Source: Gammaproteobacteria bacterium (GTDB taxonomy: Bacteria; Pseudomonadota; Gammaproteobacteria; Pseudomonadales; IMCC2047). Taken from it: DNA of 64,000 bases. Below are positions 1-64,000 of this stretch, one piece after another. Position 1 is the first letter of the stretch. Each line of letters begins with the position of its first letter. The notes under the pieces are model-generated. The model saw only the letters and a list, made by a program, of their open reading frames with translations, did no database searches and was not told where the DNA came from. A program made the translations under genes and the position numbers. Location of the stretch: positions 57,420 through 121,419 of the forward strand of contig JAJFKB010000025.1 in assembly GCA_021773395.1 (NCBI GenBank), given 5' to 3'.

Positions 1-1
1 G

Positions 2-322
2 GAACACTATGCTGTCGCTTTATGCTACAACTCAAACCAAATGGGGGCGCCTATTGTCGTAGCTAAAGGTGCAGATCTGGTGGCGCTAAAAATAAGAGAG
101 ATAGCCAAGGCCAATCAGGTGCCGATGCTAGCGGCGCCACCTCTTGCCCGAGCCGTTTTCTACAGCACGGAAATCGATCATGAGATTCCTGCAGGCCTCT
201 ATGTGGCAGTGGCGCAAGTGCTCGCTTACGTATTTCAGCTGAAACGTTTTCATGACGGTAAAGGTCAGCGACCCGGAACGATGCCAGACCTTGAAATACC
301 GGAATCGCTAAAAAGAGATTAG
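2..322 (+). CDS. flhB: Flagellar export apparatus protein FlhB, C-terminal part (5' truncated by window edge)
   Basis: Reading frame 2 is open from the first base and gives EHYAVALCYNSNQ followed by MGAPIVVAKGAD. This is the segment just after the NPxH autocleavage site of FlhB; only the H of that motif is inside the window. FlhB is the substrate-specificity switch of the flagellar type III export gate in the inner membrane, and this piece is its cytoplasmic FlhBC domain (AAPPLARAVFYSTEIDHEIPAGLYVAVAQVLAYVFQL is family-typical when read in short blocks). It is normally followed directly by flhA, but here two opposite-strand genes intervene. An ATG at 41 is internal, not the true start. Very confident of family. 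Confidence 0.95.
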   Translation, partial: EHYAVALCYNSNQMGAPIVVAKGADLVALKIREIAKANQVPMLAAPPLARAVFYSTEIDHEIPAGLYVAVAQVLAYVFQLKRFHDGKGQRPGTMPDLEIPESLKRD

Positions 323-333
323 AGTAGCAGGCC

Positions 334-705
334 CTAGAACAGTTCCTTTCTGAGCATAAAGTAAACTGCACCGACCAGGCAAAGGCCGGCCCACAAATAA
401 TCGAGCTTTAGTGGTTCTTTCATGTACATAACGGAAAAGGGCACAAACACTGTCAGCGTTATGACCTCCTGAAGAATTTTGAGCTGCCCAATATTAAGTA
501 CGGTATAGCCAATGCGATTGGCGGGGACTTGCAATAAATATTCGGATAACGCGATTACCCAGCTCACGATAGCGGCAATTATCTATGGTTTGTGGTTAAG
601 CTCTTTTAGGTGGGCATACCAGGCAAATGTCATGAACAGATTGCTGCAAATGAGCCGGCCAATTGGCAGGAAGAGAGGGTGAAGGTTATGTAGAAAGGTG
701 CTCAT
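334..705 (-). pseudogene. DUF486 (DMT-superfamily small membrane protein), interrupted by an in-frame TAG
   Basis: Read from the ATG at 705-703 the frame encodes about 123 residues with DUF486 hallmarks: NLFMTFAWYAHLKEL, then SWVIALSEYLLQVPANRIGY, QLKILQEVITL and VFVPFSVMYMKEPL. At 585-583 the codon after HKP is TAG, where family members usually carry tryptophan (TGG), so translation would end after 40 codons. An internal ATG at 567 could restart the C-terminal 77 residues. The ATG overlaps the upstream phosphopantetheinyl transferase stop in an ATGA arrangement (705-702), so the pair was once translationally coupled. It is a recent one-base nonsense change, or less likely a sequencing error or read-through. 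Three to four membrane segments; function unknown. Confidence 0.8.
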
Positions 706-1490
706 CTCGATATGATTGGTTGATAGTCGCAGTTTTCTATTTGAACACTCAGGTCATTACTATCGAGCACCAGCGCAGCGATCCATTCCGGGCCTGCTGC
801 CAAATTAGCTACCACCCAGTTATCGGGTTTGCTGTTTAACAACAGTGGCCTGAATTGGTCCGCTGCAAAATCTTCCAACGCAAACTCCAATTTGTCATCC
901 CCACCGCGCAGCCCTGTTCCCTGTGCTTTCTTGAATGCCTCAAACTGCGTCCAGGCACGCAGAAAAGCTGCTTTTTGGTTTGTTCCGCTCAATTTTTCGA
1001 TAGCTGCTACCGTAGTGTCAGAAAAATAGCGCCGAGTTAAAGGGGCAATTTTTCTATGGATGCTCATGTGCTCTAAATCAATCCCCACCTCATGATCTAG
1101 AGTTATCGCTAATAACGCTAATTTTGCGCAGTGGGTTAGATTAAACCGAATGTCAGAGCTGTATTCGCCGGGTTTTAAAACTGGTTTGTTAAAGCCGGTA
1201 GTTGTCAGCTTTAAATTCGCCGGGGCCACTTGAAGATGGTCGGCGAGAATGCTGCGCACAGCATAGTGGGCCGCTATATAGCGCTGCTTCGAGTTCGCAT
1301 GGTGAAATTTGTCGGCCCTCGCCTTTTCCTCCTGATCAAGCTGTTTATAAAGCGCGGAGATGGAGGGCCGGTCGTGCGCTAGCGGAATATGCCACACCTG
1401 TACCGTATTTGGTTTTAATTCTATTGTGGACGCTAGTGTGGTCAAAGTTAATTGGTTTCCGTGTCGAGCGCGCCAGCAAACGGCCATCAA
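702..1490 (-). CDS. 4'-phosphopantetheinyl transferase, Sfp/HetI type
   Basis: Transfers the phosphopantetheine arm of coenzyme A to carrier proteins of fatty-acid, polyketide or peptide synthases. Visible family features are VWHIPLAH near the N-terminus, a KQRYIAAHYAVRSIL segment, FNLTHCAKLALLAI, the metal-binding VGIDLE motif, and WTQFEAFKKAQGTGL corresponding to Sfp WTxKExxxKxxGxGL. The usual lysine before the catalytic glutamate is phenylalanine here (QFEA instead of xKEx). Length 262 aa fits the type II family. It lies opposite to the flagellar operon, between flhB and flhA, with its start only 191 bp from the flhA start. Two ATGs open the frame (1490 and 1487), so the exact start is uncertain. 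No carrier protein or synthase is present in the window. Confidence 0.85.
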   Translation of the reverse strand: MMAVCWRARHGNQLTLTTLASTIELKPNTVQVWHIPLAHDRPSISALYKQLDQEEKARADKFHHANSKQRYIAAHYAVRSILADHLQVAPANLKLTTTGFNKPVLKPGEYSSDIRFNLTHCAKLALLAITLDHEVGIDLEHMSIHRKIAPLTRRYFSDTTVAAIEKLSGTNQKAAFLRAWTQFEAFKKAQGTGLRGGDDKLEFALEDFAADQFRPLLLNSKPDNWVVANLAAGPEWIAALVLDSNDLSVQIENCDYQPIISR

Positions 1491-1681
1491 ATTTATCGTA
1501 TCAGACGCAAGCTTATATTAACCCTTATGAGCATGCCAGTAGCAACCAATAACCAATAAATTGTTTGGGAAATCGGGAAAGTGGACGGAATTTTGCAAGG
1601 ATTAAGATTGGATATAAAAGCGTCAATTTTTTGATGCCCGGGATATTCATCTTTTTGGCAGAGCTTTTCAATTGGAGTTGC

Positions 1682-3796
1682 ATGAACCAGACGGCTGTTT
1701 TCCATAATATAAGAATTGTCGCACAGGGCAATTTTCTGATTCCGTTGCTGCTGTTGGTAGTGCTGGGCATGATGACGTTACCGGTGCCTCCCTTTCTGCT
1801 GGATGTTGCATTTTCCTTTAACATTACACTGGCACTGGTGGTCTTGCTGGTAGGTGTTTATTCATTAAGACCTCTGGACTTTGCGGTATTTCCCACGGTG
1901 CTGCTTGTTTCCACTTTGCTGCGCTTGGCTCTTAACGTCGCCTCTACTCGCGTGGTTTTGTTGCGCGGACATGAAGGCGGTGATGCGGCGGGTAAGGTCA
2001 TTGAAGCCTTTGGTTCCGTAGTGATCGGCGGGAGCTACGTTGTGGGTTTGGTGGTATTCCTGATTCTGATCATTATCAACTTCGTGGTTGTCACCAAAGG
2101 TGCCGGCCGCATATCAGAGGTTACCGCTCGCTTTACTCTGGATTCTATGCCGGGTAAACAGATGGCGATCGATGCGGATTTGAATGCTGGTCTGATCAAC
2201 CAGGATGAGGCCAAGGAGCGTCGTGTGGAAGTTGCCCGGGAAGCTGATTTTTACGGGGCGATGGACGGTGCCAGTAAATTTGTTCGTGGTGATGCGGTGG
2301 CGGGTCTATTGATTTTGGTCATCAATATTATTGGTGGACTTAGTATAGGCATGGCTCAGCATGGTTTGGATTTTGGCACCGCTATGCGCTATTACTCGCT
2401 GCTAACCATTGGCGACGGCCTGGTTGCGCAAATTCCGGCGCTGCTGTTATCTACAGCGGCTGCAATCATAGTGACTCGGGTCAATACCGAGCATGAAATG
2501 TCGAAGCAAATTACCAGTCAGATGTTCACATCACCAAAAGCCCTGACGGTGGCGGCTGTGATACTGGCAACCATGGGCCTGATTCCAGGTATGCCTCATG
2601 TCGCATTTTTAGGGCTTGCGGCGATGGCGGGAGCAGGAGCCTACTGGATCGTTCGCATCCAGCAGCAGAAGAAAGTGCAGGTAGAGGAGGAGCAGAGTCA
2701 GATAGCTCAGTTAGCACAACCTGCGACGGAGACTCAGGAGCTGAGCTGGGATGATGTGATGCCGGTGGATATGATTGGCTTAGAGGTGGGTTATCGGTTG
2801 ATACCCTTGGTCGACAAAACTCAGGGTGGTCAGCTGCTGGGCCGTATTAAAGGCATCCGTCGCAAGCTGTCACAAGATCTTGGTTTTCTCATGCCAACGG
2901 TGCATATCAGAGATAACCTTGATTTGGCTCCAAACTGCTATCGTATCACCCTGATGGGCGTTGCGCTGGCAGAAGCAGATATATATCCCGACCGTGAACT
3001 GGCTATTAATCCGGGTCAGGTTTTTGGCACTTTGCAGGGAGTGGCGGGTAAGGATCCTGCGTTTGGCCTGGAGGCAGTATGGATTGAAGAAGGGCAGAAG
3101 GATCAGGCACAGACTTTGGGGTATACCGTGGTCGATGCAAGTACTGTCATTGCCACACACCTTAATCAGATAATGCAGAAGCATGCTCACGAACTCCTGG
3201 GCCACGAAGAAGTTCAGCGTTTGATGGATGTGTTGAGCAAGAGTTCTCCCAAATTGGCCGAAGACCTGGTGCCAGGCATGATTCCCCATAGTGTATTTCT
3301 GAAAGTATTACAGAATCTGTTAATGGAGCAGGTAGCGATTCGGGATATTCGAACCATTGCGGAAGCGATCGCGGAAGTAGCACCGAAGAGCCAGGATACC
3401 GGTATGTTGACTGCGGTAGTGCGAATTTCCCTGGCCCGCTCTATCGTGCATGGCATTGTTGGCAACCAGCCGATGCTGGAGGTGATTACGCTTGATCCCG
3501 CACTCGAACAGTTACTGATGAAGTCGGTTCAGCAGGCTCAGCAATTGGGTGATGTCAGCGAAGAGTCCGCCGTGCTGGAACCAAGCATGGCGGAACGCCT
3601 GCAGACCTCGCTAACCCAGGCGGCCGAAAAACAGGAATTATTAGGTAAGCCACCGGTGTTGTTGGTGGCGGCACCTATCCGCCCGCTAATGGCGCGTTTT
3701 GTGCGCTTTGGGCTGCAGAATGTACAAGTACTGTCTTACCAAGAGATTCCCGATAACCGTCAAGTTACGATTGTGGCGACTGTCGGTCGGAATTAG
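1682..3796 (+). CDS. flhA: Flagellar biosynthesis protein FlhA
   Basis: Inner-membrane export gate of the flagellar type III secretion system. The ATG at 1682 has GGAG at 1674-1677 and gives 704 aa, the usual FlhA size; the longer open frame from 1565 adds 39 residues not typical of the family. The N-terminal half has eight predicted membrane segments with LLRLALNVASTRVVLL and the conserved cytoplasmic FHIPEP-like loop region around KGAGRISEVTARFTLD and SMPGKQMAIDADLNAG. The C-terminal half is the cytoplasmic FlhAC domain (GYRLIPLVDK, GIRRKLSQDLG). First gene of a tightly packed run flhA-flhF-fleN-fliA-motC-motD. Confidence 0.97.
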   Translation: MNQTAVFHNIRIVAQGNFLIPLLLLVVLGMMTLPVPPFLLDVAFSFNITLALVVLLVGVYSLRPLDFAVFPTVLLVSTLLRLALNVASTRVVLLRGHEGGDAAGKVIEAFGSVVIGGSYVVGLVVFLILIIINFVVVTKGAGRISEVTARFTLDSMPGKQMAIDADLNAGLINQDEAKERRVEVAREADFYGAMDGASKFVRGDAVAGLLILVINIIGGLSIGMAQHGLDFGTAMRYYSLLTIGDGLVAQIPALLLSTAAAIIVTRVNTEHEMSKQITSQMFTSPKALTVAAVILATMGLIPGMPHVAFLGLAAMAGAGAYWIVRIQQQKKVQVEEEQSQIAQLAQPATETQELSWDDVMPVDMIGLEVGYRLIPLVDKTQGGQLLGRIKGIRRKLSQDLGFLMPTVHIRDNLDLAPNCYRITLMGVALAEADIYPDRELAINPGQVFGTLQGVAGKDPAFGLEAVWIEEGQKDQAQTLGYTVVDASTVIATHLNQIMQKHAHELLGHEEVQRLMDVLSKSSPKLAEDLVPGMIPHSVFLKVLQNLLMEQVAIRDIRTIAEAIAEVAPKSQDTGMLTAVVRISLARSIVHGIVGNQPMLEVITLDPALEQLLMKSVQQAQQLGDVSEESAVLEPSMAERLQTSLTQAAEKQELLGKPPVLLVAAPIRPLMARFVRFGLQNVQVLSYQEIPDNRQVTIVATVGRN

Positions 3797-3805
3797 GAGT
3801 AGATC

Positions 3806-5077
3806 ATGAGAACGGAGAGTAACCCTATGAAGGTAAAACGCTATGTTGCTGAAGATATGCGCCAAGGCTTGAAGTTGGTGCGTGATGATCTGGGGCCCGA
3901 TGCGGTGATTTTATCCAGTAAGCGGATTCCCGAGGGTATAGAGATATTATCCACACTGGAGTATGACGAGACTGAAGCCTTGTCAGCGATTGCTGCACAG
4001 GCGCAGATCCAGGATCTGCAAGCCGAGGCAGAGACGCAAGAAAATTCTGTGTCAGAGGATGAGAAACCACAGGATCAGTTGGATTCGGTGTTCCAGCAAT
4101 TGTTGAATCAACATACGCAACACCGGGCTGTTGATACGGTCGATCATGAGCTCATGGCGGCCATGCGCTCGGAAATAGAAAATCTCAGATTGTTGCTAAA
4201 GGATCAGATGGAGCATATCAAACAGGAAAGCTGGAGTGCCAGAAATCCCACCGAAGCGTCTATTTTGAAAAGGTTGGAGCAGCATGGGCTCAGTTCGGCG
4301 GTGGCCCTGTCCATTATTCGAAGAATGCCAGCCTATGCAACAATTGACGAGAGTTGGAGCGGCGCACTTGAGGAGCTAAATCATCAGCTTAAGGTGGTTG
4401 ATGAAAGATGTTTTAATCAGGGAGTGGTCGCGTTGCTGGGTCCTACGGGTGCGGGTAAAACTACCACGATGGCAAAGCTGGCGGTGCGATATGCGCTGCG
4501 CCATGGTAGAGACAACCTGGCATTGGTGACCACGGATTGCTATCGGCTGGCCGCCTATGAACAGCTCAAAACACTGGGTCGTATCATTGATGTACCGGTG
4601 CGTCTGGTGGATGAGCATACCAGTTTGAATAAAGTGCTGCGCTCGTTACGCCATAAACCAATGGTTTTTATAGATACCGCCGGTTTCAATACTTTATCAG
4701 AAGATCGTCGAAATCAATTGGATGAAATTGATCAGGTTAAGGCGAATGTGAAAAAGCTTTTGGTGTTACCCTGCACCAGTCAGGGAGCGGTGTTGAATGC
4801 GGCTTATAAACTGGTAGAGAAGAGCCATATTGACGCCTGTGTCCTGAGTAAACTCGATGAGAGGGGAAGAATTGGTGAACTATTAAGTCTATTGGTAGAA
4901 AAACGGCTCCCGGTGGCCTATATTACAAATGGACAGACAATTCCAAATGATATCGAATTAGCGAAGGCCGATGCCTTGGTGGACTATTTTTGTGAGTCCG
5001 GCGAAACAGATGCTACCCCGGTGTTGGGTATATTTAATACTGCACCGCCAGAGTTGGCATCAAGAGTGCACTTTTGA
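3806..5077 (+). CDS. flhF: Flagellar biosynthesis SRP-type GTPase FlhF
   Basis: SRP-family GTPase that marks the cell pole for assembly of the flagellum. The N-terminus MKVKRYVAEDMRQGLKLVRDDLG matches the FlhF basic domain. A low-complexity acidic stretch follows, then the NG GTPase domain with G1 GPTGAGKTTTMAKL near residue 212, the TTDCYRLAAYEQL segment, DTAGFN (G3) and SKLDERGRIGE (G4-like). AGGAG upstream favours the ATG at 3806, but the ATG at 3827 (MKVKRY) fits family alignments better. Only nine bases separate it from flhA. Together with the next gene it implies polar, number-controlled flagellation. Confidence 0.95.
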   Translation: MRTESNPMKVKRYVAEDMRQGLKLVRDDLGPDAVILSSKRIPEGIEILSTLEYDETEALSAIAAQAQIQDLQAEAETQENSVSEDEKPQDQLDSVFQQLLNQHTQHRAVDTVDHELMAAMRSEIENLRLLLKDQMEHIKQESWSARNPTEASILKRLEQHGLSSAVALSIIRRMPAYATIDESWSGALEELNHQLKVVDERCFNQGVVALLGPTGAGKTTTMAKLAVRYALRHGRDNLALVTTDCYRLAAYEQLKTLGRIIDVPVRLVDEHTSLNKVLRSLRHKPMVFIDTAGFNTLSEDRRNQLDEIDQVKANVKKLLVLPCTSQGAVLNAAYKLVEKSHIDACVLSKLDERGRIGELLSLLVEKRLPVAYITNGQTIPNDIELAKADALVDYFCESGETDATPVLGIFNTAPPELASRVHF

Positions 5078-5120
5078 GAGTAGATATGAGCTTATTAGCA
5101 CTAAACAGAGTGGTCAGTCG

Positions 5121-5945
5121 ATGAGTCGTGTGAATCCAGTACGTGTCATCGCGGTTACTGGCGGTAAAGGTGGAATAGGCAAAACCAATGTGTCGGTCAA
5201 CTTAAGCATGGCACTGGCGAAGCTTGGGCGAAGAGTCGTTTTGCTGGATGCTGATCTGGGACTGGCTAATGTGGATGTATTGTTGGGAATTCAGGCCGAC
5301 AGAAATATTGCTGATGTCCTGGAAGGAGAATGCTCACTGCTGGATGTCATGGTTGACGGGCCGATGGGTATTAGAGTTGTGCCCGCGTCCTCTGGTGTTC
5401 GCTCCATGGCTTCTTTAACACCTGCTCAGCATTCCGGATTGATTCAGGCATTCAGCGAGATCGATGATAAGCTGGATGTGCTGATTATCGATACCGCCGC
5501 AGGTATTTCAGATTCTGTTACCAGTTTTGTGCACGCGGCTCAAGAGGTTCTGGTGGTGGTGTGCAACGAACCTACTTCAATTACGGATGCATACGCATTA
5601 ATCAAGGTACTTAACAGGGACCATGGTATCTTTAAGTTCAATATATTGGCGAATATGGTGCAATCGCCAAAAGATTCTCAAGAGATATTTCAAAAACTCA
5701 ACACCGTTTCTGATCGATTTCTCAATGTGGCGTTGAAATTTGTCGGTGCAATTCCCTTTGATGATCTGTTAATAAAATCGGTCAAAAAGCGCCAGCCAGT
5801 ATATGCGGCTTATCCTCGAGCAGTATCATCACTGGCATTCAGGGATCTGGCGAATGAAATTGATAAGTGGCCTTTGCCAAAATCACCGAAGGGACATCTG
5901 GAATTTTTTATCGAGCGGCTTATTCAAAGTGAAGTGGGTGTGTAG
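5121..5945 (+). CDS. fleN: Flagellum number regulator FleN/FlhG (MinD-like ATPase)
   Basis: ParA/MinD-type ATPase that limits flagellum number and antagonises FlhF and FleQ. The deviant Walker A motif GGKGGIGKTNVSVNLSMAL sits at residues 14-28, LLDADLGLANVDVLLG is the switch-I/A' region, and LIIDTAAGISDSV is the Walker B region. ATG at 5121 gives 274 aa, the usual size; a longer frame starting at 4971 overlaps flhF and adds residues foreign to the family. Downstream of flhF by 43 bp and upstream of fliA, as in Pseudomonas and Vibrio. Confidence 0.95.
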   Translation: MSRVNPVRVIAVTGGKGGIGKTNVSVNLSMALAKLGRRVVLLDADLGLANVDVLLGIQADRNIADVLEGECSLLDVMVDGPMGIRVVPASSGVRSMASLTPAQHSGLIQAFSEIDDKLDVLIIDTAAGISDSVTSFVHAAQEVLVVVCNEPTSITDAYALIKVLNRDHGIFKFNILANMVQSPKDSQEIFQKLNTVSDRFLNVALKFVGAIPFDDLLIKSVKKRQPVYAAYPRAVSSLAFRDLANEIDKWPLPKSPKGHLEFFIERLIQSEVGV

Positions 5946-5990
5946 CCCGCAGTAACTGAGCCCGATTATTTGGAAGCCGATTTATAGCTT

Positions 5991-6752
5991 ATGTTACCCA
6001 TGCAAAAGTTAACTATGTACAAACAGTCCGGCACCGCAGAACCCCGGGTTGATGCCGAGGCAACCGTTGCCCAGTATGCGCCGATGGTAAAACGTATGGC
6101 GCATCACCTTATGGCGCGTTTGCCGGCAAATGTACAGTTGAATGACTTGATACAGTCAGGCATGGTGGGTTTGCTGGAGTCTGCGCGCAAGTATGACGCG
6201 ACAAAAGGAGCCAGTTTTGAAACCTATGCAGGTATTCGTATCCGTGGAGCTATGCTGGATGACGTACGCAAAGAGGACTGGGCACCACGTTCCGTGCACC
6301 GTAATGCGCGACGCATTGCTGAGGCGATAAAAGCCGTTGAGGCCCTTACCGGAAGAGATGCGCAGGATAGTGAAGTGGCGCAGGAGCTGGGTATTTCACT
6401 GGATGAGTATTACAGCCACCTAATGGATAGCGCGGGTACTCGTCTGTTCAGTTTTGATGATGTGCCTGAAAGCGGTGAAGATCAGTCTGAAAAGCAGAGT
6501 GGTTTTGCGGATATAGGACCAATGGCGAACGTACAGCGTGATGCCTTTCGTGCAAGCCTGGCAGAGGCAATTTTGACGTTGCCGGAAAGAGAAAGGCTGG
6601 TGCTGGCGCTCTATTATCGTGAAGAACTCAATTTGAAAGAAATTGGTGAAGTAATCGGTGTGAGCGAGTCGCGGGTCAGTCAGATTCATAGTCAGGCGGC
6701 TTTGCGGTTGCGTGCACGCCTGGCGGAGTGGGGAGAAGACCATGACCCATAA
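5991..6752 (+). CDS. fliA: RNA polymerase sigma-28 factor FliA
   Basis: Sigma factor for late flagellar and chemotaxis promoters. Regions visible: sigma 2 with YAPMVKRMAHHLMARLP, DLIQSGMVGLLESARKYD and FETYAGIRIRGAMLDDVRKEDWAPRSVHR; sigma 3 with ALTGRDAQDSEVAQELGIS; sigma 4 with LPERERLVLALYYREELNLKEIGEVIGVSESRVSQIHSQA as the helix-turn-helix in overlapping blocks. Possible starts are the ATGs at 5991, 6000 and 6015; the last is closest to the family start. The chemotaxis genes cheY, cheZ, cheA and cheB that normally follow fliA are absent; motC follows at 28 bp. Confidence 0.96.
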   Translation: MLPMQKLTMYKQSGTAEPRVDAEATVAQYAPMVKRMAHHLMARLPANVQLNDLIQSGMVGLLESARKYDATKGASFETYAGIRIRGAMLDDVRKEDWAPRSVHRNARRIAEAIKAVEALTGRDAQDSEVAQELGISLDEYYSHLMDSAGTRLFSFDDVPESGEDQSEKQSGFADIGPMANVQRDAFRASLAEAILTLPERERLVLALYYREELNLKEIGEVIGVSESRVSQIHSQAALRLRARLAEWGEDHDP

Positions 6753-6780
6753 CCCAGTAATGCCGGAACGGGGCAATTAG

Positions 6781-7524
6781 ATGGATGTTTTGAGTATAGT
6801 AGGTGTCATTCTAGCATTCGCTGCAGTTCTCGGCGGTAATTTTATTGAAGGGGGCAGCCTGGCGGCATTGTTTAACTTGCCGGCGGGGCTGATTGTGGTG
6901 GGTGGCACACTGGGAGCTGCAACTTTACAGACCTCCTATGTCAATCTAAAGCGAGCATTATCGATCTTTTCCTGGGTGTTTGTTCCTCCCTCATTCGATA
7001 TCTCGGGTACAGTCGGAAAAGTGATTAACTGGAGTATGACTGCTCGTAAAGAGGGTCTGCTTGGTCTGGAAACCTTAGTAGACACAGAACATGAATATTT
7101 TGCGAATAAGGGTTTACGGTTACTGATCGACGGTACCGAGCCTGATGTCATTCGGCGCACCATGGAAGTAGATCTTTTTGTCCAGGAACAAAGGGATTTG
7201 CAGGGAGCAAGATTCTTCGAGTGCATGGGAGGTTATTCACCGACCATTGGTATTATAGGGGCGGTGATGGGGTTGATTCATGTGATGCGTAATCTCGCCG
7301 ATCCGAGCCAGCTTGGATCAGGAATTGCGACTGCATTTGTGGCGACCATCTATGGAGTGGGCTTTGCTAACCTGCTGTTTCTGCCGATTGGCAACAAACT
7401 GAAAAGTGTTGTGCAGGATCAGTATCGCTATCGGGAGATGATTGTGGAAGGTGTAATAGCTATCGCGGAAGGTGAGAACCCGAGGGCGATAGAAATGAAA
7501 CTCCAGGGTTACATAGAGAGATAG
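6781..7524 (+). CDS. motC: Flagellar stator protein MotC (MotA/TolQ/ExbB family)
   Basis: Proton- or sodium-conducting stator subunit with four membrane helices. N-terminus MDVLSIVGVILAFAAVLGGNFIEGG and IVVGGTLGAATLQ, the cytoplasmic domain with the family-conserved GLRLLIDGTEPDVIRRTME, and the C-terminal pair of helices SPTIGIIGAVMGLIHVM and GIATAFVATIYGVGFAN place it in the MotA family. 247 aa is normal. Position between fliA and a MotB-type gene matches the motC-motD pair of Pseudomonas. Five bases separate it from the next gene. Confidence 0.93.
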   Translation: MDVLSIVGVILAFAAVLGGNFIEGGSLAALFNLPAGLIVVGGTLGAATLQTSYVNLKRALSIFSWVFVPPSFDISGTVGKVINWSMTARKEGLLGLETLVDTEHEYFANKGLRLLIDGTEPDVIRRTMEVDLFVQEQRDLQGARFFECMGGYSPTIGIIGAVMGLIHVMRNLADPSQLGSGIATAFVATIYGVGFANLLFLPIGNKLKSVVQDQYRYREMIVEGVIAIAEGENPRAIEMKLQGYIER

Positions 7525-7529
7525 CTGGT

Positions 7530-8471
7530 ATGCCGCGTCGTGATAACCATGCAAGCCATGATCAGGAAAACCATGAGCGTTGGCTGATATCCTATTCGGA
7601 TTTTATTACCCTGCTGTTTGCCTTCTTTGTTGTTATGTATTCGATTTCTTCGGTCAACGAAGGTAAGTATAAAGTGTTGTCAAAGACATTAATTGGTGCG
7701 TTTGATGTTCTGGAAACGCCTTCCTCGAGTGCCGATCCAGTTAATTTAAGGGACTACGTAAATAATAGTTTTATCGATTTAACGAAGCAGTCTGACAAAG
7801 ATGGAGAGAGGGTGGATAGCAGTGACAGCGAGGGTGGAACCCAACAAAGTCAGCTGAACCAATTGTCAGATCAGGTAGAATCCGCTTTTGCAGACCTGAT
7901 TGAAGATAAACAAATTTCGATTAATGGTAATGAAACCTGGGTTGAAATTTCACTGAATTCGAGTTTGTTGTTTAGCAGTGGTAGTGCGCAGCCCAGTAGC
8001 AGAGCGGTACCTATCCTGCAGGAGATTGCAGGTATACTGGGTGGCTATGAAAATCCGGTACATGTTGAGGGTTTTACAGATAACGTGCCCATTAATTCAG
8101 AGCTTTTTCGTTCCAATTGGGAGTTATCAGCGGCTCGATCGGCAACCGTGGTGCGCTTGCTGGCGTCGGAGGGCGTCGACCCCGAACGTTTGGCTGCCGT
8201 GGGCTACGCAGAGTTTCAGCCGGTGGCGACGAATGAATCTGTAGAGGGGCGCAGCGAAAACAGACGAGTGGTGATTGTTGTGTCGAAAGATTTGGGAGTG
8301 CGTCGCTCTGTGACGGGTATCGATGGAATTGATGGCGAACAGGAACGCGAACTCGGGTTAGAGCAGAGTGAACTTAAGGAAAGTACATTCCTGAAAGAGA
8401 AGAACCGTGTTAAAGCCGTAGAGCTTGAAGGAGGTGGTATGCTATTCACTCAAGACGATAAGAAAAAATAG
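7530..8471 (+). CDS. motD: Flagellar stator protein MotD (MotB family, OmpA-like domain)
   Basis: Peptidoglycan-anchored stator partner. N-terminal RWLISYSDFITLLFAFFVVMYSISSVNEGKY holds the single membrane helix and the plug-proximal ion-binding aspartate (YSDF). The C-terminal OmpA-like domain carries VHVEGFTDNVPI, SNWELSAARSATVVRLL, AAVGYAEFQPVATN and the peptidoglycan-binding ENRRVVIVV. 313 aa. The acidic linker near residues 75-110 is variable in this family. Same operon as motC. Confidence 0.93.
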   Translation: MPRRDNHASHDQENHERWLISYSDFITLLFAFFVVMYSISSVNEGKYKVLSKTLIGAFDVLETPSSSADPVNLRDYVNNSFIDLTKQSDKDGERVDSSDSEGGTQQSQLNQLSDQVESAFADLIEDKQISINGNETWVEISLNSSLLFSSGSAQPSSRAVPILQEIAGILGGYENPVHVEGFTDNVPINSELFRSNWELSAARSATVVRLLASEGVDPERLAAVGYAEFQPVATNESVEGRSENRRVVIVVSKDLGVRRSVTGIDGIDGEQERELGLEQSELKESTFLKEKNRVKAVELEGGGMLFTQDDKKK

Positions 8472-8473
8472 TT

Positions 8474-9235
8474 ATGTCATTAATTGTATGGATAATGATA
8501 GCTTGCCTGGCCATTGTTAGCCTGATAGCGCTAGCGATGGTATGGCTGACAAGGCGAAGTATGTTTAGGCTGGAAAGCGATTTTACGGCTCAGATCAAGG
8601 AGCAGCAAAATGAGTTGTCGGCGATTCTGGATGGTACCTTTGGTGTTGGCAAACAGGTGCAGGAATTGGCGAAGGATTTGCGGGATATTAAGGAAAGGCA
8701 GCAGCGACTGGAGACGAGCGATCAGGGCGAATTACCCTATAATCAGGCGATGCGAATGGTCACCACGGGGGCCGATGTCGATCAGTTGGTAGAAAACTGT
8801 GGATTGTCTCGCTCCGAAGCAGAGCTGGTGCTGCTACTGCATAAAAAATCACCACCGATGATTGAGACGATTATGGAGCCGGATGTCACTCCAGATGACG
8901 TCTACTCAGCGTCGGAAGCAGAGCGGCCTGCAGATGATCCTGACTCGGTAACGGATGTGCCAAAGGATCTTCCCATAGAAGAAAAGGTAGATGTTGAGCA
9001 GTCAGCGGATGACCCTTATCAACAACAGAAACAGCAAGAAATAGACGCTGAAGATAAAATGACACCAGCGGAGCCGCAACAGGATAAGCAGGTAAATGAG
9101 CAAAGTACTGATTCAGCAGAGGAGTCGATAGGGAATCAATTGGGGGAGGAGGAATTAATAGAGAAAGAAGCAGGTATCGAACAAGAGGTCCAGCCTTCTT
9201 CTATCGAAAGGGCTGGAGATGATAATAAGCATTAA
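8474..9235 (+). CDS. DUF2802 protein, end of the flagellar/chemotaxis operon
   Basis: One N-terminal membrane helix (SLIVWIMIACLAIVSLIALA), a coiled-coil stretch (about residues 35-75, rich in Q, E, L and K) and a small conserved domain ending NCGLSRSEAELVLLLHK near residue 125, which is the DUF2802 signature. The remaining half is an acidic, disordered Glu/Gln/Asp tail. In Pseudomonas a DUF2802 gene also closes the fleN-fliA-che-mot-cheW operon, so this marks the old operon end although the che and cheW genes are missing here. Two bases separate it from motD. Function not known. Confidence 0.75.
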   Translation: MSLIVWIMIACLAIVSLIALAMVWLTRRSMFRLESDFTAQIKEQQNELSAILDGTFGVGKQVQELAKDLRDIKERQQRLETSDQGELPYNQAMRMVTTGADVDQLVENCGLSRSEAELVLLLHKKSPPMIETIMEPDVTPDDVYSASEAERPADDPDSVTDVPKDLPIEEKVDVEQSADDPYQQQKQQEIDAEDKMTPAEPQQDKQVNEQSTDSAEESIGNQLGEEELIEKEAGIEQEVQPSSIERAGDDNKH

Positions 9236-9411
9236 ACGAAAAAGTCTTTTCCGCCCTGCCATCATGATCTGTCATCAGCACTACCCCAATAGAAATGCCC
9301 GAACAAATAATCTTGATCCGAATTGTCTATCCAATTTTTTGAACTTTTACACAACTTTGTGTTTTAACAAGCATCAGATATTCTTTGGTTTGGTTGAACG
9401 ATAAAATAAAA

Positions 9412-9966
9412 ATGTTAAGAAATACGAAAGAGGATTATGGCTGGGTTGCCATTGTGCTGCACTGGGTTTTAGCCCTCCTGATTATCGGCCTGTTCGCCAT
9501 GGGGATATGGATGCGCAGTCTGGGCTACTACGACACCTGGTATAATCGTGCCCCCGATCTTCATAAAAGCCTGGGGTTATTAACTTTTTTGCTGTTGGTG
9601 TTGCGCTATCTTTGGCGTATGGGTAATGAGATGCCACAGCCCTCCTTGAAACTATCGAATTGGGAAAAAACTAGCTCGAGAATAGCGCACACTTGGCTGT
9701 ACTTGCTGACTCTGATTGTCATTTTAAGTGGCTATTTGATTTCGACCGCCGACGATAAAAGCGTATCTTTTTTTGGGGTTTTTTCCCTGCCTGCAGCTTT
9801 CTCGGCGATTGAGAAGCAGGAAGATATAGCTGGCGAAATCCATGAAATTGTTGCCTGGGTTATGATGGGCCTGGTGCTTCTGCATACTCTGGCATCGTTA
9901 AAACACCATTTTGTTGATAAGGATGTGACATTGGTACGCATGTTGGGTTTGCGCAAAAAGAACTAA
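9412..9966 (+). CDS. Cytochrome b561
   Basis: Small four-helix di-heme b membrane protein (184 aa from the ATG at 9412). DYGWVAIVLHWVLALLIIGLF and DLHKSLGLLTFLLLVLRYLWR carry the family heme-ligand histidines (LHW and LHKS), and EIHEIVAWVMMGLVLLHTLASLKHHF supplies the C-terminal pair. It probably moves electrons from quinol in the inner membrane. It is 40 bp upstream of a YceI gene, a frequent pairing in proteobacteria. An upstream in-frame start at 9385 would add nine unconserved residues. Confidence 0.92.
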   Translation: MLRNTKEDYGWVAIVLHWVLALLIIGLFAMGIWMRSLGYYDTWYNRAPDLHKSLGLLTFLLLVLRYLWRMGNEMPQPSLKLSNWEKTSSRIAHTWLYLLTLIVILSGYLISTADDKSVSFFGVFSLPAAFSAIEKQEDIAGEIHEIVAWVMMGLVLLHTLASLKHHFVDKDVTLVRMLGLRKKN

Positions 9967-10006
9967 ATTGTTGTTAACAGGAATGAGATTAAAACAGGAG
10001 ATTAGA

Positions 10007-10588
10007 ATGAACGTAAATCGATTGATTGGATTTTTAATGTTGTTTGTCGTGGCAATGAGTAGCCCGATTTTTGCCGCAGATTATGTGGTCGATTCAAAGG
10101 GTATGCATGCTTCGATAAATTTTCGTATTAAGCACTTGGGTTACAGCTGGCTGACTGGGCGTTTTAATCACATTGAAGGAACTTTTAGTTATGACGAAAA
10201 CAATGTTGAAGCGACTAAAATCAGCATTGAAATTGATCCTGCCAGCATCGATAGTAATCATGCTGAGCGCGATAAGCATCTTCGTGATTCGGACTTTTTG
10301 CATGTTAAGAAGTATCCGGATGCCAGGTTTGTCAGTACTCGGGTTGAGTCGACGGGGGCGGGGACAGCCACGCTCTATGGCGACCTGACGCTACATGGGA
10401 TCACACGGGAGATACAGATACAGGTGACGGCGGTTGGCGGCGGCCCGGATCCCTGGGGTGGTTATCGTCAGGGGTTTACTGGGACAACCAAGATTCTGTT
10501 AAAAGACTTTGGGATTGATTTCGATTTGGGTCCCGCCTCTACGGAGGTGGAATTTGATCTGAACATTGAGGGTATACGCAAGGGCTAG
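10007..10588 (+). CDS. YceI family periplasmic lipid/isoprenoid-binding protein
   Basis: ATG at 10007 is preceded by AGGAG. Residues 1-24 form a signal peptide ending IFAAD. The mature part has the YceI lipocalin-like fold: DSKGMHASINFRIKHLGYSW, GRFNHIEGTFSYDE, HLRDSDFLHVKKYPDARFVS, GDLTLHGITREIQ and a final DFDLGPASTEVEFDLNIEG. Members bind a polyisoprenoid, probably a quinone-like lipid, in the periplasm. 193 aa is normal. Likely an operon with the preceding cytochrome b561; a strong terminator follows at 10701. Confidence 0.93.
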   Translation: MNVNRLIGFLMLFVVAMSSPIFAADYVVDSKGMHASINFRIKHLGYSWLTGRFNHIEGTFSYDENNVEATKISIEIDPASIDSNHAERDKHLRDSDFLHVKKYPDARFVSTRVESTGAGTATLYGDLTLHGITREIQIQVTAVGGGPDPWGGYRQGFTGTTKILLKDFGIDFDLGPASTEVEFDLNIEGIRKG

Positions 10589-10700
10589 CCCGGATTTTTC
10601 GACAGGCGCCAGTGGTGTCACTGCGACTGTCACGGCCTTAAGCTAATTCAACTACAAAATCCCCAGGGAGAGGGGACTGTATTCTTAAGACGGTTCCAAG

Positions 10701-10734
10701 GGGGCGCAACCATTTATGATTGCGCCCCTTTATT
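10701..10734 (+). terminator. Rho-independent terminator after yceI
   Basis: Perfect 9-bp stem GGGGCGCAA (10701-10709) with TTGCGCCCC (10720-10728), loop of ten bases, followed by TTTATTGTTTCTTCTTT. It closes the cytochrome b561-yceI unit. Confidence 0.85.
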
Positions 10735-10877
10735 GTTTCTTCTTTAGCGGTGATTGCCAATTTAGTTTTCCGGCGCCGGGGCTCACCCGCAGTTTATTAT
10801 TCAGGTTCTTAGCTGCCAGATTATTTGCTTGCCAAATTGAAAGATTCATACTGAAATAAATTCATGTTAGTATGCTC

Positions 10878-10947
10878 GGCATCGATTCGGTTTTGGGTGC
10901 GAAATCGATGGCCACTTTTCTAAGTGGTTCCCTGGAATTTGCGGTTC
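10878..10947 (+). other. Three consecutive hairpins in the leader of the MarR gene at 10982
   Basis: Between a possible promoter region and the MarR start lie three inverted repeats in a row: GGCATCGATTCG against CGAAATCGATGGCC (10878-10914, with bulges), CCACTT-TTCT-AAGTGG (10912-10927) and GGAA..TTCC around 10934-10947. No U-run follows, so they are not simple terminators. A structured leader or regulator-binding sites are possible. Upstream, CATACT and AGTATG form a separate inverted repeat near 10847-10875. Confidence 0.35.
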
Positions 10948-10981
10948 CTTAGAATAATCGTGCAGGATAATCTTAATAACA

Positions 10982-11428
10982 ATGCCGAATAATCAACAGA
11001 AATTTAATATAGAAGAGTGGTTGGTTTACCGCCTGTGGCGCTTGTCGCAGGAAGCCGGCTTTAACCTGGAAGAGTTTTATTCGAAAAAATTTGGTCTGAG
11101 TGGTTTTGATTGGCGATTAATAGCGGCGGTGGCCACCTATGCGCCTATCTCTGCAAAAGGTTTAGCAAAAGTGCTGGATCTTAGTCAGGTACAGATGACT
11201 CGAGCGCTCACCAATTTGATCGATAATGGTTTGATTAGCAGGCGCATGGATAAGTCGGATAGGCGTCGAATCGTTTTGCGATTGACGAAAAAAGGCCTGG
11301 ATATCTACCAGCAGATAGCGCCCAAGGCTCAAAAAGTAGAATCGGAGCTGTTGTCAGCACTTGATAAGACTGAGCAAAAGCAGTTTATGGAAATGTTGTC
11401 TCGAGTTGAAAATAAGCTATTACCCTGA
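10982..11428 (+). CDS. MarR family transcriptional regulator
   Basis: 148 aa winged-helix regulator: WLVYRLWRLSQEAGFNLEEFYSKKFGLSGFDWRLIAAV (dimer helix and start of the DNA-binding domain, quoted here as adjoining blocks), ISAKGLAKVLDLSQVQMTRALTNLIDNGLI (recognition helix) and the wing RRMDKSDRRRIVLRLTKKG. It is transcribed away from the yceI unit and convergent with the antiporter gene at 11461. Target not evident; the leader hairpins upstream may be part of its control. Confidence 0.88.
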   Translation: MPNNQQKFNIEEWLVYRLWRLSQEAGFNLEEFYSKKFGLSGFDWRLIAAVATYAPISAKGLAKVLDLSQVQMTRALTNLIDNGLISRRMDKSDRRRIVLRLTKKGLDIYQQIAPKAQKVESELLSALDKTEQKQFMEMLSRVENKLLP

Positions 11429-11460
11429 TCTACCATTCATTGCCAGGTTTAGTGGTAAGC

Positions 11461-13155
11461 CTAATTCAGATGTCTTAGCTGCTCGGATCTTTCCAGCTCT
11501 ATTTGACGTGTAATATCGGACTCGGCTATCCCTAACAAATTCAGCACCTGAATGCTTATCGAAAGACTTGCCTCAAGCATTTCAGGGACTACATAGTCAG
11601 CTCCAAGGGAAATGAGTTCTTCAAAGTCACCGTGTTCACAGCATCGGACAATAATTGGGATCCTGACACCTGCGGCGCGAATATGCTCAATAGTATTTTT
11701 TGCCATATCGATGGAGCGAAAGGTCAGGATAGCCAATTTAGCATCGCTGATATTACAGCTTTTTAGCATCTCTAGCTTGGTGCAATCACCGTAGATAAGG
11801 TTTTGATTTGAGGATTTTTCCTGGTTAAAAATAGCGATATCCTGTTCTATAGCGATATAGTCAGAGCCATTAGCATCCAGCATACGAGCGATAGTCTTGC
11901 CCACTCGCCCAAACCCACCAAGAATAACATGCTGATTCCTTGGGAGATCCACGGGGTCTTCGCGTTTCGAAGCTGAAAGTTTTCTTTGCAACAGCGGTTC
12001 CAGGAGCCTGCCCAGTTGGTTGCTGTGTCTGATGATAAGAGGACTGCTGGCCATACTGATAATAGCCAGCAGCATAATGAAGGAGGCTTGTTCATGGGGT
12101 ACCACGCCATGCATTTGGCCCAAGGCGAGCAACGCCAGGCCAAACTCCCCAGCTTGGGCTAAATTAATACCAGTATGCAATGCGGTGTTATTGCTATCTC
12201 CCAGGACTCGAACCAGCACACCAATTAGCAGTGCTTTGATCATCATCAGGGCGATGGCGAACAATAGCAGGCGTGGCCAGTACTCTAGCAGCAGATCTAC
12301 CTGAACACTCATGCCAATGGTTACGAAAAAGAGTCCGAGTAAAATGTCTTTAAAAGCCCGGATATCATTGTTTATCTGGTGCCTGAAAGGACTTTCTCCG
12401 AGCATCATACCGATCACAAATCCGCCGAGCGCCATCGACAGATGCAAACTGTGTGTCATCCATGAGGCCAGCATGACAATAACCAAAGTACTAAGGACAA
12501 AAATCTCCTCTGACTGCGCACGTGCGACCTCTTTGTAGAGCGAGGGAAGCAACCACTTGCCAATGCTGAGTAAGATAACCAACAGCAGTACACCTTTACC
12601 CAGAGCCCATAGCAAAGATATCCCGAGGCTACCTGATTCAGCGCCGCCAAGTACAGGTACAATGATCAGGAATACTACAGCTGCCAGATCCTGAAAAAGC
12701 AACACCCCAATAGACAGCTGGCCGTGGCGACTGTGCACCAGCCTGAGTGAACTGAGTTCTTTGGTGACAATAGCGGTCGATGACAGGGCGAGTGCGCCAG
12801 CGATAATTATCGCCGTTTCGATCGAAGTACCCCATAACCAGACTGCTGCACCAAAAACCAGCGTGCAAAAGGCGACCTGTATACCTCCCAGGCCGAATAC
12901 CGACGCACGCAGCGACATCAGTTTGGGTAGTGAGAATTCAAGACCCAGAGAGAAGAGCAAAAAAACGATCCCAAATTCAGCGAGAAAAGTGAAATCGGTG
13001 GGCTCGGCAACCCATCCCATTACCTGTGGACCTACCAGACAACCAGCGATCAGATAGCCGATAATATTTGGAAAGCGCAATCTCTGTAGCAGCACGGTCA
13101 CCACCAGGGAGGTGCCCATGATGGCTAATAGATCTTCAAAAAAATTGGCTTCCAT
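11461..13155 (-). CDS. Monovalent cation:proton antiporter, CPA2/KefB-KefC type with RCK domain
   Basis: 564 aa. The N-terminal 380 residues form about 12 membrane segments of the Na_H_Exchanger fold (FPNIIGYLIAGCLVGPQVMG, LSSTAIVTKELSSLRLVHSRHGQ, ALGGFVIGMMLGESPFRHQI, NLAQAGEFGLALLALGQ in blocks). The C-terminus is a TrkA-N/RCK nucleotide-binding domain (GGFGRVGKTIARMLDANGSDY, IYGDCTKLEML). Such proteins exchange K+ or Na+ for H+ and may be gated by NAD(H) or glutathione adducts. No KefF/KefG partner is adjacent. Start at 13155 gives MEANFFEDLLAIMG. Confidence 0.92.
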   Translation of the reverse strand: MEANFFEDLLAIMGTSLVVTVLLQRLRFPNIIGYLIAGCLVGPQVMGWVAEPTDFTFLAEFGIVFLLFSLGLEFSLPKLMSLRASVFGLGGIQVAFCTLVFGAAVWLWGTSIETAIIIAGALALSSTAIVTKELSSLRLVHSRHGQLSIGVLLFQDLAAVVFLIIVPVLGGAESGSLGISLLWALGKGVLLLVILLSIGKWLLPSLYKEVARAQSEEIFVLSTLVIVMLASWMTHSLHLSMALGGFVIGMMLGESPFRHQINNDIRAFKDILLGLFFVTIGMSVQVDLLLEYWPRLLLFAIALMMIKALLIGVLVRVLGDSNNTALHTGINLAQAGEFGLALLALGQMHGVVPHEQASFIMLLAIISMASSPLIIRHSNQLGRLLEPLLQRKLSASKREDPVDLPRNQHVILGGFGRVGKTIARMLDANGSDYIAIEQDIAIFNQEKSSNQNLIYGDCTKLEMLKSCNISDAKLAILTFRSIDMAKNTIEHIRAAGVRIPIIVRCCEHGDFEELISLGADYVVPEMLEASLSISIQVLNLLGIAESDITRQIELERSEQLRHLN

Positions 13156-13260
13156 TTGGGTTCGGTTTCCCTTGTAAATTAACTTAGTAACATTATAGCG
13201 GTATACAGGGTTTTACCAGTACGTTTCCACTGGCATTAATTCATGACCAATAACTACCTA

Positions 13261-13524
13261 GGCAACCTCTGAATAACTCATTAATGTCTCTGCGAGACCT
13301 GAAAGCTTTAGCTACAAGGCAGGAACTGCCGCTAATGCTTATTGCCGTAGCAAAGTTTCTAACGCCGCAGATGAAGCTTTCAGCCCTCGCCCTGCGGGGG
13401 TTACAGAGTATTCGTAGCTCTGCGTTGGCTTTGATTGCAAGGTCTAGACATTCCTGCACAAAGCCGCCTTGATCTACAAATGCTCTTTTAGCCAGAGATA
13501 TCAAGGAGTTATTCAGAGATTCCC
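13261..13524 (+). mobile_element. 264-bp MITE-like element, copy 1
   Basis: Non-coding element with imperfect terminal inverted repeats of about 24 bp (left GGCAACCTCTGAATAACTC, right complement GGGAATCTCTGAATAACTC), flanked by TA on both sides, which may be the target duplication. A second element of exactly 264 bp lies at 43785-44048 in the opposite orientation and matches over its whole length (roughly 85-90% by eye). The open frame at 13284-13472 inside it has no start signal and is not a gene. No transposase is in the window; it would be moved in trans. Confidence 0.75.
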
Positions 13525-13711
13525 TAGAGAATCCCCGATGAAATACACCGCGAAAAGCGCATCCTAGCGAGATCAAATTGATCAGTACAGAGAAATTACT
13601 ACAGAAAAGATATATATGTGTGGGATTCGCTGGTTTGTATTCCTGTAAGCAGGAAAATGGGAAGTGGGCGCAAAAAGAAAATTACAGTTCCTGACCAGCT
13701 ATAGTGAATGG

Positions 13712-14287
13712 TCAGTTATTGGTGAACCAGCGGTCTTCCCAGGCAACTAATACCTTTTCGGGGTAGATGGTTTTTCCAAGACTTCCATTATAGCGAGCCA
13801 GTGCTCGAATCAAATCGCCTTTCTCTTTTTCCAGATAATAACTGAGAATGGTGCAGCCATATCGCAGGTTTGTAGATGGGTTCATTAGGTTGTCTTCTGC
13901 TCGGCCAATCTCGCTCTTCCAGAACGGCATGATCTGCATTAATCCCTGAGCGCCGGATATTGAAAGTGCGTAGGGATCAAAATGGCTTTCTATCTGTATG
14001 ACAGAAAGCACCAATTCCGGTTTGAGTTGGGCTCGCTTTGCTTCCCGGTGAACCATTCGAAGCAGCTTGAGCCGTGCCTTGTCTTTTTTAATAAATGGTT
14101 TAAGCCTGGCGGACATATCAACCAGCCATACCTCAGCATCGAAGCGATCAATGAAACTATCAGCTCCTTCGATCGTTTCAATCAATAATTGACGTAACTC
14201 TGGATCTATCGGCTCGGCTTTAGCCACAGAGCTTATCATTAGAACCATAGTCAGAATTAAAAACTGAAAGTGGTTTTTTATCGTCAT
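13712..14287 (-). CDS. Lytic murein transglycosylase, SLT domain
   Basis: 191 aa with an N-terminal signal peptide (about residues 1-24, ending SSVAKA|EP). The SLT/goose-lysozyme-like domain shows catalytic glutamate in VIQIESHFDPYALS, then GAQGLMQIMP, NPSTNLRYGCTILSYYL and ALARYNGSLG. It would cleave the MurNAc-GlcNAc bond of peptidoglycan in the periplasm. Stand-alone between the MITE and a MarR gene; its residues SAVWEDRWF at the end are not conserved in the family. Confidence 0.9.
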   Translation of the reverse strand: MTIKNHFQFLILTMVLMISSVAKAEPIDPELRQLLIETIEGADSFIDRFDAEVWLVDMSARLKPFIKKDKARLKLLRMVHREAKRAQLKPELVLSVIQIESHFDPYALSISGAQGLMQIMPFWKSEIGRAEDNLMNPSTNLRYGCTILSYYLEKEKGDLIRALARYNGSLGKTIYPEKVLVAWEDRWFTNN

Positions 14288-14410
14288 GCTAGAATCTCGT
14301 CGTTGTTACCTATTTTAGTAAAGATTGGTCAATTTTCCTTCGCAATAACGATACCAGAACCTCGTGTTCTATTACCTAAGAAGTCTCAGACTGACTCAGA
14401 CGATGAGGGA

Positions 14411-14899
14411 CTAACCTCCCTGTAGATCCAGGTTATCCGTTATCTGCTGCAGCGTTTTAATGGTGGTTCCCAACTGCTCATGGGCTGAGCCATTGAGCGC
14501 CTGCGTCATTACGCCCGTCGCAATAGGTACGATTTTGTCCCGCATTACGCGTCCCTGTTGTGTCAGCTCAACCTGATAAGCGCGGCGGTCATCTTGGCTG
14601 ACACGCTTGATCACGAAACCTTTGGCGATCATGCGTTCGAGCATCCGTGTAACAGCCGGTCGATCTTTATAGGTAAGCAGGGCGATCTCTTTTTGATTGA
14701 GTGTTTTATGCTCAGTCAGGCGATTGAGAATGGCAAATTCATGTGGTGTGACATTAATTCCGGCTTCTTTAATCCGCCGGGTCAGCGTTTTGCTGATTGC
14801 GTAGGCTGCCTGGCTGATAACAAATCCAGGAACTTTATCGTAATCATCGAAGGAAATAAAATCTTGAATGCCGCTTTTCTGCAAATTGTTATTGTCCAT
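14411..14899 (-). CDS. MarR family transcriptional regulator, divergent from the LLM operon
   Basis: The ATG at 14899 gives 162 aa starting MDNNNLQKSGIQDF; the longer frame from 15055 adds 52 residues without family character. MarR winged helix: NVTPHEFAILNRLTEHKTLNQKEIALLTYKDRPAVTRMLERMIAKGFV (in blocks), wing RVSQDDRRAYQVELTQQG. It is divergent from the LLM oxidoreductase gene at 15212, with a palindromic site at 15155-15173 between them, so it probably represses that operon. Ligand unknown. Confidence 0.87.
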   Translation of the reverse strand: MDNNNLQKSGIQDFISFDDYDKVPGFVISQAAYAISKTLTRRIKEAGINVTPHEFAILNRLTEHKTLNQKEIALLTYKDRPAVTRMLERMIAKGFVIKRVSQDDRRAYQVELTQQGRVMRDKIVPIATGVMTQALNGSAHEQLGTTIKTLQQITDNLDLQGG

Positions 14900-15154
14900 T
14901 ATGTTCGAGCCTGTGTGACTTCGACCCCATGTTTTAGCTTGGCTGGAAACCCTAATAGTGTTCCCGTAAATAGCATAGCCAGCTTTATGAATGTCGCTTA
15001 ATCGCCTATGGTAACGGTTCTCAGAAACTATGTCCTGTACTTTATCCGGGAGCAATAGCGCTTTGGTTTTTGTTGTTTCGGTTTATCAGATTCCGGGTCG
15101 GTCAAATTCCGAGCCGACAGTGGATTAAGCGGTAATCTTGATATATTGGTAATA

Positions 15155-15173
15155 TAGTTGCAATATACAACTA
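15155..15173. promoter_or_regulatory. MarR-type operator candidate
   Basis: Inverted repeat TAGTTG-N7-CAACTA in an AT-rich stretch between the divergent MarR gene (14899) and the LLM gene (15212). Size and symmetry fit MarR operators; binding by the adjacent regulator is inferred. Confidence 0.45.
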
Positions 15174-15211
15174 AAATTACTACCTGTCTTCGTGCCAGGT
15201 GAGGAGGAGTT

Positions 15212-16210
15212 ATGCCAATTTCGTTTGATGCTGCGATATTACCAAACAAGCCAATTCTGGATTGTCTTCAAATAGGTCAGGCCGCTGAAAAGCTTGGTTA
15301 TAGTGGCATTTGGGTGGCGGATTCACATTCAGTAATGCGTGATGCTTATGGATTATTGGCGGCATTGGCAATGACGACTGACCGAATTAAGCTGGCCACC
15401 GGGGTTACGCAAACCGTCACACGCCATCCAGCAGTGCTGGCAAATAGCTGGGCGAGTCTGCAAGAGCTTTCGGGTGGTCGTGGCATTCTAGGGATTGGTG
15501 TTGGCGAAAGTGCTGTTTACAATTTGGGCCTGAAGCCAGAAAAACTGGCTGATTTCGAAGAAAAAGTGCGGGTTATAAAAGCACTGATCAAAGGTCAGTC
15601 GGTGTGTTACCAGGGAACCGATATACAGATGGCCTGGTCGCAAATGGATATACCGATTGTAATGGCCTGTTCAGGCCCGCGGTCGTTGCAGTTGGGTGGG
15701 CGCTTGGCAGATGGTGTTTTGTTTCAGGTCGGGTCGAGCCCGGATTTTGTCAGGTATGCTTTGGATAATATCAGGTTGGGTGCTGAACAGGCGGGTCGTG
15801 ATATAAACGACTTGAAGCTATACATGCGTGTCGCCTGCGCCATTTCAGAAAATCGTGAACAGGCGCGTGATGAGGTTAAAGGATATGCTTCCGTCGCTGC
15901 GGGTACGACCTTTAAGACTGTTCCCAAAGAATATTTTGATGAGTCTCTCTGGGGTCAGCTGGATCGCTTTAAAGCAGCCTATGACTATGCCGAACATGGC
16001 AGTAATGAGGCGAGGCACAAGGCGTTGTTGACCGATGATATTATCGACTCGATTGCCATCGCGGGGACCGCCGAAGAAGCCATACCGCGTTTCAAGGAGA
16101 TTGTGGAGATGGGCGTTGATGGCTTTGTCATGCCCTTTGGCATGGCTGACCCGTATCCCTATATGAAGAGCTTTGCTGAACAAGTGATACCGAAATTTGC
16201 TGAATACTAA
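15212..16210 (+). CDS. LLM class flavin- or F420-dependent oxidoreductase
   Basis: 332 aa TIM-barrel of the bacterial luciferase-like family, with GYSGIWVADSHS, RIKLATGVTQTVTRHPAVLANSWASLQELSGGRGILGIGVG (in blocks) and a C-terminal GFVMPFGMADPYPYMKSF. The arrangement is most like methylene-tetrahydromethanopterin-reductase-like F420 enzymes, but the cofactor cannot be fixed from sequence by eye. The presence of cofC, cofD and cofE at 37-39.5 kb in the same window makes F420 plausible. A strong GAGGAGGAG precedes the ATG. First gene of a three-gene operon (LLM, binding-fold protein, OsmC), divergent from a MarR gene. Confidence 0.85.
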   Translation: MPISFDAAILPNKPILDCLQIGQAAEKLGYSGIWVADSHSVMRDAYGLLAALAMTTDRIKLATGVTQTVTRHPAVLANSWASLQELSGGRGILGIGVGESAVYNLGLKPEKLADFEEKVRVIKALIKGQSVCYQGTDIQMAWSQMDIPIVMACSGPRSLQLGGRLADGVLFQVGSSPDFVRYALDNIRLGAEQAGRDINDLKLYMRVACAISENREQARDEVKGYASVAAGTTFKTVPKEYFDESLWGQLDRFKAAYDYAEHGSNEARHKALLTDDIIDSIAIAGTAEEAIPRFKEIVEMGVDGFVMPFGMADPYPYMKSFAEQVIPKFAEY

Positions 16211-16223
16211 TCGGGCCGAACTA

Positions 16224-17093
16224 ATGAATCAGCTATACCTGGGGTTCAAAGCTTTTGATATACACGAACTGCTGTGCCATTTTATCGCCACCGAGGCGGG
16301 GCTTTATCAAGCGCGTGATATCGATATTCAATTGCTGGACACGACCTTTATTTCGCCAAGTCGATTGCCGGAGAACCTGCTCCAGGTCGCCTGTGGCTCA
16401 GCACTGTTGGAATGGATGAGGGGGGCTTCATTAAAGGTAATTTTTGTCAGTACCGATCGTCCCCTGTTTTGGTTATATGGTCGGGAAGAAATAACGACAG
16501 TAGCGCAGCTAGAGGGAGCAGGTATCGCGAGTTTTCCAGATTTTGCACCGCCTGCAACTTTGTTGCGTGTGGCACTGAGCAGTGCTGGAGTAACGCCGGA
16601 CAGGATCAGGATTGAAGCAGTACGCGATGATACCGCGCGACTGGGCCTATTGCGATCCGGCAACGTAGCTGGGGCGGTAATCAGTTCAGCCATGCCTCCC
16701 GCGGCGCTGGAAGGCATGGGATACAAACCATTACTCTTTTTCGGGGATTGTATGCGGGTACCGACCACGGGTCTTGCTGCGAGCAGCGAGCTACTGGAAT
16801 CTAAACCTGAGTTGATGCACGCGATGACGGATATTTTTCTCGCCAGCCTAAGACTGATTCATACAGACGAGCAGTTGCTAAAACAGGTACTATTAAAATG
16901 CTTTCAGATTGAAAAAGCCTACCTGGATAAAACCTGTCACTTGATTCAACGCCAATTCAGCAAGACCGGTTATACAGAATTCGAAGTGACAAATGAGGCA
17001 ATTGCTTTGCTGGCTAAGGATCAGTGTCTTGAGCCGCAAGCTATACCAAACGAACCTTTATACGACTTTAGGGTCGTCAAGTGTAACGCTTGA
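16224..17093 (+). CDS. Type 2 periplasmic-binding-fold protein without signal peptide (NMT1/THI5-like)
   Basis: From the ATG at 16224 (289 aa): LYLGFKAFDIHELLCHFIATEAGLYQARDIDIQLLDT, a SsuA/ThiY-like lobe, then VACGSALLEWMRGASLKVIFV, DRPLFWLYGREEITTVAQLEGAGIASFP and LRSGNVAGAVISS. This is the fold of substrate-binding proteins of ABC importers for sulfonates or pyrimidine precursors. There is no N-terminal export signal, so it may act in the cytoplasm as an enzyme or sensor. No ABC permease or ATPase is adjacent. Its coding region starts 13 bp after the LLM stop. Function not assignable. Confidence 0.7.
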   Translation: MNQLYLGFKAFDIHELLCHFIATEAGLYQARDIDIQLLDTTFISPSRLPENLLQVACGSALLEWMRGASLKVIFVSTDRPLFWLYGREEITTVAQLEGAGIASFPDFAPPATLLRVALSSAGVTPDRIRIEAVRDDTARLGLLRSGNVAGAVISSAMPPAALEGMGYKPLLFFGDCMRVPTTGLAASSELLESKPELMHAMTDIFLASLRLIHTDEQLLKQVLLKCFQIEKAYLDKTCHLIQRQFSKTGYTEFEVTNEAIALLAKDQCLEPQAIPNEPLYDFRVVKCNA

Positions 17094-17121
17094 ATTCAAC
17101 AGTTTTGAATAGGGTGATCTC

Positions 17122-18342
17122 ATGAATTTACCAACAACCAATGACGACCCTTTTGTTTTTGAAATCGACCAGACTAGTGCTTTCCCATTAACTTCACCCA
17201 GTCTGAGTGGGCGACTTGGACTGTGCACCGCAACAAGAGCGTTGCAGGGAATGCAGAAGGAAGCGATTATCCGTTATGGCTACAATGGTCCCCTTTGGCG
17301 CATTATCTGTGATGAGGGGCCCTGGCTCAACGGTACAGATTTAGCGCCCTTTCCCCTGGGGTTTTTTAATGCAGGGTTGGTGGCATCTTACCTGTCTGAA
17401 TATCGGGAACATGCACGGCAAAGGGGCGTCGTGATTAATGGTCTGGAAGTAATGGTGGATACCCGATATCGGATGGAAGGTTCGCTGCTAAAGGGGACTA
17501 TGCAGGGTAGTGCCTTGCCCGTGCAAGCCACCTTTATAGTTCAGGCTGAGGCAAGCGAAGATGTGATAAGAGAATTAGCCTGGTTGGCCGTTGCTACCTC
17601 ACCGGCGGATGCTTTTTTGCGAGAAGCACATCCAAGCATTTTTGATCTGGTGACAAACGACGAGCCGGTGTTGTTTGCGGATGACACAGGCATAAACACA
17701 GGCACAGGCATTGAAATTCAGTCTCAGGATGAGTTAGATGCGCTGTTTGACCAAGCCCGACCAATTATCACAGCCACTGGGCAAGAGGATATTCTCCACA
17801 AGCTGGAGGGTGTCATTCATTTGGGTGGCGAGGAACTGGGTACCGTTAAAAGCAGCTCAGATGTCGGGCTGTCCGATAACCAGAAACGCGAATTGCATGT
17901 GCGCGGGGTGGGCGAAATTCGCGCTGACGGCATGAAAAGCATACAGGTCGCCTGCTTTTCACCGGTAGGCAGCGTGTTCAGGGTGTTGAGTGATGATTCT
18001 GTTGCGTGGGGAGGGACAGGGCGAGCACCTTCCGGATTGGCGTATTTGTCGGCCGGATTGTCATTCTGTTTTATGACGCAGCTGGGAAGATATGCCCAGG
18101 TAGCAAAGCAGCGTTTAAATAGCTATCAAATCGTACAGCATACCAGCTTTGATTTACCCTGGACATTGAACGCCGAACCGGCGCCATCGACCGCATCATC
18201 CACCGCAACGAAAGTTTATCTGTGCACCGAAGAGGAGACGAAGAATACATTGAAAATGCTAAAAATGGGCGAGCAAACCTGCTACCTGCACGCTGCGGGC
18301 CGTGCTGCATTGAAAACGCATATTTTGGTACAAAAGGTTTGA
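17122..18342 (+). CDS. Tandem OsmC-like domain protein
   Basis: 406 aa containing two OsmC-like units. Unit 1 (about residues 30-165) has GPWLNGTDLAPFPLGFFNAGLVASYLSEY and ELAWLAVATSPADAFL. Unit 2 (about 225-350) has AWGGTGRAPSGLAYLSAGLSFCFMTQLGRYAQVAKQRL. OsmC/Ohr proteins reduce organic hydroperoxides with two cysteines; the equivalents here are not cleanly present in either unit, with one cysteine in GLSFCFMTQLG, so peroxidase activity is uncertain. It is the third gene after the LLM and the leaderless binding-fold genes, and ends at a hairpin with a T-run. Confidence 0.75.
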   Translation: MNLPTTNDDPFVFEIDQTSAFPLTSPSLSGRLGLCTATRALQGMQKEAIIRYGYNGPLWRIICDEGPWLNGTDLAPFPLGFFNAGLVASYLSEYREHARQRGVVINGLEVMVDTRYRMEGSLLKGTMQGSALPVQATFIVQAEASEDVIRELAWLAVATSPADAFLREAHPSIFDLVTNDEPVLFADDTGINTGTGIEIQSQDELDALFDQARPIITATGQEDILHKLEGVIHLGGEELGTVKSSSDVGLSDNQKRELHVRGVGEIRADGMKSIQVACFSPVGSVFRVLSDDSVAWGGTGRAPSGLAYLSAGLSFCFMTQLGRYAQVAKQRLNSYQIVQHTSFDLPWTLNAEPAPSTASSTATKVYLCTEEETKNTLKMLKMGEQTCYLHAAGRAALKTHILVQKV

Positions 18343-18368
18343 CGCCTCATGAGGCGCAATGGTTTTTT
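18343..18368 (+). terminator. Probable terminator after the OsmC gene
   Basis: CGCCT-CATG-AGGCG (18343-18356) begins right at the stop codon and is followed after six bases by TTTTTT. Short stem, so moderate confidence. Confidence 0.5.
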
Positions 18369-18453
18369 GGAAGGGTTTGGCGAGCTCTCCGCTAAAAAGA
18401 GGTCTATGTTAAAACAGTCGCTTCCCGAATGGCATTGCCTTAAAGTTACAGCT

Positions 18454-18477
18454 CCCTCTCCCACTGGAGGGAGAGGG
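18454..18477. repeat. REP-like palindrome
   Basis: CCCTCTCCC (18454-18462) pairs with GGGAGAGGG (18469-18477) around a six-base loop; the following GTTGGGGTGAGGGTGAGGG is purine-rich. No T-run. Resembles the common CCCTCTCCC-type intergenic repeats. The 18343-18624 gap holds nothing else recognisable. Confidence 0.5.
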
Positions 18478-18624
18478 TTGGGGTGAGGGTGAGGGTGGAA
18501 ACAGCTTTAAATAGCCCCTTCATCCTGGCTTTTTTATGCTCCCCGGGTGCCCCCCAAGGAGAAGGGATTTTTTGGTTGAATTTGCTTAAAACAGTGCCAT
18601 TCGTCGCCTCCCTTTTTCTGTCGT

Positions 18625-19233
18625 CTAATCCATTGAATGCTCAAGAAGACACAATCGATCATTGCCAAAAAACATCTGGCCTTGATAGAAAAAAGTAGGT
18701 ACCCCAAACGCACCCCGATCAGCCGCCTCTTCAGTGGTTGATATTAATTCCTGTTTTACATCCACATCATCGATGGCTAAGGAAAATTCCGCAACATCCA
18801 TCCCAATTTCGTTTACAATTTCCAGAATTGTGTCGAGATCTGAAATATTGCGATCATCGACGAAAAATGCCTGGAACATAGCCTTTGTATATGGCTTTAA
18901 TTGCCCGGCACGGCGGGCCGCTATCGCACCGCGCATTGCCTTGAGTGTATTGGGAGGGAATTGGGACGGCAGCTGATACGGAACCCCATACAGGGAAGCC
19001 CAAGCCTGCAAATCGTTTAACAAATAGTTCTTTTTATCTTTTGATACCACGTAAAATGGCGACTGATTGTCGACTGTTTTAAACAGCCCGCCCAGCAATA
19101 TGGGTCGCCATTCAAATGCTACGTTATTTTTCCTTTCAAAGCTTTCAAGCTGAGTGGATGCCAAATAACTATAGGGGCTGCCTAGATCAAAGAAAAATTC
19201 GATCTGCTTTCTTTTCATGCCCTCGGATTCCAT
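18625..19233 (-). CDS. DsbA-like 2-hydroxychromene-2-carboxylate isomerase family (kappa-GST fold)
   Basis: 202 aa. IEFFFDLGSPYSYLASTQLESF is the typical N-terminus of HCCA isomerases, with serine in place of the DsbA CxxC; PILLGGLFK, FPPNTLKAMRGAIAAR and GAFGVPTFFYQGQMFFGNDRL complete the signature. The family uses glutathione in aromatic (naphthalene-type) catabolism, but many members have other, unknown substrates. GGGGAGG lies nine bases before the ATG at 19233. A carboxymuconolactone-decarboxylase-like gene lies just upstream in the same direction. Confidence 0.88.
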   Translation of the reverse strand: MESEGMKRKQIEFFFDLGSPYSYLASTQLESFERKNNVAFEWRPILLGGLFKTVDNQSPFYVVSKDKKNYLLNDLQAWASLYGVPYQLPSQFPPNTLKAMRGAIAARRAGQLKPYTKAMFQAFFVDDRNISDLDTILEIVNEIGMDVAEFSLAIDDVDVKQELISTTEEAADRGAFGVPTFFYQGQMFFGNDRLCLLEHSMD

Positions 19234-19284
19234 CTGTAATTGCCTCCCCGCTTAAGATAGCGGCTTCTCTTTTTGTTTTCGGTC

Positions 19285-19575
19285 TTACTCAAAGGTGTTG
19301 ATGTCAATTTTGTACTCTTCGAGAACTTGCTGTGCCTGAAGTCGTTTTTGACCTGCTGCGACAGCCATGACTTTGGCCAGCACTTCCGATATCTCGCCTT
19401 TCTTTATGCCTGCATTTTTTGCTTGTTGAAGATAGTAGTGAGTACAGGGTTGGCAGTTCATGCCCATAGCAGCGGCCAGCCCGACCAGCACTTCGGTCTT
19501 TTGATCCAAGTATTCGTTCTGATGTGTGGACTCATAAAACGCATCGTAAAGTTTCTTGTGATGATTGCTTAGCAC
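19285..19575 (-). CDS. Carboxymuconolactone decarboxylase / AhpD-like protein
   Basis: 96 aa, single CMD domain: YLDQKTEVLVGLAAAMGMNCQPCTHYYLQQAKNAG with a CxxC pair (CQPC) and the downstream GEISEVLAKVMAVAAGQKR. The CxxC favours an AhpD-type thiol role over true decarboxylase activity. It probably shares a transcript with the DsbA-like isomerase 51 bp downstream. AAGGAG precedes the ATG. Confidence 0.88.
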   Translation of the reverse strand: MLSNHHKKLYDAFYESTHQNEYLDQKTEVLVGLAAAMGMNCQPCTHYYLQQAKNAGIKKGEISEVLAKVMAVAAGQKRLQAQQVLEEYKIDINTFE

Positions 19576-19729
19576 TGAAATCTCCTTGTTATGGTGCGTT
19601 TCTGCCGCTAGACACCAATCTATTTTTCATGACAACATTGAGATGAAAAGAGAGCGCAACTATTGTTTATATAATTATCCAGTCAGTATTCTTTTAAATA
19701 AAAGCGTTCCCTTTTCTTTTGTAGCCCCG

Positions 19730-19773
19730 TGGATGGCCGAAGGCCCAGATTGAACTTTGGCATTTTGTTATGC
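19730..19773 (-). repeat. attC-like 5' half (R'' box GCATAAC) at the end of a cassette gene
   Basis: On the minus strand GCATAAC (19773-19767) contains the TAA stop of the small membrane-protein gene and is the exact reverse complement of the GTTATGC that starts that gene's segment at 20097-20091. This R''/R' match is what a circularised integron cassette would show. The following AAAATGCCAAAGTTC and CTGGGCCTTCGGCC could be the left arm, but I find no matching right arm, so the site looks truncated. Confidence 0.45.
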
Positions 19774-20070
19774 ATTACCTGCAGACCACCAAAGTAGATA
19801 TGCCGCTAGTAAATTTATGAATACTCCTATAGGAGATACAAAAACCATAGAGGCTATGGAATATGCGAGAACATTTGCCCGTTTAAATAGCCAGATAAAT
19901 AGACCTATGACCAAGCAAATTGGCAATGGCAAAAGAATAAACTTGGCAATTTCAAATATTGCTTCTGAGCTAAAACTCAAACCTTCGATACTAATTGAGA
20001 CTGCAACGATAACTAAGTAGCTGAGGATATAGATTGCATATGCTGGTAACGCATACTTCTTATATTTCAT
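19768..20070 (-). CDS. Small membrane protein of unknown function, cassette-borne
   Basis: 100 aa, about three hydrophobic segments (YAIYILSYLVIVAVSISI, FILLPLPICLVIGLFIWLF, SIASMVFVSPIGVFINLLAAYLL). I do not recognise a family. It starts 26 bases after the GTTATGC box at 20097-20091 that ends a 196-bp repeat, and its stop lies inside the GCATAAC box at 19773-19767, the layout of an integron gene cassette. The gene is AT-rich compared with the flanks. GGAG precedes the ATG at a short distance. Confidence 0.65.
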   Translation of the reverse strand: MKYKKYALPAYAIYILSYLVIVAVSISIEGLSFSSEAIFEIAKFILLPLPICLVIGLFIWLFKRANVLAYSIASMVFVSPIGVFINLLAAYLLWWSAGNA

Positions 20071-20090
20071 ACGATACTATTTCTCCAAAT

Positions 20091-20293
20091 GCATAACAGC
20101 TGTATACCGCGCATGCGGTTTTTGCCGCCAGCACACATCTTCGCAGCGACTCTAATTGATTGAATAGAAAGGAATTTGAAGGATTTTTCCAGAGTCCCTT
20201 CTGAACAAAGTGAGCGTGCCTCATCTGTACTCCTTGAGGTGGTCTGCGTACCGATCCACCTAACATCGCTAACACATCGATTCTGCATCATAT
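20091..20293 (-). repeat. 196-bp dispersed repeat, copy A, ending at a GTTATGC crossover-like box
   Basis: On the minus strand it starts ATATGATGCAGAATCGATG (20293) and ends with GTTATGC (20097-20091). A second copy of the same length (39933-40128, plus strand) starts ATATGATGCAGAATCAATG and ends GTTAGCT. Conserved blocks include GTGTTAGCGATGTT, AGGAGTACA, AAGGGA-TC-GGAAAA-TCC and CGCATGCGC-GTATACA. In both places the end of the repeat is the start of a cassette-like gene segment. It has no clear attC hairpin structure; an attI-like or capture-site role is a hypothesis. Translations within it (20060-20291) are not genes. The rest of the 20294-20560 gap shows nothing I can name. Confidence 0.7.
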
Positions 20294-20560
20294 GAAACTA
20301 AAATACCAGGGTGTTATGTGCAGGCGATAAAAGCGCACGAATGGCGTTTGGTTCAACAAGTTGTAGGCGTTGAGTCGCTATTTTCAGGCTAATTTTTGAG
20401 GGGCTTGTGCTGGCCGGTCTGAGTTAATGCTGGTTAAGTGATTCTAGGAGCGGTAGTTATTTGCTAGAATTGTCGTTTCGTTATAGTCTTGGTGCAGGTT
20501 TTTCCTGATGCGTTCCGATACCTGACGGCCATATTCAAACTCCGGTTTTAAATAGCGCTT

Positions 20561-21571
20561 ATGCAGCAGCTTCCAGAAAGACAGATACAGCAATTTTTCC
20601 CGGACCAATATCTTTGGTTCCGCAGTCGTAATCTTGATGAAGCACGTACTTCCATTTCCAGCGCTTATGATTCGCATCAACTGGAGCCGATCGGGGCGCA
20701 AAGCGAAGTCGACATCAGTTTGCATGTTGCCTCATTGAATTCGGTTAACTTCAGTCTGGTTGAGTACGGTTCCGATGTGGTGGCAACGGTGGGAGAAGGC
20801 TCTGCTATTTATGTTCTAATGCCGGTGTCCGGGCAGCTGGAAGTGAATAGCGGAACCACCAGGATAAGTTGCGAACCGGGCTGTGCTGTCGTTCAGAATG
20901 CCGGTGTTGGGTTTCAGAAGATTATGCGCAATCGCTATCGGCAACTGGTGGTGAAATTCGATCCGCAAGTGCTGCTGGAACATGTGGCTAAGCTAAAGGG
21001 CGTGATGCCGACGAATCCTATCCATTTTGATTCGGTGATGGATATCAGTAGTAGTATGGGGGCATCCTGGTGGCGAACTGTCAATTACGTAATGGAGGAG
21101 CTGCGCAACGCAGATCCTAATACACCACAGCAGCTGATTTACGAGCCGCTTGAGCAACTTTTGATTCAGAATATTTTACGTTGTCAGAGACATAATTATA
21201 CGGAGCTGCTGGCTGCGCCGAAGCATTTTCAACTGGCGCCCTGGTATATCAAAAGGGCGGAGGATTATCTTCGGGAATATTACAGCGAGTCCGTCACTAT
21301 GGACACGCTGGCGCAGATAGCCGGGGTTAGCTCTCGAAGTCTGCAGTACGGATTCAAAAAGGCTCGGGGTATTACTCCAATGCAGTATTTAAAAGAGGTG
21401 CGTTTAGAGCGAGTCAGAGATGAGCTGCTCAGAGGCCGTCCGCAAACGTCGGTCACTCCAATTGCCATGGCTTGCGGTTTTAAACAGCTCGGCTGGTTTG
21501 CCAGTCAGTACCGGGAAAAATATGGGGAAACACCTTCTGAAACACTGAAGCGAGTTGTATCTGACCAGTAA
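20561..21571 (+). CDS. AraC family transcriptional regulator (AraC-binding-like N-terminal domain)
   Basis: 336 aa. The N-terminal 180 residues resemble the AraC_binding_2/XylS-FeaR type sensor (YVLMPVSGQLEVNSG, EPGCAVVQNAGVGF). The C-terminal double helix-turn-helix reads YIKRAEDYLREYYSESVTMDTLAQIAGVSSRSLQYGFKKARGITPMQYLKEVRLERVRDELL in blocks. It lies 259 bp upstream of, and in the same direction as, the Cox-like molybdenum hydroxylase cluster, so it is the likely activator of that cluster. Effector unknown. Confidence 0.88.
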   Translation: MQQLPERQIQQFFPDQYLWFRSRNLDEARTSISSAYDSHQLEPIGAQSEVDISLHVASLNSVNFSLVEYGSDVVATVGEGSAIYVLMPVSGQLEVNSGTTRISCEPGCAVVQNAGVGFQKIMRNRYRQLVVKFDPQVLLEHVAKLKGVMPTNPIHFDSVMDISSSMGASWWRTVNYVMEELRNADPNTPQQLIYEPLEQLLIQNILRCQRHNYTELLAAPKHFQLAPWYIKRAEDYLREYYSESVTMDTLAQIAGVSSRSLQYGFKKARGITPMQYLKEVRLERVRDELLRGRPQTSVTPIAMACGFKQLGWFASQYREKYGETPSETLKRVVSDQ

Positions 21572-21830
21572 CGCTTTAGTTGTAGACTAATAAAACGAGA
21601 CTTTTACAAAACTGCTGCGCTAAGTCATTTGTCGCTTGCCAGGCTGTGCAAAGGTTTCAAATCGACATATCCATATAAAGCCCACAAAACTATTGCGTGA
21701 TTTTGCCAGTGAGTTCGCGATATGCATAGCGATTGACACAGGTAAGCATAGAATCGTAGATTGCATCTTTATGTTTAAAGCAACCTTTTTCGTAACAGCG
21801 GTAAACTAGCGTAAAAAACGAGGAAAAAGC

Positions 21831-22724
21831 ATGTACCCTGCACCTTTTCAATATTACCGGCCCGATTCTTTGCAGGAGGCGATTAGGCTCCTGACAAAGT
21901 TTGGCGATGAGGCCAAAGTCTTAGCAGGGGGGCAAACCTTGCTTCCCATGCTCAAAATGCGCTTAGGCGATATGTCCCACCTGATTGATATTGGCCGTCT
22001 GCCAGGTCTTTCCCATATTGAGCAAAAGGGCGATACCATTCATATTGGCGCCTTGGCGACTCATGCAGATATAGCGGCATCGGATGTGGCAAAAACGATA
22101 CCTCTGTTGAGTGATTGCGGTGGCGGTATTGCCGATAAGCAAGTGCGTAATAGAGGCACCATTGGCGGTGGCTTGAGTGTCGCCGATCCCAGTGGTGACT
22201 GGCCGACCGGATTGCATACCTTGGACACAACCGTGGTATGCGTGGGGCCTGCCGGAGAGCGTAAGGTGGCCATTGCCGATTTTATTATTGATTCCTATAC
22301 GGCTGATCTGCAGGACGGCGAGTTGGTCACTGAAGTTCAGATCAAAGTGCCGCCCGCGAACAGTGGTGGCGCTTATTTGGCGTTTAAACGCGCCGCGCCG
22401 GCCTATCCAACAAGCACCGCAGCCGTCCAGCTCACAATGGATGGAGATATCTGTAAGGATATCCGTATGGCACTGGGTGCCTCGGCATCCAAGGCGGTTG
22501 TTTGCGAAGAAGCTGAAAATGCTCTGCGTGGTCAGGCACTGACACGTGAAAATCTGGAGAAAGCCGCGGCATTAATTGTAGCGGCATCGGAACCACCTGC
22601 AGATGCGCGCGGTTCTGAGGCATTCAAGCGTGCCATGTTGCTGTCCATTGTGATAGAGGCGGCAGAAAGGGCGCTGGCCCGCAGTAAGGGTGAAGAAATT
22701 AAGGGAGGACATCGTTATGCCTAG
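21831..22724 (+). CDS. Molybdenum hydroxylase FAD-binding medium subunit (CoxM-like)
   Basis: 297 aa. FAD-binding motifs of the xanthine-oxidase/CO-dehydrogenase medium subunit: [24 protein letters not shown] and [16 protein letters not shown], then the CO_deh_flav_C domain ([16 protein letters not shown]). It passes electrons from the [2Fe-2S] subunit to the acceptor. The end overlaps the start of the next gene by eight bases (ATGCCTAG), indicating translational coupling. Preceded by a 259-bp gap containing TTGACA at 21733 but no good -10. Confidence 0.93.
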
Positions 22725-23205
22725 TTCTGTGCAACCGGTTACCGTCGAAGTAACCGTGAATGGTAATAAGTACCGCCGTGAAATCGAACCGCGTATGCTG
22801 CTGGTCGAGTTTGTGCGTGAGGAACTGGGTTTAACCGGTACCCATATTGGCTGCGATACCAGCTACTGTGGAGCCTGTACGCTTTTGCTTGATGGCAAGC
22901 CGATCAAATCCTGCACTGCGCTGGCAGTACAGGCCGATGGCTGCGAAATCATGACAGTAGAAGGGCTGGAAAAAGACGGTCAGCTGCATCCTTTGCAGTC
23001 GGCATTTTCCGAGCATCACGGGCTACAATGTGGCTACTGTACACCTGGAATGTTGATGTCCAGTTACAGTCTGTTGCAGGAAAATGCATCGCCGAGTCGC
23101 GATGAGATCTGCAAGGGGATCGCGGGTAATGTGTGTCGTTGTACTGGCTATCAAAATATAGTTAAAGCCGTGGATGCTGCGGCGAAACAGGTTCAGGAGG
23201 GCTAA
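22717..23205 (+). CDS. Molybdenum hydroxylase [2Fe-2S] small subunit (CoxS-like)
   Basis: 162 aa from the ATG at 22717, which has AGGGAGG upstream. Plant-type cluster ligands [21 protein letters not shown] (read as C-x4-C-x2-C-x12-C) and the second [2Fe-2S]_2 domain [10 protein letters not shown] with [15 protein letters not shown]. Relays electrons from the molybdopterin site to FAD. Second structural gene of the Cox-like operon, three bases before the large subunit. Confidence 0.95.
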
Positions 23206-23208
23206 CGC

Positions 23209-26200
23209 ATGGAAATGTCATTTGATGGCGAATTCGAAGTTGCCATTCCTAGAGAAGAAACGTTCGAACTACTTAGCGACGTGCGTAAATTTGCACCTAT
23301 TTTTCCCACTTTTCATAGCATGAAGATGAAAGAGGGTGAAGAAAACACCTCGATCGTTAAAGTGAAAGTTGGCATTGGGAAAGTGCATGGCATTGCGACT
23401 ACCGAAATGGTACTCGACGAATGTGTAGCAGGACAGCGAGCCAGCTATGTGGCTAAAGGCAATGTGATGGGTGGTGCTTATAACACCATCGCTTCTTTCG
23501 ATCTGGAAGACACGCCCGGTGGCGGCACTTTGATTAAGTGGCAGGGGACTTCACAAATATTTGGCAAGATCCTTTCTCTGGCAGGCGGCGGTATGCGTGG
23601 CTATGCAGAAAAGGAAATTAACAAGGTCATCCAAAGCCTGCAGGACGCTTTAAGCAGCCGTGAACATTTCGAGCAGGTAGTGGCTGAGAAACATGCCAAA
23701 CCACCGGAAAATATCTTCACCGGCATTATTAACTTCTTTAAGGGCTTGTTTGGTGGTGGTGCCGCTGACGAGGCTTCACAGGCAGGTGCTGAGTCTGAAG
23801 CTGAAGTAGCAAAACCCAAGCAGGATTTTAAACCGCTGAAGGATACTCAAATACCGCTGACGGCGATGTCTGATAGCATCAATGTGGACGGTACGGATGA
23901 AAAGAATTGGGTTGGACAGGCGTTACGACGAAAAGAAGATGCGCGTTTGATCCGTGGTCGTGGCTTCTTTGTCGATGACGATCAGTCCGCTGATATGCTG
24001 CATATGGGCTTCGTTCGCTCGCCCTATTCCCACGCCAAGGTTGGAGATATTGACGTATCGGCCGCCGAAGAGTTACCGGGTGTAGTGCTGATAATGACCG
24101 GTAAGCAGGTGGCGGAGCAAACAGAGCCGTTTATGCAGGTTGGTGCGGCGCCCGGCAATCAATTAATTGACTACGGTATTGCCGTTGAACGTGTGCGCTA
24201 TCAGGGTGAGCCGGTGGTGATGATTGTTGCGAAGTCAGCGCGTGAAGTGGAGGATGCAGCGGAACTGATTGAAGTAGCTTACGAGGCTTTACCAGCGATT
24301 GTAGAATCAGAAGATGCGCTAAAAGACGAAACCATCTTGCACGAGGAAGTCGGTACCAATGTCATCTTCAATGGCATCTGGGACCATGGAGATGTGGATC
24401 AGGCGTTTACTGACGCTGCTCACGTGATCAAAATTGGCAGATTGCATTTTCATCGATTCTCAAGCACACCGATTGAAACCGCGGGAGCAGTAGTAAGCTG
24501 GTCGCGACAGGGCGCAGTCGATGTTCTGTCAAATACTGGATTACCGGCAATTGCGTCGCAAATGGTAGCCCCGTATCTCGGTATTAGTACCGAGCAGATT
24601 CGTTCACGCAGTATTGATGTTGGTGGAAATTTCGGTACCAAAACGGTTACCTTCCCCTTTGTTGGACTGACCGCAGTAGCTTCCCGTAATGTGGGTGGTC
24701 GCGCTGTTAAATGGGTTGAAACCCGCAGCGAAAATCTGCAGTCATTCCACGGTGGTGAGCGTACTTTCCTGGATACGGAAGTAGCGCTTGATAAGGATGG
24801 GGTAATTATCGGATTACGTTCCAAGCATATCGATGATTGCGGCGCCTATACGCGCTACGAGCCCTTGGGTGCGTCGATCTGGTCACAGGTTTATTGTGCC
24901 ATGTATAAGATTCGTAACCTCAATATCGACTTTACCCAGGTCACGGCCAACAAGCCGCCCTGTACACCGAACCGAGGTTATTCGAGATTACAGCATCTCT
25001 GGTTTATGGAGCGGGTAATCGATATCTGTGCCCATGAGCTAAATATTCCTGCGGATGAGATGCGCATGCGTAACTACATCCAGCCAGAGCAGTTCCCCTA
25101 CACCACACCGAATGGCAATATCTACGATTCCGGTGATTATCCGCAAATGCTCAGTAAAGCGAAGGAGTTGATCGGTTATGACCAATGGAAGCAAAAGCAG
25201 GCGGAATGGCGTAAAGAGGGACGCTTGATTGGTATCGGTATTGGTTCTACGGTGGATTCGGGAACGAATAACTTCGGCCAATCGGTCTACGTTAATCCGG
25301 ATTCTGTGTTCTCCGGAAATGCCGAAGCGGCACGTATAAAAATAGGCCTGGATGGTTCCGTTGTCGTGATGATGGGATCTGTGCCGCAGGGGCAAGGACA
25401 TGAGACTGTTGCTGCCCAAGTGGCCGCCGATGATTTAGGTATCAGCCCTGATATGGTGACGGTTAAACCGGGATTTGATTCCAGCTGGAATACCTTCTCT
25501 GGATTGTCTGGAACTATCGCCAGCCAATTTGTGGTTACTGGCCTGTCAGCTGTTCATGGAGCGGCGGAGAAGTTGAGAGGTGAGCTGGTGCGTCTGGCGG
25601 CCTTTGCGCTGGAAGCCAACGAAGACGATTTAGAGTTGGGCGTCGGTGAAATGGGGCCGGAAGTTCGGGTCAAAGGTTCACCCAGTCAGTCGATCAACTT
25701 CTGGATGCTATCGAACCTGGTTAACTCTAACAATGCCAGATTGCCAGAGGAGTTGCGTGATATTGATCTTAACGTACAGCACGTCTATCGTCCTCCCTTC
25801 GAGGTGCCGGATGCCAAGAAGCGTTATGGCAACCAGACCTTGACCTATTCCGCGCAAATTCATATGGCGGTGGTTGAGGTGGATCGAGTCACCAGTCAGC
25901 CGAAGATTTTGGATTATGTCGTTGTTGATGATTGTGGTGTGGCGATTAATCCGAAAATTGTTGAGGGCCAGGTGCATGGTGCAGCCTGTCACGGTATTGG
26001 TGCGGCAATGCAGGAAGCCTTCCAGTTCGATGACGGCGGCAACATGATCACTGGCACCTTTACCGACTACGCCCCAATGACTTCCATGAATATGCCGGAG
26101 ATTCGTTGTACTTCCATCGAAACACCTTCGCCGTTCAGTTATAACGGTGCCAAAGGGTGTGGAGAGGGTGGTGGCGCTCCGCTGCATACCATGTCGGCAG

Positions 26201-26325
26201 CGATTCAGGACGCACTCTATGAAGAGGGCGTTATTCTGAATGAGTCTCATAATTCGCCGACTATTCTTTTGGAAGCCAGACAGAACCCCAACAAGGCAAC
26301 TTTTGTTGAGGTAACATCGAGATAA
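23209..26325 (+). CDS. Fusion of CoxG-like SRPBCC domain with molybdopterin-binding large subunit (CoxL/XDH family)
   Basis: 1038 aa. Residues 1-150 are a CoxG-type SRPBCC domain (FDGEFEVAIPREETFELLSD, VKVGIGKVHGIATTEM, LAGGGMRGYAEKEINKVIQSL). A linker with a short hydrophobic helix (IINFFKGLFGGGA) joins this to the Ald_Xan_dh domain from about residue 233 (WVGQALRRKEDARLIRGRGFFVDD), with VGGNFGTK, and the catalytic glutamate in KGCGEGGGAP (E986). The active-site loop reads CTPNRGYSRLQHLW (C585 onward), not the AYxCSFR of form I CO dehydrogenase nor AYRGAGR of form II, so the substrate is probably not CO. CoxG proteins normally are separate and help membrane anchoring or maturation; a covalent fusion is unusual. 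Confidence 0.88.
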   Translation: MEMSFDGEFEVAIPREETFELLSDVRKFAPIFPTFHSMKMKEGEENTSIVKVKVGIGKVHGIATTEMVLDECVAGQRASYVAKGNVMGGAYNTIASFDLEDTPGGGTLIKWQGTSQIFGKILSLAGGGMRGYAEKEINKVIQSLQDALSSREHFEQVVAEKHAKPPENIFTGIINFFKGLFGGGAADEASQAGAESEAEVAKPKQDFKPLKDTQIPLTAMSDSINVDGTDEKNWVGQALRRKEDARLIRGRGFFVDDDQSADMLHMGFVRSPYSHAKVGDIDVSAAEELPGVVLIMTGKQVAEQTEPFMQVGAAPGNQLIDYGIAVERVRYQGEPVVMIVAKSAREVEDAAELIEVAYEALPAIVESEDALKDETILHEEVGTNVIFNGIWDHGDVDQAFTDAAHVIKIGRLHFHRFSSTPIETAGAVVSWSRQGAVDVLSNTGLPAIASQMVAPYLGISTEQIRSRSIDVGGNFGTKTVTFPFVGLTAVASRNVGGRAVKWVETRSENLQSFHGGERTFLDTEVALDKDGVIIGLRSKHIDDCGAYTRYEPLGASIWSQVYCAMYKIRNLNIDFTQVTANKPPCTPNRGYSRLQHLWFMERVIDICAHELNIPADEMRMRNYIQPEQFPYTTPNGNIYDSGDYPQMLSKAKELIGYDQWKQKQAEWRKEGRLIGIGIGSTVDSGTNNFGQSVYVNPDSVFSGNAEAARIKIGLDGSVVVMMGSVPQGQGHETVAAQVAADDLGISPDMVTVKPGFDSSWNTFSGLSGTIASQFVVTGLSAVHGAAEKLRGELVRLAAFALEANEDDLELGVGEMGPEVRVKGSPSQSINFWMLSNLVNSNNARLPEELRDIDLNVQHVYRPPFEVPDAKKRYGNQTLTYSAQIHMAVVEVDRVTSQPKILDYVVVDDCGVAINPKIVEGQVHGAACHGIGAAMQEAFQFDDGGNMITGTFTDYAPMTSMNMPEIRCTSIETPSPFSYNGAKGCGEGGGAPLHTMSAAIQDALYEEGVILNESHNSPTILLEARQNPNKATFVEVTSR

Positions 26326-26354
26326 CAATAATAAAGTAAGACCTTCTATTTAAT

Positions 26355-26382
26355 AAAGGGCGGCTTGAGCTGCCCTTTTTTT
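26355..26382 (+). terminator. Terminator between the coxGL fusion and coxD
   Basis: AAAGGGC with GCCCTTT (26355-26361 / 26372-26378), continued inward by GC-TTGA-GC, followed by TTTT and GTG. It could separate the structural genes from coxD-coxE, for which TATAAT at 26431-26436 is a candidate -10. Confidence 0.7.
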
Positions 26383-26491
26383 GTGTAAATTTAGTGGCCT
26401 GGTTTGGTAACAAACGGCCTCTGAAATACGTATAATTATCGTTAACAAGAACGATTTTTTGAATTTGCTGAAACTAAAAGAGGTAATTGGA

Positions 26492-27433
26492 ATGCGTAGT
26501 GGTAGCCCGTTATTTGACTCTATCGAGGACATAGAACATAAATTTGCTGACCAGGGATATATCACTGATCGGATGTTGGCTACCACTGTCTATCTTTCCA
26601 TCGTCCTGGGAAAACCAGTCTTCCTCGAGGGTGAACCAGGGGTTGGTAAAACAGAAATTGCCAAAGTGATGGCGAAAGTACTGGGATCAGAGCTGATTCG
26701 CCTGCAGTGTTACGAGGGATTGGATACCCATACTGCGCTGTATGAATGGAACTATCCGAGGCAGATGTTGGAAGTCAGGCTGCAGGAAGCCAGGGGAGTA
26801 GAAAAAGATCAGATTGGACGTAATATTTTTAGTGAGGAGTTTTTGCTGAAAAGGCCTCTATTGAGCGCGATACAGGCTGAAGGTGACGTTCCACCGGTAC
26901 TTCTGATTGACGAAATTGACCGCTCCGATGAAGAATTTGAAGCATTTCTGTTAGAGGTATTATCGGACTTTCAGATTACTATTCCGGAAATTGGCACGAT
27001 TAAATCGAAGCAGCGCCCCGTGGTTATTTTAACCTCTAACAGAACACGCGAGTTGCATGACGCACTTAAGCGGCGATGCCTCTATCATTGGATTGATTAT
27101 CCAACCTTCCAAAAGGAAATGCGCATTGTAGAGGCGCGTGTGCCGGGCATTCAGGATCGACTGTCAGGACAAATCTGTCGATTTATGGAGCTGATCCGGC
27201 AGGAAGATCTGTACAAACGCCCCGGCGTGGCTGAAACCATTGATTGGGCGCAGGCTCTGCTTTCCCTGAGTGCGGATGAGTTGGATCCCGACGTAGTCTA
27301 TGCAACCCTGGGCTGTATTCTGAAGTTCAAGGGGGATATAGAGAAGGTGCAGGAGGCTAACTTGAAGCAACTGGTCGATCGCGCACTCATGTCCGATGGC
27401 AATGCCGGGTACAGTTCCGGGCCTGGAAACTAA
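26492..27433 (+). CDS. MoxR-type AAA+ ATPase, CoxD-like
   Basis: 313 aa from the ATG at 26492 (GAGG upstream; an in-frame TTG at 26459 is less likely). Walker A GEPGVGKTEIAKVMAKVL, Walker B VLLIDEIDRSDEEFEAFLLEVL, sensor 1 VVILTSNRTRELHDALKRRCLYHW. CoxD works with CoxE in maturation of the Mo-Cu or Mo active site of CO-dehydrogenase-like enzymes, as a chaperone ATPase. Its place between the large subunit and a CoxE gene supports that role here for a non-CO enzyme. Confidence 0.92.
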   Translation: MRSGSPLFDSIEDIEHKFADQGYITDRMLATTVYLSIVLGKPVFLEGEPGVGKTEIAKVMAKVLGSELIRLQCYEGLDTHTALYEWNYPRQMLEVRLQEARGVEKDQIGRNIFSEEFLLKRPLLSAIQAEGDVPPVLLIDEIDRSDEEFEAFLLEVLSDFQITIPEIGTIKSKQRPVVILTSNRTRELHDALKRRCLYHWIDYPTFQKEMRIVEARVPGIQDRLSGQICRFMELIRQEDLYKRPGVAETIDWAQALLSLSADELDPDVVYATLGCILKFKGDIEKVQEANLKQLVDRALMSDGNAGYSSGPGN

Positions 27434-27444
27434 GAGGCAAACGG

Positions 27445-28626
27445 GTGAGCAATCTAGCCACGCAGCAACAGGTGCAGCATCGTAAATTGCTGATTGATCA
27501 AATGGTGCTTTTTTTTAGAGCCTTGCACCATGCTGGTCTGGCGGTCAATTCAGCCAATTTGATCGACCTGTGTCGTTGCTTTGAATATATCGATATCAGT
27601 AATCGTAACGAATTTTATGCGGCGGCGCGTACTACCATTGTTTCCCATCAGTCAGATATTGCGCGATTTGATGAGATCTTTGAACAATTTTGGCAGCAGC
27701 CGGAAAAAGTGTTGCTCAATGCCAGCGAGGGAGATGAATCCGATTCAGTGGAAGGTAATGAAGAGGAGGATGATAAGGCTAAGGTAAAACAGGAGCAGCA
27801 GGCGGACGATGATGAGGGTGATGACGTGGCGGCCCACGATACGCTTTCTGAGCTGGCCTATAGTGCCGATGAGTTTCTGATGCAAAAGGATTTGAGTGAA
27901 ATGTCTGCGGTAGAGGTTGAGCGTGCAAGGGAGCTCATCAAGGAATTTATTTCCATCATTGCCAATTATAAAAGCCGTCGATATGTCGCCAATAAAAAGC
28001 GGGCGCGACTGGATTTTCGCAGGATGATGCGGCGCAATGCGATGTTTGAGCAGTCTGGAATATTTATGGCTTATAAGTCGCGCCGCATTAAGAAAACCAA
28101 ACTGGTGTTGCTCTGTGATGTCAGCGGTTCCATGGAGCGCTATAGCAGTTTTTTTATCGAATTTATCTATGCGTTAAGGGCGGAGCTGCCGGATACCGAA
28201 GTGGGGGTGTTTTCAACCCGAATGACAATGATATCGGAGCAGCTGCAAGCTAAAAGTGTTGAGGAGTCGTTAGCCCAGGTTTCGGAGCAGGTGCATGATT
28301 GGGCCGGCGGTACCAATATCGGTGGCTGTTTGCGCGAATTTAATGACAGATTTGCACGGGAGATGTTGCACTCTCGCTCTGTGGTGATTATTCTGAGTGA
28401 CGGTTGGGATCGTGGAGATGCCTATTTGATGAGGGAGGAAATGGAACATCTGCATAGTCGGGTACACAAATTGCTCTGGCTAAATCCCTTGTTGGGTGCT
28501 GCTGATTACCAGCCAATTTGCAGGGGTATGCAAACAGCCCTGCCATATTTAGATTATTTTCTTCCAGTACATAATCTGGAGAGCCTTGCGCAGTTGGCCA
28601 GGACTCTTCGCACCGTTTGGCGTTAA
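27445..28626 (+). CDS. VWA domain protein, CoxE-like
   Basis: 393 aa starting at GTG 27445 (GAGG seven bases upstream). N-terminal helical region, an acidic low-complexity stretch (about residues 100-130), then the CoxE VWA domain with a MIDAS-type DVSGSMERYSSFFIEFIYALR, AGGTNIGGCLREFND and SDGWDRGD. Partner of the MoxR-type ATPase, from which it is separated by 11 bp. Expected to act in cofactor insertion into the molybdenum hydroxylase. Confidence 0.92.
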   Translation: MSNLATQQQVQHRKLLIDQMVLFFRALHHAGLAVNSANLIDLCRCFEYIDISNRNEFYAAARTTIVSHQSDIARFDEIFEQFWQQPEKVLLNASEGDESDSVEGNEEEDDKAKVKQEQQADDDEGDDVAAHDTLSELAYSADEFLMQKDLSEMSAVEVERARELIKEFISIIANYKSRRYVANKKRARLDFRRMMRRNAMFEQSGIFMAYKSRRIKKTKLVLLCDVSGSMERYSSFFIEFIYALRAELPDTEVGVFSTRMTMISEQLQAKSVEESLAQVSEQVHDWAGGTNIGGCLREFNDRFAREMLHSRSVVIILSDGWDRGDAYLMREEMEHLHSRVHKLLWLNPLLGAADYQPICRGMQTALPYLDYFLPVHNLESLAQLARTLRTVWR

Positions 28627-28633
28627 GGAATTT

Positions 28634-29611
28634 ATGGCGGCAGTCAAGAAACCTTCTACAGCTCAAAAAGAATCGAACGCGGTACAACAGCGTCAGGCAG
28701 AGGTCTATCACGCTACCTTCGTCGCTGATGATACTCGGCCCCACATGTCGAACGCAGACGGTGGCAGCTATAAGCAGCTACCGCTTGGTAAACTGAGCGT
28801 TTGTGATATCGTCACTGAGGCTTTAACAGTCCACCGTTTACCTGAAGATATTATCCAGGATTCGGTCGATGACTATTTCCTCACCACCCAGTTGGAAGGG
28901 ACGGCACTGGTCAGCCAGGGGGATACTGAGTTCAGTCAGGGGCCTGGAGATCTTGCAGTGATGGCGGGGGGATTACCCTATTCCATCGAATACCCTGAAC
29001 ACGCACGCCGTTTAATTCTGCGTATTCCACACCGGGTATTTCATGAGCGCATCCTGAGCAAGGATGAGTGTGACTTTCATGCACAATTGCTGCAAGGTGG
29101 TGGCCTGGTTTCTATCGTTACTGATATGCTGAAGGCCTTGATATTGGGCGCTGGGGAGCTAAGCGAAACCGAGCAGCACACCCTGGCTGAAAGTTTTTTG
29201 GAGCTGGCGGCGGCTGTTATTCGGTCCAATCTTCAGGGCAATAATCCTCAAGTATCACAACAATCAGCACTGTTCCGCCGAATTCTTGCCCATATGGAAG
29301 AGCAGTATTGTGACTGTACTGTAACACCCGAAAAAATCGCCGATGCAAATGGTATTTCCACGCGTTATTTGCATAGTCTGTTTCAAAATTCAGGAACCAC
29401 CGTTGGCAAATGGATTCGAGAGCGCCGTTTAAAAGCGACACGCGAAGATCTGCTTGATCCGTCAATGACAACGCAGAGGGTCAGTGAAATATCCTTCCGT
29501 CGAGGTTTTAATGATTCTGCTCATTTCAGCAGAGTGTTCAGGGAACGGTTTGGTATCTCGCCAAGCGAATTAAGAGCAAAGGTGGCTGAAAAATCGATTG
29601 AGGAAAACTGA
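28634..29611 (+). CDS. AraC family transcriptional regulator (second, at the end of the Cox-like cluster)
   Basis: 325 aa from the ATG at 28634, seven bases after the coxE stop, with AAGGAA upstream. N-terminal AraC-binding-like domain (VCDIVTEALTVHRLPEDI, EGTALVSQGD, PGDLAVMAGGLPYSIEYPEHARRLIL in blocks) and C-terminal helix-turn-helix pair (VTPEKIADANGISTRYLHSLF, VSEISFRRGFNDSAHFSRVF with RFGISPSELR). Part of the coxDE transcript by spacing. Having two AraC genes bracket one enzyme cluster suggests substrate-responsive control. Confidence 0.9.
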   Translation: MAAVKKPSTAQKESNAVQQRQAEVYHATFVADDTRPHMSNADGGSYKQLPLGKLSVCDIVTEALTVHRLPEDIIQDSVDDYFLTTQLEGTALVSQGDTEFSQGPGDLAVMAGGLPYSIEYPEHARRLILRIPHRVFHERILSKDECDFHAQLLQGGGLVSIVTDMLKALILGAGELSETEQHTLAESFLELAAAVIRSNLQGNNPQVSQQSALFRRILAHMEEQYCDCTVTPEKIADANGISTRYLHSLFQNSGTTVGKWIRERRLKATREDLLDPSMTTQRVSEISFRRGFNDSAHFSRVFRERFGISPSELRAKVAEKSIEEN

Positions 29612-29683
29612 AGAAGCGTTGGGATAATAAGTTAGCTTTGGTCTGACAAGAGTAGTTGAGAATCATAGTTGAAGAGGGAACTC

Positions 29684-30301
29684 ATGATGAAGCGATTAAT
29701 TGTTCAGTTGTTTTTGGTTGCGGTTTTTTCCGAATCTGTCTTAGCCGCAGATTCAAATCTGTATCTGGGTGTGGGCTATGGTCAGGCAGATTATGAAGGC
29801 AAAACGATTGGGAATATAGCGTTTGAGTCTGGTCAGAAACTGGAGGACAACGCGCAATTTGCCGAAATTTATTTAGGGTTTCAAGTGAGCAAGCACCTGG
29901 CGCTCGAGTTGGGATATGCTGATTTCGGTGAAGTCGAGGAAACCTACCGTCTTAATCCCGATGTCGTATTTATTGTGTCACCCAATGACACGGAAGAGGT
30001 GGATGCGAAGAGATTGTCGATCAGCACGTTATTGCAGTATCCGGCGACGGATAACTTGAGTCTCTATGTGATGGTTGGTTATGCGTATTTTGATATTGAA
30101 CGCAAACAGTCGGGTGGCTTTAGTCCATCCTCCGGTGGATTGAGCCTGTCCGATTCTGACCACGAGGATGGAATACTCTATGGCTTTGGCGCGCGGTATG
30201 CGCTTAGTGATCGATTTGCGTTCAGGCTGCAGTGGGCCGATGCAAACACGGATGGCCTGGATGCGCAGACTTTGGGGTTTTCGCTCGAAGTAAAATATTA
30301 G
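29684..30301 (+). CDS. Outer-membrane beta-barrel protein, OmpA-like
   Basis: About 205 aa from the ATG at 29684 or 29687, AGAGGG upstream. Signal peptide ending SVLAADS. Eight-strand barrel character: NLYLGVGYGQADYEG, FAEIYLGFQVSKHLALELGYADFGE, LYVMVGYAYFDIE, ILYGFGARYALSDRFAFRLQWADANT, and a terminal aromatic FSLEVKY typical of BAM-recognised porins. No peptidoglycan domain. Follows the AraC gene by 72 bp; a link to the Cox-like enzyme is possible but not shown. Confidence 0.85.
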   Translation: MMKRLIVQLFLVAVFSESVLAADSNLYLGVGYGQADYEGKTIGNIAFESGQKLEDNAQFAEIYLGFQVSKHLALELGYADFGEVEETYRLNPDVVFIVSPNDTEEVDAKRLSISTLLQYPATDNLSLYVMVGYAYFDIERKQSGGFSPSSGGLSLSDSDHEDGILYGFGARYALSDRFAFRLQWADANTDGLDAQTLGFSLEVKY

Positions 30302-30383
30302 TGTTAATAGGCCGGATGTAAGAGTGCAATCGAACCCATATGTTGTTTATGACTTGGCAAACGGGCGGTGTCCATAGAAGAGG

Positions 30384-30406
30384 TTCCATGGAATAATTCC
30401 ATGGAA
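30384..30406. repeat. 23-bp perfect odd palindrome
   Basis: Two TTCCATGGAA units joined by TAA, symmetric about base 30395. It lies across two candidate ATG starts (30388 and 30401) of the following VOC gene. May be an operator or a structure masking a start; no regulator is known. Confidence 0.4.
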
Positions 30407-30427
30407 AGCAGATCGGGTAGCGATGAG

Positions 30428-30799
30428 ATGAAACCTTCATTTAGTGCCGGGAAAAACATCGCCATTAAGGTTCCAGAGCACGAGTTTATGGCAACTGTTA
30501 CGTTTTATAAAGATGTGCTGGGCTTCGAGCAGTTATCGGAAGGTGGCGTGAGCGGTTCGAATGTCACCTTCCGATTTGGCGATATGAGATTATGGATAGA
30601 TAAAGCGGATGGTCTCAGTCAGGCTGAAATTTGGCTGGAAATTAACACAGACGACTCGCAGGCTGCGGCCGAATACATGCTGAGACAGGGTTGTTCTCTT
30701 AGAGCCGGAATAGAGCCGCTTGCTGAATCTACCAATGCATTCTGGGTAAGTAGCCCGTCAAATATCATTCATCTAATTAATGAGGATGAAACCTGGTAA
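30428..30799 (+). CDS. VOC/glyoxalase-fold protein
   Basis: 123 aa from the ATG at 30428; an ATG at 30401 and a GTG at 30368 are other possible starts, and none has a strong ribosome site. The beta-alpha-beta-beta-beta pattern of the vicinal-oxygen-chelate fold shows in KNIAIKVPEHEFMATVTFYKDVLGFEQLSE, NVTFRFGDMRLWID and EIWLEINTDDSQAAAEYM. A metal-binding histidine in the first strand is not present, so catalytic function is doubtful. Stand-alone gene. Confidence 0.7.
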   Translation: MKPSFSAGKNIAIKVPEHEFMATVTFYKDVLGFEQLSEGGVSGSNVTFRFGDMRLWIDKADGLSQAEIWLEINTDDSQAAAEYMLRQGCSLRAGIEPLAESTNAFWVSSPSNIIHLINEDETW

Positions 30800-30911
30800 T
30801 CACAAACAAGCGGCTGCTGAAGCGGCCCTATCAAGCAGTGCAGCAAAACTATTACTGCAGCAGAGCATTTTCTCAGACATAAAGAAAGAGTTTAAAAACT
30901 GCTTGATGTTA

Positions 30912-30934
30912 CAAATGATAATCATTATCATTTG
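30912..30934. promoter_or_regulatory. Fur box (perfect 23-bp palindrome)
   Basis: Contains ATGATAATCATTATCAT, matching the Fur consensus GATAATGATAATCATTATC closely, symmetric about 30923. The next gene on the plus strand (31129) starts 195 bp downstream; the VOC gene ends upstream, so the site serves the gene at 31129. The identical 23-bp core occurs at 60141-60163. Confidence 0.75.
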
Positions 30935-31021
30935 CGGGAGTTGAATTGCCAGGTTTTTCTGGCATAAGTAGTTAACCTCTAAGTTCATTTAAATGAGAGC
31001 TTTCCCCGGAACTGGATTTAA

Positions 31022-31045
31022 CCAGTCAGTACTCCAGTCAGTACT
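31022..31045 (+). repeat. 12-bp exact tandem duplication
   Basis: CCAGTCAGTACT occurs twice without a gap, between the Fur box and the gene at 31129. It could be a slippage product or paired regulator half-sites. The rest of the 30800-31128 gap shows no gene. Confidence 0.5.
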
Positions 31046-31128
31046 TGGGCTCGCATCCTGTTGTAGCTAATATGACATTGCGAGTTGGGGGAATTCTAAT
31101 ACTGAATAATTGAAAAAATGGAGATTTC

Positions 31129-33135
31129 ATGAAGCCTTTTATCAAGAGCCTTTGCGCCACAATAATTCTTATTCCTGGTTTATCCGTGGCTGGCGCTGCT
31201 CAGGTGACTATTCTGGACGCTACACATGATCCTGCGGGTAATTTTCTGGCCTACACCGAATTTGAATTGTCCGGGGAGCCGTTAGCGGAGTCATTGGGGC
31301 TGGACCTTGATGTATTGGATCCTAATACTGTGAATCAGCCAAGTGTATTTGATTACACCGCAGGTATTGAAAGCTACGAGTACTCTGAGGAAGCTATGTA
31401 CGCGCTGAATTACCAATCGCAGATGGGCCCGCATCTGGTTAATGGTCCACAGCATGGTTCCGGAGCTGGTATTAAAGCGCTGGATCAGCGATTGAACGAA
31501 TTGGCTCATGCTGTGGGCTTTCCGGCGGAGGAAATTCCTTCAAATCTGTACCCGATTTCACTGCCCTATCAAAGGGGTATGCCAAAACTGAGTCTGGTGG
31601 ATGCAGTGACTATTGAAGGTGAGGAGATCAAGGTGCTCAATGCCAGGGGACAAGCATTGACTCAGAAAACGCGAGTCAATAATTACGTTAGTGATTATAA
31701 AAATATGCATTGGGATCGAGACAGTTTTTCCAAGGTGATTAACCCGGCCGCGGTGGGAGGCATACTCCTGAAAGAGGTGATGTGGTCTCAGGATTTCCTG
31801 GGCGGAATGCATGACGCAAAAACAGACGAAGAACTTGAAGCGCAATCTTCAACGATGGATCACAGTGGTAAGTATCGATTGGGCGTATCGGCGGCAGATG
31901 GGTTTCAGGGGATGCTGCTCACAGAGATTTCTCTGGACAAGATGTTGATGCTTCAGGACATGCTGGGCTATGACGGAAATCGGCTCGGGGTAAAGATAGC
32001 ACCCGATTATGATGCGAAAAGAAAACCGGTATGGTTTGCACATCAGGTTGCAGTTTTAGAGAAAAAGCGCAATGGTGTTAACGCTCTGGGCCAACTATCA
32101 GTGATCGACGGTCGCTCAACTTTGCGAGATACCTGGATGCTGCTCTGGCCTGCCAGCGAATTTTTTGCCTTTAGTGATCAGCGAATCGAAAATACTGCAC
32201 AGAACCCGGCATTTAACGCGGTGTTTGATGGAGCACCCTTTGCTGCCGCTCCGGAAGTGAATAAAGATTCCCAGGCAAATAATGATGTGCCGGGAGTAGA
32301 CGCCTTCTCGTTGTCCGCAAATTTAAGCAATATGCTGTTTCAGAATATCGATACCCTGCATTTCAATCAACAGGCTGGCACTTTCGTTGATACCTTTATG
32401 GACGGTAAACAGGGGAGTCGTGTTAGCAGTTTTGATGCGGCGTACAGTTTGGCAGCACTATCGATTTTTCAACGTGCCCAGGATGCGCTACCGGTAGGTT
32501 ATGCCGCTGGCGATACGGGCGACCTTAATTTGCGCACAGATGCTGGGAAAAGAGCGTTTGCCATGATCACAGCGCAGGCGGATTACCTGTTAACGAATGC
32601 TATCGATAGCAGAGGGCTGGTATTTGATGCAACTGAGCTGGGTAAGAAAGCGATTGGAAGCCAGTCTCTGGCCACGCAATTTGCAGTGATACGAGGGTTG
32701 ATTGCTGCCGGGTCGGCGACTCAATCACCAGCCTATCTCGATGCGGCAAAAAAGATTTATCTAGCCGTCGAAGAGCATCTCTACGATGCGCAACTGGGAA
32801 CCTGGTCTGATCATCCGGGTATGGCGGCTGAGTTCACACCCTGGACGGCTGCTGCGATTTCCGGCGGGCTGCGAAAAGTGATGTTGCATCTGGCTAATCA
32901 GGAGGGCGAACATGAGCCGGCGCTGGAACTGCGACATCTAGCCAAGCGCTACTCGGACTGGTTCAAGATCACGGTTAATGGCGCATTACAATTAGCGGAG
33001 CCGGATGGAGATACTGGTGAGAACAGGCTTGAAGACTTGAATGAAAATGATTCTGATGCAGATGGCGTTTTATCAATAACCGGTGCAGGTTATGCACCTG
33101 TAATGGCCAACAGAGTTCGTTTGAGTCTCGAATAG
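31129..33135 (+). CDS. Secreted protein of unknown function with helical-repeat C-terminal domain, Fur-box controlled
   Basis: 668 aa. Signal peptide (FIKSLCATIILIPGLSVAGA|AQ). I do not recognise a family. The central region is mixed alpha/beta; residues about 430-620 have repeated amphipathic helices (SFDAAYSLAALSIFQRAQDALP, AFAMITAQADYLLTNAI, LATQFAVIRGLIAAGSATQS, YLDAAKKIYLAVEEHLYDAQLG) like an alpha/alpha-toroid. The C-terminus has DLNENDSDADGV, a calcium-loop-like pattern. No CxxCH. GGAG precedes the ATG. With a perfect Fur box 195 bp upstream it is expected to be made under iron limitation. Its partners may be the b-type and c-type cytochromes that follow. Confidence 0.7.
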   Translation: MKPFIKSLCATIILIPGLSVAGAAQVTILDATHDPAGNFLAYTEFELSGEPLAESLGLDLDVLDPNTVNQPSVFDYTAGIESYEYSEEAMYALNYQSQMGPHLVNGPQHGSGAGIKALDQRLNELAHAVGFPAEEIPSNLYPISLPYQRGMPKLSLVDAVTIEGEEIKVLNARGQALTQKTRVNNYVSDYKNMHWDRDSFSKVINPAAVGGILLKEVMWSQDFLGGMHDAKTDEELEAQSSTMDHSGKYRLGVSAADGFQGMLLTEISLDKMLMLQDMLGYDGNRLGVKIAPDYDAKRKPVWFAHQVAVLEKKRNGVNALGQLSVIDGRSTLRDTWMLLWPASEFFAFSDQRIENTAQNPAFNAVFDGAPFAAAPEVNKDSQANNDVPGVDAFSLSANLSNMLFQNIDTLHFNQQAGTFVDTFMDGKQGSRVSSFDAAYSLAALSIFQRAQDALPVGYAAGDTGDLNLRTDAGKRAFAMITAQADYLLTNAIDSRGLVFDATELGKKAIGSQSLATQFAVIRGLIAAGSATQSPAYLDAAKKIYLAVEEHLYDAQLGTWSDHPGMAAEFTPWTAAAISGGLRKVMLHLANQEGEHEPALELRHLAKRYSDWFKITVNGALQLAEPDGDTGENRLEDLNENDSDADGVLSITGAGYAPVMANRVRLSLE

Positions 33136-33245
33136 ACCTGTTGCATACCTCGGTGTAGCACTGCCCTCACTTGAAGCGGGGGCAGCGATTGACTTTACTT
33201 GGGTTCGCTTACCTTGTTTATGTTCTCTCGCTTCATCTCACGCTA

Positions 33246-33285
33246 CTTTGCTTTGCTTTGCTTTGCCTTGCCTTGCTTTACTTTG
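33246..33285 (+). repeat. Pentanucleotide tandem repeat (CTTTG)8, imperfect
   Basis: Eight consecutive 5-bp units: four CTTTG, two CCTTG, one CTTTA, one CTTTG. It lies in the 33136-33505 gap, about 160 bp before a Fur-box-like site and 220 bp before the b-type cytochrome gene. The surrounding CT-rich sequence (33225-33320) is also low complexity. Open frames across it are not genes. Confidence 0.75.
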
Positions 33286-33444
33286 CGTCACCTCGCTTTG
33301 CTTTAACTCACCACATTTCACTGCGTCTATGGGGTTGCCAATTTTTTGAACAGCTGATTTGAGGATATTTTGGCTTGCCTGTCCGGTGGGGGGATTGGAC
33401 TTGATCTAAATCATATAAAATAAACTGAGGCCGGTATTGCGATT

Positions 33445-33463
33445 GATAGCGATTCTCATTAGC
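33445..33463. promoter_or_regulatory. Fur box candidate upstream of the b-type cytochrome
   Basis: GATAGCGATTCTCATTAGC matches 14 of 19 positions of the Fur consensus. It lies 43 bp before the ATG at 33506, a position suited to repression. Confidence 0.55.
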
Positions 33464-33505
33464 TTTATAATTCTCATTAACTATCCACTCCTAATGGGTT
33501 TTTAA

Positions 33506-33997
33506 ATGTCAGTACGGCAGGCCAACATAGCTTTTGATAACCGTTTACCAATGGGTGGATTGGTGACTCGTTATTTGGACTGGCTGACTTATCATCACCG
33601 CATGGCCGAATGGATGTTGCTGCTACTTTTCTTTACCGGGTTAGTACTTTGGGATCGTATCCCCATGGTGTGGCCGGTTTTTCGGTGGTCATTGATTATT
33701 CACGTCGCGGCGGGATTAATTATTTTCCCTCTCACCACAGGCTTATTTTGGGTGAGCCACCGCAGATTACTGAAATCCAGTAAAAAGCCGTTTTTACGCA
33801 TTACCGGGCAGTTACTTGATTGGTTGCTAAGCGTTTGTTTTTTGAGTGGTCTGATACTTGCCTTTTGGGGGGCTACTGGTAATACGCTGAGCACCTGGGT
33901 GAGCGATATTCACTGGGTCAGTGGTTTACTGATGGGGCCAATGATGGTCAGGCATGCCTGGCGATTTTCCGTATTACGCTTTTTTAAGCGGGGTTAG
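33506..33997 (+). CDS. b-type cytochrome, cytochrome b561-like four-helix membrane protein
   Basis: 163 aa with four hydrophobic helices: MAEWMLLLLFFTGLVLWDR, WSLIIHVAAGLIIFPLTTGLFW, LLDWLLSVCFLSGLILAFWG and HWVSGLLMGPMMVRHAW. Histidines in YHHRMAEW, IIHVAAG, IHWVSG and VRHAW are well placed as heme ligands. It would link the quinone pool to the large multiheme cytochrome encoded 41 bp downstream. Preceded by a Fur-box-like site. Confidence 0.78.
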   Translation: MSVRQANIAFDNRLPMGGLVTRYLDWLTYHHRMAEWMLLLLFFTGLVLWDRIPMVWPVFRWSLIIHVAAGLIIFPLTTGLFWVSHRRLLKSSKKPFLRITGQLLDWLLSVCFLSGLILAFWGATGNTLSTWVSDIHWVSGLLMGPMMVRHAWRFSVLRFFKRG

Positions 33998-34038
33998 TCT
34001 CCGTCCTGGTTGAAATAGGGCTGGCCAAGTGTTCAAAT

Positions 34039-37000
34039 GTGCGACGTATTTTGGACGCTTTACGGGGAATCGTTAAACAAATCATGAGATATTGCTCGCC
34101 GGTGACACTCACCTGTAAATCAGTTTTTTGGCAGAGTAGCATTCCCCTCCGTTGCCTGGCTTATCCGAATCTGCGGAAAAAGCGGACTGGATTTCCACCT
34201 ATCATTTGTTGTCTGGTGATTCTTTTGTTGCTGTTATCGACTTTTTCCCGGGCTTCCCAGGAAAGCGCGAGTATGCAATGGTCTGCCGATCAACGTACTA
34301 TTTTCAGTGCTAACCTGTGGCAGGGTTCGATTACCCGTATAGATCGCAGCACTTCAAACATTGCGCAGGCCCAGCGCGAATTGAAAGTAGGTCAGGATAT
34401 TCGAAGGCTGGCGCTTGATTCAGAGGGTCATGTGCTGCTGGCGACAGATTATCTGGGTGATTCAATTGTCATTGTAGATATCGAAAAATGGAAAATTGAA
34501 AGGACGTTAGCGGTTGGTAGGCGTCCATTCGCAGTGGTTTATCAGCCCGCACGTAATCGGTTTTGGATCACGCTGTCTGAGGATGCTCAGCTTATCGCCA
34601 TTGAAAAGGGGGAGATCGTTGAGCGGGTGGTTACGGCAGAAACTCCCAGAGGATTGGCGTTGACTGAAGATGGGCGATTGCTCGTCAGTCATGCCATGAC
34701 GGGAGAAGTATCCCTGTTCGATGTGGCGCAGAGCGGTTCCCCAACCCGCCTGATAAAACGGATAAAATTACATGAAGTGCAGCTCCCGGATGAGTTTGCA
34801 TCTCAGGGTCGGCCGAGGCTATTGGATGATATTGCCATTAGCCCTGATGGGTCAGAAGCATGGTTACCCCATGTGCTATGGAATTTTGATCATGAATTCC
34901 AGTTCCAGTCGACGGTATTTCCCGCTGTTTCTTTGTTGGATCTGACACCGGGTAATGAGCATGAATTGGTGGAACAACGGAAACAATTGTTTCAAACGAT
35001 TAATGTTATCGACAATAACAGTCGTACGCGCATTGTATCGAATCCGCATGACGCTGAATTTTCCGAATCCGGAGCGAAAGTCTACCTAACCCTGGCCGGT
35101 TCCGATGACCTGCTGGTTTTTGATCGTTCGCGTTCCGGGAAGAGCAATAAAAAAAGACATCGTCGTCGTAAGCAACAGGGCGGCGCGAAAGCAATACAGA
35201 TTTATCGGCATGTACCGGGTCGAAATCCAAGAGGGCTGTTGATAGAGAATAATCAGTTGTGGGTGCAAAATGCTGTTGATCAGACTATTAGCCTGCTGGA
35301 TAGAGGGGGCGATCATCCCTTTGATAGGGTGAAACTGGAGCAGGCTGAGTGGGCCACTACATCAGCGGTCATCGACAGTGCCATTCAGCGCGGACGAGCC
35401 TTGTTCCATTCCGCACGCACCGATACTGACCCGAAATATCCTGTTGCGGGAGATTTCTGGATGAGCTGTAACAGTTGTCATCTGGACGGCTTCAACTTTA
35501 ATAACCGTTATCTGGTTGAGGAGCATGCGCAGGATAAGAAACAGGATGCACGTTCTGGTCACCCGGGGCTTCAACATATGGTCAGTGGTAATCCGATATC
35601 GGATTTTATAACCATTATTCAAAAAACCCAGGGTGGACTGGGAGAGGATGATAGGGACGGCGCCTTGCCGGTGGATCCGGCGAAACCACCACAGTCCGTG
35701 CATGATGCGATGACGGATCTGCTGGCGCTAGTGACGTTACCGCATAATTTACCCTATACCGGCACCTGGCTGCGCTTGGAAGATCAATCGTTGACGCACC
35801 CTGAGCAATGGCGTAACTCTGCTTCCTGTGCTGAATGCCATCAAGAGATGTATGATCAATGGGCGGATTCCAATCACCGCCTCATGGGAGAATCCAACCC
35901 CTATTTTAAAGTCTTGTTGAATTTGGCTGGGGAGACCGAAGGTGAGGCTTTTAAAAGCTGGTGCCTTGGCTGTCATGCGCCGCAAAATCTGATGAGTGGT
36001 AAACTGGATCTTGGCGAAAATGGGCATATGTTTGAGAAAAATGGTGCCTCGCTTTACGCTGCGCTAGATCGCAAAGAGCCGGATCTGGACGAGGGAACCG
36101 GCTGTCTGTTTTGTCATCGTATCACCGGGATAGAGGATGCTGGAGGTAATGGGTCTTTCCGCGTAAATCTGAAAGATCGGGAGCGCTATGTGGGCGAAGA
36201 TGATCTGAAGTCTGATCTGATGCAGTGGGTCTCCAGTCGTTTGATTAACGCCAAGCCTGAAGTCCATAAACGTTCCTACTCACAACCCTTTTATACCGAT
36301 CCGCAGCTTTGTAAAACCTGTCACAATGAATTTGCACCCGGTAGTGGTGCATTGATTGTGGATACCTACAACGAATGGCTGCTATCTTCATTCAATAATC
36401 CTGCTGATCCAAGTAAGCATCGCAGCTGTATTGATTGTCATATGCATGCGGATGTCGCAAGGATTGGTGAAGATATTGAGGGTCGATCGACGTTGCGTGG
36501 CCCGCTTAAGAAAAATGTCGTCACGCATCAGTTTACCGGTGCGAATCATCACCTGGTTGGCCTGCGTAACAAAGAGCTGGAGCGCATGAGTATTGAGCTT
36601 TTGCGTTCCGCTGGAGAGTTGCAGCAGCAACTGATGACAGACGGACAGCTTAGAGTCAGGGTTACCAATAAGGGAGCGGGACACGCGCTGCCAACCGGTG
36701 TCGCCGATTTTCGTCAGTTCTGGCTGGAGGTCAGGGTGACAGATAGCACGGGCAATGAGGTCTATCGTTCCGGGGCTCTGGATAAAGGGGGCAATCTGGA
36801 TCCCAAAGCGCGAGTTTTTATGAAGGAGTTCGGGGATATGCAGGGCAAACCGGTCGGGCTATTGTTTTGGCGTTATGCCAAGTTATTAAGTGACACAAGG
36901 ATTCCGGCAGATGGCTATCGGGATGAGATTTATCAATTGTCCAAAGATGTTCAGTTTCCGATAGATGTTAAAACGCGATTGCTCTACAGAATTTACCCAC

Positions 37001-37152
37001 AATGGGTGACCAATATTGTGCGCGAATCTGAACCGGATTTACCGGATCCAAAAGTTGTTGAGTTGCAATCGCTGGTTAGTCGTTTTTCTTCTGATGAATT
37101 GAAGCGAGTGCCAGGCGAGTCAATTTTGCAGAATTCTTATCAGCCGCGCTGA
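34039..37152 (+). CDS. Beta-propeller plus hexaheme cytochrome c
   Basis: Up to 1037 aa (GTG 34039; ATG 34084 also possible). A basic N-region and hydrophobic helix (IICCLVILLLLLSTFSRA) form the export signal. Residues about 75-440 are a YVTN/NHL-like beta-propeller (LLATDYLGDSIVIVDIEKW, LLVSHAMTGEVSLFDV, VYLTLAGSDDLLVFDR). Six CxxCH heme sites follow: CNSCH at 477, CAECH 597, CLGCH 642, CLFCH 689, CKTCH 758 and CIDCH 797; the last five resemble cytochrome c554-like packing. The C-terminal 240 residues lack hemes. Likely a periplasmic or outer-membrane electron carrier fed by the b-type cytochrome. Its 3' end overlaps the convergent cofC gene by 77 bp. Confidence 0.85.
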   Translation: MRRILDALRGIVKQIMRYCSPVTLTCKSVFWQSSIPLRCLAYPNLRKKRTGFPPIICCLVILLLLLSTFSRASQESASMQWSADQRTIFSANLWQGSITRIDRSTSNIAQAQRELKVGQDIRRLALDSEGHVLLATDYLGDSIVIVDIEKWKIERTLAVGRRPFAVVYQPARNRFWITLSEDAQLIAIEKGEIVERVVTAETPRGLALTEDGRLLVSHAMTGEVSLFDVAQSGSPTRLIKRIKLHEVQLPDEFASQGRPRLLDDIAISPDGSEAWLPHVLWNFDHEFQFQSTVFPAVSLLDLTPGNEHELVEQRKQLFQTINVIDNNSRTRIVSNPHDAEFSESGAKVYLTLAGSDDLLVFDRSRSGKSNKKRHRRRKQQGGAKAIQIYRHVPGRNPRGLLIENNQLWVQNAVDQTISLLDRGGDHPFDRVKLEQAEWATTSAVIDSAIQRGRALFHSARTDTDPKYPVAGDFWMSCNSCHLDGFNFNNRYLVEEHAQDKKQDARSGHPGLQHMVSGNPISDFITIIQKTQGGLGEDDRDGALPVDPAKPPQSVHDAMTDLLALVTLPHNLPYTGTWLRLEDQSLTHPEQWRNSASCAECHQEMYDQWADSNHRLMGESNPYFKVLLNLAGETEGEAFKSWCLGCHAPQNLMSGKLDLGENGHMFEKNGASLYAALDRKEPDLDEGTGCLFCHRITGIEDAGGNGSFRVNLKDRERYVGEDDLKSDLMQWVSSRLINAKPEVHKRSYSQPFYTDPQLCKTCHNEFAPGSGALIVDTYNEWLLSSFNNPADPSKHRSCIDCHMHADVARIGEDIEGRSTLRGPLKKNVVTHQFTGANHHLVGLRNKELERMSIELLRSAGELQQQLMTDGQLRVRVTNKGAGHALPTGVADFRQFWLEVRVTDSTGNEVYRSGALDKGGNLDPKARVFMKEFGDMQGKPVGLLFWRYAKLLSDTRIPADGYRDEIYQLSKDVQFPIDVKTRLLYRIYPQWVTNIVRESEPDLPDPKVVELQSLVSRFSSDELKRVPGESILQNSYQPR

Positions 37153-37795
37153 TACGCCGTCGCAGTGCTTCCAGATCAGCCGGTATATCTACATCTAAAT
37201 CGCCATTTTGAAGAGACAGATCGTGGCATGCGATGCCATGGGTTTTCGCTTCTTGCTGAAAACGCAGATAACTTCCCTGGCCATAAACCAGAGGCAGGGG
37301 AAAGGGCAGTGGTGCGAATACCAGATTACTCCCGGTGCCCTGTTTGCAAGGCACGATAGCGATGGCTTTTTCCTTTGAGCTTGAAACCAGGTGTTGCGCC
37401 TGATTGATTAACTGGTCGATATGATGGCTATTCAGTAATGGCAGGTCGGCATGCAGGATTAAACAGTGGCTGGCACCATTTGCATTCGCGTAGTTACAAG
37501 CAAAAGCTAAGTCATTGTTTAAGCCCTTTTGCTCGGCAGGTTTTAACCATTCGGCGTTAACGGCAGCGCACAGCGCCTGTGCGACTTGATCACCAGAAAC
37601 CAAAAGTACGTGATCTATATTTTTGCATTGTTGCAATACTGCCAGCACGTCCCTGGCCATAGCCAGCGTTAGCTGTATACGTTCGTCGCTGCTCAGTACC
37701 CCCGATAAGCGTTGCTTGCTGGAGGTAATAATTTTTAACGGCACAATGGCCCAAATAGACACCGCTACTGCATCCTCGTTGCCAGTTGCAGACAC
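37076..37795 (-). CDS. cofC: 2-phospho-L-lactate guanylyltransferase CofC (F420 biosynthesis)
   Basis: 239 aa nucleotidyltransferase fold: WAIVPLKIITSSKQRLSGVLS, HCLILHADLPLL, AIVPCKQGTGSNLVFAPLP, GSYLRFQQEAKTHGI and LDVDIPADLEAL match CofC/FbiD. It activates phospholactate, phosphoenolpyruvate or 3-phosphoglycerate with GTP; which one cannot be told by eye. The start overlaps the cofD end by 31 bp. Last gene of the cofE-cofD-cofC operon, and convergent-overlapping with the multiheme cytochrome gene. Confidence 0.92.
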   Translation of the reverse strand: MSATGNEDAVAVSIWAIVPLKIITSSKQRLSGVLSSDERIQLTLAMARDVLAVLQQCKNIDHVLLVSGDQVAQALCAAVNAEWLKPAEQKGLNNDLAFACNYANANGASHCLILHADLPLLNSHHIDQLINQAQHLVSSSKEKAIAIVPCKQGTGSNLVFAPLPFPLPLVYGQGSYLRFQQEAKTHGIACHDLSLQNGDLDVDIPADLEALRRRISAADKNSAKLTRLALASIHQKKND

Positions 37796-38721
37796 TCGTT
37801 GGCCAACATTACTCTGTCTTCAAGCGTCTTCATCAGGGTATTACAGGTGTGAACGCTGAGTGAAGAGGGCAGTGCAACCGCTTCCGCAGCATCCGTTGAA
37901 TCGATGATAAAGCCTGAAAGGAAATCTGAATAATGTGCGGCCACTGTATTCCCGGTTACTTCGAGCGAAAGCTCCTGCATGATTTTTGCCGTCGGTCCTT
38001 TTACCGCTTTACCGCCGATTACGGGCGATACTGCCAGCACGGGCACCTGCAATTTTGCCAGTTGCTCCCGGACACCCAACAGCGAAAGTAGCGGGTCGAT
38101 GCTGAGAAAGGGATTGGAAGGACAAATGATAACGCAGCCCAGATCGTGATTGGCGAGTTCCTGTGTAAATCCAGGGCTAGGTTTTGCCTGCTCTGAACCA
38201 ACGAAGCGAATCGCACTGATCACGGGTTGGCATTGCTGTTCCACAAAGTAGCGTTGAAAGGGAATCCAGCCGCTCGCAGTTTTAACCTCAGTTTCGATGC
38301 GTTCATCCGTCATGGGAATCACCGAATGTTCGATACCGACTTTGCTACACAGGTCTGCGGTCACTTCGCTGATGCTCAAACCTTTATCTAATTGCGTGCG
38401 GCGATACAGATGAGTCGCCAAGTCCAGATCGCCCAGCTTAAACCAGGTTTCTCCCTGCAACGCGCGCAGAGCCTCCATGCAGCGCCAGGACTCATTGGCG
38501 CGACCCCATCCGGTTTCCTGATTACTCAGCCCTGACAGGGTATAGGTGACCGTATCCAGATCCGGGCAGATCCTCAGGCCCATATGATCGAAGTCGTCGG
38601 CAGTGTTGACAACGATCGATAGCTGATCCGGGCCAAGTACCTGGGTTAATCCCAGCGCCAGCTTGGCACCTCCGACACCGCCACACAGTGCCAGTACTCT
38701 TTTGTTTTTAGGCCAATTCAT
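37765..38721 (-). CDS. cofD: 2-phospho-L-lactate transferase CofD (F420 biosynthesis)
   Basis: 318 aa. VLALCGGVGGAKLALGLTQVL at the N-terminus, NTADDFDHMGLRICPDLDTVTYTLSG, LGDLDLATHLYRR and VIICPSNPFLSIDPLL are diagnostic of CofD/FbiA. It joins the activated three-carbon unit to the deazaflavin Fo, giving F420-0 or its dehydro form. Thirty-nine bases separate it from cofE upstream. No Fo synthase (cofG/cofH or fbiC) lies in this window. Confidence 0.95.
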   Translation of the reverse strand: MNWPKNKRVLALCGGVGGAKLALGLTQVLGPDQLSIVVNTADDFDHMGLRICPDLDTVTYTLSGLSNQETGWGRANESWRCMEALRALQGETWFKLGDLDLATHLYRRTQLDKGLSISEVTADLCSKVGIEHSVIPMTDERIETEVKTASGWIPFQRYFVEQQCQPVISAIRFVGSEQAKPSPGFTQELANHDLGCVIICPSNPFLSIDPLLSLLGVREQLAKLQVPVLAVSPVIGGKAVKGPTAKIMQELSLEVTGNTVAAHYSDFLSGFIIDSTDAAEAVALPSSLSVHTCNTLMKTLEDRVMLANECLQLATRMQ

Positions 38722-38760
38722 TACAAATATAACCTTCCGGTTGAATATGATTTTGAATAT

Positions 38761-39519
38761 TTAAGTAAAAAGATCTTCTTCCAGTGGGCGAATCAGCGCG
38801 CTGCTGTTGCCTTCACCACTGATGTTCATCCCGCGAATGTGCACAATCGGTGTTCCTTCCGAGGCCTCTCCCATTATCAGTGATGCAGCGGCGGCTATTT
38901 CGTCACCATTTGCAGGCATGGTAACCTGAAGTATCTTGCCGAACAGGTCTGTTTCTCCTCGCTGATCCTGTACCGCATGAATACCTGCGCAACCAATGCA
39001 TACACCGGTAGTCCCCATTCTCCAGGGGCGCCCAAAGCTGTCACAGATAACAATACCGATTGTCACGCCGGTTTCTTCACGAATTGCGTTGCGTAACTGC
39101 TGAGCACTTCGGTCGGGATTCTCAGGTAACAGCAGGAAAAGGTCTTCATCGTTACCAATATTTGATTGATCCAGTCCAGCATTCGCCATCACGTGTCCCA
39201 GTTTGTGTCGCACAATCAGCACGCCACGAGACGCGCGAATTACCTGGCTGGACTCGTTCAGAACCAACTGAACCATACGAGGATCCTTGTCACATGTGAG
39301 GGCTAACTCCTTGGCTTGTTGTGAAGGCACCGTGTCTGACAGACGGGCAAATCTGTTTTCCGATTTGGATACAATTTTCTGGGCTAACACCAGAATATCA
39401 TCGGATTGTAATTCGATACCGTTCTGCTCCAACGCCTGTAAAACTGCTGGTAGCAGCGGTTCACCCGGTTCGATGAGTGGGAAGCCGTCAAGCGCAGTTA
39501 ATTCCAGCATGGCTGCCAT
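38761..39519 (-). CDS. cofE: Coenzyme F420:L-glutamate ligase CofE
   Basis: 252 aa. ILVLAQKIVSKSENRFARL, VIRASRGVLIVRHKLGHVMANAGLDQSN, IGIVICDSFGRPWRMGTTGVCIGCAG and MGEASEGTPIVHIRG are the CofE/FbiB N-terminal domain signatures. It adds glutamates to F420-0 with GTP. The nitroreductase-like domain that actinobacterial FbiB carries is absent, so this is the archaeal/proteobacterial short form. First gene of the operon; two ATGs (39519 and 39510) could start it. Confidence 0.95.
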   Translation of the reverse strand: MAAMLELTALDGFPLIEPGEPLLPAVLQALEQNGIELQSDDILVLAQKIVSKSENRFARLSDTVPSQQAKELALTCDKDPRMVQLVLNESSQVIRASRGVLIVRHKLGHVMANAGLDQSNIGNDEDLFLLLPENPDRSAQQLRNAIREETGVTIGIVICDSFGRPWRMGTTGVCIGCAGIHAVQDQRGETDLFGKILQVTMPANGDEIAAAASLIMGEASEGTPIVHIRGMNISGEGNSSALIRPLEEDLFT

Positions 39520-39836
39520 CGATTGTTTCCTTTGTTGCGTGATAATGAAAAAGATGAAATGGGTACAGCTTCAGAAAAAGAACGGTAATCCGGTAACCAA
39601 AATGGGCGAGTAATATACCATTAAATAGCCGCCAACCCAATTAATCTATTAATCTGCCTGTAAACACCGATGATAGTTTACTGAATTCGGTGGAAGTAAT
39701 CATGCAGGCTGTAGAGTGACCAACAGGTCGTCGATTAGGGCAGGGGGGAGAGGAGAGTTAAATTGGGAGTTAGGTAAACTGTCTTTGGAGCGGTGCTAAA
39801 AATGGGCTGGCTACACGAGATCCTTTCGTTAACTAA
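39520..39836. other. Gap upstream of cofE
   Basis: No gene supported. It holds the cofE promoter region (minus strand), an 8-bp direct repeat of ATTAATCT near 39640, the left 31-bp direct repeat of the accessory island (39667-39697) and otherwise nothing I can name. Confidence 0.5.
39667..39697 (+). repeat. Left 31-bp imperfect direct repeat bounding the cassette island
   Basis: CCGATGATAGTTTACTGAAT and following bases match 24 of 31 positions of 42946-42976 in the same orientation. The core AGTTTACT-AATT is shared. The two sites enclose the 3.3-kb block with the 196-bp repeat, the acyltransferase and the toxin-antitoxin cassettes. Confidence 0.5.
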
Positions 39837-39856
39837 TACTGTGTAAATATGCAGTA
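39837..39856. promoter_or_regulatory. LexA-like box next to repeat B
   Basis: TACTGTGTAAATATGCAGTA fits CTGT-N8-ACAG with one mismatch (GCAG). LexA sites often control integron integrase genes, and this one lies 77 bp before a repeat that leads into cassettes. No integrase gene is found next to it. The downstream ATG at 39880 gives only 17 codons. Confidence 0.4.
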
Positions 39857-39932
39857 TAACAAGAGGAAGTCAACAAAACATGCTCGTTTTGCGCCTGCAA
39901 AATGGCTCGCTTTGCACTGGCTTTATTTCCTA

Positions 39933-40134
39933 ATATGATGCAGAATCAATGTGTTAGCGATGTTCGGTGGGTAGATACGCGGACCCCCTTAGGAGTACAT
40001 ACTCGACTGGCTCGCTTTGTTCGGAAGGGAATCCGGGAAAATCCTGAAAATCCCTTTCGATTCAGTCAATTACCGATATCGCTGAAAAATGCGTTAGCGG
40101 CAAAACGCGCATGCGCAGTATACAAATGTTAGCT
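39933..40134 (+). repeat. 196-bp dispersed repeat, copy B, ending at a GTTAGCT crossover-like box
   Basis: Same family and length as 20293-20097 (minus). It ends at G40128; GTTAGCT (40128-40134) is the exact reverse complement of the AGCTAAC box that opens the first attC site at 42127. So the segment from 40129 to 42212 behaves as a cassette, and this repeat occupies the place of attI or of a preceding attC. It contains GCGCATGCGC and other short palindromes but no complete attC hairpin. The open frame 39902-40132 within it is not considered a gene. Confidence 0.7.
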
Positions 40135-40160
40135 TTCAAAAGGTCGAGAGGAAACAGAAC

Positions 40161-42203
40161 TTGCAGTATAGGAAAGAAATTGACGGACTGAGAGCGTTAG
40201 CAGTCTTGCCCGTAATATTATTTCACGGCAACTTGTTTGGCGTGACGGGTGGTTATGTCGGAGTTGACATATTTTTCGTAATAAGTGGATATTTAATAAC
40301 TTCAATTATATCCGAAGAAATTGAAGGAAATCGATTTTCAATATTAAATTTTTACGAGCGAAGAGCGAGACGCATTTTACCGGCGCTTAGTGTCGTATTG
40401 ATATTTACCACTATAGCAGCATTTATTCTGATGCCTGCCGATTTTCTCAAATCCTATTCTCAAAGCTTGGTATCGGTAGCCGCATTTTCTTCAAATGTTT
40501 TTTTCTATTTAACTAGTGGATATTTTTCAACTGCATCCGATGAAAAGCCTCTATTGCATACATGGAGCTTAGCTGTCGAGGAACAATATTATATATTTTT
40601 CCCTGTTTTGCTTTCTGTGCTTTGGTTTATTGGCAAAAAACGACTTGTCTTATTCATATTATCATTATCAATATCATCCTTACTTCTATCGCAATACTTG
40701 TCTTATAAGCAAGCTGTAGATGCTAACTTTTATCTTATCTTTAGCCGTGCCTGGGAATTGTTTGCTGGTTCACTAATAGCGATTATTGGTAGAAAATATT
40801 TATCTATACCAAAAAGTAGTAAAGACATTCTTGGAGGCATTGGGTTAGCTCTCATTATTTATTCTATTGTGTTTTTCGACAAACAAACACCGTTCCCCAG
40901 CATTTACACACTGGTTCCTGTAATCGGGACCTTGCTAATTATTGCTTTTGGAGACAGCACAACATTTGTTGGAAAATTACTGAAACATAGATTATTTGTT
41001 GGTATTGGTCTTATTTCATATTCGTTGTACTTATGGCATCAGCCGTTATTCGCATTTTTACGGATGAAGACAATTGGCGAGCCTAATGAACACATGTTTG
41101 TTGGCGCTATAATAGTCACATTTACCTTGTCGATATTGAGTTATAAATTTATAGAAACGCCGTTTAGAAATAAAAAATTCATCCCAAGAAAGAGAATCTT
41201 TCAATTTTCAGTTGCGTCCATTGCTGTGTTTTTATCAATTGGGCTGTCAGGTCATATTTTTAAAGGATATGAGGGCCGGTTGAAAGAATCACATTATTTA
41301 GAAACTGCGCAATTCAGTCCGAAAAGAAAAGAATGCCATACAAAAGGTGAAAGTTACCTCAAACCTGAAAACGCTTGTAGATATTTTGCTAATAATGTTA
41401 CTTGGGCGAGCTTTGGTGATAGTCATACCGTAGAGCCCGCCTACGCACTAGCAAAACTGCTTGAAAAAGACGGTAACGGATTGTTGCATCTCAGTTTTAG
41501 TGGGTGCCCTCCTTCCTTATTATTTGAGGTGAAACAGCCTGGTTGTACTAAGTGGATTCATGAGGCGCTATCTTTTCTAGAAAATAACGATTCTATAACA
41601 AACATTCTACTTGGTTTTAGATATAGCTCTTTTCTTTTTGGCGATCAATTGGACTCATACCCAGAGACTCCCAATATAGACCCAATTGACACTTTTTCTG
41701 AAACATCTCGTAAGAACCTACATGGCGATTCTAGAGAAGTATATTGGCATAGCTTTAATGAAATCGTTCGCAGATTATTGCAATCAGGTAAGAAAGTTTA
41801 TGTGTTTTATCCGATACCTGAACTGCCAACACACATATCGAAGGCTGTAACACCGTTCTCTGTTTTTGGATATCGAACAATGCTCAATTTAGAGAAATCA
41901 ACAAGTAAAAAGTATTATTTTTCAAGAAATGGTTTCATACTAAATAAACTTAACACTCTACCATATAGCGATAAACTTTATGCCATAAAACCCTTTGATA
42001 TCTTATGCGACGAAGAATATTGTCCAGCCGTAAGAAATAAAACAGCACTCTACTTTGATGACGACCACCTTAGTGTAGAAGGTTCTAAATTATTACTTGC
42101 TGGAAGTGTGATAGCAAAGAATTTAAAGCTAACAAAAGCATCCAGCGGACTGGCAAAAGCTGCGCCGCTCGTACCTCGCTATGCAGCTTCTGCCAGCCGC
42201 TGA
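40161..42203 (+). CDS. OafA/YrhL-type membrane acyltransferase with C-terminal SGNH domain (cassette gene)
   Basis: 680 aa from TTG 40161 (GAGAGGAAAC upstream). Acyltransferase-3 domain with about ten membrane helices: YRKEIDGLRALAVLPVILFH (catalytic His), GGYVGVDIFFVISGYLITSII, FYERRARRILPAL, HTWSLAVEEQYYIFFP. The C-terminal extracytoplasmic part is SGNH-like (TWASFGDSHTVEP; FDDDHLSVEGS with Asp/His). Such enzymes O-acetylate lipopolysaccharide O-antigen or other surface glycans. The gene is clearly more AT-rich than its surroundings. It starts 27 bp after a GTTAGCT box and its last 25 codons lie inside attC1, so the C-terminal tail is encoded by the recombination site. Confidence 0.88.
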   Translation: MQYRKEIDGLRALAVLPVILFHGNLFGVTGGYVGVDIFFVISGYLITSIISEEIEGNRFSILNFYERRARRILPALSVVLIFTTIAAFILMPADFLKSYSQSLVSVAAFSSNVFFYLTSGYFSTASDEKPLLHTWSLAVEEQYYIFFPVLLSVLWFIGKKRLVLFILSLSISSLLLSQYLSYKQAVDANFYLIFSRAWELFAGSLIAIIGRKYLSIPKSSKDILGGIGLALIIYSIVFFDKQTPFPSIYTLVPVIGTLLIIAFGDSTTFVGKLLKHRLFVGIGLISYSLYLWHQPLFAFLRMKTIGEPNEHMFVGAIIVTFTLSILSYKFIETPFRNKKFIPRKRIFQFSVASIAVFLSIGLSGHIFKGYEGRLKESHYLETAQFSPKRKECHTKGESYLKPENACRYFANNVTWASFGDSHTVEPAYALAKLLEKDGNGLLHLSFSGCPPSLLFEVKQPGCTKWIHEALSFLENNDSITNILLGFRYSSFLFGDQLDSYPETPNIDPIDTFSETSRKNLHGDSREVYWHSFNEIVRRLLQSGKKVYVFYPIPELPTHISKAVTPFSVFGYRTMLNLEKSTSKKYYFSRNGFILNKLNTLPYSDKLYAIKPFDILCDEEYCPAVRNKTALYFDDDHLSVEGSKLLLAGSVIAKNLKLTKASSGLAKAAPLVPRYAASASR

Positions 42204-42218
42204 TGCAAGTCGTTATAA
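42127..42218 (+). repeat. attC recombination site 1 (92 bp)
   Basis: R'' AGCTAAC (42127-42133) and R' GTTATAA (42212-42218) border an imperfect inverted repeat: GCATCCAGCGGACTGGCA and AAAGCTGC on the left against GCAGCTT, CTGCCAGCCGCTGATGC on the right. The left arm has two unpaired extra bases (C and A), the extrahelical bases that orient integron attC sites. R'' is the reverse complement of GTTAGCT at 40128, and R' is that of TTATAAC at 42831, as expected for two adjacent cassettes. Confidence 0.82.
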
Positions 42219-42240
42219 ATTGCCCTAGCCCTGAGTTTCT

Positions 42241-42265
42241 ATATGTACTAAGATGTAATACATAT
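42241..42265. promoter_or_regulatory. Operator candidate of the toxin-antitoxin cassette
   Basis: ATATGTA (42241-42247) and TACATAT (42259-42265) form a perfect inverted repeat with 11-bp spacing, 20 bp before the antitoxin ATG. Fits autoregulation by the ribbon-helix-helix antitoxin. Confidence 0.5.
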
Positions 42266-42285
42266 GAATACAACGGTGAGTTCAA

Positions 42286-42549
42286 ATGAGTATTACAAGT
42301 ATCAGACTAGCAGATGATATCGATAAGCCCCTTGAATCCTTAGCTAACAAACTCGATAGAAGCAAAAATTACCTTATAAATCAGGCAATAAAGGAATTTT
42401 TGATTAGGCAATCGCTTGAGGAGTTGCGGTGGGCAGACACAATGGAGGCCTTAGAGTCTATTCAGTCAGGTAAATCAATTGATGAAGCGGATGTGAATGC
42501 TTGGTTGAACAGCTGGGGCACTGGTGAGCGCGAAGATCCGCCTAAATGA
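42286..42549 (+). CDS. CopG/ribbon-helix-helix antitoxin
   Basis: 87 aa. N-terminal RHH DNA-binding motif (SITSIRLADDIDKPLESLANKLDRSKNYLINQAIKEFL in blocks) and a C-terminal toxin-binding tail (WADTMEALESIQSGKSIDEADVNAWLNSWG). Overlaps the toxin gene by four bases (ATGA). GGTGAG upstream. It neutralises and co-represses with the RelE/ParE toxin. Located in an integron-type cassette bounded by attC1 and attC2, a common home of such stabilising modules. Confidence 0.9.
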   Translation: MSITSIRLADDIDKPLESLANKLDRSKNYLINQAIKEFLIRQSLEELRWADTMEALESIQSGKSIDEADVNAWLNSWGTGEREDPPK

Positions 42550-42836
42550 TCGAGGTTAAGTATTCCCCAGAATCGATTGAAGACCTCCAGCGAGTAGTGG
42601 AATTCGTCGAAGTTAAAAATCCATTCGCTGCACGAAGAATTGCTATTGATCTTCAAGAGGGAGTGTCTAGGCTCAAACAGTTTCCACATATTGGCCTCCC
42701 AGTTATTAAAGCTCCTGATCCAGAAAAAATCCGAGATCTATATGTCGGTGATTACACCGTGCGGTACCTAATAAATGAATACACCATTTACATTTTAAGA
42801 GTTTGGCACAATAAAGAAAACGAGAAAAATTTATAA
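42546..42836 (+). CDS. RelE/ParE family toxin
   Basis: 96 aa: EVKYSPESIEDLQRVVEFVE, PFAARRIAIDLQEGVSRLKQFPHIGLP and RDLYVGDYTVRYLINEYTIYILRVWHNKENE are typical of ParE/RelE toxins. Whether it cleaves mRNA (RelE) or poisons gyrase (ParE) cannot be told; the terminal RVWHNKE is the usual active-site end. Its TAA stop lies inside the attC2 R'' box TTATAAC. Coupled to the antitoxin by an ATGA overlap. Confidence 0.9.
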   Translation: MIEVKYSPESIEDLQRVVEFVEVKNPFAARRIAIDLQEGVSRLKQFPHIGLPVIKAPDPEKIRDLYVGDYTVRYLINEYTIYILRVWHNKENEKNL

Positions 42837-42883
42837 CGAATAAGGATAAGTCGCGCGTGCCGCGACTTATCCCATTGTTGAAC
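42831..42883 (+). repeat. attC recombination site 2 (53 bp)
   Basis: R'' TTATAAC (42831-42837) and R' GTTGAAC (42877-42883, a perfect GTTRRRY) flank an 11-12-bp stem GGATAAGTCGCG / CGCGACTTATCC with a five-base loop. Outward, AACGAATAA against ATTGTT pairs with unpaired extra bases on the left arm. Short attC sites of this size are known from Pseudomonas and Xanthomonas integrons. No further R'' match to GTTGAAC (GTTCAAC) follows, so it closes the array. Confidence 0.8.
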
Positions 42884-42945
42884 AAGCCCGGCCTAGTCGC
42901 TTCTTTCTAATGTAAATAAATAGATTGGGTATTCCGGTGGGTATT

Positions 42946-42976
42946 CCGGTGACAGTTTACTTAATTAAGTGAAAGC
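42946..42976 (+). repeat. Right 31-bp imperfect direct repeat bounding the cassette island
   Basis: CCGGTGACAGTTTACTTAAT and following bases; 24 of 31 positions equal those at 39667-39697. Just before it GGGTATTCCGGT is duplicated (42927-42950). The remaining 42977-43169 gap shows nothing recognisable. Confidence 0.5.
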
Positions 42977-43169
42977 GCCTGTGGGATATATTGGCTGACC
43001 GGAACCTAAGCCGGGAAATAGCAGAAAGGGATGATTCCCATGATATTTGGAAGAATAGTCAGTGCTGAGAAATAGCTATAAAATGCCAATTTGCCGGCAT
43101 TGATTCGCTACCCGTGATTTTCAGTGAGCGCTCGCCGTAATACAAATTATTTGTATAGGCAGGAATGCA

Positions 43170-43670
43170 ATGAAAGATATCAATGATAAGCCAGTCAAAC
43201 CTTCCGACATTTTGAATCCCAACCCTGAAACGCATGAACAATATACGCTCCAGGACTATAACCAGGATATGACAGAAGTAGCGCAGGGGAACTATGGCGC
43301 TCTGGCGAGAATTGGGTTGCCCAAGCCGAAGTTTGATATCGGGGGTATTTGGTTTTTTATAATGTTACCAGTACTGCTGGCCTGGTTACTTATTGTTGAC
43401 CCTTTTAACGGCTGGGTGCGCTGGCGCGTGATCGGGTTATTGCTGGGTGTGGCCGTGACGCTGATTATATTCGGGGTACTGGTCTTTGTCGGCGTTCAAC
43501 AGGAACTTGGCGAACCATTCGGGTTATCGGAAAACAGTCCTGCCTTTCTGCTGTTGGAGAATATTGGCGCAGCTGGTCTGGCCACTGCTGTCCTTTTCAT
43601 TTGGCCGCGTACCATCGCTCTACTCTTGGTGATTGCTGCCGTTATCTCGCTAATAAGATGGATTGTTTAG
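43170..43670 (+). CDS. Membrane protein of unknown function
   Basis: 166 aa. Hydrophilic N-terminal 60 residues (PSDILNPNPETHEQYTLQDY), then GGIWFFIMLPVLLAWLLIV, WRVIGLLLGVAVTLIIFGVLVFVG, NIGAAGLATAVLFIW and TIALLLVIAAVISLIRWIV, about four membrane helices. Family not recognised. GCAGGAATGCA upstream of the ATG gives AGGA. Stand-alone between the cassette island and the second MITE. Confidence 0.7.
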   Translation: MKDINDKPVKPSDILNPNPETHEQYTLQDYNQDMTEVAQGNYGALARIGLPKPKFDIGGIWFFIMLPVLLAWLLIVDPFNGWVRWRVIGLLLGVAVTLIIFGVLVFVGVQQELGEPFGLSENSPAFLLLENIGAAGLATAVLFIWPRTIALLLVIAAVISLIRWIV

Positions 43671-43784
43671 GCAGTTTTTCTAAACAGTATCCAGTTTAAT
43701 CATCAAAGAAACAGAGAGGAGAGCCTCACATCCTGGATCGATTGCCAGGTTGCAAAATGTGCTCTGTAGGAGTCTAATTGGTTA

Positions 43785-44048
43785 GGGAACCTCTGAAAAA
43801 CTCCTTGATCCTTCTGGCGTACAGAGCGTTTGTAGATCAAGGCGGCTTTGTGCAGTAATGTCCAGACCTTGCAAGCAAAGCCAACGCAGAGCTACGAATG
43901 TCCTGTAAGCTCCGGAGGGCGATGCCTGAAAGCTTCATCTGCGGCGTTAGTAACTTTGCTAAGGCAATAAGCATTAACGGCAGTTCCTGCCTTGCAGCTA
44001 AAACTTGCAGGTCTCGCAGAGGCATTAAGGAGTTTTTCAGAGGTTCCC
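43785..44048 (-). mobile_element. 264-bp MITE-like element, copy 2
   Basis: Near-perfect terminal inverted repeats GGGAACCTCTGAAAAACTC... on both ends, flanked by TA on each side (43783-43784 and 44049-44050). It is the reverse-oriented counterpart of 13261-13524 and equal in length. Its termini are better conserved than those of copy 1, suggesting it is younger. It lies in the 43671-44187 gap directly upstream of gltB and may affect its promoter. The frame at 43837-44025 is not a gene. Confidence 0.75.
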
Positions 44049-44187
44049 TAAAGTACCTTTAATCAGGTACTCATTGAATGATTTATTTTGAGGTTTGGCG
44101 CTGTCAGCCGCTTATTCCGAGCCCGGTTGCCAAAGTCTGCCAGAAGCCAGAGAGCGGCGTCCGCCAAGTCTTCTCGAAAGTAATCTT

Positions 44188-47100
44188 ATGAACCGCGCAC
44201 TCTATTCCTGTGATGAGCAAAGGGACAGCTGCGGTTTTGGGCTTATCGCGCATTTGCATGGGAAGGCCAGTCACGATCTGCTTAAGACGGCAATCGATTC
44301 CTTGACCAGTATGACCCACCGGGGCGGTATTGCAGCCGATAATAAAACCGGTGATGGCTGTGGTCTGTTGTTTACCTTATCTGAAAAATTTTTTGCTGAT
44401 ATCGCCGGCAACTTGTTTCAATCCAGCAACCCAAAAAAGCTCGCGGTGGGGATGCTGTTTTTATCAGCCGATAAAAAGCAGGCGGAAACCGAGCGCTGTC
44501 AGGTCAATATCTGTCTAAAGGAGCACGGATTAGCGGTGCTCGGCTGGCGGGAGGTGCCGGTTAATGACCAGGTCTGTGGTCCTATGGCTCAACAGAATCG
44601 GCCGCAAATCGAGCAGGTGTTTGTGGATGTCGGGAACGGCTCAGTTGCCCAAGCGGAAGTAAAACTCTTCATTGTACGTAAAGAAGTTGAGCGGGTGCTG
44701 CAGGAACATAGGAGCTTCTATTTCTGTAGTCTTTCCAGTCGGCTTATTGCCTATAAAGGGTTGGTTCTGCCCTGCGACTTAAAACGGTTCTACCCGGATT
44801 TGGCGAACGAAAAGATGGTGGCGTCTATCTGCGTATTTCATCAGCGCTACTCCACTAATACCCAGCCTAGATGGCCTTTGGCGCAGCCCTTTCGACTGTT
44901 GGCGCATAACGGAGAGATCAACACAATTCAGGGTAATCGCAACTGGGCCCAAGCCAGGGCAGCGATTTTAGAGTCTGAGCAATTACCGGATATGGCACAA
45001 CTACAGCCGATTATTGAGCCCCGGGGGTCGGATTCGGCCAGTATGGATAATATGCTGGAGCTGCTCCTGGCAGGCGGTATAAATCTCTACAGGGCGCTGC
45101 GATTGATGATACCTTCGGCCTGGCAGCCGCATGCGGAAACAATGGATCCGGATTTGCGTGCTTTTTATGAGTATAGCGCCATGCATATGGAACCGTGGGA
45201 TGGGCCGGCGGGTGTGGTTCTGACGGACGGTCGGCATGCGGTATGTCTGCTTGATCGCAACGGACTGAGGCCTGCACGATGGTTGCTTGCAGACAACGAC
45301 TATATCGTGCTGGCTTCGGAAACAGGGGTCTACCCCTGTGATCCTGAAAAGGTGGTGGCCAAGGGGCGTATCGGGCCGGGACAGATTTTATCCGTTGATA
45401 CCGAGACCGGACAAATCCTGCATACTCCGGATATCGATACTCTGTTGAAGTGTGCCAACCCTTATAAAGAATGGTTGCAACAGGGTGTCTGCCGAATTGA
45501 GTCTTCGCTAACGGACAGCAATCAAGTTGAGGCAAGTTTGCCTGCTGCTGAGGCCGCTATCTATGCAAAACTATTTCAGCTGACACAGGAGGAAACAGAA
45601 CAGGTACTCAAGGTTTTGGCGGAGACTGCGCAGGAGCCGGTTGGCTCAATGGGGGATGATACGCCTCTTGCGGTGATGTCCAAAAGAAGCCGATTGCTCA
45701 GTGACTATTTCAGACAACAGTTTGCGCAGGTCACGAACCCGGCGATTGATCCTTTGCGTGAATCTTTGGTTATGTCTCTGGATACACATCTTGGTGAAAA
45801 GAGAAATTTGTTTTGCGAAACCGAACTTCATGCCCAGCGTGCCCTGTTAAATTCTCCTGTGTTATCGATCAACAAATTTAACCAGATTATCGAGGATCGG
45901 GTAACCGGATTTCGTATCGAAAAACTCGAGCTAAATTATCACCCATCCATTGGTCTGGAACAGGCGATTATTCGATTGGCTGACCACGCGCAAGCTTTGG
46001 CGGAAAAAGGGTTTTTGATACTACACCTGTCTGACCGAAATATTGATAAAACACTATTGCCGATGAATGCAATGTTAGCCGTTGGTGCGATTCACCATCG
46101 GTTGATTGAAAAAGGGCTACGTTGCAAGGTGAGTATTATTGTTGAAACAGCTTTGGCCAGAGATGCACATCAATTTGCCCTGTTAATTGGTTTTGGCGCC
46201 TCTGCAGTTTTCCCCTATCTGAGCTATCAAGTGTTAAATGAAATGGCAAGAAAGGGCGGGCTAGTGGTAGAGGAACGGCAGGCGAGAGTGAATTATCGAC
46301 GGGGAATTAACAAGGGATTGCAGAAAATCTTATCAAAAATGGGTATTTCGACCATTAGTTCTTATAGAGGGGCGCAATTGTTTGAGGCGCTGGGTTTGCA
46401 TGATGAAATGATACAACTCTGCTTTAAAGGTGTTGCCAGTCGGATACAAGGAATGACCTTTAAACAGTTGCAACAGGAGCAGGAGTCTGTGCACTGTGAT
46501 GCGTGGCGGCTGCAGTTTAAGCAGGAAGTGGGAGGGTTGTTTAAATATATGCATGGAGGTGAATATCATGCCTTCAATCCGGATGTGGTGACGTTGCTGC
46601 AGCGCGCAGTTCAAACCGGAGATGATGGTCTTTATCAGGACTACATCGCTCAGGTGAATGAGCGTGATCCAGCGATGTTGCGTGATCTGCTGGAGCCTGT
46701 GTCTGATCGATTACCAATAGCGATTGACCTCGTTGAGCCTATTGAATCAATTCTAAAACGATTTGAAACAGCCGGCATGTCTCTGGGTGCCTTGTCGCCC
46801 GAAGCACATGAGGCGCTTGCAATGGCTATGAATGAGTTGGGTGGGCGATCCAATTCAGGGGAGGGGGGGGAAGATCCGGCGCGCCACGGGACGATGCGAC
46901 GCTCAAAAATTAAGCAGGTTGCTTCTGGACGCTTCGGTGTGACACCCAGCTACCTGATGAGTGCCGAGGTCATTCAGATAAAGATTGCGCAGGGAGCAAA
47001 ACCGGGTGAAGGCGGCCAGTTACCGGGTGGTAAAGTGAACGGGATGATAGCAAAGTTGCGCTATTCCGCACCGGGAGTCACCCTGATTTCACCTCCTCCG

Positions 47101-48639
47101 CACCACGATATCTATTCGATTGAGGATTTGGCTCAACTGATTTTTGACCTGAAACAGATTAACCCTGAAGCAATGGTATCAGTGAAACTGGTTGCAGAGC
47201 CTGGTGTCGGAACCATTGCTGCGGGAGTTGCCAAGGCCTATGCAGATTTTATTACTATCTCCGGCTGTGATGGCGGCACCGGTGCTAGCCCGCTATCGTC
47301 CATTAGATATGCGGGATCCGCTTGGGAGTTAGGTTTAAGCGAAGTACACCAGGCCTTGCGGCATAATCAATTGCGTGGACGGGTTGTACTGCAAGCGGAT
47401 GGGGGGCTGAAAACCGGGTTGGATGTCGTGAAAGCGGCGATGCTGGGTGCTGAGAGTTTTGGGTTTGGAACCGCACCGATGGTGGCGCTGGGATGTAAAT
47501 ATCTACGAATTTGCCATCTGAACAACTGTGCTACGGGTATCGCAACACAGGATCAATATTTACGCAGTCATCATTTTCATGGGACGGTGGACAGGGTTAA
47601 GCATTATTTCCTCTTTGTGGCAAAGGAAACACGGCAATGGCTGGCAAAGCTGGGCTACCAGAGTCTCGAAGAGATAATAGGGGCTACCGATTGTTTGCGG
47701 CGTGTTCCCGGTATTACGGATAAACAGCAAAGCCTCGATTTAAGTCTGATACTGGCTAAAGATCCACAGCTTATGAATCAGCCTTGCAGCTGCCAGGTCG
47801 AACGCAATAATCCACCGGGCAAAGCGGGTCTGGCGAGTCAGATGTTCGATGATATTCTCCCTGCGATTGATCAGCTAACAGGTGGACGGTTCCGTTATGC
47901 CATTACCAATAGCGATCGCGCAATTGGTGCCCAGCTATCGGGAGAAATTGCCAAACGTTATGGCGACCTGGGTATGTCAGAGAACCCGATACATATCGAC
48001 TTTGAGGGCAGTGCGGGACAGAGCTTTGGCGTTTGGAACTGTGGCGGATTACATCTGCATTTAACTGGTGATGCCAATGATTATGTCGGTAAGGGTATGG
48101 CTGGCGGTTCGCTGATTATTAAGCCGCCCGGTGCTTCAAGGTTTCTCTCCAGAGAAGCAACCATCGTGGGTAATACCTGCCTGTATGGCGCGACAGGAGG
48201 TGTCCTGTATGCTGCCGGTGGCGCGGGGGAGCGATTTGCGGTAAGGAATTCCGGTGCCAAGGCGGTGGCAGAGTCAGTGGGTGATCATTGCTGCGAGTAT
48301 ATGACAGGAGGCATTGTGACCATTCTGGGAGAGACTGGCTATAACTTTGGAGCGGGTATGACTGGAGGCTTTGCTTTCGTACTGGATATGAATCAACGAT
48401 TTGTTGATCGTTGCAATCATGACCTTGTCGAAATACAAAGGTTACTGCGCGGAGATATGGAGGGATACCGGAACCTGTTACGTGAGATTCTGAAAGATTA
48501 TGTGGGATTGACATCCAGTAGCTGGGGGCAGGAGTTGCTGGCTAATTTTTATGACTATACAGGTCAGTTCTGGTTGGTTCGACCCAAGGCAAGCACCCTT
48601 GATAAATTGCTAATGCAGACGCGAATGAGGCCGGAGTAA
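44188..48639 (+). CDS. gltB: Glutamate synthase (NADPH) large subunit
   Basis: 1483 aa from ATG 44188. After a 14-residue propeptide the amidotransferase nucleophile is C15 in [31 protein letters not shown] and [30 protein letters not shown] (in blocks) complete the glutaminase domain. The synthase domain has [30 protein letters not shown] and [18 protein letters not shown], with [3Fe-4S] ligands C1103, C1109 and C1114 ([12 protein letters not shown]). The C-terminal GXGXG helix domain follows. Makes two glutamates from glutamine and 2-oxoglutarate with GltD. A longer frame from 44095 is not family-like. Confidence 0.97.
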
Positions 48640-50061
<1,422 letters not shown>

Positions 50062-50063
50062 TT

Positions 50064-51095
50064 TTAACTTTCGATGCGCCCCATCAGTCGTTGATGTGCT
50101 CTGTTGAGCAGTTGCTGATTTGCCTGTGCACGCTTAATTATCTGTGGTGCGGATAACAGCGCCATATTTTTGTTTCTATGTTCTCTGGCGATGTTAGCCA
50201 GATATTTAGCGTGTTCAAAAAATATTCGGTAGGCCTGAAAAAGGCTATATTTCGGATCGAACATATGGGTGGGTAGTGAGGCAACACCATTCACTTCGAT
50301 GACCACGAATTCGCCCTGTTGAAAAGCATTTGAATTAGCTGTTTTAATATCGAGCCTGCCAAAATTATATCCAGGCTGAGATTCGAAAAGATGGTAAATG
50401 GTGCTCTCCAGGGATGGGGTAATCAGGTGGGAAGCATCAGTAAACATGCAACCCAATGTATGCGACCCTATAAAGGAGAGCTGAATCTTTTCTCCAGCAG
50501 CGGGGACTCTGTTGGTATCAAAATACTGTAAAAAACTATGCCAGTGATCGGTGAAGCGCGGATGGGATTTGGCTAGATCAATCAGGCGGTCTATGCCATT
50601 TCCCACTACCTCCGGAAAGTGTTTTTTGTTGACCCCGGTTATTTTCGGTTTACCTGCCTGGCGGACATAAAAAACGCCATATTCCTCCTCTAGAGGCGTA
50701 AATTTCTGCGCAATATAGTCGCCCAACAACAGGGGGATTTTTTCCTCTAATTCACTATCGGTGCTGAGTTTGCAAACGCCTTTGCCGACGCATCCGACAT
50801 TCGATTTGAGAATAATAGGGTACTGATGGGCAGTTACGAAGGCCCTGAGCTGGCAAGTTTTCTCGGCTATGCTGAGTCGGTCAGGAATTAAGATAGTGGG
50901 TAAAAAAAAGGATTGATCAAATACCAATTGCGTAGCTAGTTTTGAGCCAATACCAATCTCACCATGATCCAGGGCGTAGTTGGCTTTTGCCAATGAACGT
51001 ATACCAATTCCGTTGAACAAACACTGCAACCCAAGATAGAGGTAGTAAGGGGCTTCAAAGAGTCTGGGGTGCCAGAACTCATGTTTTTTGATCAA
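50064..51095 (-). CDS. ATP-grasp domain protein of unknown substrate
   Basis: 343 aa. Central ATP-grasp pattern: YPIILKSNVGCVGKGVCKL (ATP-binding lysine and glycine loop), DYIAQKFTPLEEEYGVFYVR, and the metal-binding end YNFGRLDIKTANSNAFQQGEFVVIEVNGVASLPTHMFDP in blocks. The family ligates a carboxylate to an amine or thiol (D-Ala-D-Ala ligase and glutathione-type relatives). The N-terminus HPRLFEAPYYLYLGLQCL is not a recognised domain. Convergent with gltD with a two-base gap. Confidence 0.75.
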   Translation of the reverse strand: MIKKHEFWHPRLFEAPYYLYLGLQCLFNGIGIRSLAKANYALDHGEIGIGSKLATQLVFDQSFFLPTILIPDRLSIAEKTCQLRAFVTAHQYPIILKSNVGCVGKGVCKLSTDSELEEKIPLLLGDYIAQKFTPLEEEYGVFYVRQAGKPKITGVNKKHFPEVVGNGIDRLIDLAKSHPRFTDHWHSFLQYFDTNRVPAAGEKIQLSFIGSHTLGCMFTDASHLITPSLESTIYHLFESQPGYNFGRLDIKTANSNAFQQGEFVVIEVNGVASLPTHMFDPKYSLFQAYRIFFEHAKYLANIAREHRNKNMALLSAPQIIKRAQANQQLLNRAHQRLMGRIES

Positions 51096-51434
51096 AGTCG
51101 GGCTATCCTTTTTTATTCAGAGCTTTGATTACTGTCGCGAGCGGAGGCAAGACAAGGCAAAATCGGAGTTCATAGTCATAAACGGGCAATTTGAGCCGGT
51201 TTACTAACCCCATGGACAGTTTGATCGCCCTATTGCCAAGCGTCGCAGTTACGCAAAGCTCTCTATTTGTTTATTCTGACAGTATCAACATAATAGGGCA
51301 AAGCACATTATTATATGCCGACTGATTATTTGGCAGGTGAAATGCCAGCCAATTGGAGCACATGCGCCTGCTCATTTATGGGACACTGGGATGCGGTATG
51401 CGTTCGCCAACGGATAAAAGGATATAACGAAAAG
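51096..51434. other. Gap between divergent ATP-grasp and antiporter genes
   Basis: Carries the promoters of two divergent genes. An open frame from 51315 runs into the antiporter gene but its first 40 residues are not conserved in character. No repeat or RNA gene seen. Confidence 0.4.
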
Positions 51435-52613
51435 ATGCAATCGACAGGCACTATTTTACTCACTATCGGGGCTATCTTGTTACTTGGATTTGCGACCGAT
51501 GAGCTGGGGCGCCGAACTCGCCTTCCCCGGGTTACCTTGTTATTGGTTTTCGGTATTCTCATTGGTCCCTCCGCAGCAGATCTGTTGCCGCAGGTGAGCA
51601 ACCAATGGTTACCACTGGTCACCGATATGGCGTTATTAATGGTAGGTTTTCTGCTTGGGGAGCGGCTCTCATTCAGTCGCTTGAGTGAAAATGGTCATTA
51701 TGTGTTCATTATCTCAGTCAGCGAGGTGCTGACGACCTGTATTTTGGTCTCATTGGGCATGGCGTTGTGTGGCCTGCCTATTGGTATTGCTGTGTTGCTG
51801 GGTTCGATTGCCGCTGCCTCCGCTCCGGCCGCGACCATTGATGTTATTTCAGAGCTAGGTGCCAAGGGGAAATTTGTAGATACACTGGAAGGCGTGGTCG
51901 CCGTCGACGATGTATGGGGGTTGGTTCTGTTTAGCTTTGCATTGACCATTGTACAGCTGGCGATGGGACTGACATCGCAAAATGGTGTCATAGCTGCTGG
52001 TTTGTGGGAGGTAGGCGGTAGCCTGTTGCTGGGCATGTCCATCGGTGTTCCCATGGCATTTCTTACGGGCAGAATCAGGCCGGGAACGCCAACTATGGTG
52101 GAAGCTTTGGCGCTGGTATTGATCTGTGGAGGACTGGCAGAAATTTTGGAGGTTTCCTTCTTGTTGTCAGCGCTGGTTATGGGTGCAGTGGTAGCTAATC
52201 TGGCCAAACATCATGATCAGCCGTTTCATGAGATTGAAAATATTGAACGCCCCTTTTTAATTCTCTTCTTTGTATTGGGCGGGGCAAGTCTGCATATAGA
52301 GGGTCTATGGCAAATTGGCGTGGTAGGGCTGATTTACATGCTGTGTCGCGTAGCGGGGAAACTCTCGGGTTGCTACGCGGGGGCAACGTTAATCAATGCA
52401 CCCGAGAACATCAGAAATTGGACAGGTTTAGCTTTGACGCCGCAGGCGGGTGTGGCAATGGGTATGGCATTGATTGCTTCCGAGCGATTCCCTGATTTCA
52501 GTAGTTTGATACTGACAGTAATCGTAGGTACGACCGTTATATTTGAACTGATTGGGCCATTGGCAACGAAGTATGCCTTGATTAAGGCCTGGCCTATGGA
52601 TGAGCAGGGGTAG
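51435..52613 (+). CDS. Cation:proton antiporter (CPA2, short form)
   Basis: 392 aa from the ATG at 51435. About 12 membrane segments of the Na_H_Exchanger fold: GAILLLGFATDELGRRTRLPRVTLLLVFGILIGPSAAD (in blocks), MALLMVGFLLGERLS, AAASAPAATIDVISELGAKGKFVDTLEGVVAVDDVWGL (with the DD ion-binding-like pair) and LTPQAGVAMGMALIA. No RCK domain. Exchanges Na+ or K+ for H+. Not coupled to neighbours. Confidence 0.88.
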   Translation: MQSTGTILLTIGAILLLGFATDELGRRTRLPRVTLLLVFGILIGPSAADLLPQVSNQWLPLVTDMALLMVGFLLGERLSFSRLSENGHYVFIISVSEVLTTCILVSLGMALCGLPIGIAVLLGSIAAASAPAATIDVISELGAKGKFVDTLEGVVAVDDVWGLVLFSFALTIVQLAMGLTSQNGVIAAGLWEVGGSLLLGMSIGVPMAFLTGRIRPGTPTMVEALALVLICGGLAEILEVSFLLSALVMGAVVANLAKHHDQPFHEIENIERPFLILFFVLGGASLHIEGLWQIGVVGLIYMLCRVAGKLSGCYAGATLINAPENIRNWTGLALTPQAGVAMGMALIASERFPDFSSLILTVIVGTTVIFELIGPLATKYALIKAWPMDEQG

Positions 52614-52694
52614 GTAAGTTGATGCACAGGTTATGAAGCGTTGAGTTGATAGCCTAAATCTGGGAGATTCTCAATTAGCGACCAGGCCTAAAAA

Positions 52695-52723
52695 ACTGCG
52701 CCCCGAATATATCGGGGCGCAGT
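52695..52723 (-). terminator. Rho-independent terminator of the TonB receptor gene
   Basis: Perfect 12-bp stem ACTGCGCCCCGA (52695-52706) with TCGGGGCGCAGT (52712-52723), loop of five. Read on the minus strand it is followed by TTTTTT, so it terminates the receptor transcript. Confidence 0.9.
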
Positions 52724-52741
52724 CTAGAGAGGGTACTAAGA

Positions 52742-55330
52742 TTAGAACTGTGCTCTGGCTCTCACATACCAGAATGCGCCATTAAAGCCCCAGGGAGAGG
52801 TTACAGAATCCTCTACACCAAGAAATTGCAGTGTACCGTTTACTTCGTCATCAGGTAGTTCATCAAACACGTTTTCCCCACCTACGGCGATGCTAAAGGT
52901 GTCGTTCAGTCTAACTGTTGCTTCGATATCGACCAAAGTGGCGCCATCGTACGAGGTTGCGTCAGAAGCATCGTCCGGTCCGAACAAACCGCCTGTGGTA
53001 TCCCAGTCGCCATATCGGTTGAATCGCACCATCGCATCAAACATGTCGGTGGTATAGCTGAAGGTCAGCACGGTGCTGTGATTGGGCACCTGGTTTTCCA
53101 GGTCGTAGGCTCTGCTGGCGTTAATGGTTCCTGCCTTGATGCTGTCAACTTCTTGCTTGTTGTAGCTGTGACGCAAGTCCATGTTCAGATTGCCTGCGCC
53201 TAGCTCAAAGTCACTGCTAATGGCCAAGTCGACACCGCTGATATCGGAGTCGAAACCGTTGGTGAAGTAGTTGGCGTTACTACCAAGCAACAGGTTGGCG
53301 TTGGCGACCCCCGAAGCTGTTAAGGCCGTTACATCTGCCGCGCTAACAGTTTTGGCCAGAAGGCCAATTCGATCTTCAACCGTGATATCGTAGTAGTCCA
53401 AAGTTACACTGGTGTTGTCAAACGGCTGGAAGATTAGACCCAATGTAAAGCTGGTAGATTCCTCAGTATCCAAGCTGGTAGCGCCCAACGTTTGGGCGAT
53501 AATGCTGTCGACTGGGTAGGTGCCACTGGGAATCAGGTTACCGTTAATGTCTGCGGTGGTGGTAACGTTCAGTGTGTTTACCTGCCCGGGAGTAGGTGCT
53601 CGGAACCCTGTACTTACCGTTCCGCGGAGAGCAAAAGTCTCGGTAAAGTCGTAGCGACCGGAAATTTTCCAGTCCAGGGTTGAATCAAACTCCTCAAAGT
53701 CTTCAAAACGCAGTGCAAATGCAGCTGAGAACTTATCGGTTATATCAGTTTCAATATCAACATAAGCCGCGTAGCTATCGCTTTCGAACTCGCCCGCTGA
53801 TTCAGGCGCAAAACCCTGAAAGCCATCGGATCCGACACCAAACTGGGCAGCGGTGGGTCCTACTGCCGTTGAAGCCATATCACCCGCATCGATGACATAA
53901 GTTTCATTGCGCCACTCAAAACCAAAGCCAATATTAAGTGGTGAGTTATCAAAGGATTTAACAAAGTCCGCGTTAAAGCTGCTTTCTTCCTGGGTTAGTG
54001 TGCCTGGAGTGAAGGAAGTGGGAGACAATCGTCCCAGGCTGGGGTTGATGGTTTGCTCAAGAACGTATTCCACCTCGTTTTCGGCGATGCGTCCGCGCAC
54101 GTCCCAGCTGAAACCATTGTCATTTTCACCACGAATACCCAGAACGATGGCATAGTCGGTAATATCGGCGCCGAACAGCGGGCTGTAGCCGCCAGGGAAT
54201 TGGGTGTAGATGGGGTTTCTGAGAACGTAACCGCTGGCGCTGCCTGCGTCTGGCATCAAGTAGTCGTTAGGATCGAGTCCGTCAGCAACTATCTGGTTAA
54301 CCAGGCTGGCGGGTGCGGGATCAGGTAAGAAATCACCATTGGCATCTGTTTGCAGTGTCTCCCGTGCTCCTGTCATAAATGCTGGATCCAGAACCGGGCC
54401 ACGGTAGAAAAAGCCAGACAGCGTCTCGTTTTCCATATAAGTTGTATTGCCGTAAAGTTCGATGTCGTCAGTCAAGTCAATACCAAAGTTGGCCACAAAT
54501 TTGGTCGCTTCGATGTCCGGATCACCCCAGCGTTGTCCAAAACCGTTATAGGCTACTTTATCAGAACCGACGATAGCGGCAACTGCTGCTGCATCCGGCC
54601 GGGCATTGCCGCGGCTGGTAATATCTGAGGTTGAGTGTTCCAGGGTCAAGTTAAGGAAGCCATCTTCGCCCAAAGGTAATCCGGCATTGCCGCTAATGGT
54701 AAAGCGCTCGCCGTCACCTTCTGAATACTCACCATACTGGGCTGAAACAGAGCCACCTTCACTGGCGTCGTTGAGAATAACGTTGATGACACCGGCGATA
54801 GCATCCGAACCGTACTGTGCTGATGCACCATCTCGCAACACTTCGATACGTTTAATAGCCGCAGATGGGAGAGCCGAGAAATCGACTGCCTGAGAACCCT
54901 GGTTAATGGTACCTAAAGGTGCCAGCTGCAGGTTGACCAGTGACGAACGATGTCGGCGAGTGCCATTCACCAGCACCAGTGTCTGGTCAGGTGAAAGGTT
55001 ACGCAAGGTGACAGGTCGAATAAAGGCAGTACCGTCAGCAATAGGGAAACGCTGGGTGTTAAGTGACGGAGTCAGCTTGCTCAACGAATCGGTCATGTCA
55101 AAAGCAGCCTGGTTAGTAATGCTGCTGCCACCGATAACGTCTACTGGGGATAATGTTTCAGTGGGTGATACGCCCTCTTTACGAGTACCGGTGACAATAA
55201 CTTCTTCGAGAGTGGGGTTTGCCGCCGTTGCCGCAAATCCTGGTGCTGATAGCATTCCGCCGATCAGCGTTCCAGAAATAGCTGCAATTGAGTAGCGCAG
55301 TAGCTTGGGTTTTGTCTGTTTCCTATTCAT
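52742..55330 (-). CDS. TonB-dependent outer-membrane receptor
   Basis: 862 aa. Signal peptide ending GFAATAAN, TonB-box-like LEEVIVTGTRKE, plug domain (DSLSKLTPSLNTQRFP, TLRNLSPDQTLVLVNGTRRHR, IKRIEVLRDGASAQYGSDAIAGVINVIL), then a 22-strand barrel ending with FWYVRARAQF, the C-terminal aromatic signature. The ligand is not determinable; the long, N-rich loops resemble receptors for oligopeptides, carbohydrates or other organics rather than a recognised siderophore type. Transcribed alone and terminated by the hairpin at 52695. No Fur box is seen in the 341-bp upstream gap. Confidence 0.93.
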   Translation of the reverse strand: MNRKQTKPKLLRYSIAAISGTLIGGMLSAPGFAATAANPTLEEVIVTGTRKEGVSPTETLSPVDVIGGSSITNQAAFDMTDSLSKLTPSLNTQRFPIADGTAFIRPVTLRNLSPDQTLVLVNGTRRHRSSLVNLQLAPLGTINQGSQAVDFSALPSAAIKRIEVLRDGASAQYGSDAIAGVINVILNDASEGGSVSAQYGEYSEGDGERFTISGNAGLPLGEDGFLNLTLEHSTSDITSRGNARPDAAAVAAIVGSDKVAYNGFGQRWGDPDIEATKFVANFGIDLTDDIELYGNTTYMENETLSGFFYRGPVLDPAFMTGARETLQTDANGDFLPDPAPASLVNQIVADGLDPNDYLMPDAGSASGYVLRNPIYTQFPGGYSPLFGADITDYAIVLGIRGENDNGFSWDVRGRIAENEVEYVLEQTINPSLGRLSPTSFTPGTLTQEESSFNADFVKSFDNSPLNIGFGFEWRNETYVIDAGDMASTAVGPTAAQFGVGSDGFQGFAPESAGEFESDSYAAYVDIETDITDKFSAAFALRFEDFEEFDSTLDWKISGRYDFTETFALRGTVSTGFRAPTPGQVNTLNVTTTADINGNLIPSGTYPVDSIIAQTLGATSLDTEESTSFTLGLIFQPFDNTSVTLDYYDITVEDRIGLLAKTVSAADVTALTASGVANANLLLGSNANYFTNGFDSDISGVDLAISSDFELGAGNLNMDLRHSYNKQEVDSIKAGTINASRAYDLENQVPNHSTVLTFSYTTDMFDAMVRFNRYGDWDTTGGLFGPDDASDATSYDGATLVDIEATVRLNDTFSIAVGGENVFDELPDDEVNGTLQFLGVEDSVTSPWGFNGAFWYVRARAQF

Positions 55331-55671
55331 TATTTACGTCCTCTCTTGTCAAACAAGTGCTTTTTATAGGTTTAGGTACTACTTTTTTTGATATTAGGTT
55401 TGTTGATATTAGCTTTTAGCTTCGTTGATATTAGATTTCATATAGCGGAAGGAAAAAACCAGTATATAAACAGTTGAAATGATACCCACAAAAAAGAATT
55501 TATTATTCTTTATTCCTCCTTGAATCCTTTTGAAAAGAGAAAAATAATCTCTTATCGATAGCTATTGAGAAAAGATCTACTTTTTTAGTACATCTTAGTG
55601 ATCTAAGTCACTGTTGCCTAGTATATTCCTATCAATAGAGAGGTGAAAGTGTTTGACCAAAAGATCTTTTT
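55331..55671. other. AT-rich gap upstream of the TonB receptor
   Basis: Promoter region of the receptor (minus strand). It contains an AAAGAAT-N5-ATTCTTT hairpin at 55493-55511 and AAAAGATC near both 55570 and 55656. No gene supported. Confidence 0.4.
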
Positions 55672-56175
55672 TTAGTCGATCTGGTTATTTAGGTCGGGAC
55701 AAGCCTGTGTGAACGTTTCCAAAGGCAGGGCGGTTTCTCTTTTAATCGTTCTTAAGGCCAGGTTGGAACGCACCTGAACGACACCTGGCAGTTTGAATAA
55801 AAAGTTGTTGAGAAAGTGGTCGTAAGAGGATACATCCGGTACCACCACCTTTAATAGGTAATCTGCATCGCCCATACTGGCGTAGCATTCAAGAACTTCT
55901 GGACACTTTTTGACGGCATTTTCAAATTCAATCAGGCCGCCCTCATGGCGCTGGTCTATCGTGACATGGGCAAAAGCGGTTTCCCTGATACCCACCAATT
56001 GCGGATCCAGCAAAACCACGCAGCGCTGAATAACGCCGCTTTGGTTGAGGTCATTAAGTCTGCGCCAACAGGGAGTAGATGACAGTCCAACTCGATCTGA
56101 CAGTTCCTGGTTAGTGAGGCGACCGTTTTCCTGCAACGCCTGCATGATTCGCCATTCGTACCTGTCAAACTTCAT
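55672..56175 (-). CDS. Lrp/AsnC family transcriptional regulator
   Basis: 167 aa from the ATG at 56175 with GGGGAG upstream. HTH: DRYEWRIMQALQENGRLTNQELSDRVGLSSTPCWRRLNDLNQSGVI; RAM ligand domain: LDPQLVGIRETAFAHVTID, CPEVLECYASMGDADYLLKVVVPD and LPGVVQVRSNLALRTIK. A longer frame to 56220 is unlikely. Divergent from the NSS transporter gene at 56503, with tandem 21-bp repeats between them, so it may regulate amino-acid uptake in answer to an amino acid. Confidence 0.92.
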   Translation of the reverse strand: MKFDRYEWRIMQALQENGRLTNQELSDRVGLSSTPCWRRLNDLNQSGVIQRCVVLLDPQLVGIRETAFAHVTIDQRHEGGLIEFENAVKKCPEVLECYASMGDADYLLKVVVPDVSSYDHFLNNFLFKLPGVVQVRSNLALRTIKRETALPLETFTQACPDLNNQID

Positions 56176-56356
56176 AAGGCAATCTCCCCAAGGTTTCAGA
56201 AATCGGCTGTTGGGCGTCAATTTTTTCTTTATAAAGCCGATATTTGAGAATAATTTTAGCGGAATCGAGGGTAAATTGGAAATAATGAAAAGTTTTCACT
56301 TGATTAAAATGCTAACATTACGCGCATTTATTCAGGGTGAATTCTACGCAGATCCC

Positions 56357-56412
56357 TTGATTTAATAAAACGACCATTGGATTTGATAAGACGACCATTG
56401 ATTTAATAAAAA
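56357..56412 (+). repeat. Tandem 20/21-bp repeats, 2.7 units, in the Lrp-NSS intergenic region
   Basis: Unit form TTGATTTAATAAAACGACCA, second unit TTGGATTTGATAAGACGACC, third partial TTGATTTAATAAAAAG. Units are two helical turns apart, as preferred by Lrp-type octamers. They sit about 90 bp ahead of the transporter ATG. The rest of the 56176-56502 gap shows nothing else. Confidence 0.6.
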
Positions 56413-56502
56413 GCAGCGGTTGCTTTTTTTAGGGGTAGCCAGCTATTATTTATTCCTTCAGGCAAGCCACCATTCCTGCTCGACGACCGGAGAATAATAA
56501 CA

Positions 56503-57855
56503 ATGGCAGCAGTCAGAGGTGAATTTAGTTCCAAATTCGGCTTTATATTAGCGGCATCCGGGTCAGCGGTTGGTCTGGGTAATATATGGGGGTTTCCAAC
56601 ACAGGCGGCCAGTAACGGTGGCGCCGCATTTCTGCTGGTGTACTTGATTTTAGCGTTTGCCTTGGCGTACCCCGTATTGATGGCAGAGTTGATAATCGGG
56701 CGACACGCCAAATCCAACGCGGTAAATGCGCTGCGATTGATTTCAAATAGCAAAGTTTCCTACCTGATTGGTTCCATTACAGGTTTTGTCGGCATTATAA
56801 CCGCCAGCTTGATATTGAGTTTTTATGCGCTGGTAGCAGGTTGGATGCTCTCATACATCCTTGCGCCTATTGCAGAACTGCTGGGTCAACAATGGGCAGC
56901 CGACTGGCTGACGGATTTCGGTTTGTACCGCAATATTATTTTCCTGTTAATTTTCATGACATTAACCGTTACGATTATCAGTGGTGGTGTGAAAGACGGT
57001 ATTGAAAAGTGGTCGACCCGATTAATGCCGGCGCTACTGGGTCTGTTGTTATTGTTGATTGTTTATGTGTTGTTTCAGGATGGTGCAATGGAGGGGGTCA
57101 AGGCATATCTGTTACCTGACTTTAGTCGTGTCGTGGATACCAAATTAATTGTCAGCGCACTCGGCCAGGCTTTTTTCTCACTGTCTTTAGGGGTGGGTAC
57201 GATGCTGGTTTACGGATCCTATATCAGTCAAAAAGAGAATCTCTCCTATCTTGGGAAGATGGTGACCTTGGTGGATATCGGAATTGCCGTGATGGCGGGT
57301 ATGTTGATCATTCCTGCCATGTATGTTGCCCAGGCCAATGGTGTACAGATTTTTGATGCTGCGGGCCAGCTGATTTCAGAAGATACGCTTATTTTTACGG
57401 TGTTACCGGCTTTGTTCGACACTATGGGAACAGTCGGTATTTTTATCTCTTTTGCTTTTTTTGTGCTGATGGGTATCGCCGCGCTGACATCCTCTATCTC
57501 CATGTTAGAAGTGCCAGTGGCCTATGCGGTGGAAAACCATGGTATAGATCGCAAGCGTGCAGCTCAGGTCATCGGTCTGGTGATCGCAACCATCAGCGTT
57601 ATCATTGCATTTAATTTTGAGGCGCTGTTTGGTTTAACTATTCGTGCAACCACTAGATTCTCTCAACCCGTGTTGGGTCTAATGCTCTGCGTATTTGCTG
57701 GCTGGATCTGGCATAGAAATAAAATGCTTGAGGAGATCAAGCAGGGTTATGCTGAAGTCGAAAGCGGTTTTTTCTGGAAGATCTGGCCGTCCTATATCCG
57801 TTATTTTTGTCCTATCGCTATCATTGTCGTATTCGCACAGAGGGTGCTCTCTTAA
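56503..57855 (+). CDS. Sodium-dependent NSS (SNF) family transporter
   Basis: 450 aa with 11-12 membrane segments. KFGFILAASGSAVGLGNIWGFP is the NSS TM1 signature containing the Na+ and substrate unwound site; LLVYLILAFALAYPVLMAELIIGRHAK is TM2; SLSLGVGTMLVYGSYI is TM6-like. Bacterial NSS members import amino acids such as leucine, tryptophan or tyrosine with Na+. CGGAG precedes the ATG. Divergent from an Lrp regulator and upstream of trpBA by 174 bp, but a role in tryptophan transport is only inference. Confidence 0.92.
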   Translation: MAAVRGEFSSKFGFILAASGSAVGLGNIWGFPTQAASNGGAAFLLVYLILAFALAYPVLMAELIIGRHAKSNAVNALRLISNSKVSYLIGSITGFVGIITASLILSFYALVAGWMLSYILAPIAELLGQQWAADWLTDFGLYRNIIFLLIFMTLTVTIISGGVKDGIEKWSTRLMPALLGLLLLLIVYVLFQDGAMEGVKAYLLPDFSRVVDTKLIVSALGQAFFSLSLGVGTMLVYGSYISQKENLSYLGKMVTLVDIGIAVMAGMLIIPAMYVAQANGVQIFDAAGQLISEDTLIFTVLPALFDTMGTVGIFISFAFFVLMGIAALTSSISMLEVPVAYAVENHGIDRKRAAQVIGLVIATISVIIAFNFEALFGLTIRATTRFSQPVLGLMLCVFAGWIWHRNKMLEEIKQGYAEVESGFFWKIWPSYIRYFCPIAIIVVFAQRVLS

Positions 57856-58029
57856 CAGGCGATAGACTGGACCAACATAGGTCACTCAAAAAGTCGCCGG
57901 AAACAATACCAGTTGTGTTAGGGGTGGCACCCCAATAGATCCGTGCTCCCAAGCTTGTATTTTTAATGTTATCCGTTAAGCTATCCATCCACTTTAATTT
58001 TATCCCCCCATGATCCTGAAAGGCGCGCT

Positions 58030-59280
58030 ATGGATTTGTTTGATTTTGAAGAAGGGCGCGAAGGTTACTATGGCCAATATGGCGGAGCTTTCGTCCCGGA
58101 GATTCTTACCTCGACCATTGAGGAGTTAAAGAGCTGTTTTAAAGCCTGCAAGGAAGATCCCGGTTTTTGGGACGAGTTTGAGCAATTAATGCAGCAATAT
58201 TCGGGGCGTCCGACGCCGGTTACCTACCTGCCTAACCTGTCCAAAAAACTGGGTGGTGCTCAGATCTATGTCAAACGTGAGGATCTGAATCATACCGGTT
58301 CGCATAAAATTAATAATGTGATGGGCCAGGGATTGCTGGCCAAAAGACTGGGTAAGCCCCGAGTGATTGCCGAAACTGGCGCTGGTCAGCATGGCTTTGC
58401 GACCGCGACCATGGCGGCAAAATTTGGTTTTGAATGTAAGATTTATATGGGCGAAGTGGATGTCCTGCGGCAACGCCCGAACGTATTCTGGATGGAGAAT
58501 CTTGGAGCCGAGGTCATTGCGGTCAAGGATGGGCAACGTACCTTAAAAGATGCGATTAATGAATGTATGCGCGATTGGGTGGCTAATATGGACACCACTC
58601 ACTATGTGCTGGGTACCGCTTGTGGTCCACACCCTTTTCCCGAGATCGTCAGTTATTTCCAATCGATTATTGGCAAGGAGGCAAATCGTCAGATACAGGA
58701 GTTGGCGGGTCGACTGCCCGACCGGGTATACGCCTGTGTCGGAGGTGGCTCCAACGCGATGGGGATTTTTCAGGGTTTTCTGGATGATGACTCTGTTGAG
58801 TTGATCGGTTGTGAGGCAGGTGGTAGCGGCACCGGTATTGGGCATCACGCCGCGAGACTGGCTTATCCAGACGCTTCAGTCGGGGTGGCGCAGGGTTACA
58901 AGACCTTTTTCCTGCAGGATGATGACGGTAATATGCTGGATACAGAATCCGTCGCGGCGGGTCTGGATTATATAGGCATCAGTCCGATCTTTCCTTATCT
59001 GCAGGAACAGGGAAGGGTGCGTTTTGCCGCAGCAACTAATGACGAAGTAACAGAGGCATTGCGCCTGGTGATGGCCACGGAGGGACTTATTCCGGCGCTG
59101 GAGAGCACCCACGCTTTTGCGCGCGCTATCGTCGAAGCACCTGAAATGTCCAAAGATGAGATTATATTGGTGAATCAATCGGGCCGTGGAGACAAGGATA
59201 TTTTTACCGTGGCCGATGCGCTGGACGATGATCACTGGAAGTGCTTTATTCGTAACAAGGCGGTTGAATATGGAGCTTAA
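58030..59280 (+). CDS. trpB: Tryptophan synthase beta subunit, divergent form
   Basis: 416 aa. YYGQYGGAFVPEIL, GRPTPVTYLPNLSKKLG, VKREDLNHTGSHKINN with PLP lysine K93, ETGAGQHGFATATMAAKFGFECKIYMGEVD, ACVGGGSNAMGIF (phosphate loop) and NQSGRGDKDIFTVADAL identify TrpB. It departs from the common form: the usual THSISAGLDYPG reads TESVAAGLDYIG, and GSVVGPHPYP reads GTACGPHPFP. It overlaps trpA by 11 bases. No trpF or other trp genes are adjacent, unlike the usual trpF-trpB-trpA. Confidence 0.9.
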   Translation: MDLFDFEEGREGYYGQYGGAFVPEILTSTIEELKSCFKACKEDPGFWDEFEQLMQQYSGRPTPVTYLPNLSKKLGGAQIYVKREDLNHTGSHKINNVMGQGLLAKRLGKPRVIAETGAGQHGFATATMAAKFGFECKIYMGEVDVLRQRPNVFWMENLGAEVIAVKDGQRTLKDAINECMRDWVANMDTTHYVLGTACGPHPFPEIVSYFQSIIGKEANRQIQELAGRLPDRVYACVGGGSNAMGIFQGFLDDDSVELIGCEAGGSGTGIGHHAARLAYPDASVGVAQGYKTFFLQDDDGNMLDTESVAAGLDYIGISPIFPYLQEQGRVRFAAATNDEVTEALRLVMATEGLIPALESTHAFARAIVEAPEMSKDEIILVNQSGRGDKDIFTVADALDDDHWKCFIRNKAVEYGA

Positions 59281-60046
59281 ACAGTTTATTGAAACGCGAA
59301 AAAAATCCAAATCACCGCTGGTCATGACGCATGTGGTTTGTGGCTACCCTTCCTTTGAGGACAATCTCAAAGAGCTTGAGATTATGGATGAATTCGGGGT
59401 GGATTTTGTCGAATTACAGTTCCCTTTCACCGAACCTGCTGCCGATGGACCGCTTTTTGTAAAGGCTAACCAGGTGGCTATAGAACAGGGCGTCCGGGTG
59501 GGTGATTGTTTTGATTTTATGAAACGCGTCACGGATCGGTTCAGTTTCAAAGTACTGATGATGGGTTATTACAACACCGTGTTTAAGATGGGACATGAGC
59601 GCTTTGTGAATCGTCTCAAGGAAGCCGGTGGAAGTGGCTATATTTTACCTGACTTGCCCATTGAGGAAGCACAGGAACTACATCAGCTTTCACTAGACGC
59701 GGGGCTGACCCCTGTTATTTTGATGACCCCGACAAACACCGATCAGCGGCTTGAACAATTGGCGAGAGCAGCTCATGGCTTGGTTTATGTCGTGGCGAGA
59801 AAAGGGGTGACCGGAGGAAAAACGCAGATGTCAGATGATGTGGCACAATTTCTGTCCCGCTGTCGAAAGTTTACAGATCTTCCCCTGGGTGTGGGTTTCG
59901 GTGTGAGTTCTAAAGAGGATATCGAGTTCATTGGTGCTCATGGTGATATTGCGATTATCGGGACCGCAGCGCTTAAAGCCTGGGAAGAGGGAGGCGCAGA
60001 GCAGTTGCGCGCATTTTTTAGTCAATTGGAAATCCAGCCAAACTAA
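59270..60046 (+). CDS. trpA: Tryptophan synthase alpha subunit, divergent form
   Basis: 258 aa from the ATG at 59270, inside the trpB end. Catalytic acid pair kept: E48 in VDFVELQFPFTEP and D59 in AADGP, though the usual SDPLADGP is TEPAADGP. GGSGYILPDLPIEEA, LMTPTNTDQRLEQLARAAHGLVYVVARKGVTGGK and GVGFGVSSKEDIEFIGAHGDIAIIGTAAL match the TIM barrel. The deviations run in parallel with those of TrpB, suggesting a distinct co-evolved pair, possibly a second copy serving specialised indole or tryptophan chemistry. Confidence 0.88.
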   Translation: MELKQFIETRKKSKSPLVMTHVVCGYPSFEDNLKELEIMDEFGVDFVELQFPFTEPAADGPLFVKANQVAIEQGVRVGDCFDFMKRVTDRFSFKVLMMGYYNTVFKMGHERFVNRLKEAGGSGYILPDLPIEEAQELHQLSLDAGLTPVILMTPTNTDQRLEQLARAAHGLVYVVARKGVTGGKTQMSDDVAQFLSRCRKFTDLPLGVGFGVSSKEDIEFIGAHGDIAIIGTAALKAWEEGGAEQLRAFFSQLEIQPN

Positions 60047-60134
60047 GGGCGCCGTCAATTTACATTTGTTATTCGAACGACGCTCGCAACGCTTAATAGT
60101 TGTGAGCCCTCATTTTATTTTCTCGTTAATCTTG

Positions 60135-60169
60135 CAATTACAAATGATAATCATTATCATTTGTAATTG
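60135..60169. promoter_or_regulatory. Fur box in a 35-bp perfect palindrome
   Basis: Symmetric about base 60152. Core ATGATAATCATTATCAT equals that at 30912-30934, extended by CAATTAC / GTAATTG arms. It lies 147 bp before the GTG start of the siderophore-porin gene and 89 bp after trpA. Confidence 0.85.
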
Positions 60170-60315
60170 TTTTTAGAACGACCCTCCTTAAGTTTGCCTA
60201 AAACCAAACAGGGTTGTTTGAGTATCGATTAACGGCCCAGGCTTTTTTTGATGATTGGGATGTCGCGCATGTCGGCTGGCCAGTTTGCTGCGCGCCTTAT
60301 TTTGGGGAACCTGAA

Positions 60316-61488
60316 GTGGATAAATTTTTTAAGGGAAGTAAATTGGCCATCGCATTCGCTGTGGCTTCTATGGGTATGCATAGTGCGCCTGCGATGTCTG
60401 ACGATGTGCAGCTTAAGAATGAATTGGCGCAGCTAAAAGCCAGGATAGAATCGTTGGAAAAGCAATTGCAAGAGAATCACCGTATGCATAGCAGCCATCA
60501 TAACAGTGAGAAGATGGCGGTGGCTTCATCCTGGATAGATCGCATCGGTCTGAGCGGTCTGGTGGAGGTAGAAGCGTCCGCGGTGGATAGCCCTGATGGT
60601 GATGAAAGTGATGTGGTTTTGGCAACTGTCGAGCTGGGCATCGATGCGCAGATTAACGATTGGGTCAGTGCACATGTGCTGGTGTTGTTTGAAGAGGACG
60701 CAACCGATCACCCGGAAATTGATGAAGGTATTGTCAGTATCGCCAACGCAGCTGTTACACCTTTTTACCTGAATGCCGGGCGCATGTACTTGCCCTTTGG
60801 TAGCTACGAATCAAACATGGTTTCCGATCCACTGACACTGGAGATCGGAGAGATCAGGGAATCAGCGGTGCAGGTCGGCTTTGAATCCGCCGGTTTTTAT
60901 GGATCGCTGTTTATCTTCAATGGTGATACTAAAGAGCACGGCGATGATGAGATTGATCAGTTCGGGTTGAATATCGGTTTCGCACAGGAATCCGAAAATG
61001 GCGACCTGAGCTATGATATGGGGCTGTCGTACATCAACAATATTGCCGACTCTGATTCCCTTCAGGATGCAGTCTTGGATGCCGATAACCTGTCCGATCA
61101 GGTGGCGGGCGTGGGCGCGCACCTGATCGTTAATGCAGGTGATTTCACACTGATCGGCGAGTATCTGGGCGCATCAGAGAACTTTGAGGACGGAGATCTG
61201 GATTTCAGGGGGCGGGGTGCCGAACCGGAAAGCTGGAACCTGGAGCTTGGTTATCACTTTGCCATGGGAGATTGGGATACCACTTTTGCTATCGCCTGGC
61301 AGAAAACTGATGAGGCGTTAGCGCTAGAACTTCCTGAGAGACGATTGGTGGCAGCGCTGTCGATGGAGATCTTCACCAATACCTCACTCTCACTGGAATG
61401 GGCCAACGACAAAGACTATGATCTGTCGGATGGTGGTACCGGAGAGGACACCGATACCTTTACCGCACAGCTGGCGGTAGAGTTTTAA
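60316..61488 (+). CDS. LbtU-family siderophore porin
   Basis: 390 aa from GTG 60316 (GGGGAA upstream); an in-frame TTG at 60214 gives a non-signal-like extension. Signal peptide ending SAPAMSDD, a short coiled coil (LKNELAQLKARIESLEKQLQ), then a porin barrel: GLVEVEASAVDSPDGDES, AATVELGIDAQ-like strands, FYLNAGRMYLPFGSYESNMVSDPLTLEIGEIRE (in blocks), and a terminal DTFTAQLAVEF. This architecture matches LbtU of Legionella and relatives, an outer-membrane importer of ferric siderophore that does not need TonB. A strong Fur palindrome upstream supports iron control. Confidence 0.8.
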   Translation: MDKFFKGSKLAIAFAVASMGMHSAPAMSDDVQLKNELAQLKARIESLEKQLQENHRMHSSHHNSEKMAVASSWIDRIGLSGLVEVEASAVDSPDGDESDVVLATVELGIDAQINDWVSAHVLVLFEEDATDHPEIDEGIVSIANAAVTPFYLNAGRMYLPFGSYESNMVSDPLTLEIGEIRESAVQVGFESAGFYGSLFIFNGDTKEHGDDEIDQFGLNIGFAQESENGDLSYDMGLSYINNIADSDSLQDAVLDADNLSDQVAGVGAHLIVNAGDFTLIGEYLGASENFEDGDLDFRGRGAEPESWNLELGYHFAMGDWDTTFAIAWQKTDEALALELPERRLVAALSMEIFTNTSLSLEWANDKDYDLSDGGTGEDTDTFTAQLAVEF

Positions 61489-61506
61489 CGTTTCAATTGC
61501 TGGTAG

Positions 61507-61532
61507 GGCGCGGCATGGTATTCGCGCCTTTT
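61507..61532 (+). terminator. Probable terminator after the siderophore porin
   Basis: GGCGCG (61507-61512) with CGCGCC (61523-61528), loop of ten, followed by TTTTCTCT. Confidence 0.5.
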
Positions 61533-61653
61533 CTCTGCTTGAGCCGACTGGCGTTTCGTTACGAATGGCACTGCGTTATCAAATACTCTAGCCAAGTTTC
61601 TTCTCCTAGGGGAGCACCCAAGGGCCATAATAAAATTAGCAGCAGAAATCTCG

Positions 61654-62142
61654 CTATATTTGTCTCTCATTGCTGGTGTACATCCGCTTCTCTCCTTCAT
61701 ACTGGTTGTATAACCGAGTATGTGCAAGCGCTGAAAAAGTATCATCTCTTTCTGGATACTGTGTAATCCACTGAATCAACATTTCCAGATTACTGTCCTG
61801 GGCTTCTTTGGATTCGTATTTGTGTGGCTCCCACGGGCGCTTTTGTGCATTCTTAATACAATCTTCAACGGAAAGATTCATGAATATGATTTCGCTTGCA
61901 AATGACAATGCAATTTCTACCAGGTCGGAGTAACAGCCTTCGATAACCCATCCTCGATGTGCACCAATGAATGTTAAAATTTCTACTTCCGATTCAACGA
62001 TAGGTTTTCGCTCAGGTGGTGATATCGGCTGCCAGGCGAGTGTATCCAGATCAAGGTGTGACAGGTTTTCTGCCTCACAAATTTCTTTTGCCAGCGTTGA
62101 CTTGCCCGAACCTGAATTTCCAAATATCAAAACTTTTCTCAA
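61654..62142 (-). CDS. Small P-loop kinase (adenylate-kinase/FlaR-like)
   Basis: 162 aa. Walker A GNSGSGKSTLAKEICEAENL at the N-terminus; HLDLDTLAWQPISPPER and GWVIEGCYSDLVEIALSFASEIIFMNLSVEDCIKNA are typical of small NMP-kinase-like proteins often annotated as adenylate kinase or DNA topology modulation protein. Substrate unknown. No close neighbours in the same operon; opposite to the siderophore porin gene. Confidence 0.8.
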   Translation of the reverse strand: MRKVLIFGNSGSGKSTLAKEICEAENLSHLDLDTLAWQPISPPERKPIVESEVEILTFIGAHRGWVIEGCYSDLVEIALSFASEIIFMNLSVEDCIKNAQKRPWEPHKYESKEAQDSNLEMLIQWITQYPERDDTFSALAHTRLYNQYEGEKRMYTSNERQI

Positions 62143-62275
62143 ACTTTAATCCCGAATTGAATGCCAGTGTGTAATTTGAAGCGTTAGGTCTTTGGATTTT
62201 AATACTTTTCTTCTGTGACAACATATTCATTAACGCACCAGGAGTCGTAAACCTAAGACCTGGTCGCTACTTTTC

Positions 62276-62848
62276 CTAACATGAATTGTTCGGCTCATGC
62301 TCGCGACAAATCAATTCAATGTCTTCACCGCTTAACGCTTCTTTTGTTAAGCCGCATACATGCCCGCCAGAAGAAAGCTTAATGTTGTGGATACAGGTGG
62401 CGCATTGACCGAATGTTTTAAAATTGTTTGCATGCTGCATACTTTTAAGCAGGCTACGAAGCGATGTTTCAATAGATGCAGCGTCCTTCTTGCTTAATTG
62501 CTTGTTTGCCCGCTCCAGTAATGAAGAGGGCAGTATGTTTTCCACCAAGTTGTACCCGGCTTTTGTTACCAACATGTGAGCCACTCGTTTATCGGTCTTG
62601 TCAGGGGTTTTCTCGATAAGCCCTTTTTTCTCAAGAACTTTAAGTGTTTGTGACACAGAACCTTTTGTTTGTCCAAGGTAGTCCGTAACACCCATAAGGG
62701 TATCTGAATACCGGTTGCAGATTGATAAATAATGCAGAGCTTCGAATTGTATCGGCTGTAGGCCATGTTGAAACAGCAGATTACGCGCCTCTGTGCGCAG
62801 TAGGCTTGCCAAGCGTTCCAGTAGTTGTCGCGTTTCCAGTATATCCAT
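62276..62848 (-). CDS. MarR-type regulator with C-terminal cysteine cluster
   Basis: 190 aa from the ATG at 62848. MarR winged helix: QPIQFEALHYLSICNRYSDTLMGVTDYLGQTKGSVSQTLKVLEKKGLIEKTPDKTDKRVAHMLVTKAG in blocks. Beyond the usual end (about residue 140) is a 50-residue tail with CATC, then C in GHVCGLT and C in LICREHE, plus a final C. A CxxC-x10-C-x16-C spacing suggests a zinc or iron-sulfur site and redox or metal sensing. Divergent from the secreted-protein gene at 62955, with two palindromes between that match each other. Confidence 0.83.
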   Translation of the reverse strand: MDILETRQLLERLASLLRTEARNLLFQHGLQPIQFEALHYLSICNRYSDTLMGVTDYLGQTKGSVSQTLKVLEKKGLIEKTPDKTDKRVAHMLVTKAGYNLVENILPSSLLERANKQLSKKDAASIETSLRSLLKSMQHANNFKTFGQCATCIHNIKLSSGGHVCGLTKEALSGEDIELICREHEPNNSC

Positions 62849-62856
62849 AACCAAAT

Positions 62857-62873
62857 AGTATCGAATCGATACT
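62857..62873. promoter_or_regulatory. Operator 1 of the cysteine-tailed MarR regulator
   Basis: AGTATCGAATCGATACT, a 17-bp perfect odd palindrome 9 bp upstream of the regulator ATG. Confidence 0.65.
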
Positions 62874-62906
62874 TTGTTGACAACGAAGTTTTTTTGCGTA
62901 AAATAT

Positions 62907-62923
62907 AGTTTCGAGTCAATACT
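62907..62923. promoter_or_regulatory. Operator 2 of the cysteine-tailed MarR regulator
   Basis: AGTTTCGAGTCAATACT matches operator 1 at 14 of 17 positions, 50 bp (about five helical turns) away, and lies within the promoter of the gene at 62955. Confidence 0.55.
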
Positions 62924-62954
62924 ATAATGCCTCAAAACTAAATTGGAGCGTATC

Positions 62955-63710
62955 ATGAATACAAATCATCTTATTGTAGTAGCCACATTAGCCATTGCCG
63001 CAACAAGCCCCGAGGCCTTTGCTGGGGGTGACCATTCAGGTGGCATTCGCACCAAGCCAGATCAAACGGGAGCGATAAAGCCCTCTTTCGATATTGTCCA
63101 TGCAAAAGTCACTACTCAAAACAATATTGCCACTTTCCATATGAGCGTTGCTGGGCATGCTGGAGACAGTAAGCCTGTACCGACGGGTAAGCTAGCTGGA
63201 AGCGATGTGTTTTCCTATGTATGGCCAACAAGCTTGAATAGCAGTGTGGTTGGATTTGAAGATAGTGCTGGAATACTGGCGCTAGCCGTGACCGCTCACC
63301 CTGATTTTGACGATACCCCTTTATATGATGAAAACGCCGACAATGATCTTGGTAACGATGGTAATGTTTGGCACAGCCACTGGGTTGTTCTGGAACCAAA
63401 TGAGCAGTGTGGTAAAGGAGCATTGGGTGTTATTGATATACCCGATGGCAGCACCCCTAGGCTGCCGATAACCTGGCCAGGTTTGCCAATTCTACTGGAC
63501 AGTCCAGGGTGGCCCCCAACATTCGATGCCGACACCGTTGAAGTAAAAGTTGCTTTTGATCATGCAATAGATATTGCTGACACCAATTACGATGGCGTTA
63601 CTGCCGGCTTACGAGTTAATCAAAGCGTTCATGCGCCCTTGCTTTGTGTTGTTAATGTGATGGACATCGCTTCCGGTGACTTAAGCTTGCCCGGCAAAGT
63701 AAACCAATAG
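62955..63710 (+). CDS. Secreted protein of unknown function
   Basis: 251 aa from the ATG at 62955 with TTGGAG upstream. Signal peptide ending EAFAGGD. The mature protein is beta-rich with SFDIVHAKVTTQNNIATFHMSVAG, GSDVFSYVWPTSLNSSVVGF, DDTPLYDENADNDLGNDGNVWHSHWVVL (Asp/Asn/His-rich, possible metal site) and FDADTVEVKVAFDHAIDI. I do not recognise the family. It is controlled with the divergent MarR gene by shared palindromes and is followed by a redoxin gene. Confidence 0.7.
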   Translation: MNTNHLIVVATLAIAATSPEAFAGGDHSGGIRTKPDQTGAIKPSFDIVHAKVTTQNNIATFHMSVAGHAGDSKPVPTGKLAGSDVFSYVWPTSLNSSVVGFEDSAGILALAVTAHPDFDDTPLYDENADNDLGNDGNVWHSHWVVLEPNEQCGKGALGVIDIPDGSTPRLPITWPGLPILLDSPGWPPTFDADTVEVKVAFDHAIDIADTNYDGVTAGLRVNQSVHAPLLCVVNVMDIASGDLSLPGKVNQ

Positions 63711-63763
63711 GTGCGCTGACAAGGGCATTAGAAGATGCGACCAATAAAATCGGAGTTGAAAGC

Positions 63764-64000
63764 GTGGATAATCAAAAAAGCTATTCTTTGGCACCACCTT
63801 TGGATACTGTGGCCTGGCTCAATTCCGCCAAGCCGATCACTTTGGCGGATCTGAAAGGCAAGGTTGTGGTGATTCATGCCTTTCAGATGTTATGCCCGGG
63901 TTGCGTCCTGCATGGCATACCGCAGGCAAGCGCTATTCACGAGCTGTATCAGCAACAAGATGTCCAAGTCATCGGTTTGCATACCGTGTTTGAGCATCAT
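63764..64000 (+). CDS. Thioredoxin-fold redoxin (TlpA/AhpC-like), 3' truncated by window edge
   Basis: From GTG 63764 with CGGAG upstream the frame is open to the end: SYSLAPPLDTVAWLN, ITLADLKGKVVVIHAFQMLCPGCVLHGIPQASAIHELYQQ and VQVIGLHTVFEHH. The CPGC motif at the start of the first helix after VVVIHAFQML is a redoxin active site. No signal peptide in the visible part. Downstream of the MarR-controlled secreted-protein gene by 53 bp; probably in its operon and consistent with a thiol or oxidant response. Confidence 0.75.
   Translation, partial: MDNQKSYSLAPPLDTVAWLNSAKPITLADLKGKVVVIHAFQMLCPGCVLHGIPQASAIHELYQQQDVQVIGLHTVFEHH

Follow-up and report, generated by a model that had tools for sequence, protein, structure and literature searches.

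Two places in a 64,000-nucleotide stretch of a gammaproteobacterial genome (the window; G000:C18:57420-121419) carry a similar sequence that stops at a GTT box, beyond which unlike genes begin, and the question raised by this locus is what kind of site such a sequence represents. An earlier note on the window had read the two copies as a 196-bp repeat of equal length, a dispersed and immobile docking sequence for gene cassettes. Our analysis indicates that the repeat is very probably an attI (the primary site at which an integron docks cassettes) in dispersed form, occurring at several chromosomal places and mostly without an integrase gene. The source genome is assembled as 3.8 Mb in 26 contigs and is 98.9% complete; handles of the form G###, L### and C## denote genomes, loci and contigs, with G000 being the genome of the window.

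Both copies are present and end as described, at GTTAGCT in copy B and GTTATGC in copy A. Copy B (39933-40134, plus strand) and copy A (20293-20091, minus strand) are ~79% identical across ~200 bp, a likeness far from chance (E = 2.6e-40 in a search of their own genome). These ~200 bp are alike in both, but copy B starts further left, at ~39830, so the equal length did not hold (Table 1). Nor is the repeat limited to two copies: the whole-genome search yielded 8 in total. The right end is common to 6 of the 8 (copy B, copy A, L002, L003, L006 and L007), with ATTAGTA in place of GTT in L002, and is lacking from L005 and L008, while the left ends vary among the copies. The strict 25-nt end pattern, at up to 2 mismatches, is found in only 3 of the source-genome copies, and the LexA-like box is degenerate in L006 as it is in copy B. 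A different gene or sequence follows the right end at each of the six right-ended copies, extending to all of them what had been seen at two; a constant sequence past the box, the outcome that had been named as counting against the docking idea, was absent at these six and was seen only in 4 Marinomonas copies. Three other members of the family that were searched (the sister species G001 is 83% complete) lack the repeat. We also found no blastn match to the 308-bp unit in plasmid and phage records at E <= 1e-5, no exact match in viral contigs to one 20-mer of the repeat (the sole pattern tried there), and no Rfam match in the window at gathering scores.

Table 1. Coordinates of features at the copy-B and copy-A loci of the window.
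Feature	Position	Strand	Basis
Copy B, attI-like unit, from degenerate LexA-type box to crossover box	39830..40134	+	77% over 308 bp to L006 (contig C13); 88% over 281 bp to L002
Degenerate LexA-type box CTGTGTAAATATGCAG, copy B	39839..39854	.	Sequence; an intact CTGTN8ACAG precedes intI in Marinomonas
Left arm CATGCTCGTTTT of inverted pair, copy B	39879..39890	+	Sequence; arm judged by eye identical or similar in Marinomonas copies and in several others
Weak promoter-like site TTTGCA-17-TATGAT toward cassette, copy B	39911..39939	+	3 sites in 700 bp vs 1.4 in shuffles
attI core GCGCATGCGCAGTATACAAATGTTA, copy B	40107..40131	+	25-nt pattern in 55/391 genomes of the order; reversed control 1
Crossover (R') box GTTAGCT, copy B	40128..40134	+	Sequence
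Acyltransferase-3 and SGNH protein, 680 aa, first gene past copy B	40161..42203	+	Pfam PF01757, PF19040
Two-gene module in copy-B insert: ribbon-helix-helix protein and ParE-type toxin	42286..42836	+	PF01402, PF05016
166-aa protein in copy-B insert, without Pfam match	43170..43670	+	Pfam search
268-nt repeat with terminal inverted repeats, near right end of copy-B insert	43783..44050	.	89% to 13259-13526; ends by eye
Segment unaligned in sister species	39660..44163	.	L153 of G001; glutamate synthase is the gene at 44095 (Pfam)
Copy A, attI-like unit, left side truncated at 20293	20091..20293	-	79% to copy B
Crossover (R') box GTTATGC, copy A	20091..20097	-	Sequence
Cassette gene behind copy A, encoding 100 aa; no match in Pfam	19768..20070	-	ORF and Pfam search
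R'' box GCATAAC over stop codon, exact reverse complement of copy-A R' box	19767..19773	-	Sequence

The nature of the element can be read from its place in Marinomonas (genus g29, a name assigned by inference, as is M. posidonica for G067). It occurs in at least 43 of the 48 Marinomonas genomes, at up to at least 15 copies per genome. An integron integrase (IntI) at E < 1e-80 was detected in 7 of 18 Marinomonas genomes searched, the one of G125 scoring 396.7 bits against the integron integrase model TIGR02249 (cut-off 265). In six of these seven genomes (G125, G397, G400, G401, G273 and G410) the element lies just upstream of intI and divergent from it, and in the seventh, G394, the contig ends at that place. 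We assembled 55 distinct Marinomonas copies, leaving out palindromic reverse hits, 5 hits without TGTTR and matches that stop short of model position 139. An intI of at least 250 aa lies within 1.5 kb of 10 copies, a short intI fragment accompanies 3, and 42 have none; 10/55 and 42/55 are not rates, because the IntI search itself supplied loci L114-L121 and L131. Nine of the 10 intI-adjacent copies have an intact LexA-type box (CTGTN8ACAG) at a distance of 294-297 bp ahead of the GTT, and an intact box is found in 2/3 of the copies with an intI fragment and 5/42 of those without intI. This position, divergent from intI and with a LexA box at a near-constant distance, identifies the element as the attI of the Marinomonas integron. 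The 20 bp before the GTT are as well kept in the 45 copies without a full intI as in the 10 with one (identity to the intI-adjacent consensus of 0.94 vs 0.95), whereas identity over the LexA stretch is 0.60 without a full intI as compared with 0.93 with it. The docking idea is thus supported far beyond the window, both by these homologues in the attI position beside intI and by the cassettes that follow the dispersed copies.

In integrons, the 7-base R' box at the crossover is complementary to the R'' box with which the attC of the cassette begins. Of the 55 Marinomonas copies, 51 are followed within 90 bp (median 28) by the start of an ORF of 40 aa or more, and 28 of these 51 show an exact R'' box at the stop of this first ORF; 2000 permutations gave a mean of 0.16 and at most 2 (kinship ignored). 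Allowing up to one mismatch raises the number to 36/51 (permuted mean 9.6, maximum 19). Exact boxes occur in 4/9 intI-adjacent copies vs 24/42 other Marinomonas copies. Outside Marinomonas, an ORF of 40 aa or more begins no further than 90 bp away at 22 of 25 pattern loci, and 8 of these 22 carry an exact R'' (permuted mean 0.18, maximum 2), 4 of the 8 having scored positive already when 11 loci were first examined. The exact R'' is absent at the tested stop in 23/51 Marinomonas and 14/22 other copies. In L140, the element is followed by GTTAGCC, a 169-aa ORF, GGCTAAC and an attC-like hairpin, with more cassette-like units beyond; the locus reads as an array of several cassettes. At five loci a simple attC finder gave 7, 2, 4, 7 and 4 sites on the right strand vs 6, 4, 6, 6 and 2 on the wrong one, and because it fails to separate the strands, our attC assignments rest on R''-R' matching and on reading of the sequence. 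The arrays of M. posidonica share 99%-identical segments of 549, 350 and 531 bp between different arrays, which we read as exchange of near-identical cassettes within one genome, while the attI units of the closest pair are 11% different over 763 bp. At attI copies L113, L121, L135 and L226, as well as in a G029 match, the GTT is replaced by ..AAAATAATGAAATGG.., which at the four copies is perhaps another insertion at the crossover.

Within the source genome, R'' matching is exact at an ORF end for 3 of the 6 right-ended copies (copy A, L007 and L003, the last with its box 12 bp past the second ORF), L006 matches with one mismatch, and L002 and copy B show none. The 680-aa gene behind copy B has no R'' box at its stop, exact 7-mers occurring there only within ORFs, and the cassette identity of this gene is thus unproven. 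No attC was found within 5 kb of copies A and B by our own finder, which does not discriminate between strands. The interval from the F420 ligase gene to the glutamate synthase gene measures 382 bp in the sister species G001 vs 4645 bp here, so that the window holds ~4.3 kb of extra sequence, headed by copy B. An empty site for copy A was not found in the three family members, in which its AraC neighbour has no ortholog (best 33% identity). The window also contains two inverted, MITE-like 268-nt copies (13259-13526 and 43783-44050), the second with terminal inverted repeats AGGGAACCTCTGAAAAACTCCTT as judged by eye.

The only recognisable IntI of the source genome is a 331-aa protein (C13:408-1403; TIGR02249, 421 bits), sharing 68-79% identity with proteins from Porticoccus, Zhongshania, Microbulbifer and further relatives. 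It carries a different attI, 49 bp of which are common with L023 at 94%; the sequence upstream of this intI (L009 1-480, G000:C13) holds that attI together with an intact LexA-type box, and because the contig ends ~400 bp upstream of the gene, no cassette array is assembled there. A Marinomonas IntI query against the source genome returned the C13 gene and four weak tyrosine-recombinase matches. We found no IntI remains near the source-genome copies, hence no complete integron (intI, attI and cassettes) at any of them, and no IntI in this genome with the repeat's type of attI. Since its only recognisable IntI has another attI, the source-genome copies are probably relics, the attI sites of an integrase that the lineage has lost or that lies in the unassembled part. 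Several tyrosine recombinase genes lie near one another at G000:C17 ~32945-42325.

With the 308-bp unit as query and two candidates scored per genome, matches were obtained in 27 of 391 genomes of the order, the source genome and 26 others; in all of the 26 except G181 and G128 the match is confined to the final ~34-40 bp before the GTT. The 25-nt end pattern occurs in 55/391 genomes, distributed over 24/142 genera, the single genome with the reversed pattern being G350. In 34 of the 55 genomes it is matched at least twice. Outside Marinomonas, the same end adjoins an IntI in G091 that is 60% identical to that of G125.

The copies are dispersed and old rather than tied to a single locus, and one of them occupies a conserved locus in Marinomonas. 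In at least 16 of the 48 species, as counted by hand from match coordinates, an attI lies behind a cydC-like gene on the same strand and within ~3.5 kb (G415, G414 in part, G409, G410, G397, G391, G407, G401, G098, G172, G392, G405, G067, G344, G125 and G327). The best model for the gene is CydC, TIGR02868, at 304.6 bits, below the cut-off of 329. In G125, G410, G397 and G401 intI is found elsewhere in the genome, and further right of the locus the same four genes occur in G397, G415, G410 and G098. The first ORF after this attI was a singleton among the ORFs compared in 6/6 genomes (G125, G410, G397, G415, G067 and G098); a recombinase gene takes the place of a cassette in G391 and G392, and no ORF is present in G405. 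The comparison covered at least 10 kb for nine genomes and ~1.5 kb or less for the others; a scan of 3-kb cydC loci with a motif overlooked copies lying over 1.5 kb downstream, and G401 escaped the motif.

Immobility as proposed for the repeat is not supported, since the copies have multiplied within genomes. G125 combines one clear IntI with at least 14 other attI copies. Three loci of M. posidonica (L140, L141 and L142) and one of G344 (L085) agree with the sequence beside intI in G125 over 344-360 bp counted back from the GTT, a span that takes in the LexA box and the first intI codons, and then depart from it; among themselves they are alike for 494-700 bp, across the point of departure. 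The shortened form, standing at several loci, therefore multiplied after most of intI had gone. Of five related copies in G415, four have ~575-620 bp in common and the fifth ~490 bp. At L140, L141, L085 and L143, a block matching sequence beyond the 3' end of the G125 intI lies before the attI, as if the whole platform had been copied and intI lost later, which is not certain because the block belongs to frequent repeats. Fragments of intI adjoin the attI at L113, L121, L131 and L082 and in G195. A tyrosine-recombinase gene follows the same junction, GTT then GAACTAAGCC (GTTGAACTAAGC), in four Marinomonas genomes (G391, G405, G213 and G392; loci L164, L181, L076, L089 and L190), and the same junction is found ~310 bp after the attI in L102. 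At L190 (G391) an IS91-family transposase gene (NF033538) comes after the recombinase gene, and an IS91-type element as carrier of attI is a lead only. Near the attI at L189 (4740-5711) and L108, a protein weakly resembles REP-associated tyrosine transposases (NF047646, E 3.8e-11, below cut-off), and REP-like hairpins form part of the G415 unit.

Taken as a dispersed attI, the element would work as at a normal platform, with IntI joining circular cassettes, through their attC, to the GTT box of each attI copy; such joining would leave a different gene after each copy, mostly within ~30 bp. Site, crossover and product can each be observed at the dispersed copies, and we infer that IntI acts on the copies without intI in trans. 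With a clear IntI in only 7/18 Marinomonas genomes, trans action would be past or absent in the others, and the source-genome copies would have been served by an integrase now lost. Whole platforms may have been copied, with loss of intI afterwards. A broader proposal, which we put forward tentatively as a serious possibility, is a distributed integron, in which one integrase serves scattered attI sites in trans, and the sites multiply without an integrase and are kept at fixed loci, for instance behind a cydC-like gene, as variable cassette ports. The copies might instead be nothing but the remains of complete integrons, each gained or duplicated together with its intI, inactive since the loss of intI and with cassettes that predate it. 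The intI fragments beside attI fit such an account, as do the block from past the intI 3' end with the middle of intI missing (though that block may be an intergenic repeat), a LexA box that is not intact in 37/42 intI-less copies, and a source genome without a cognate IntI. It is harder to reconcile with the intI gap shared by L140, L141, L142 and L085, with the numerous additional copies accompanying the one clear IntI of G125, with an attI core kept as well as beside intI, and with first cassettes that differ at a conserved intI-less locus. We therefore regard it as possible but rather doubtful.

Other readings would remove attI from the explanation altogether. It is highly improbable that the repeat is a long attC, whether it belongs to a species-type attC family or forms the end of a cassette without an ORF, and that the loci are ordinary CALINs: inverted arms (..CATGCTCGTTTT / AAACGCGCATGCGC..) do accompany the GTT end, and an arm-pairing search flags L140 as attC-like, but the element occupies the place of attI beside intI at its near-constant distance from the LexA box, and attC candidates inside the arrays differ from it in sequence. 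An attC-type bottom-strand hairpin, with R''-R' and L''-L' pairing, was not found either, the folding z-scores being -0.31 and -0.82 in copy B and between +0.44 and -1.80 on the bottom strands of 4 Marinomonas copies; the description of the repeat as not a hairpin was thus roughly right, inverted arms being present and folding not clearly better than that of shuffled sequence. Cassettes might also have been inserted at chance attG-type sites within a dispersed non-coding repeat, given that IntI can use secondary genomic sites and that Xanthomonas often has cassette clusters remote from intI (PMC12444791); the cassettes tested here, however, follow an element homologous to the intI-adjacent attI, leaving this account a very slim chance. 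Scarcely credible, finally, is a MITE- or promoter-type insertion element that landed just upstream of resident genes. A dispersed non-coding repeat lying closely before ORFs, with a weak promoter-like site in copy B, might suggest it, but such an element explains neither the fixed right end with its variable left end, nor the position beside intI, nor R''-R' matching far above the permuted level, and copy A has no promoter-like hit. The suggestion that the repeat supplies a promoter likewise remains unproven: Marinomonas copies gave 30 promoter-like hits vs 42 in mononucleotide shuffles, hence no excess, although 14 of the 30 cluster near -97/-67.

As a dispersed attI, the element resembles the primary attI of an integron in being divergent from intI, with a LexA box on the intI side, a GTT crossover and a first cassette within tens of bp; it departs from it in that several copies occur per genome, most of those examined lie away from intI, and no IntI was found in some genomes. 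Secondary attG sites also receive cassettes in the chromosome outside the platform, but they share only a short consensus, whereas the site here is a 150-300 bp homologue of attI. A CALIN comprises at least two attC sites with no intI nearby. Akin to CALINs and SALINs, the loci described here hold cassettes with R'' boxes away from intI, yet they have a homologous attI at their head, a feature outside the CALIN definitions. In Xanthomonas, about half of the genomes contain CALINs at a distance from intI (PMC12444791), and off-target insertion, intI loss and rearrangement have been proposed as CALIN origins (PMC8618304). The Delta-attI gene cassettes of class 1 integrons (PMC12901181) likewise place attI-derived sequence off its usual location, but within unusual cassettes of mobile arrays, whereas the attI copies here head chromosomal arrays. 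According to PMC9024848, an integron typically has a single attI near its integrase, and attI sites other than those of class 1 are poorly described. We found no report of dispersed attI copies in the openly accessible journal literature searched.

Scattered attI copies could explain the origin of some integrase-less cassette clusters. They could also provide every array with a first position of its own and open IntI action in trans to direct testing, and they pose the question of how an attI can be copied in the absence of integrase. If the distributed integron were true, CALINs in such genomes would be separate attI-headed arrays rather than accidents.
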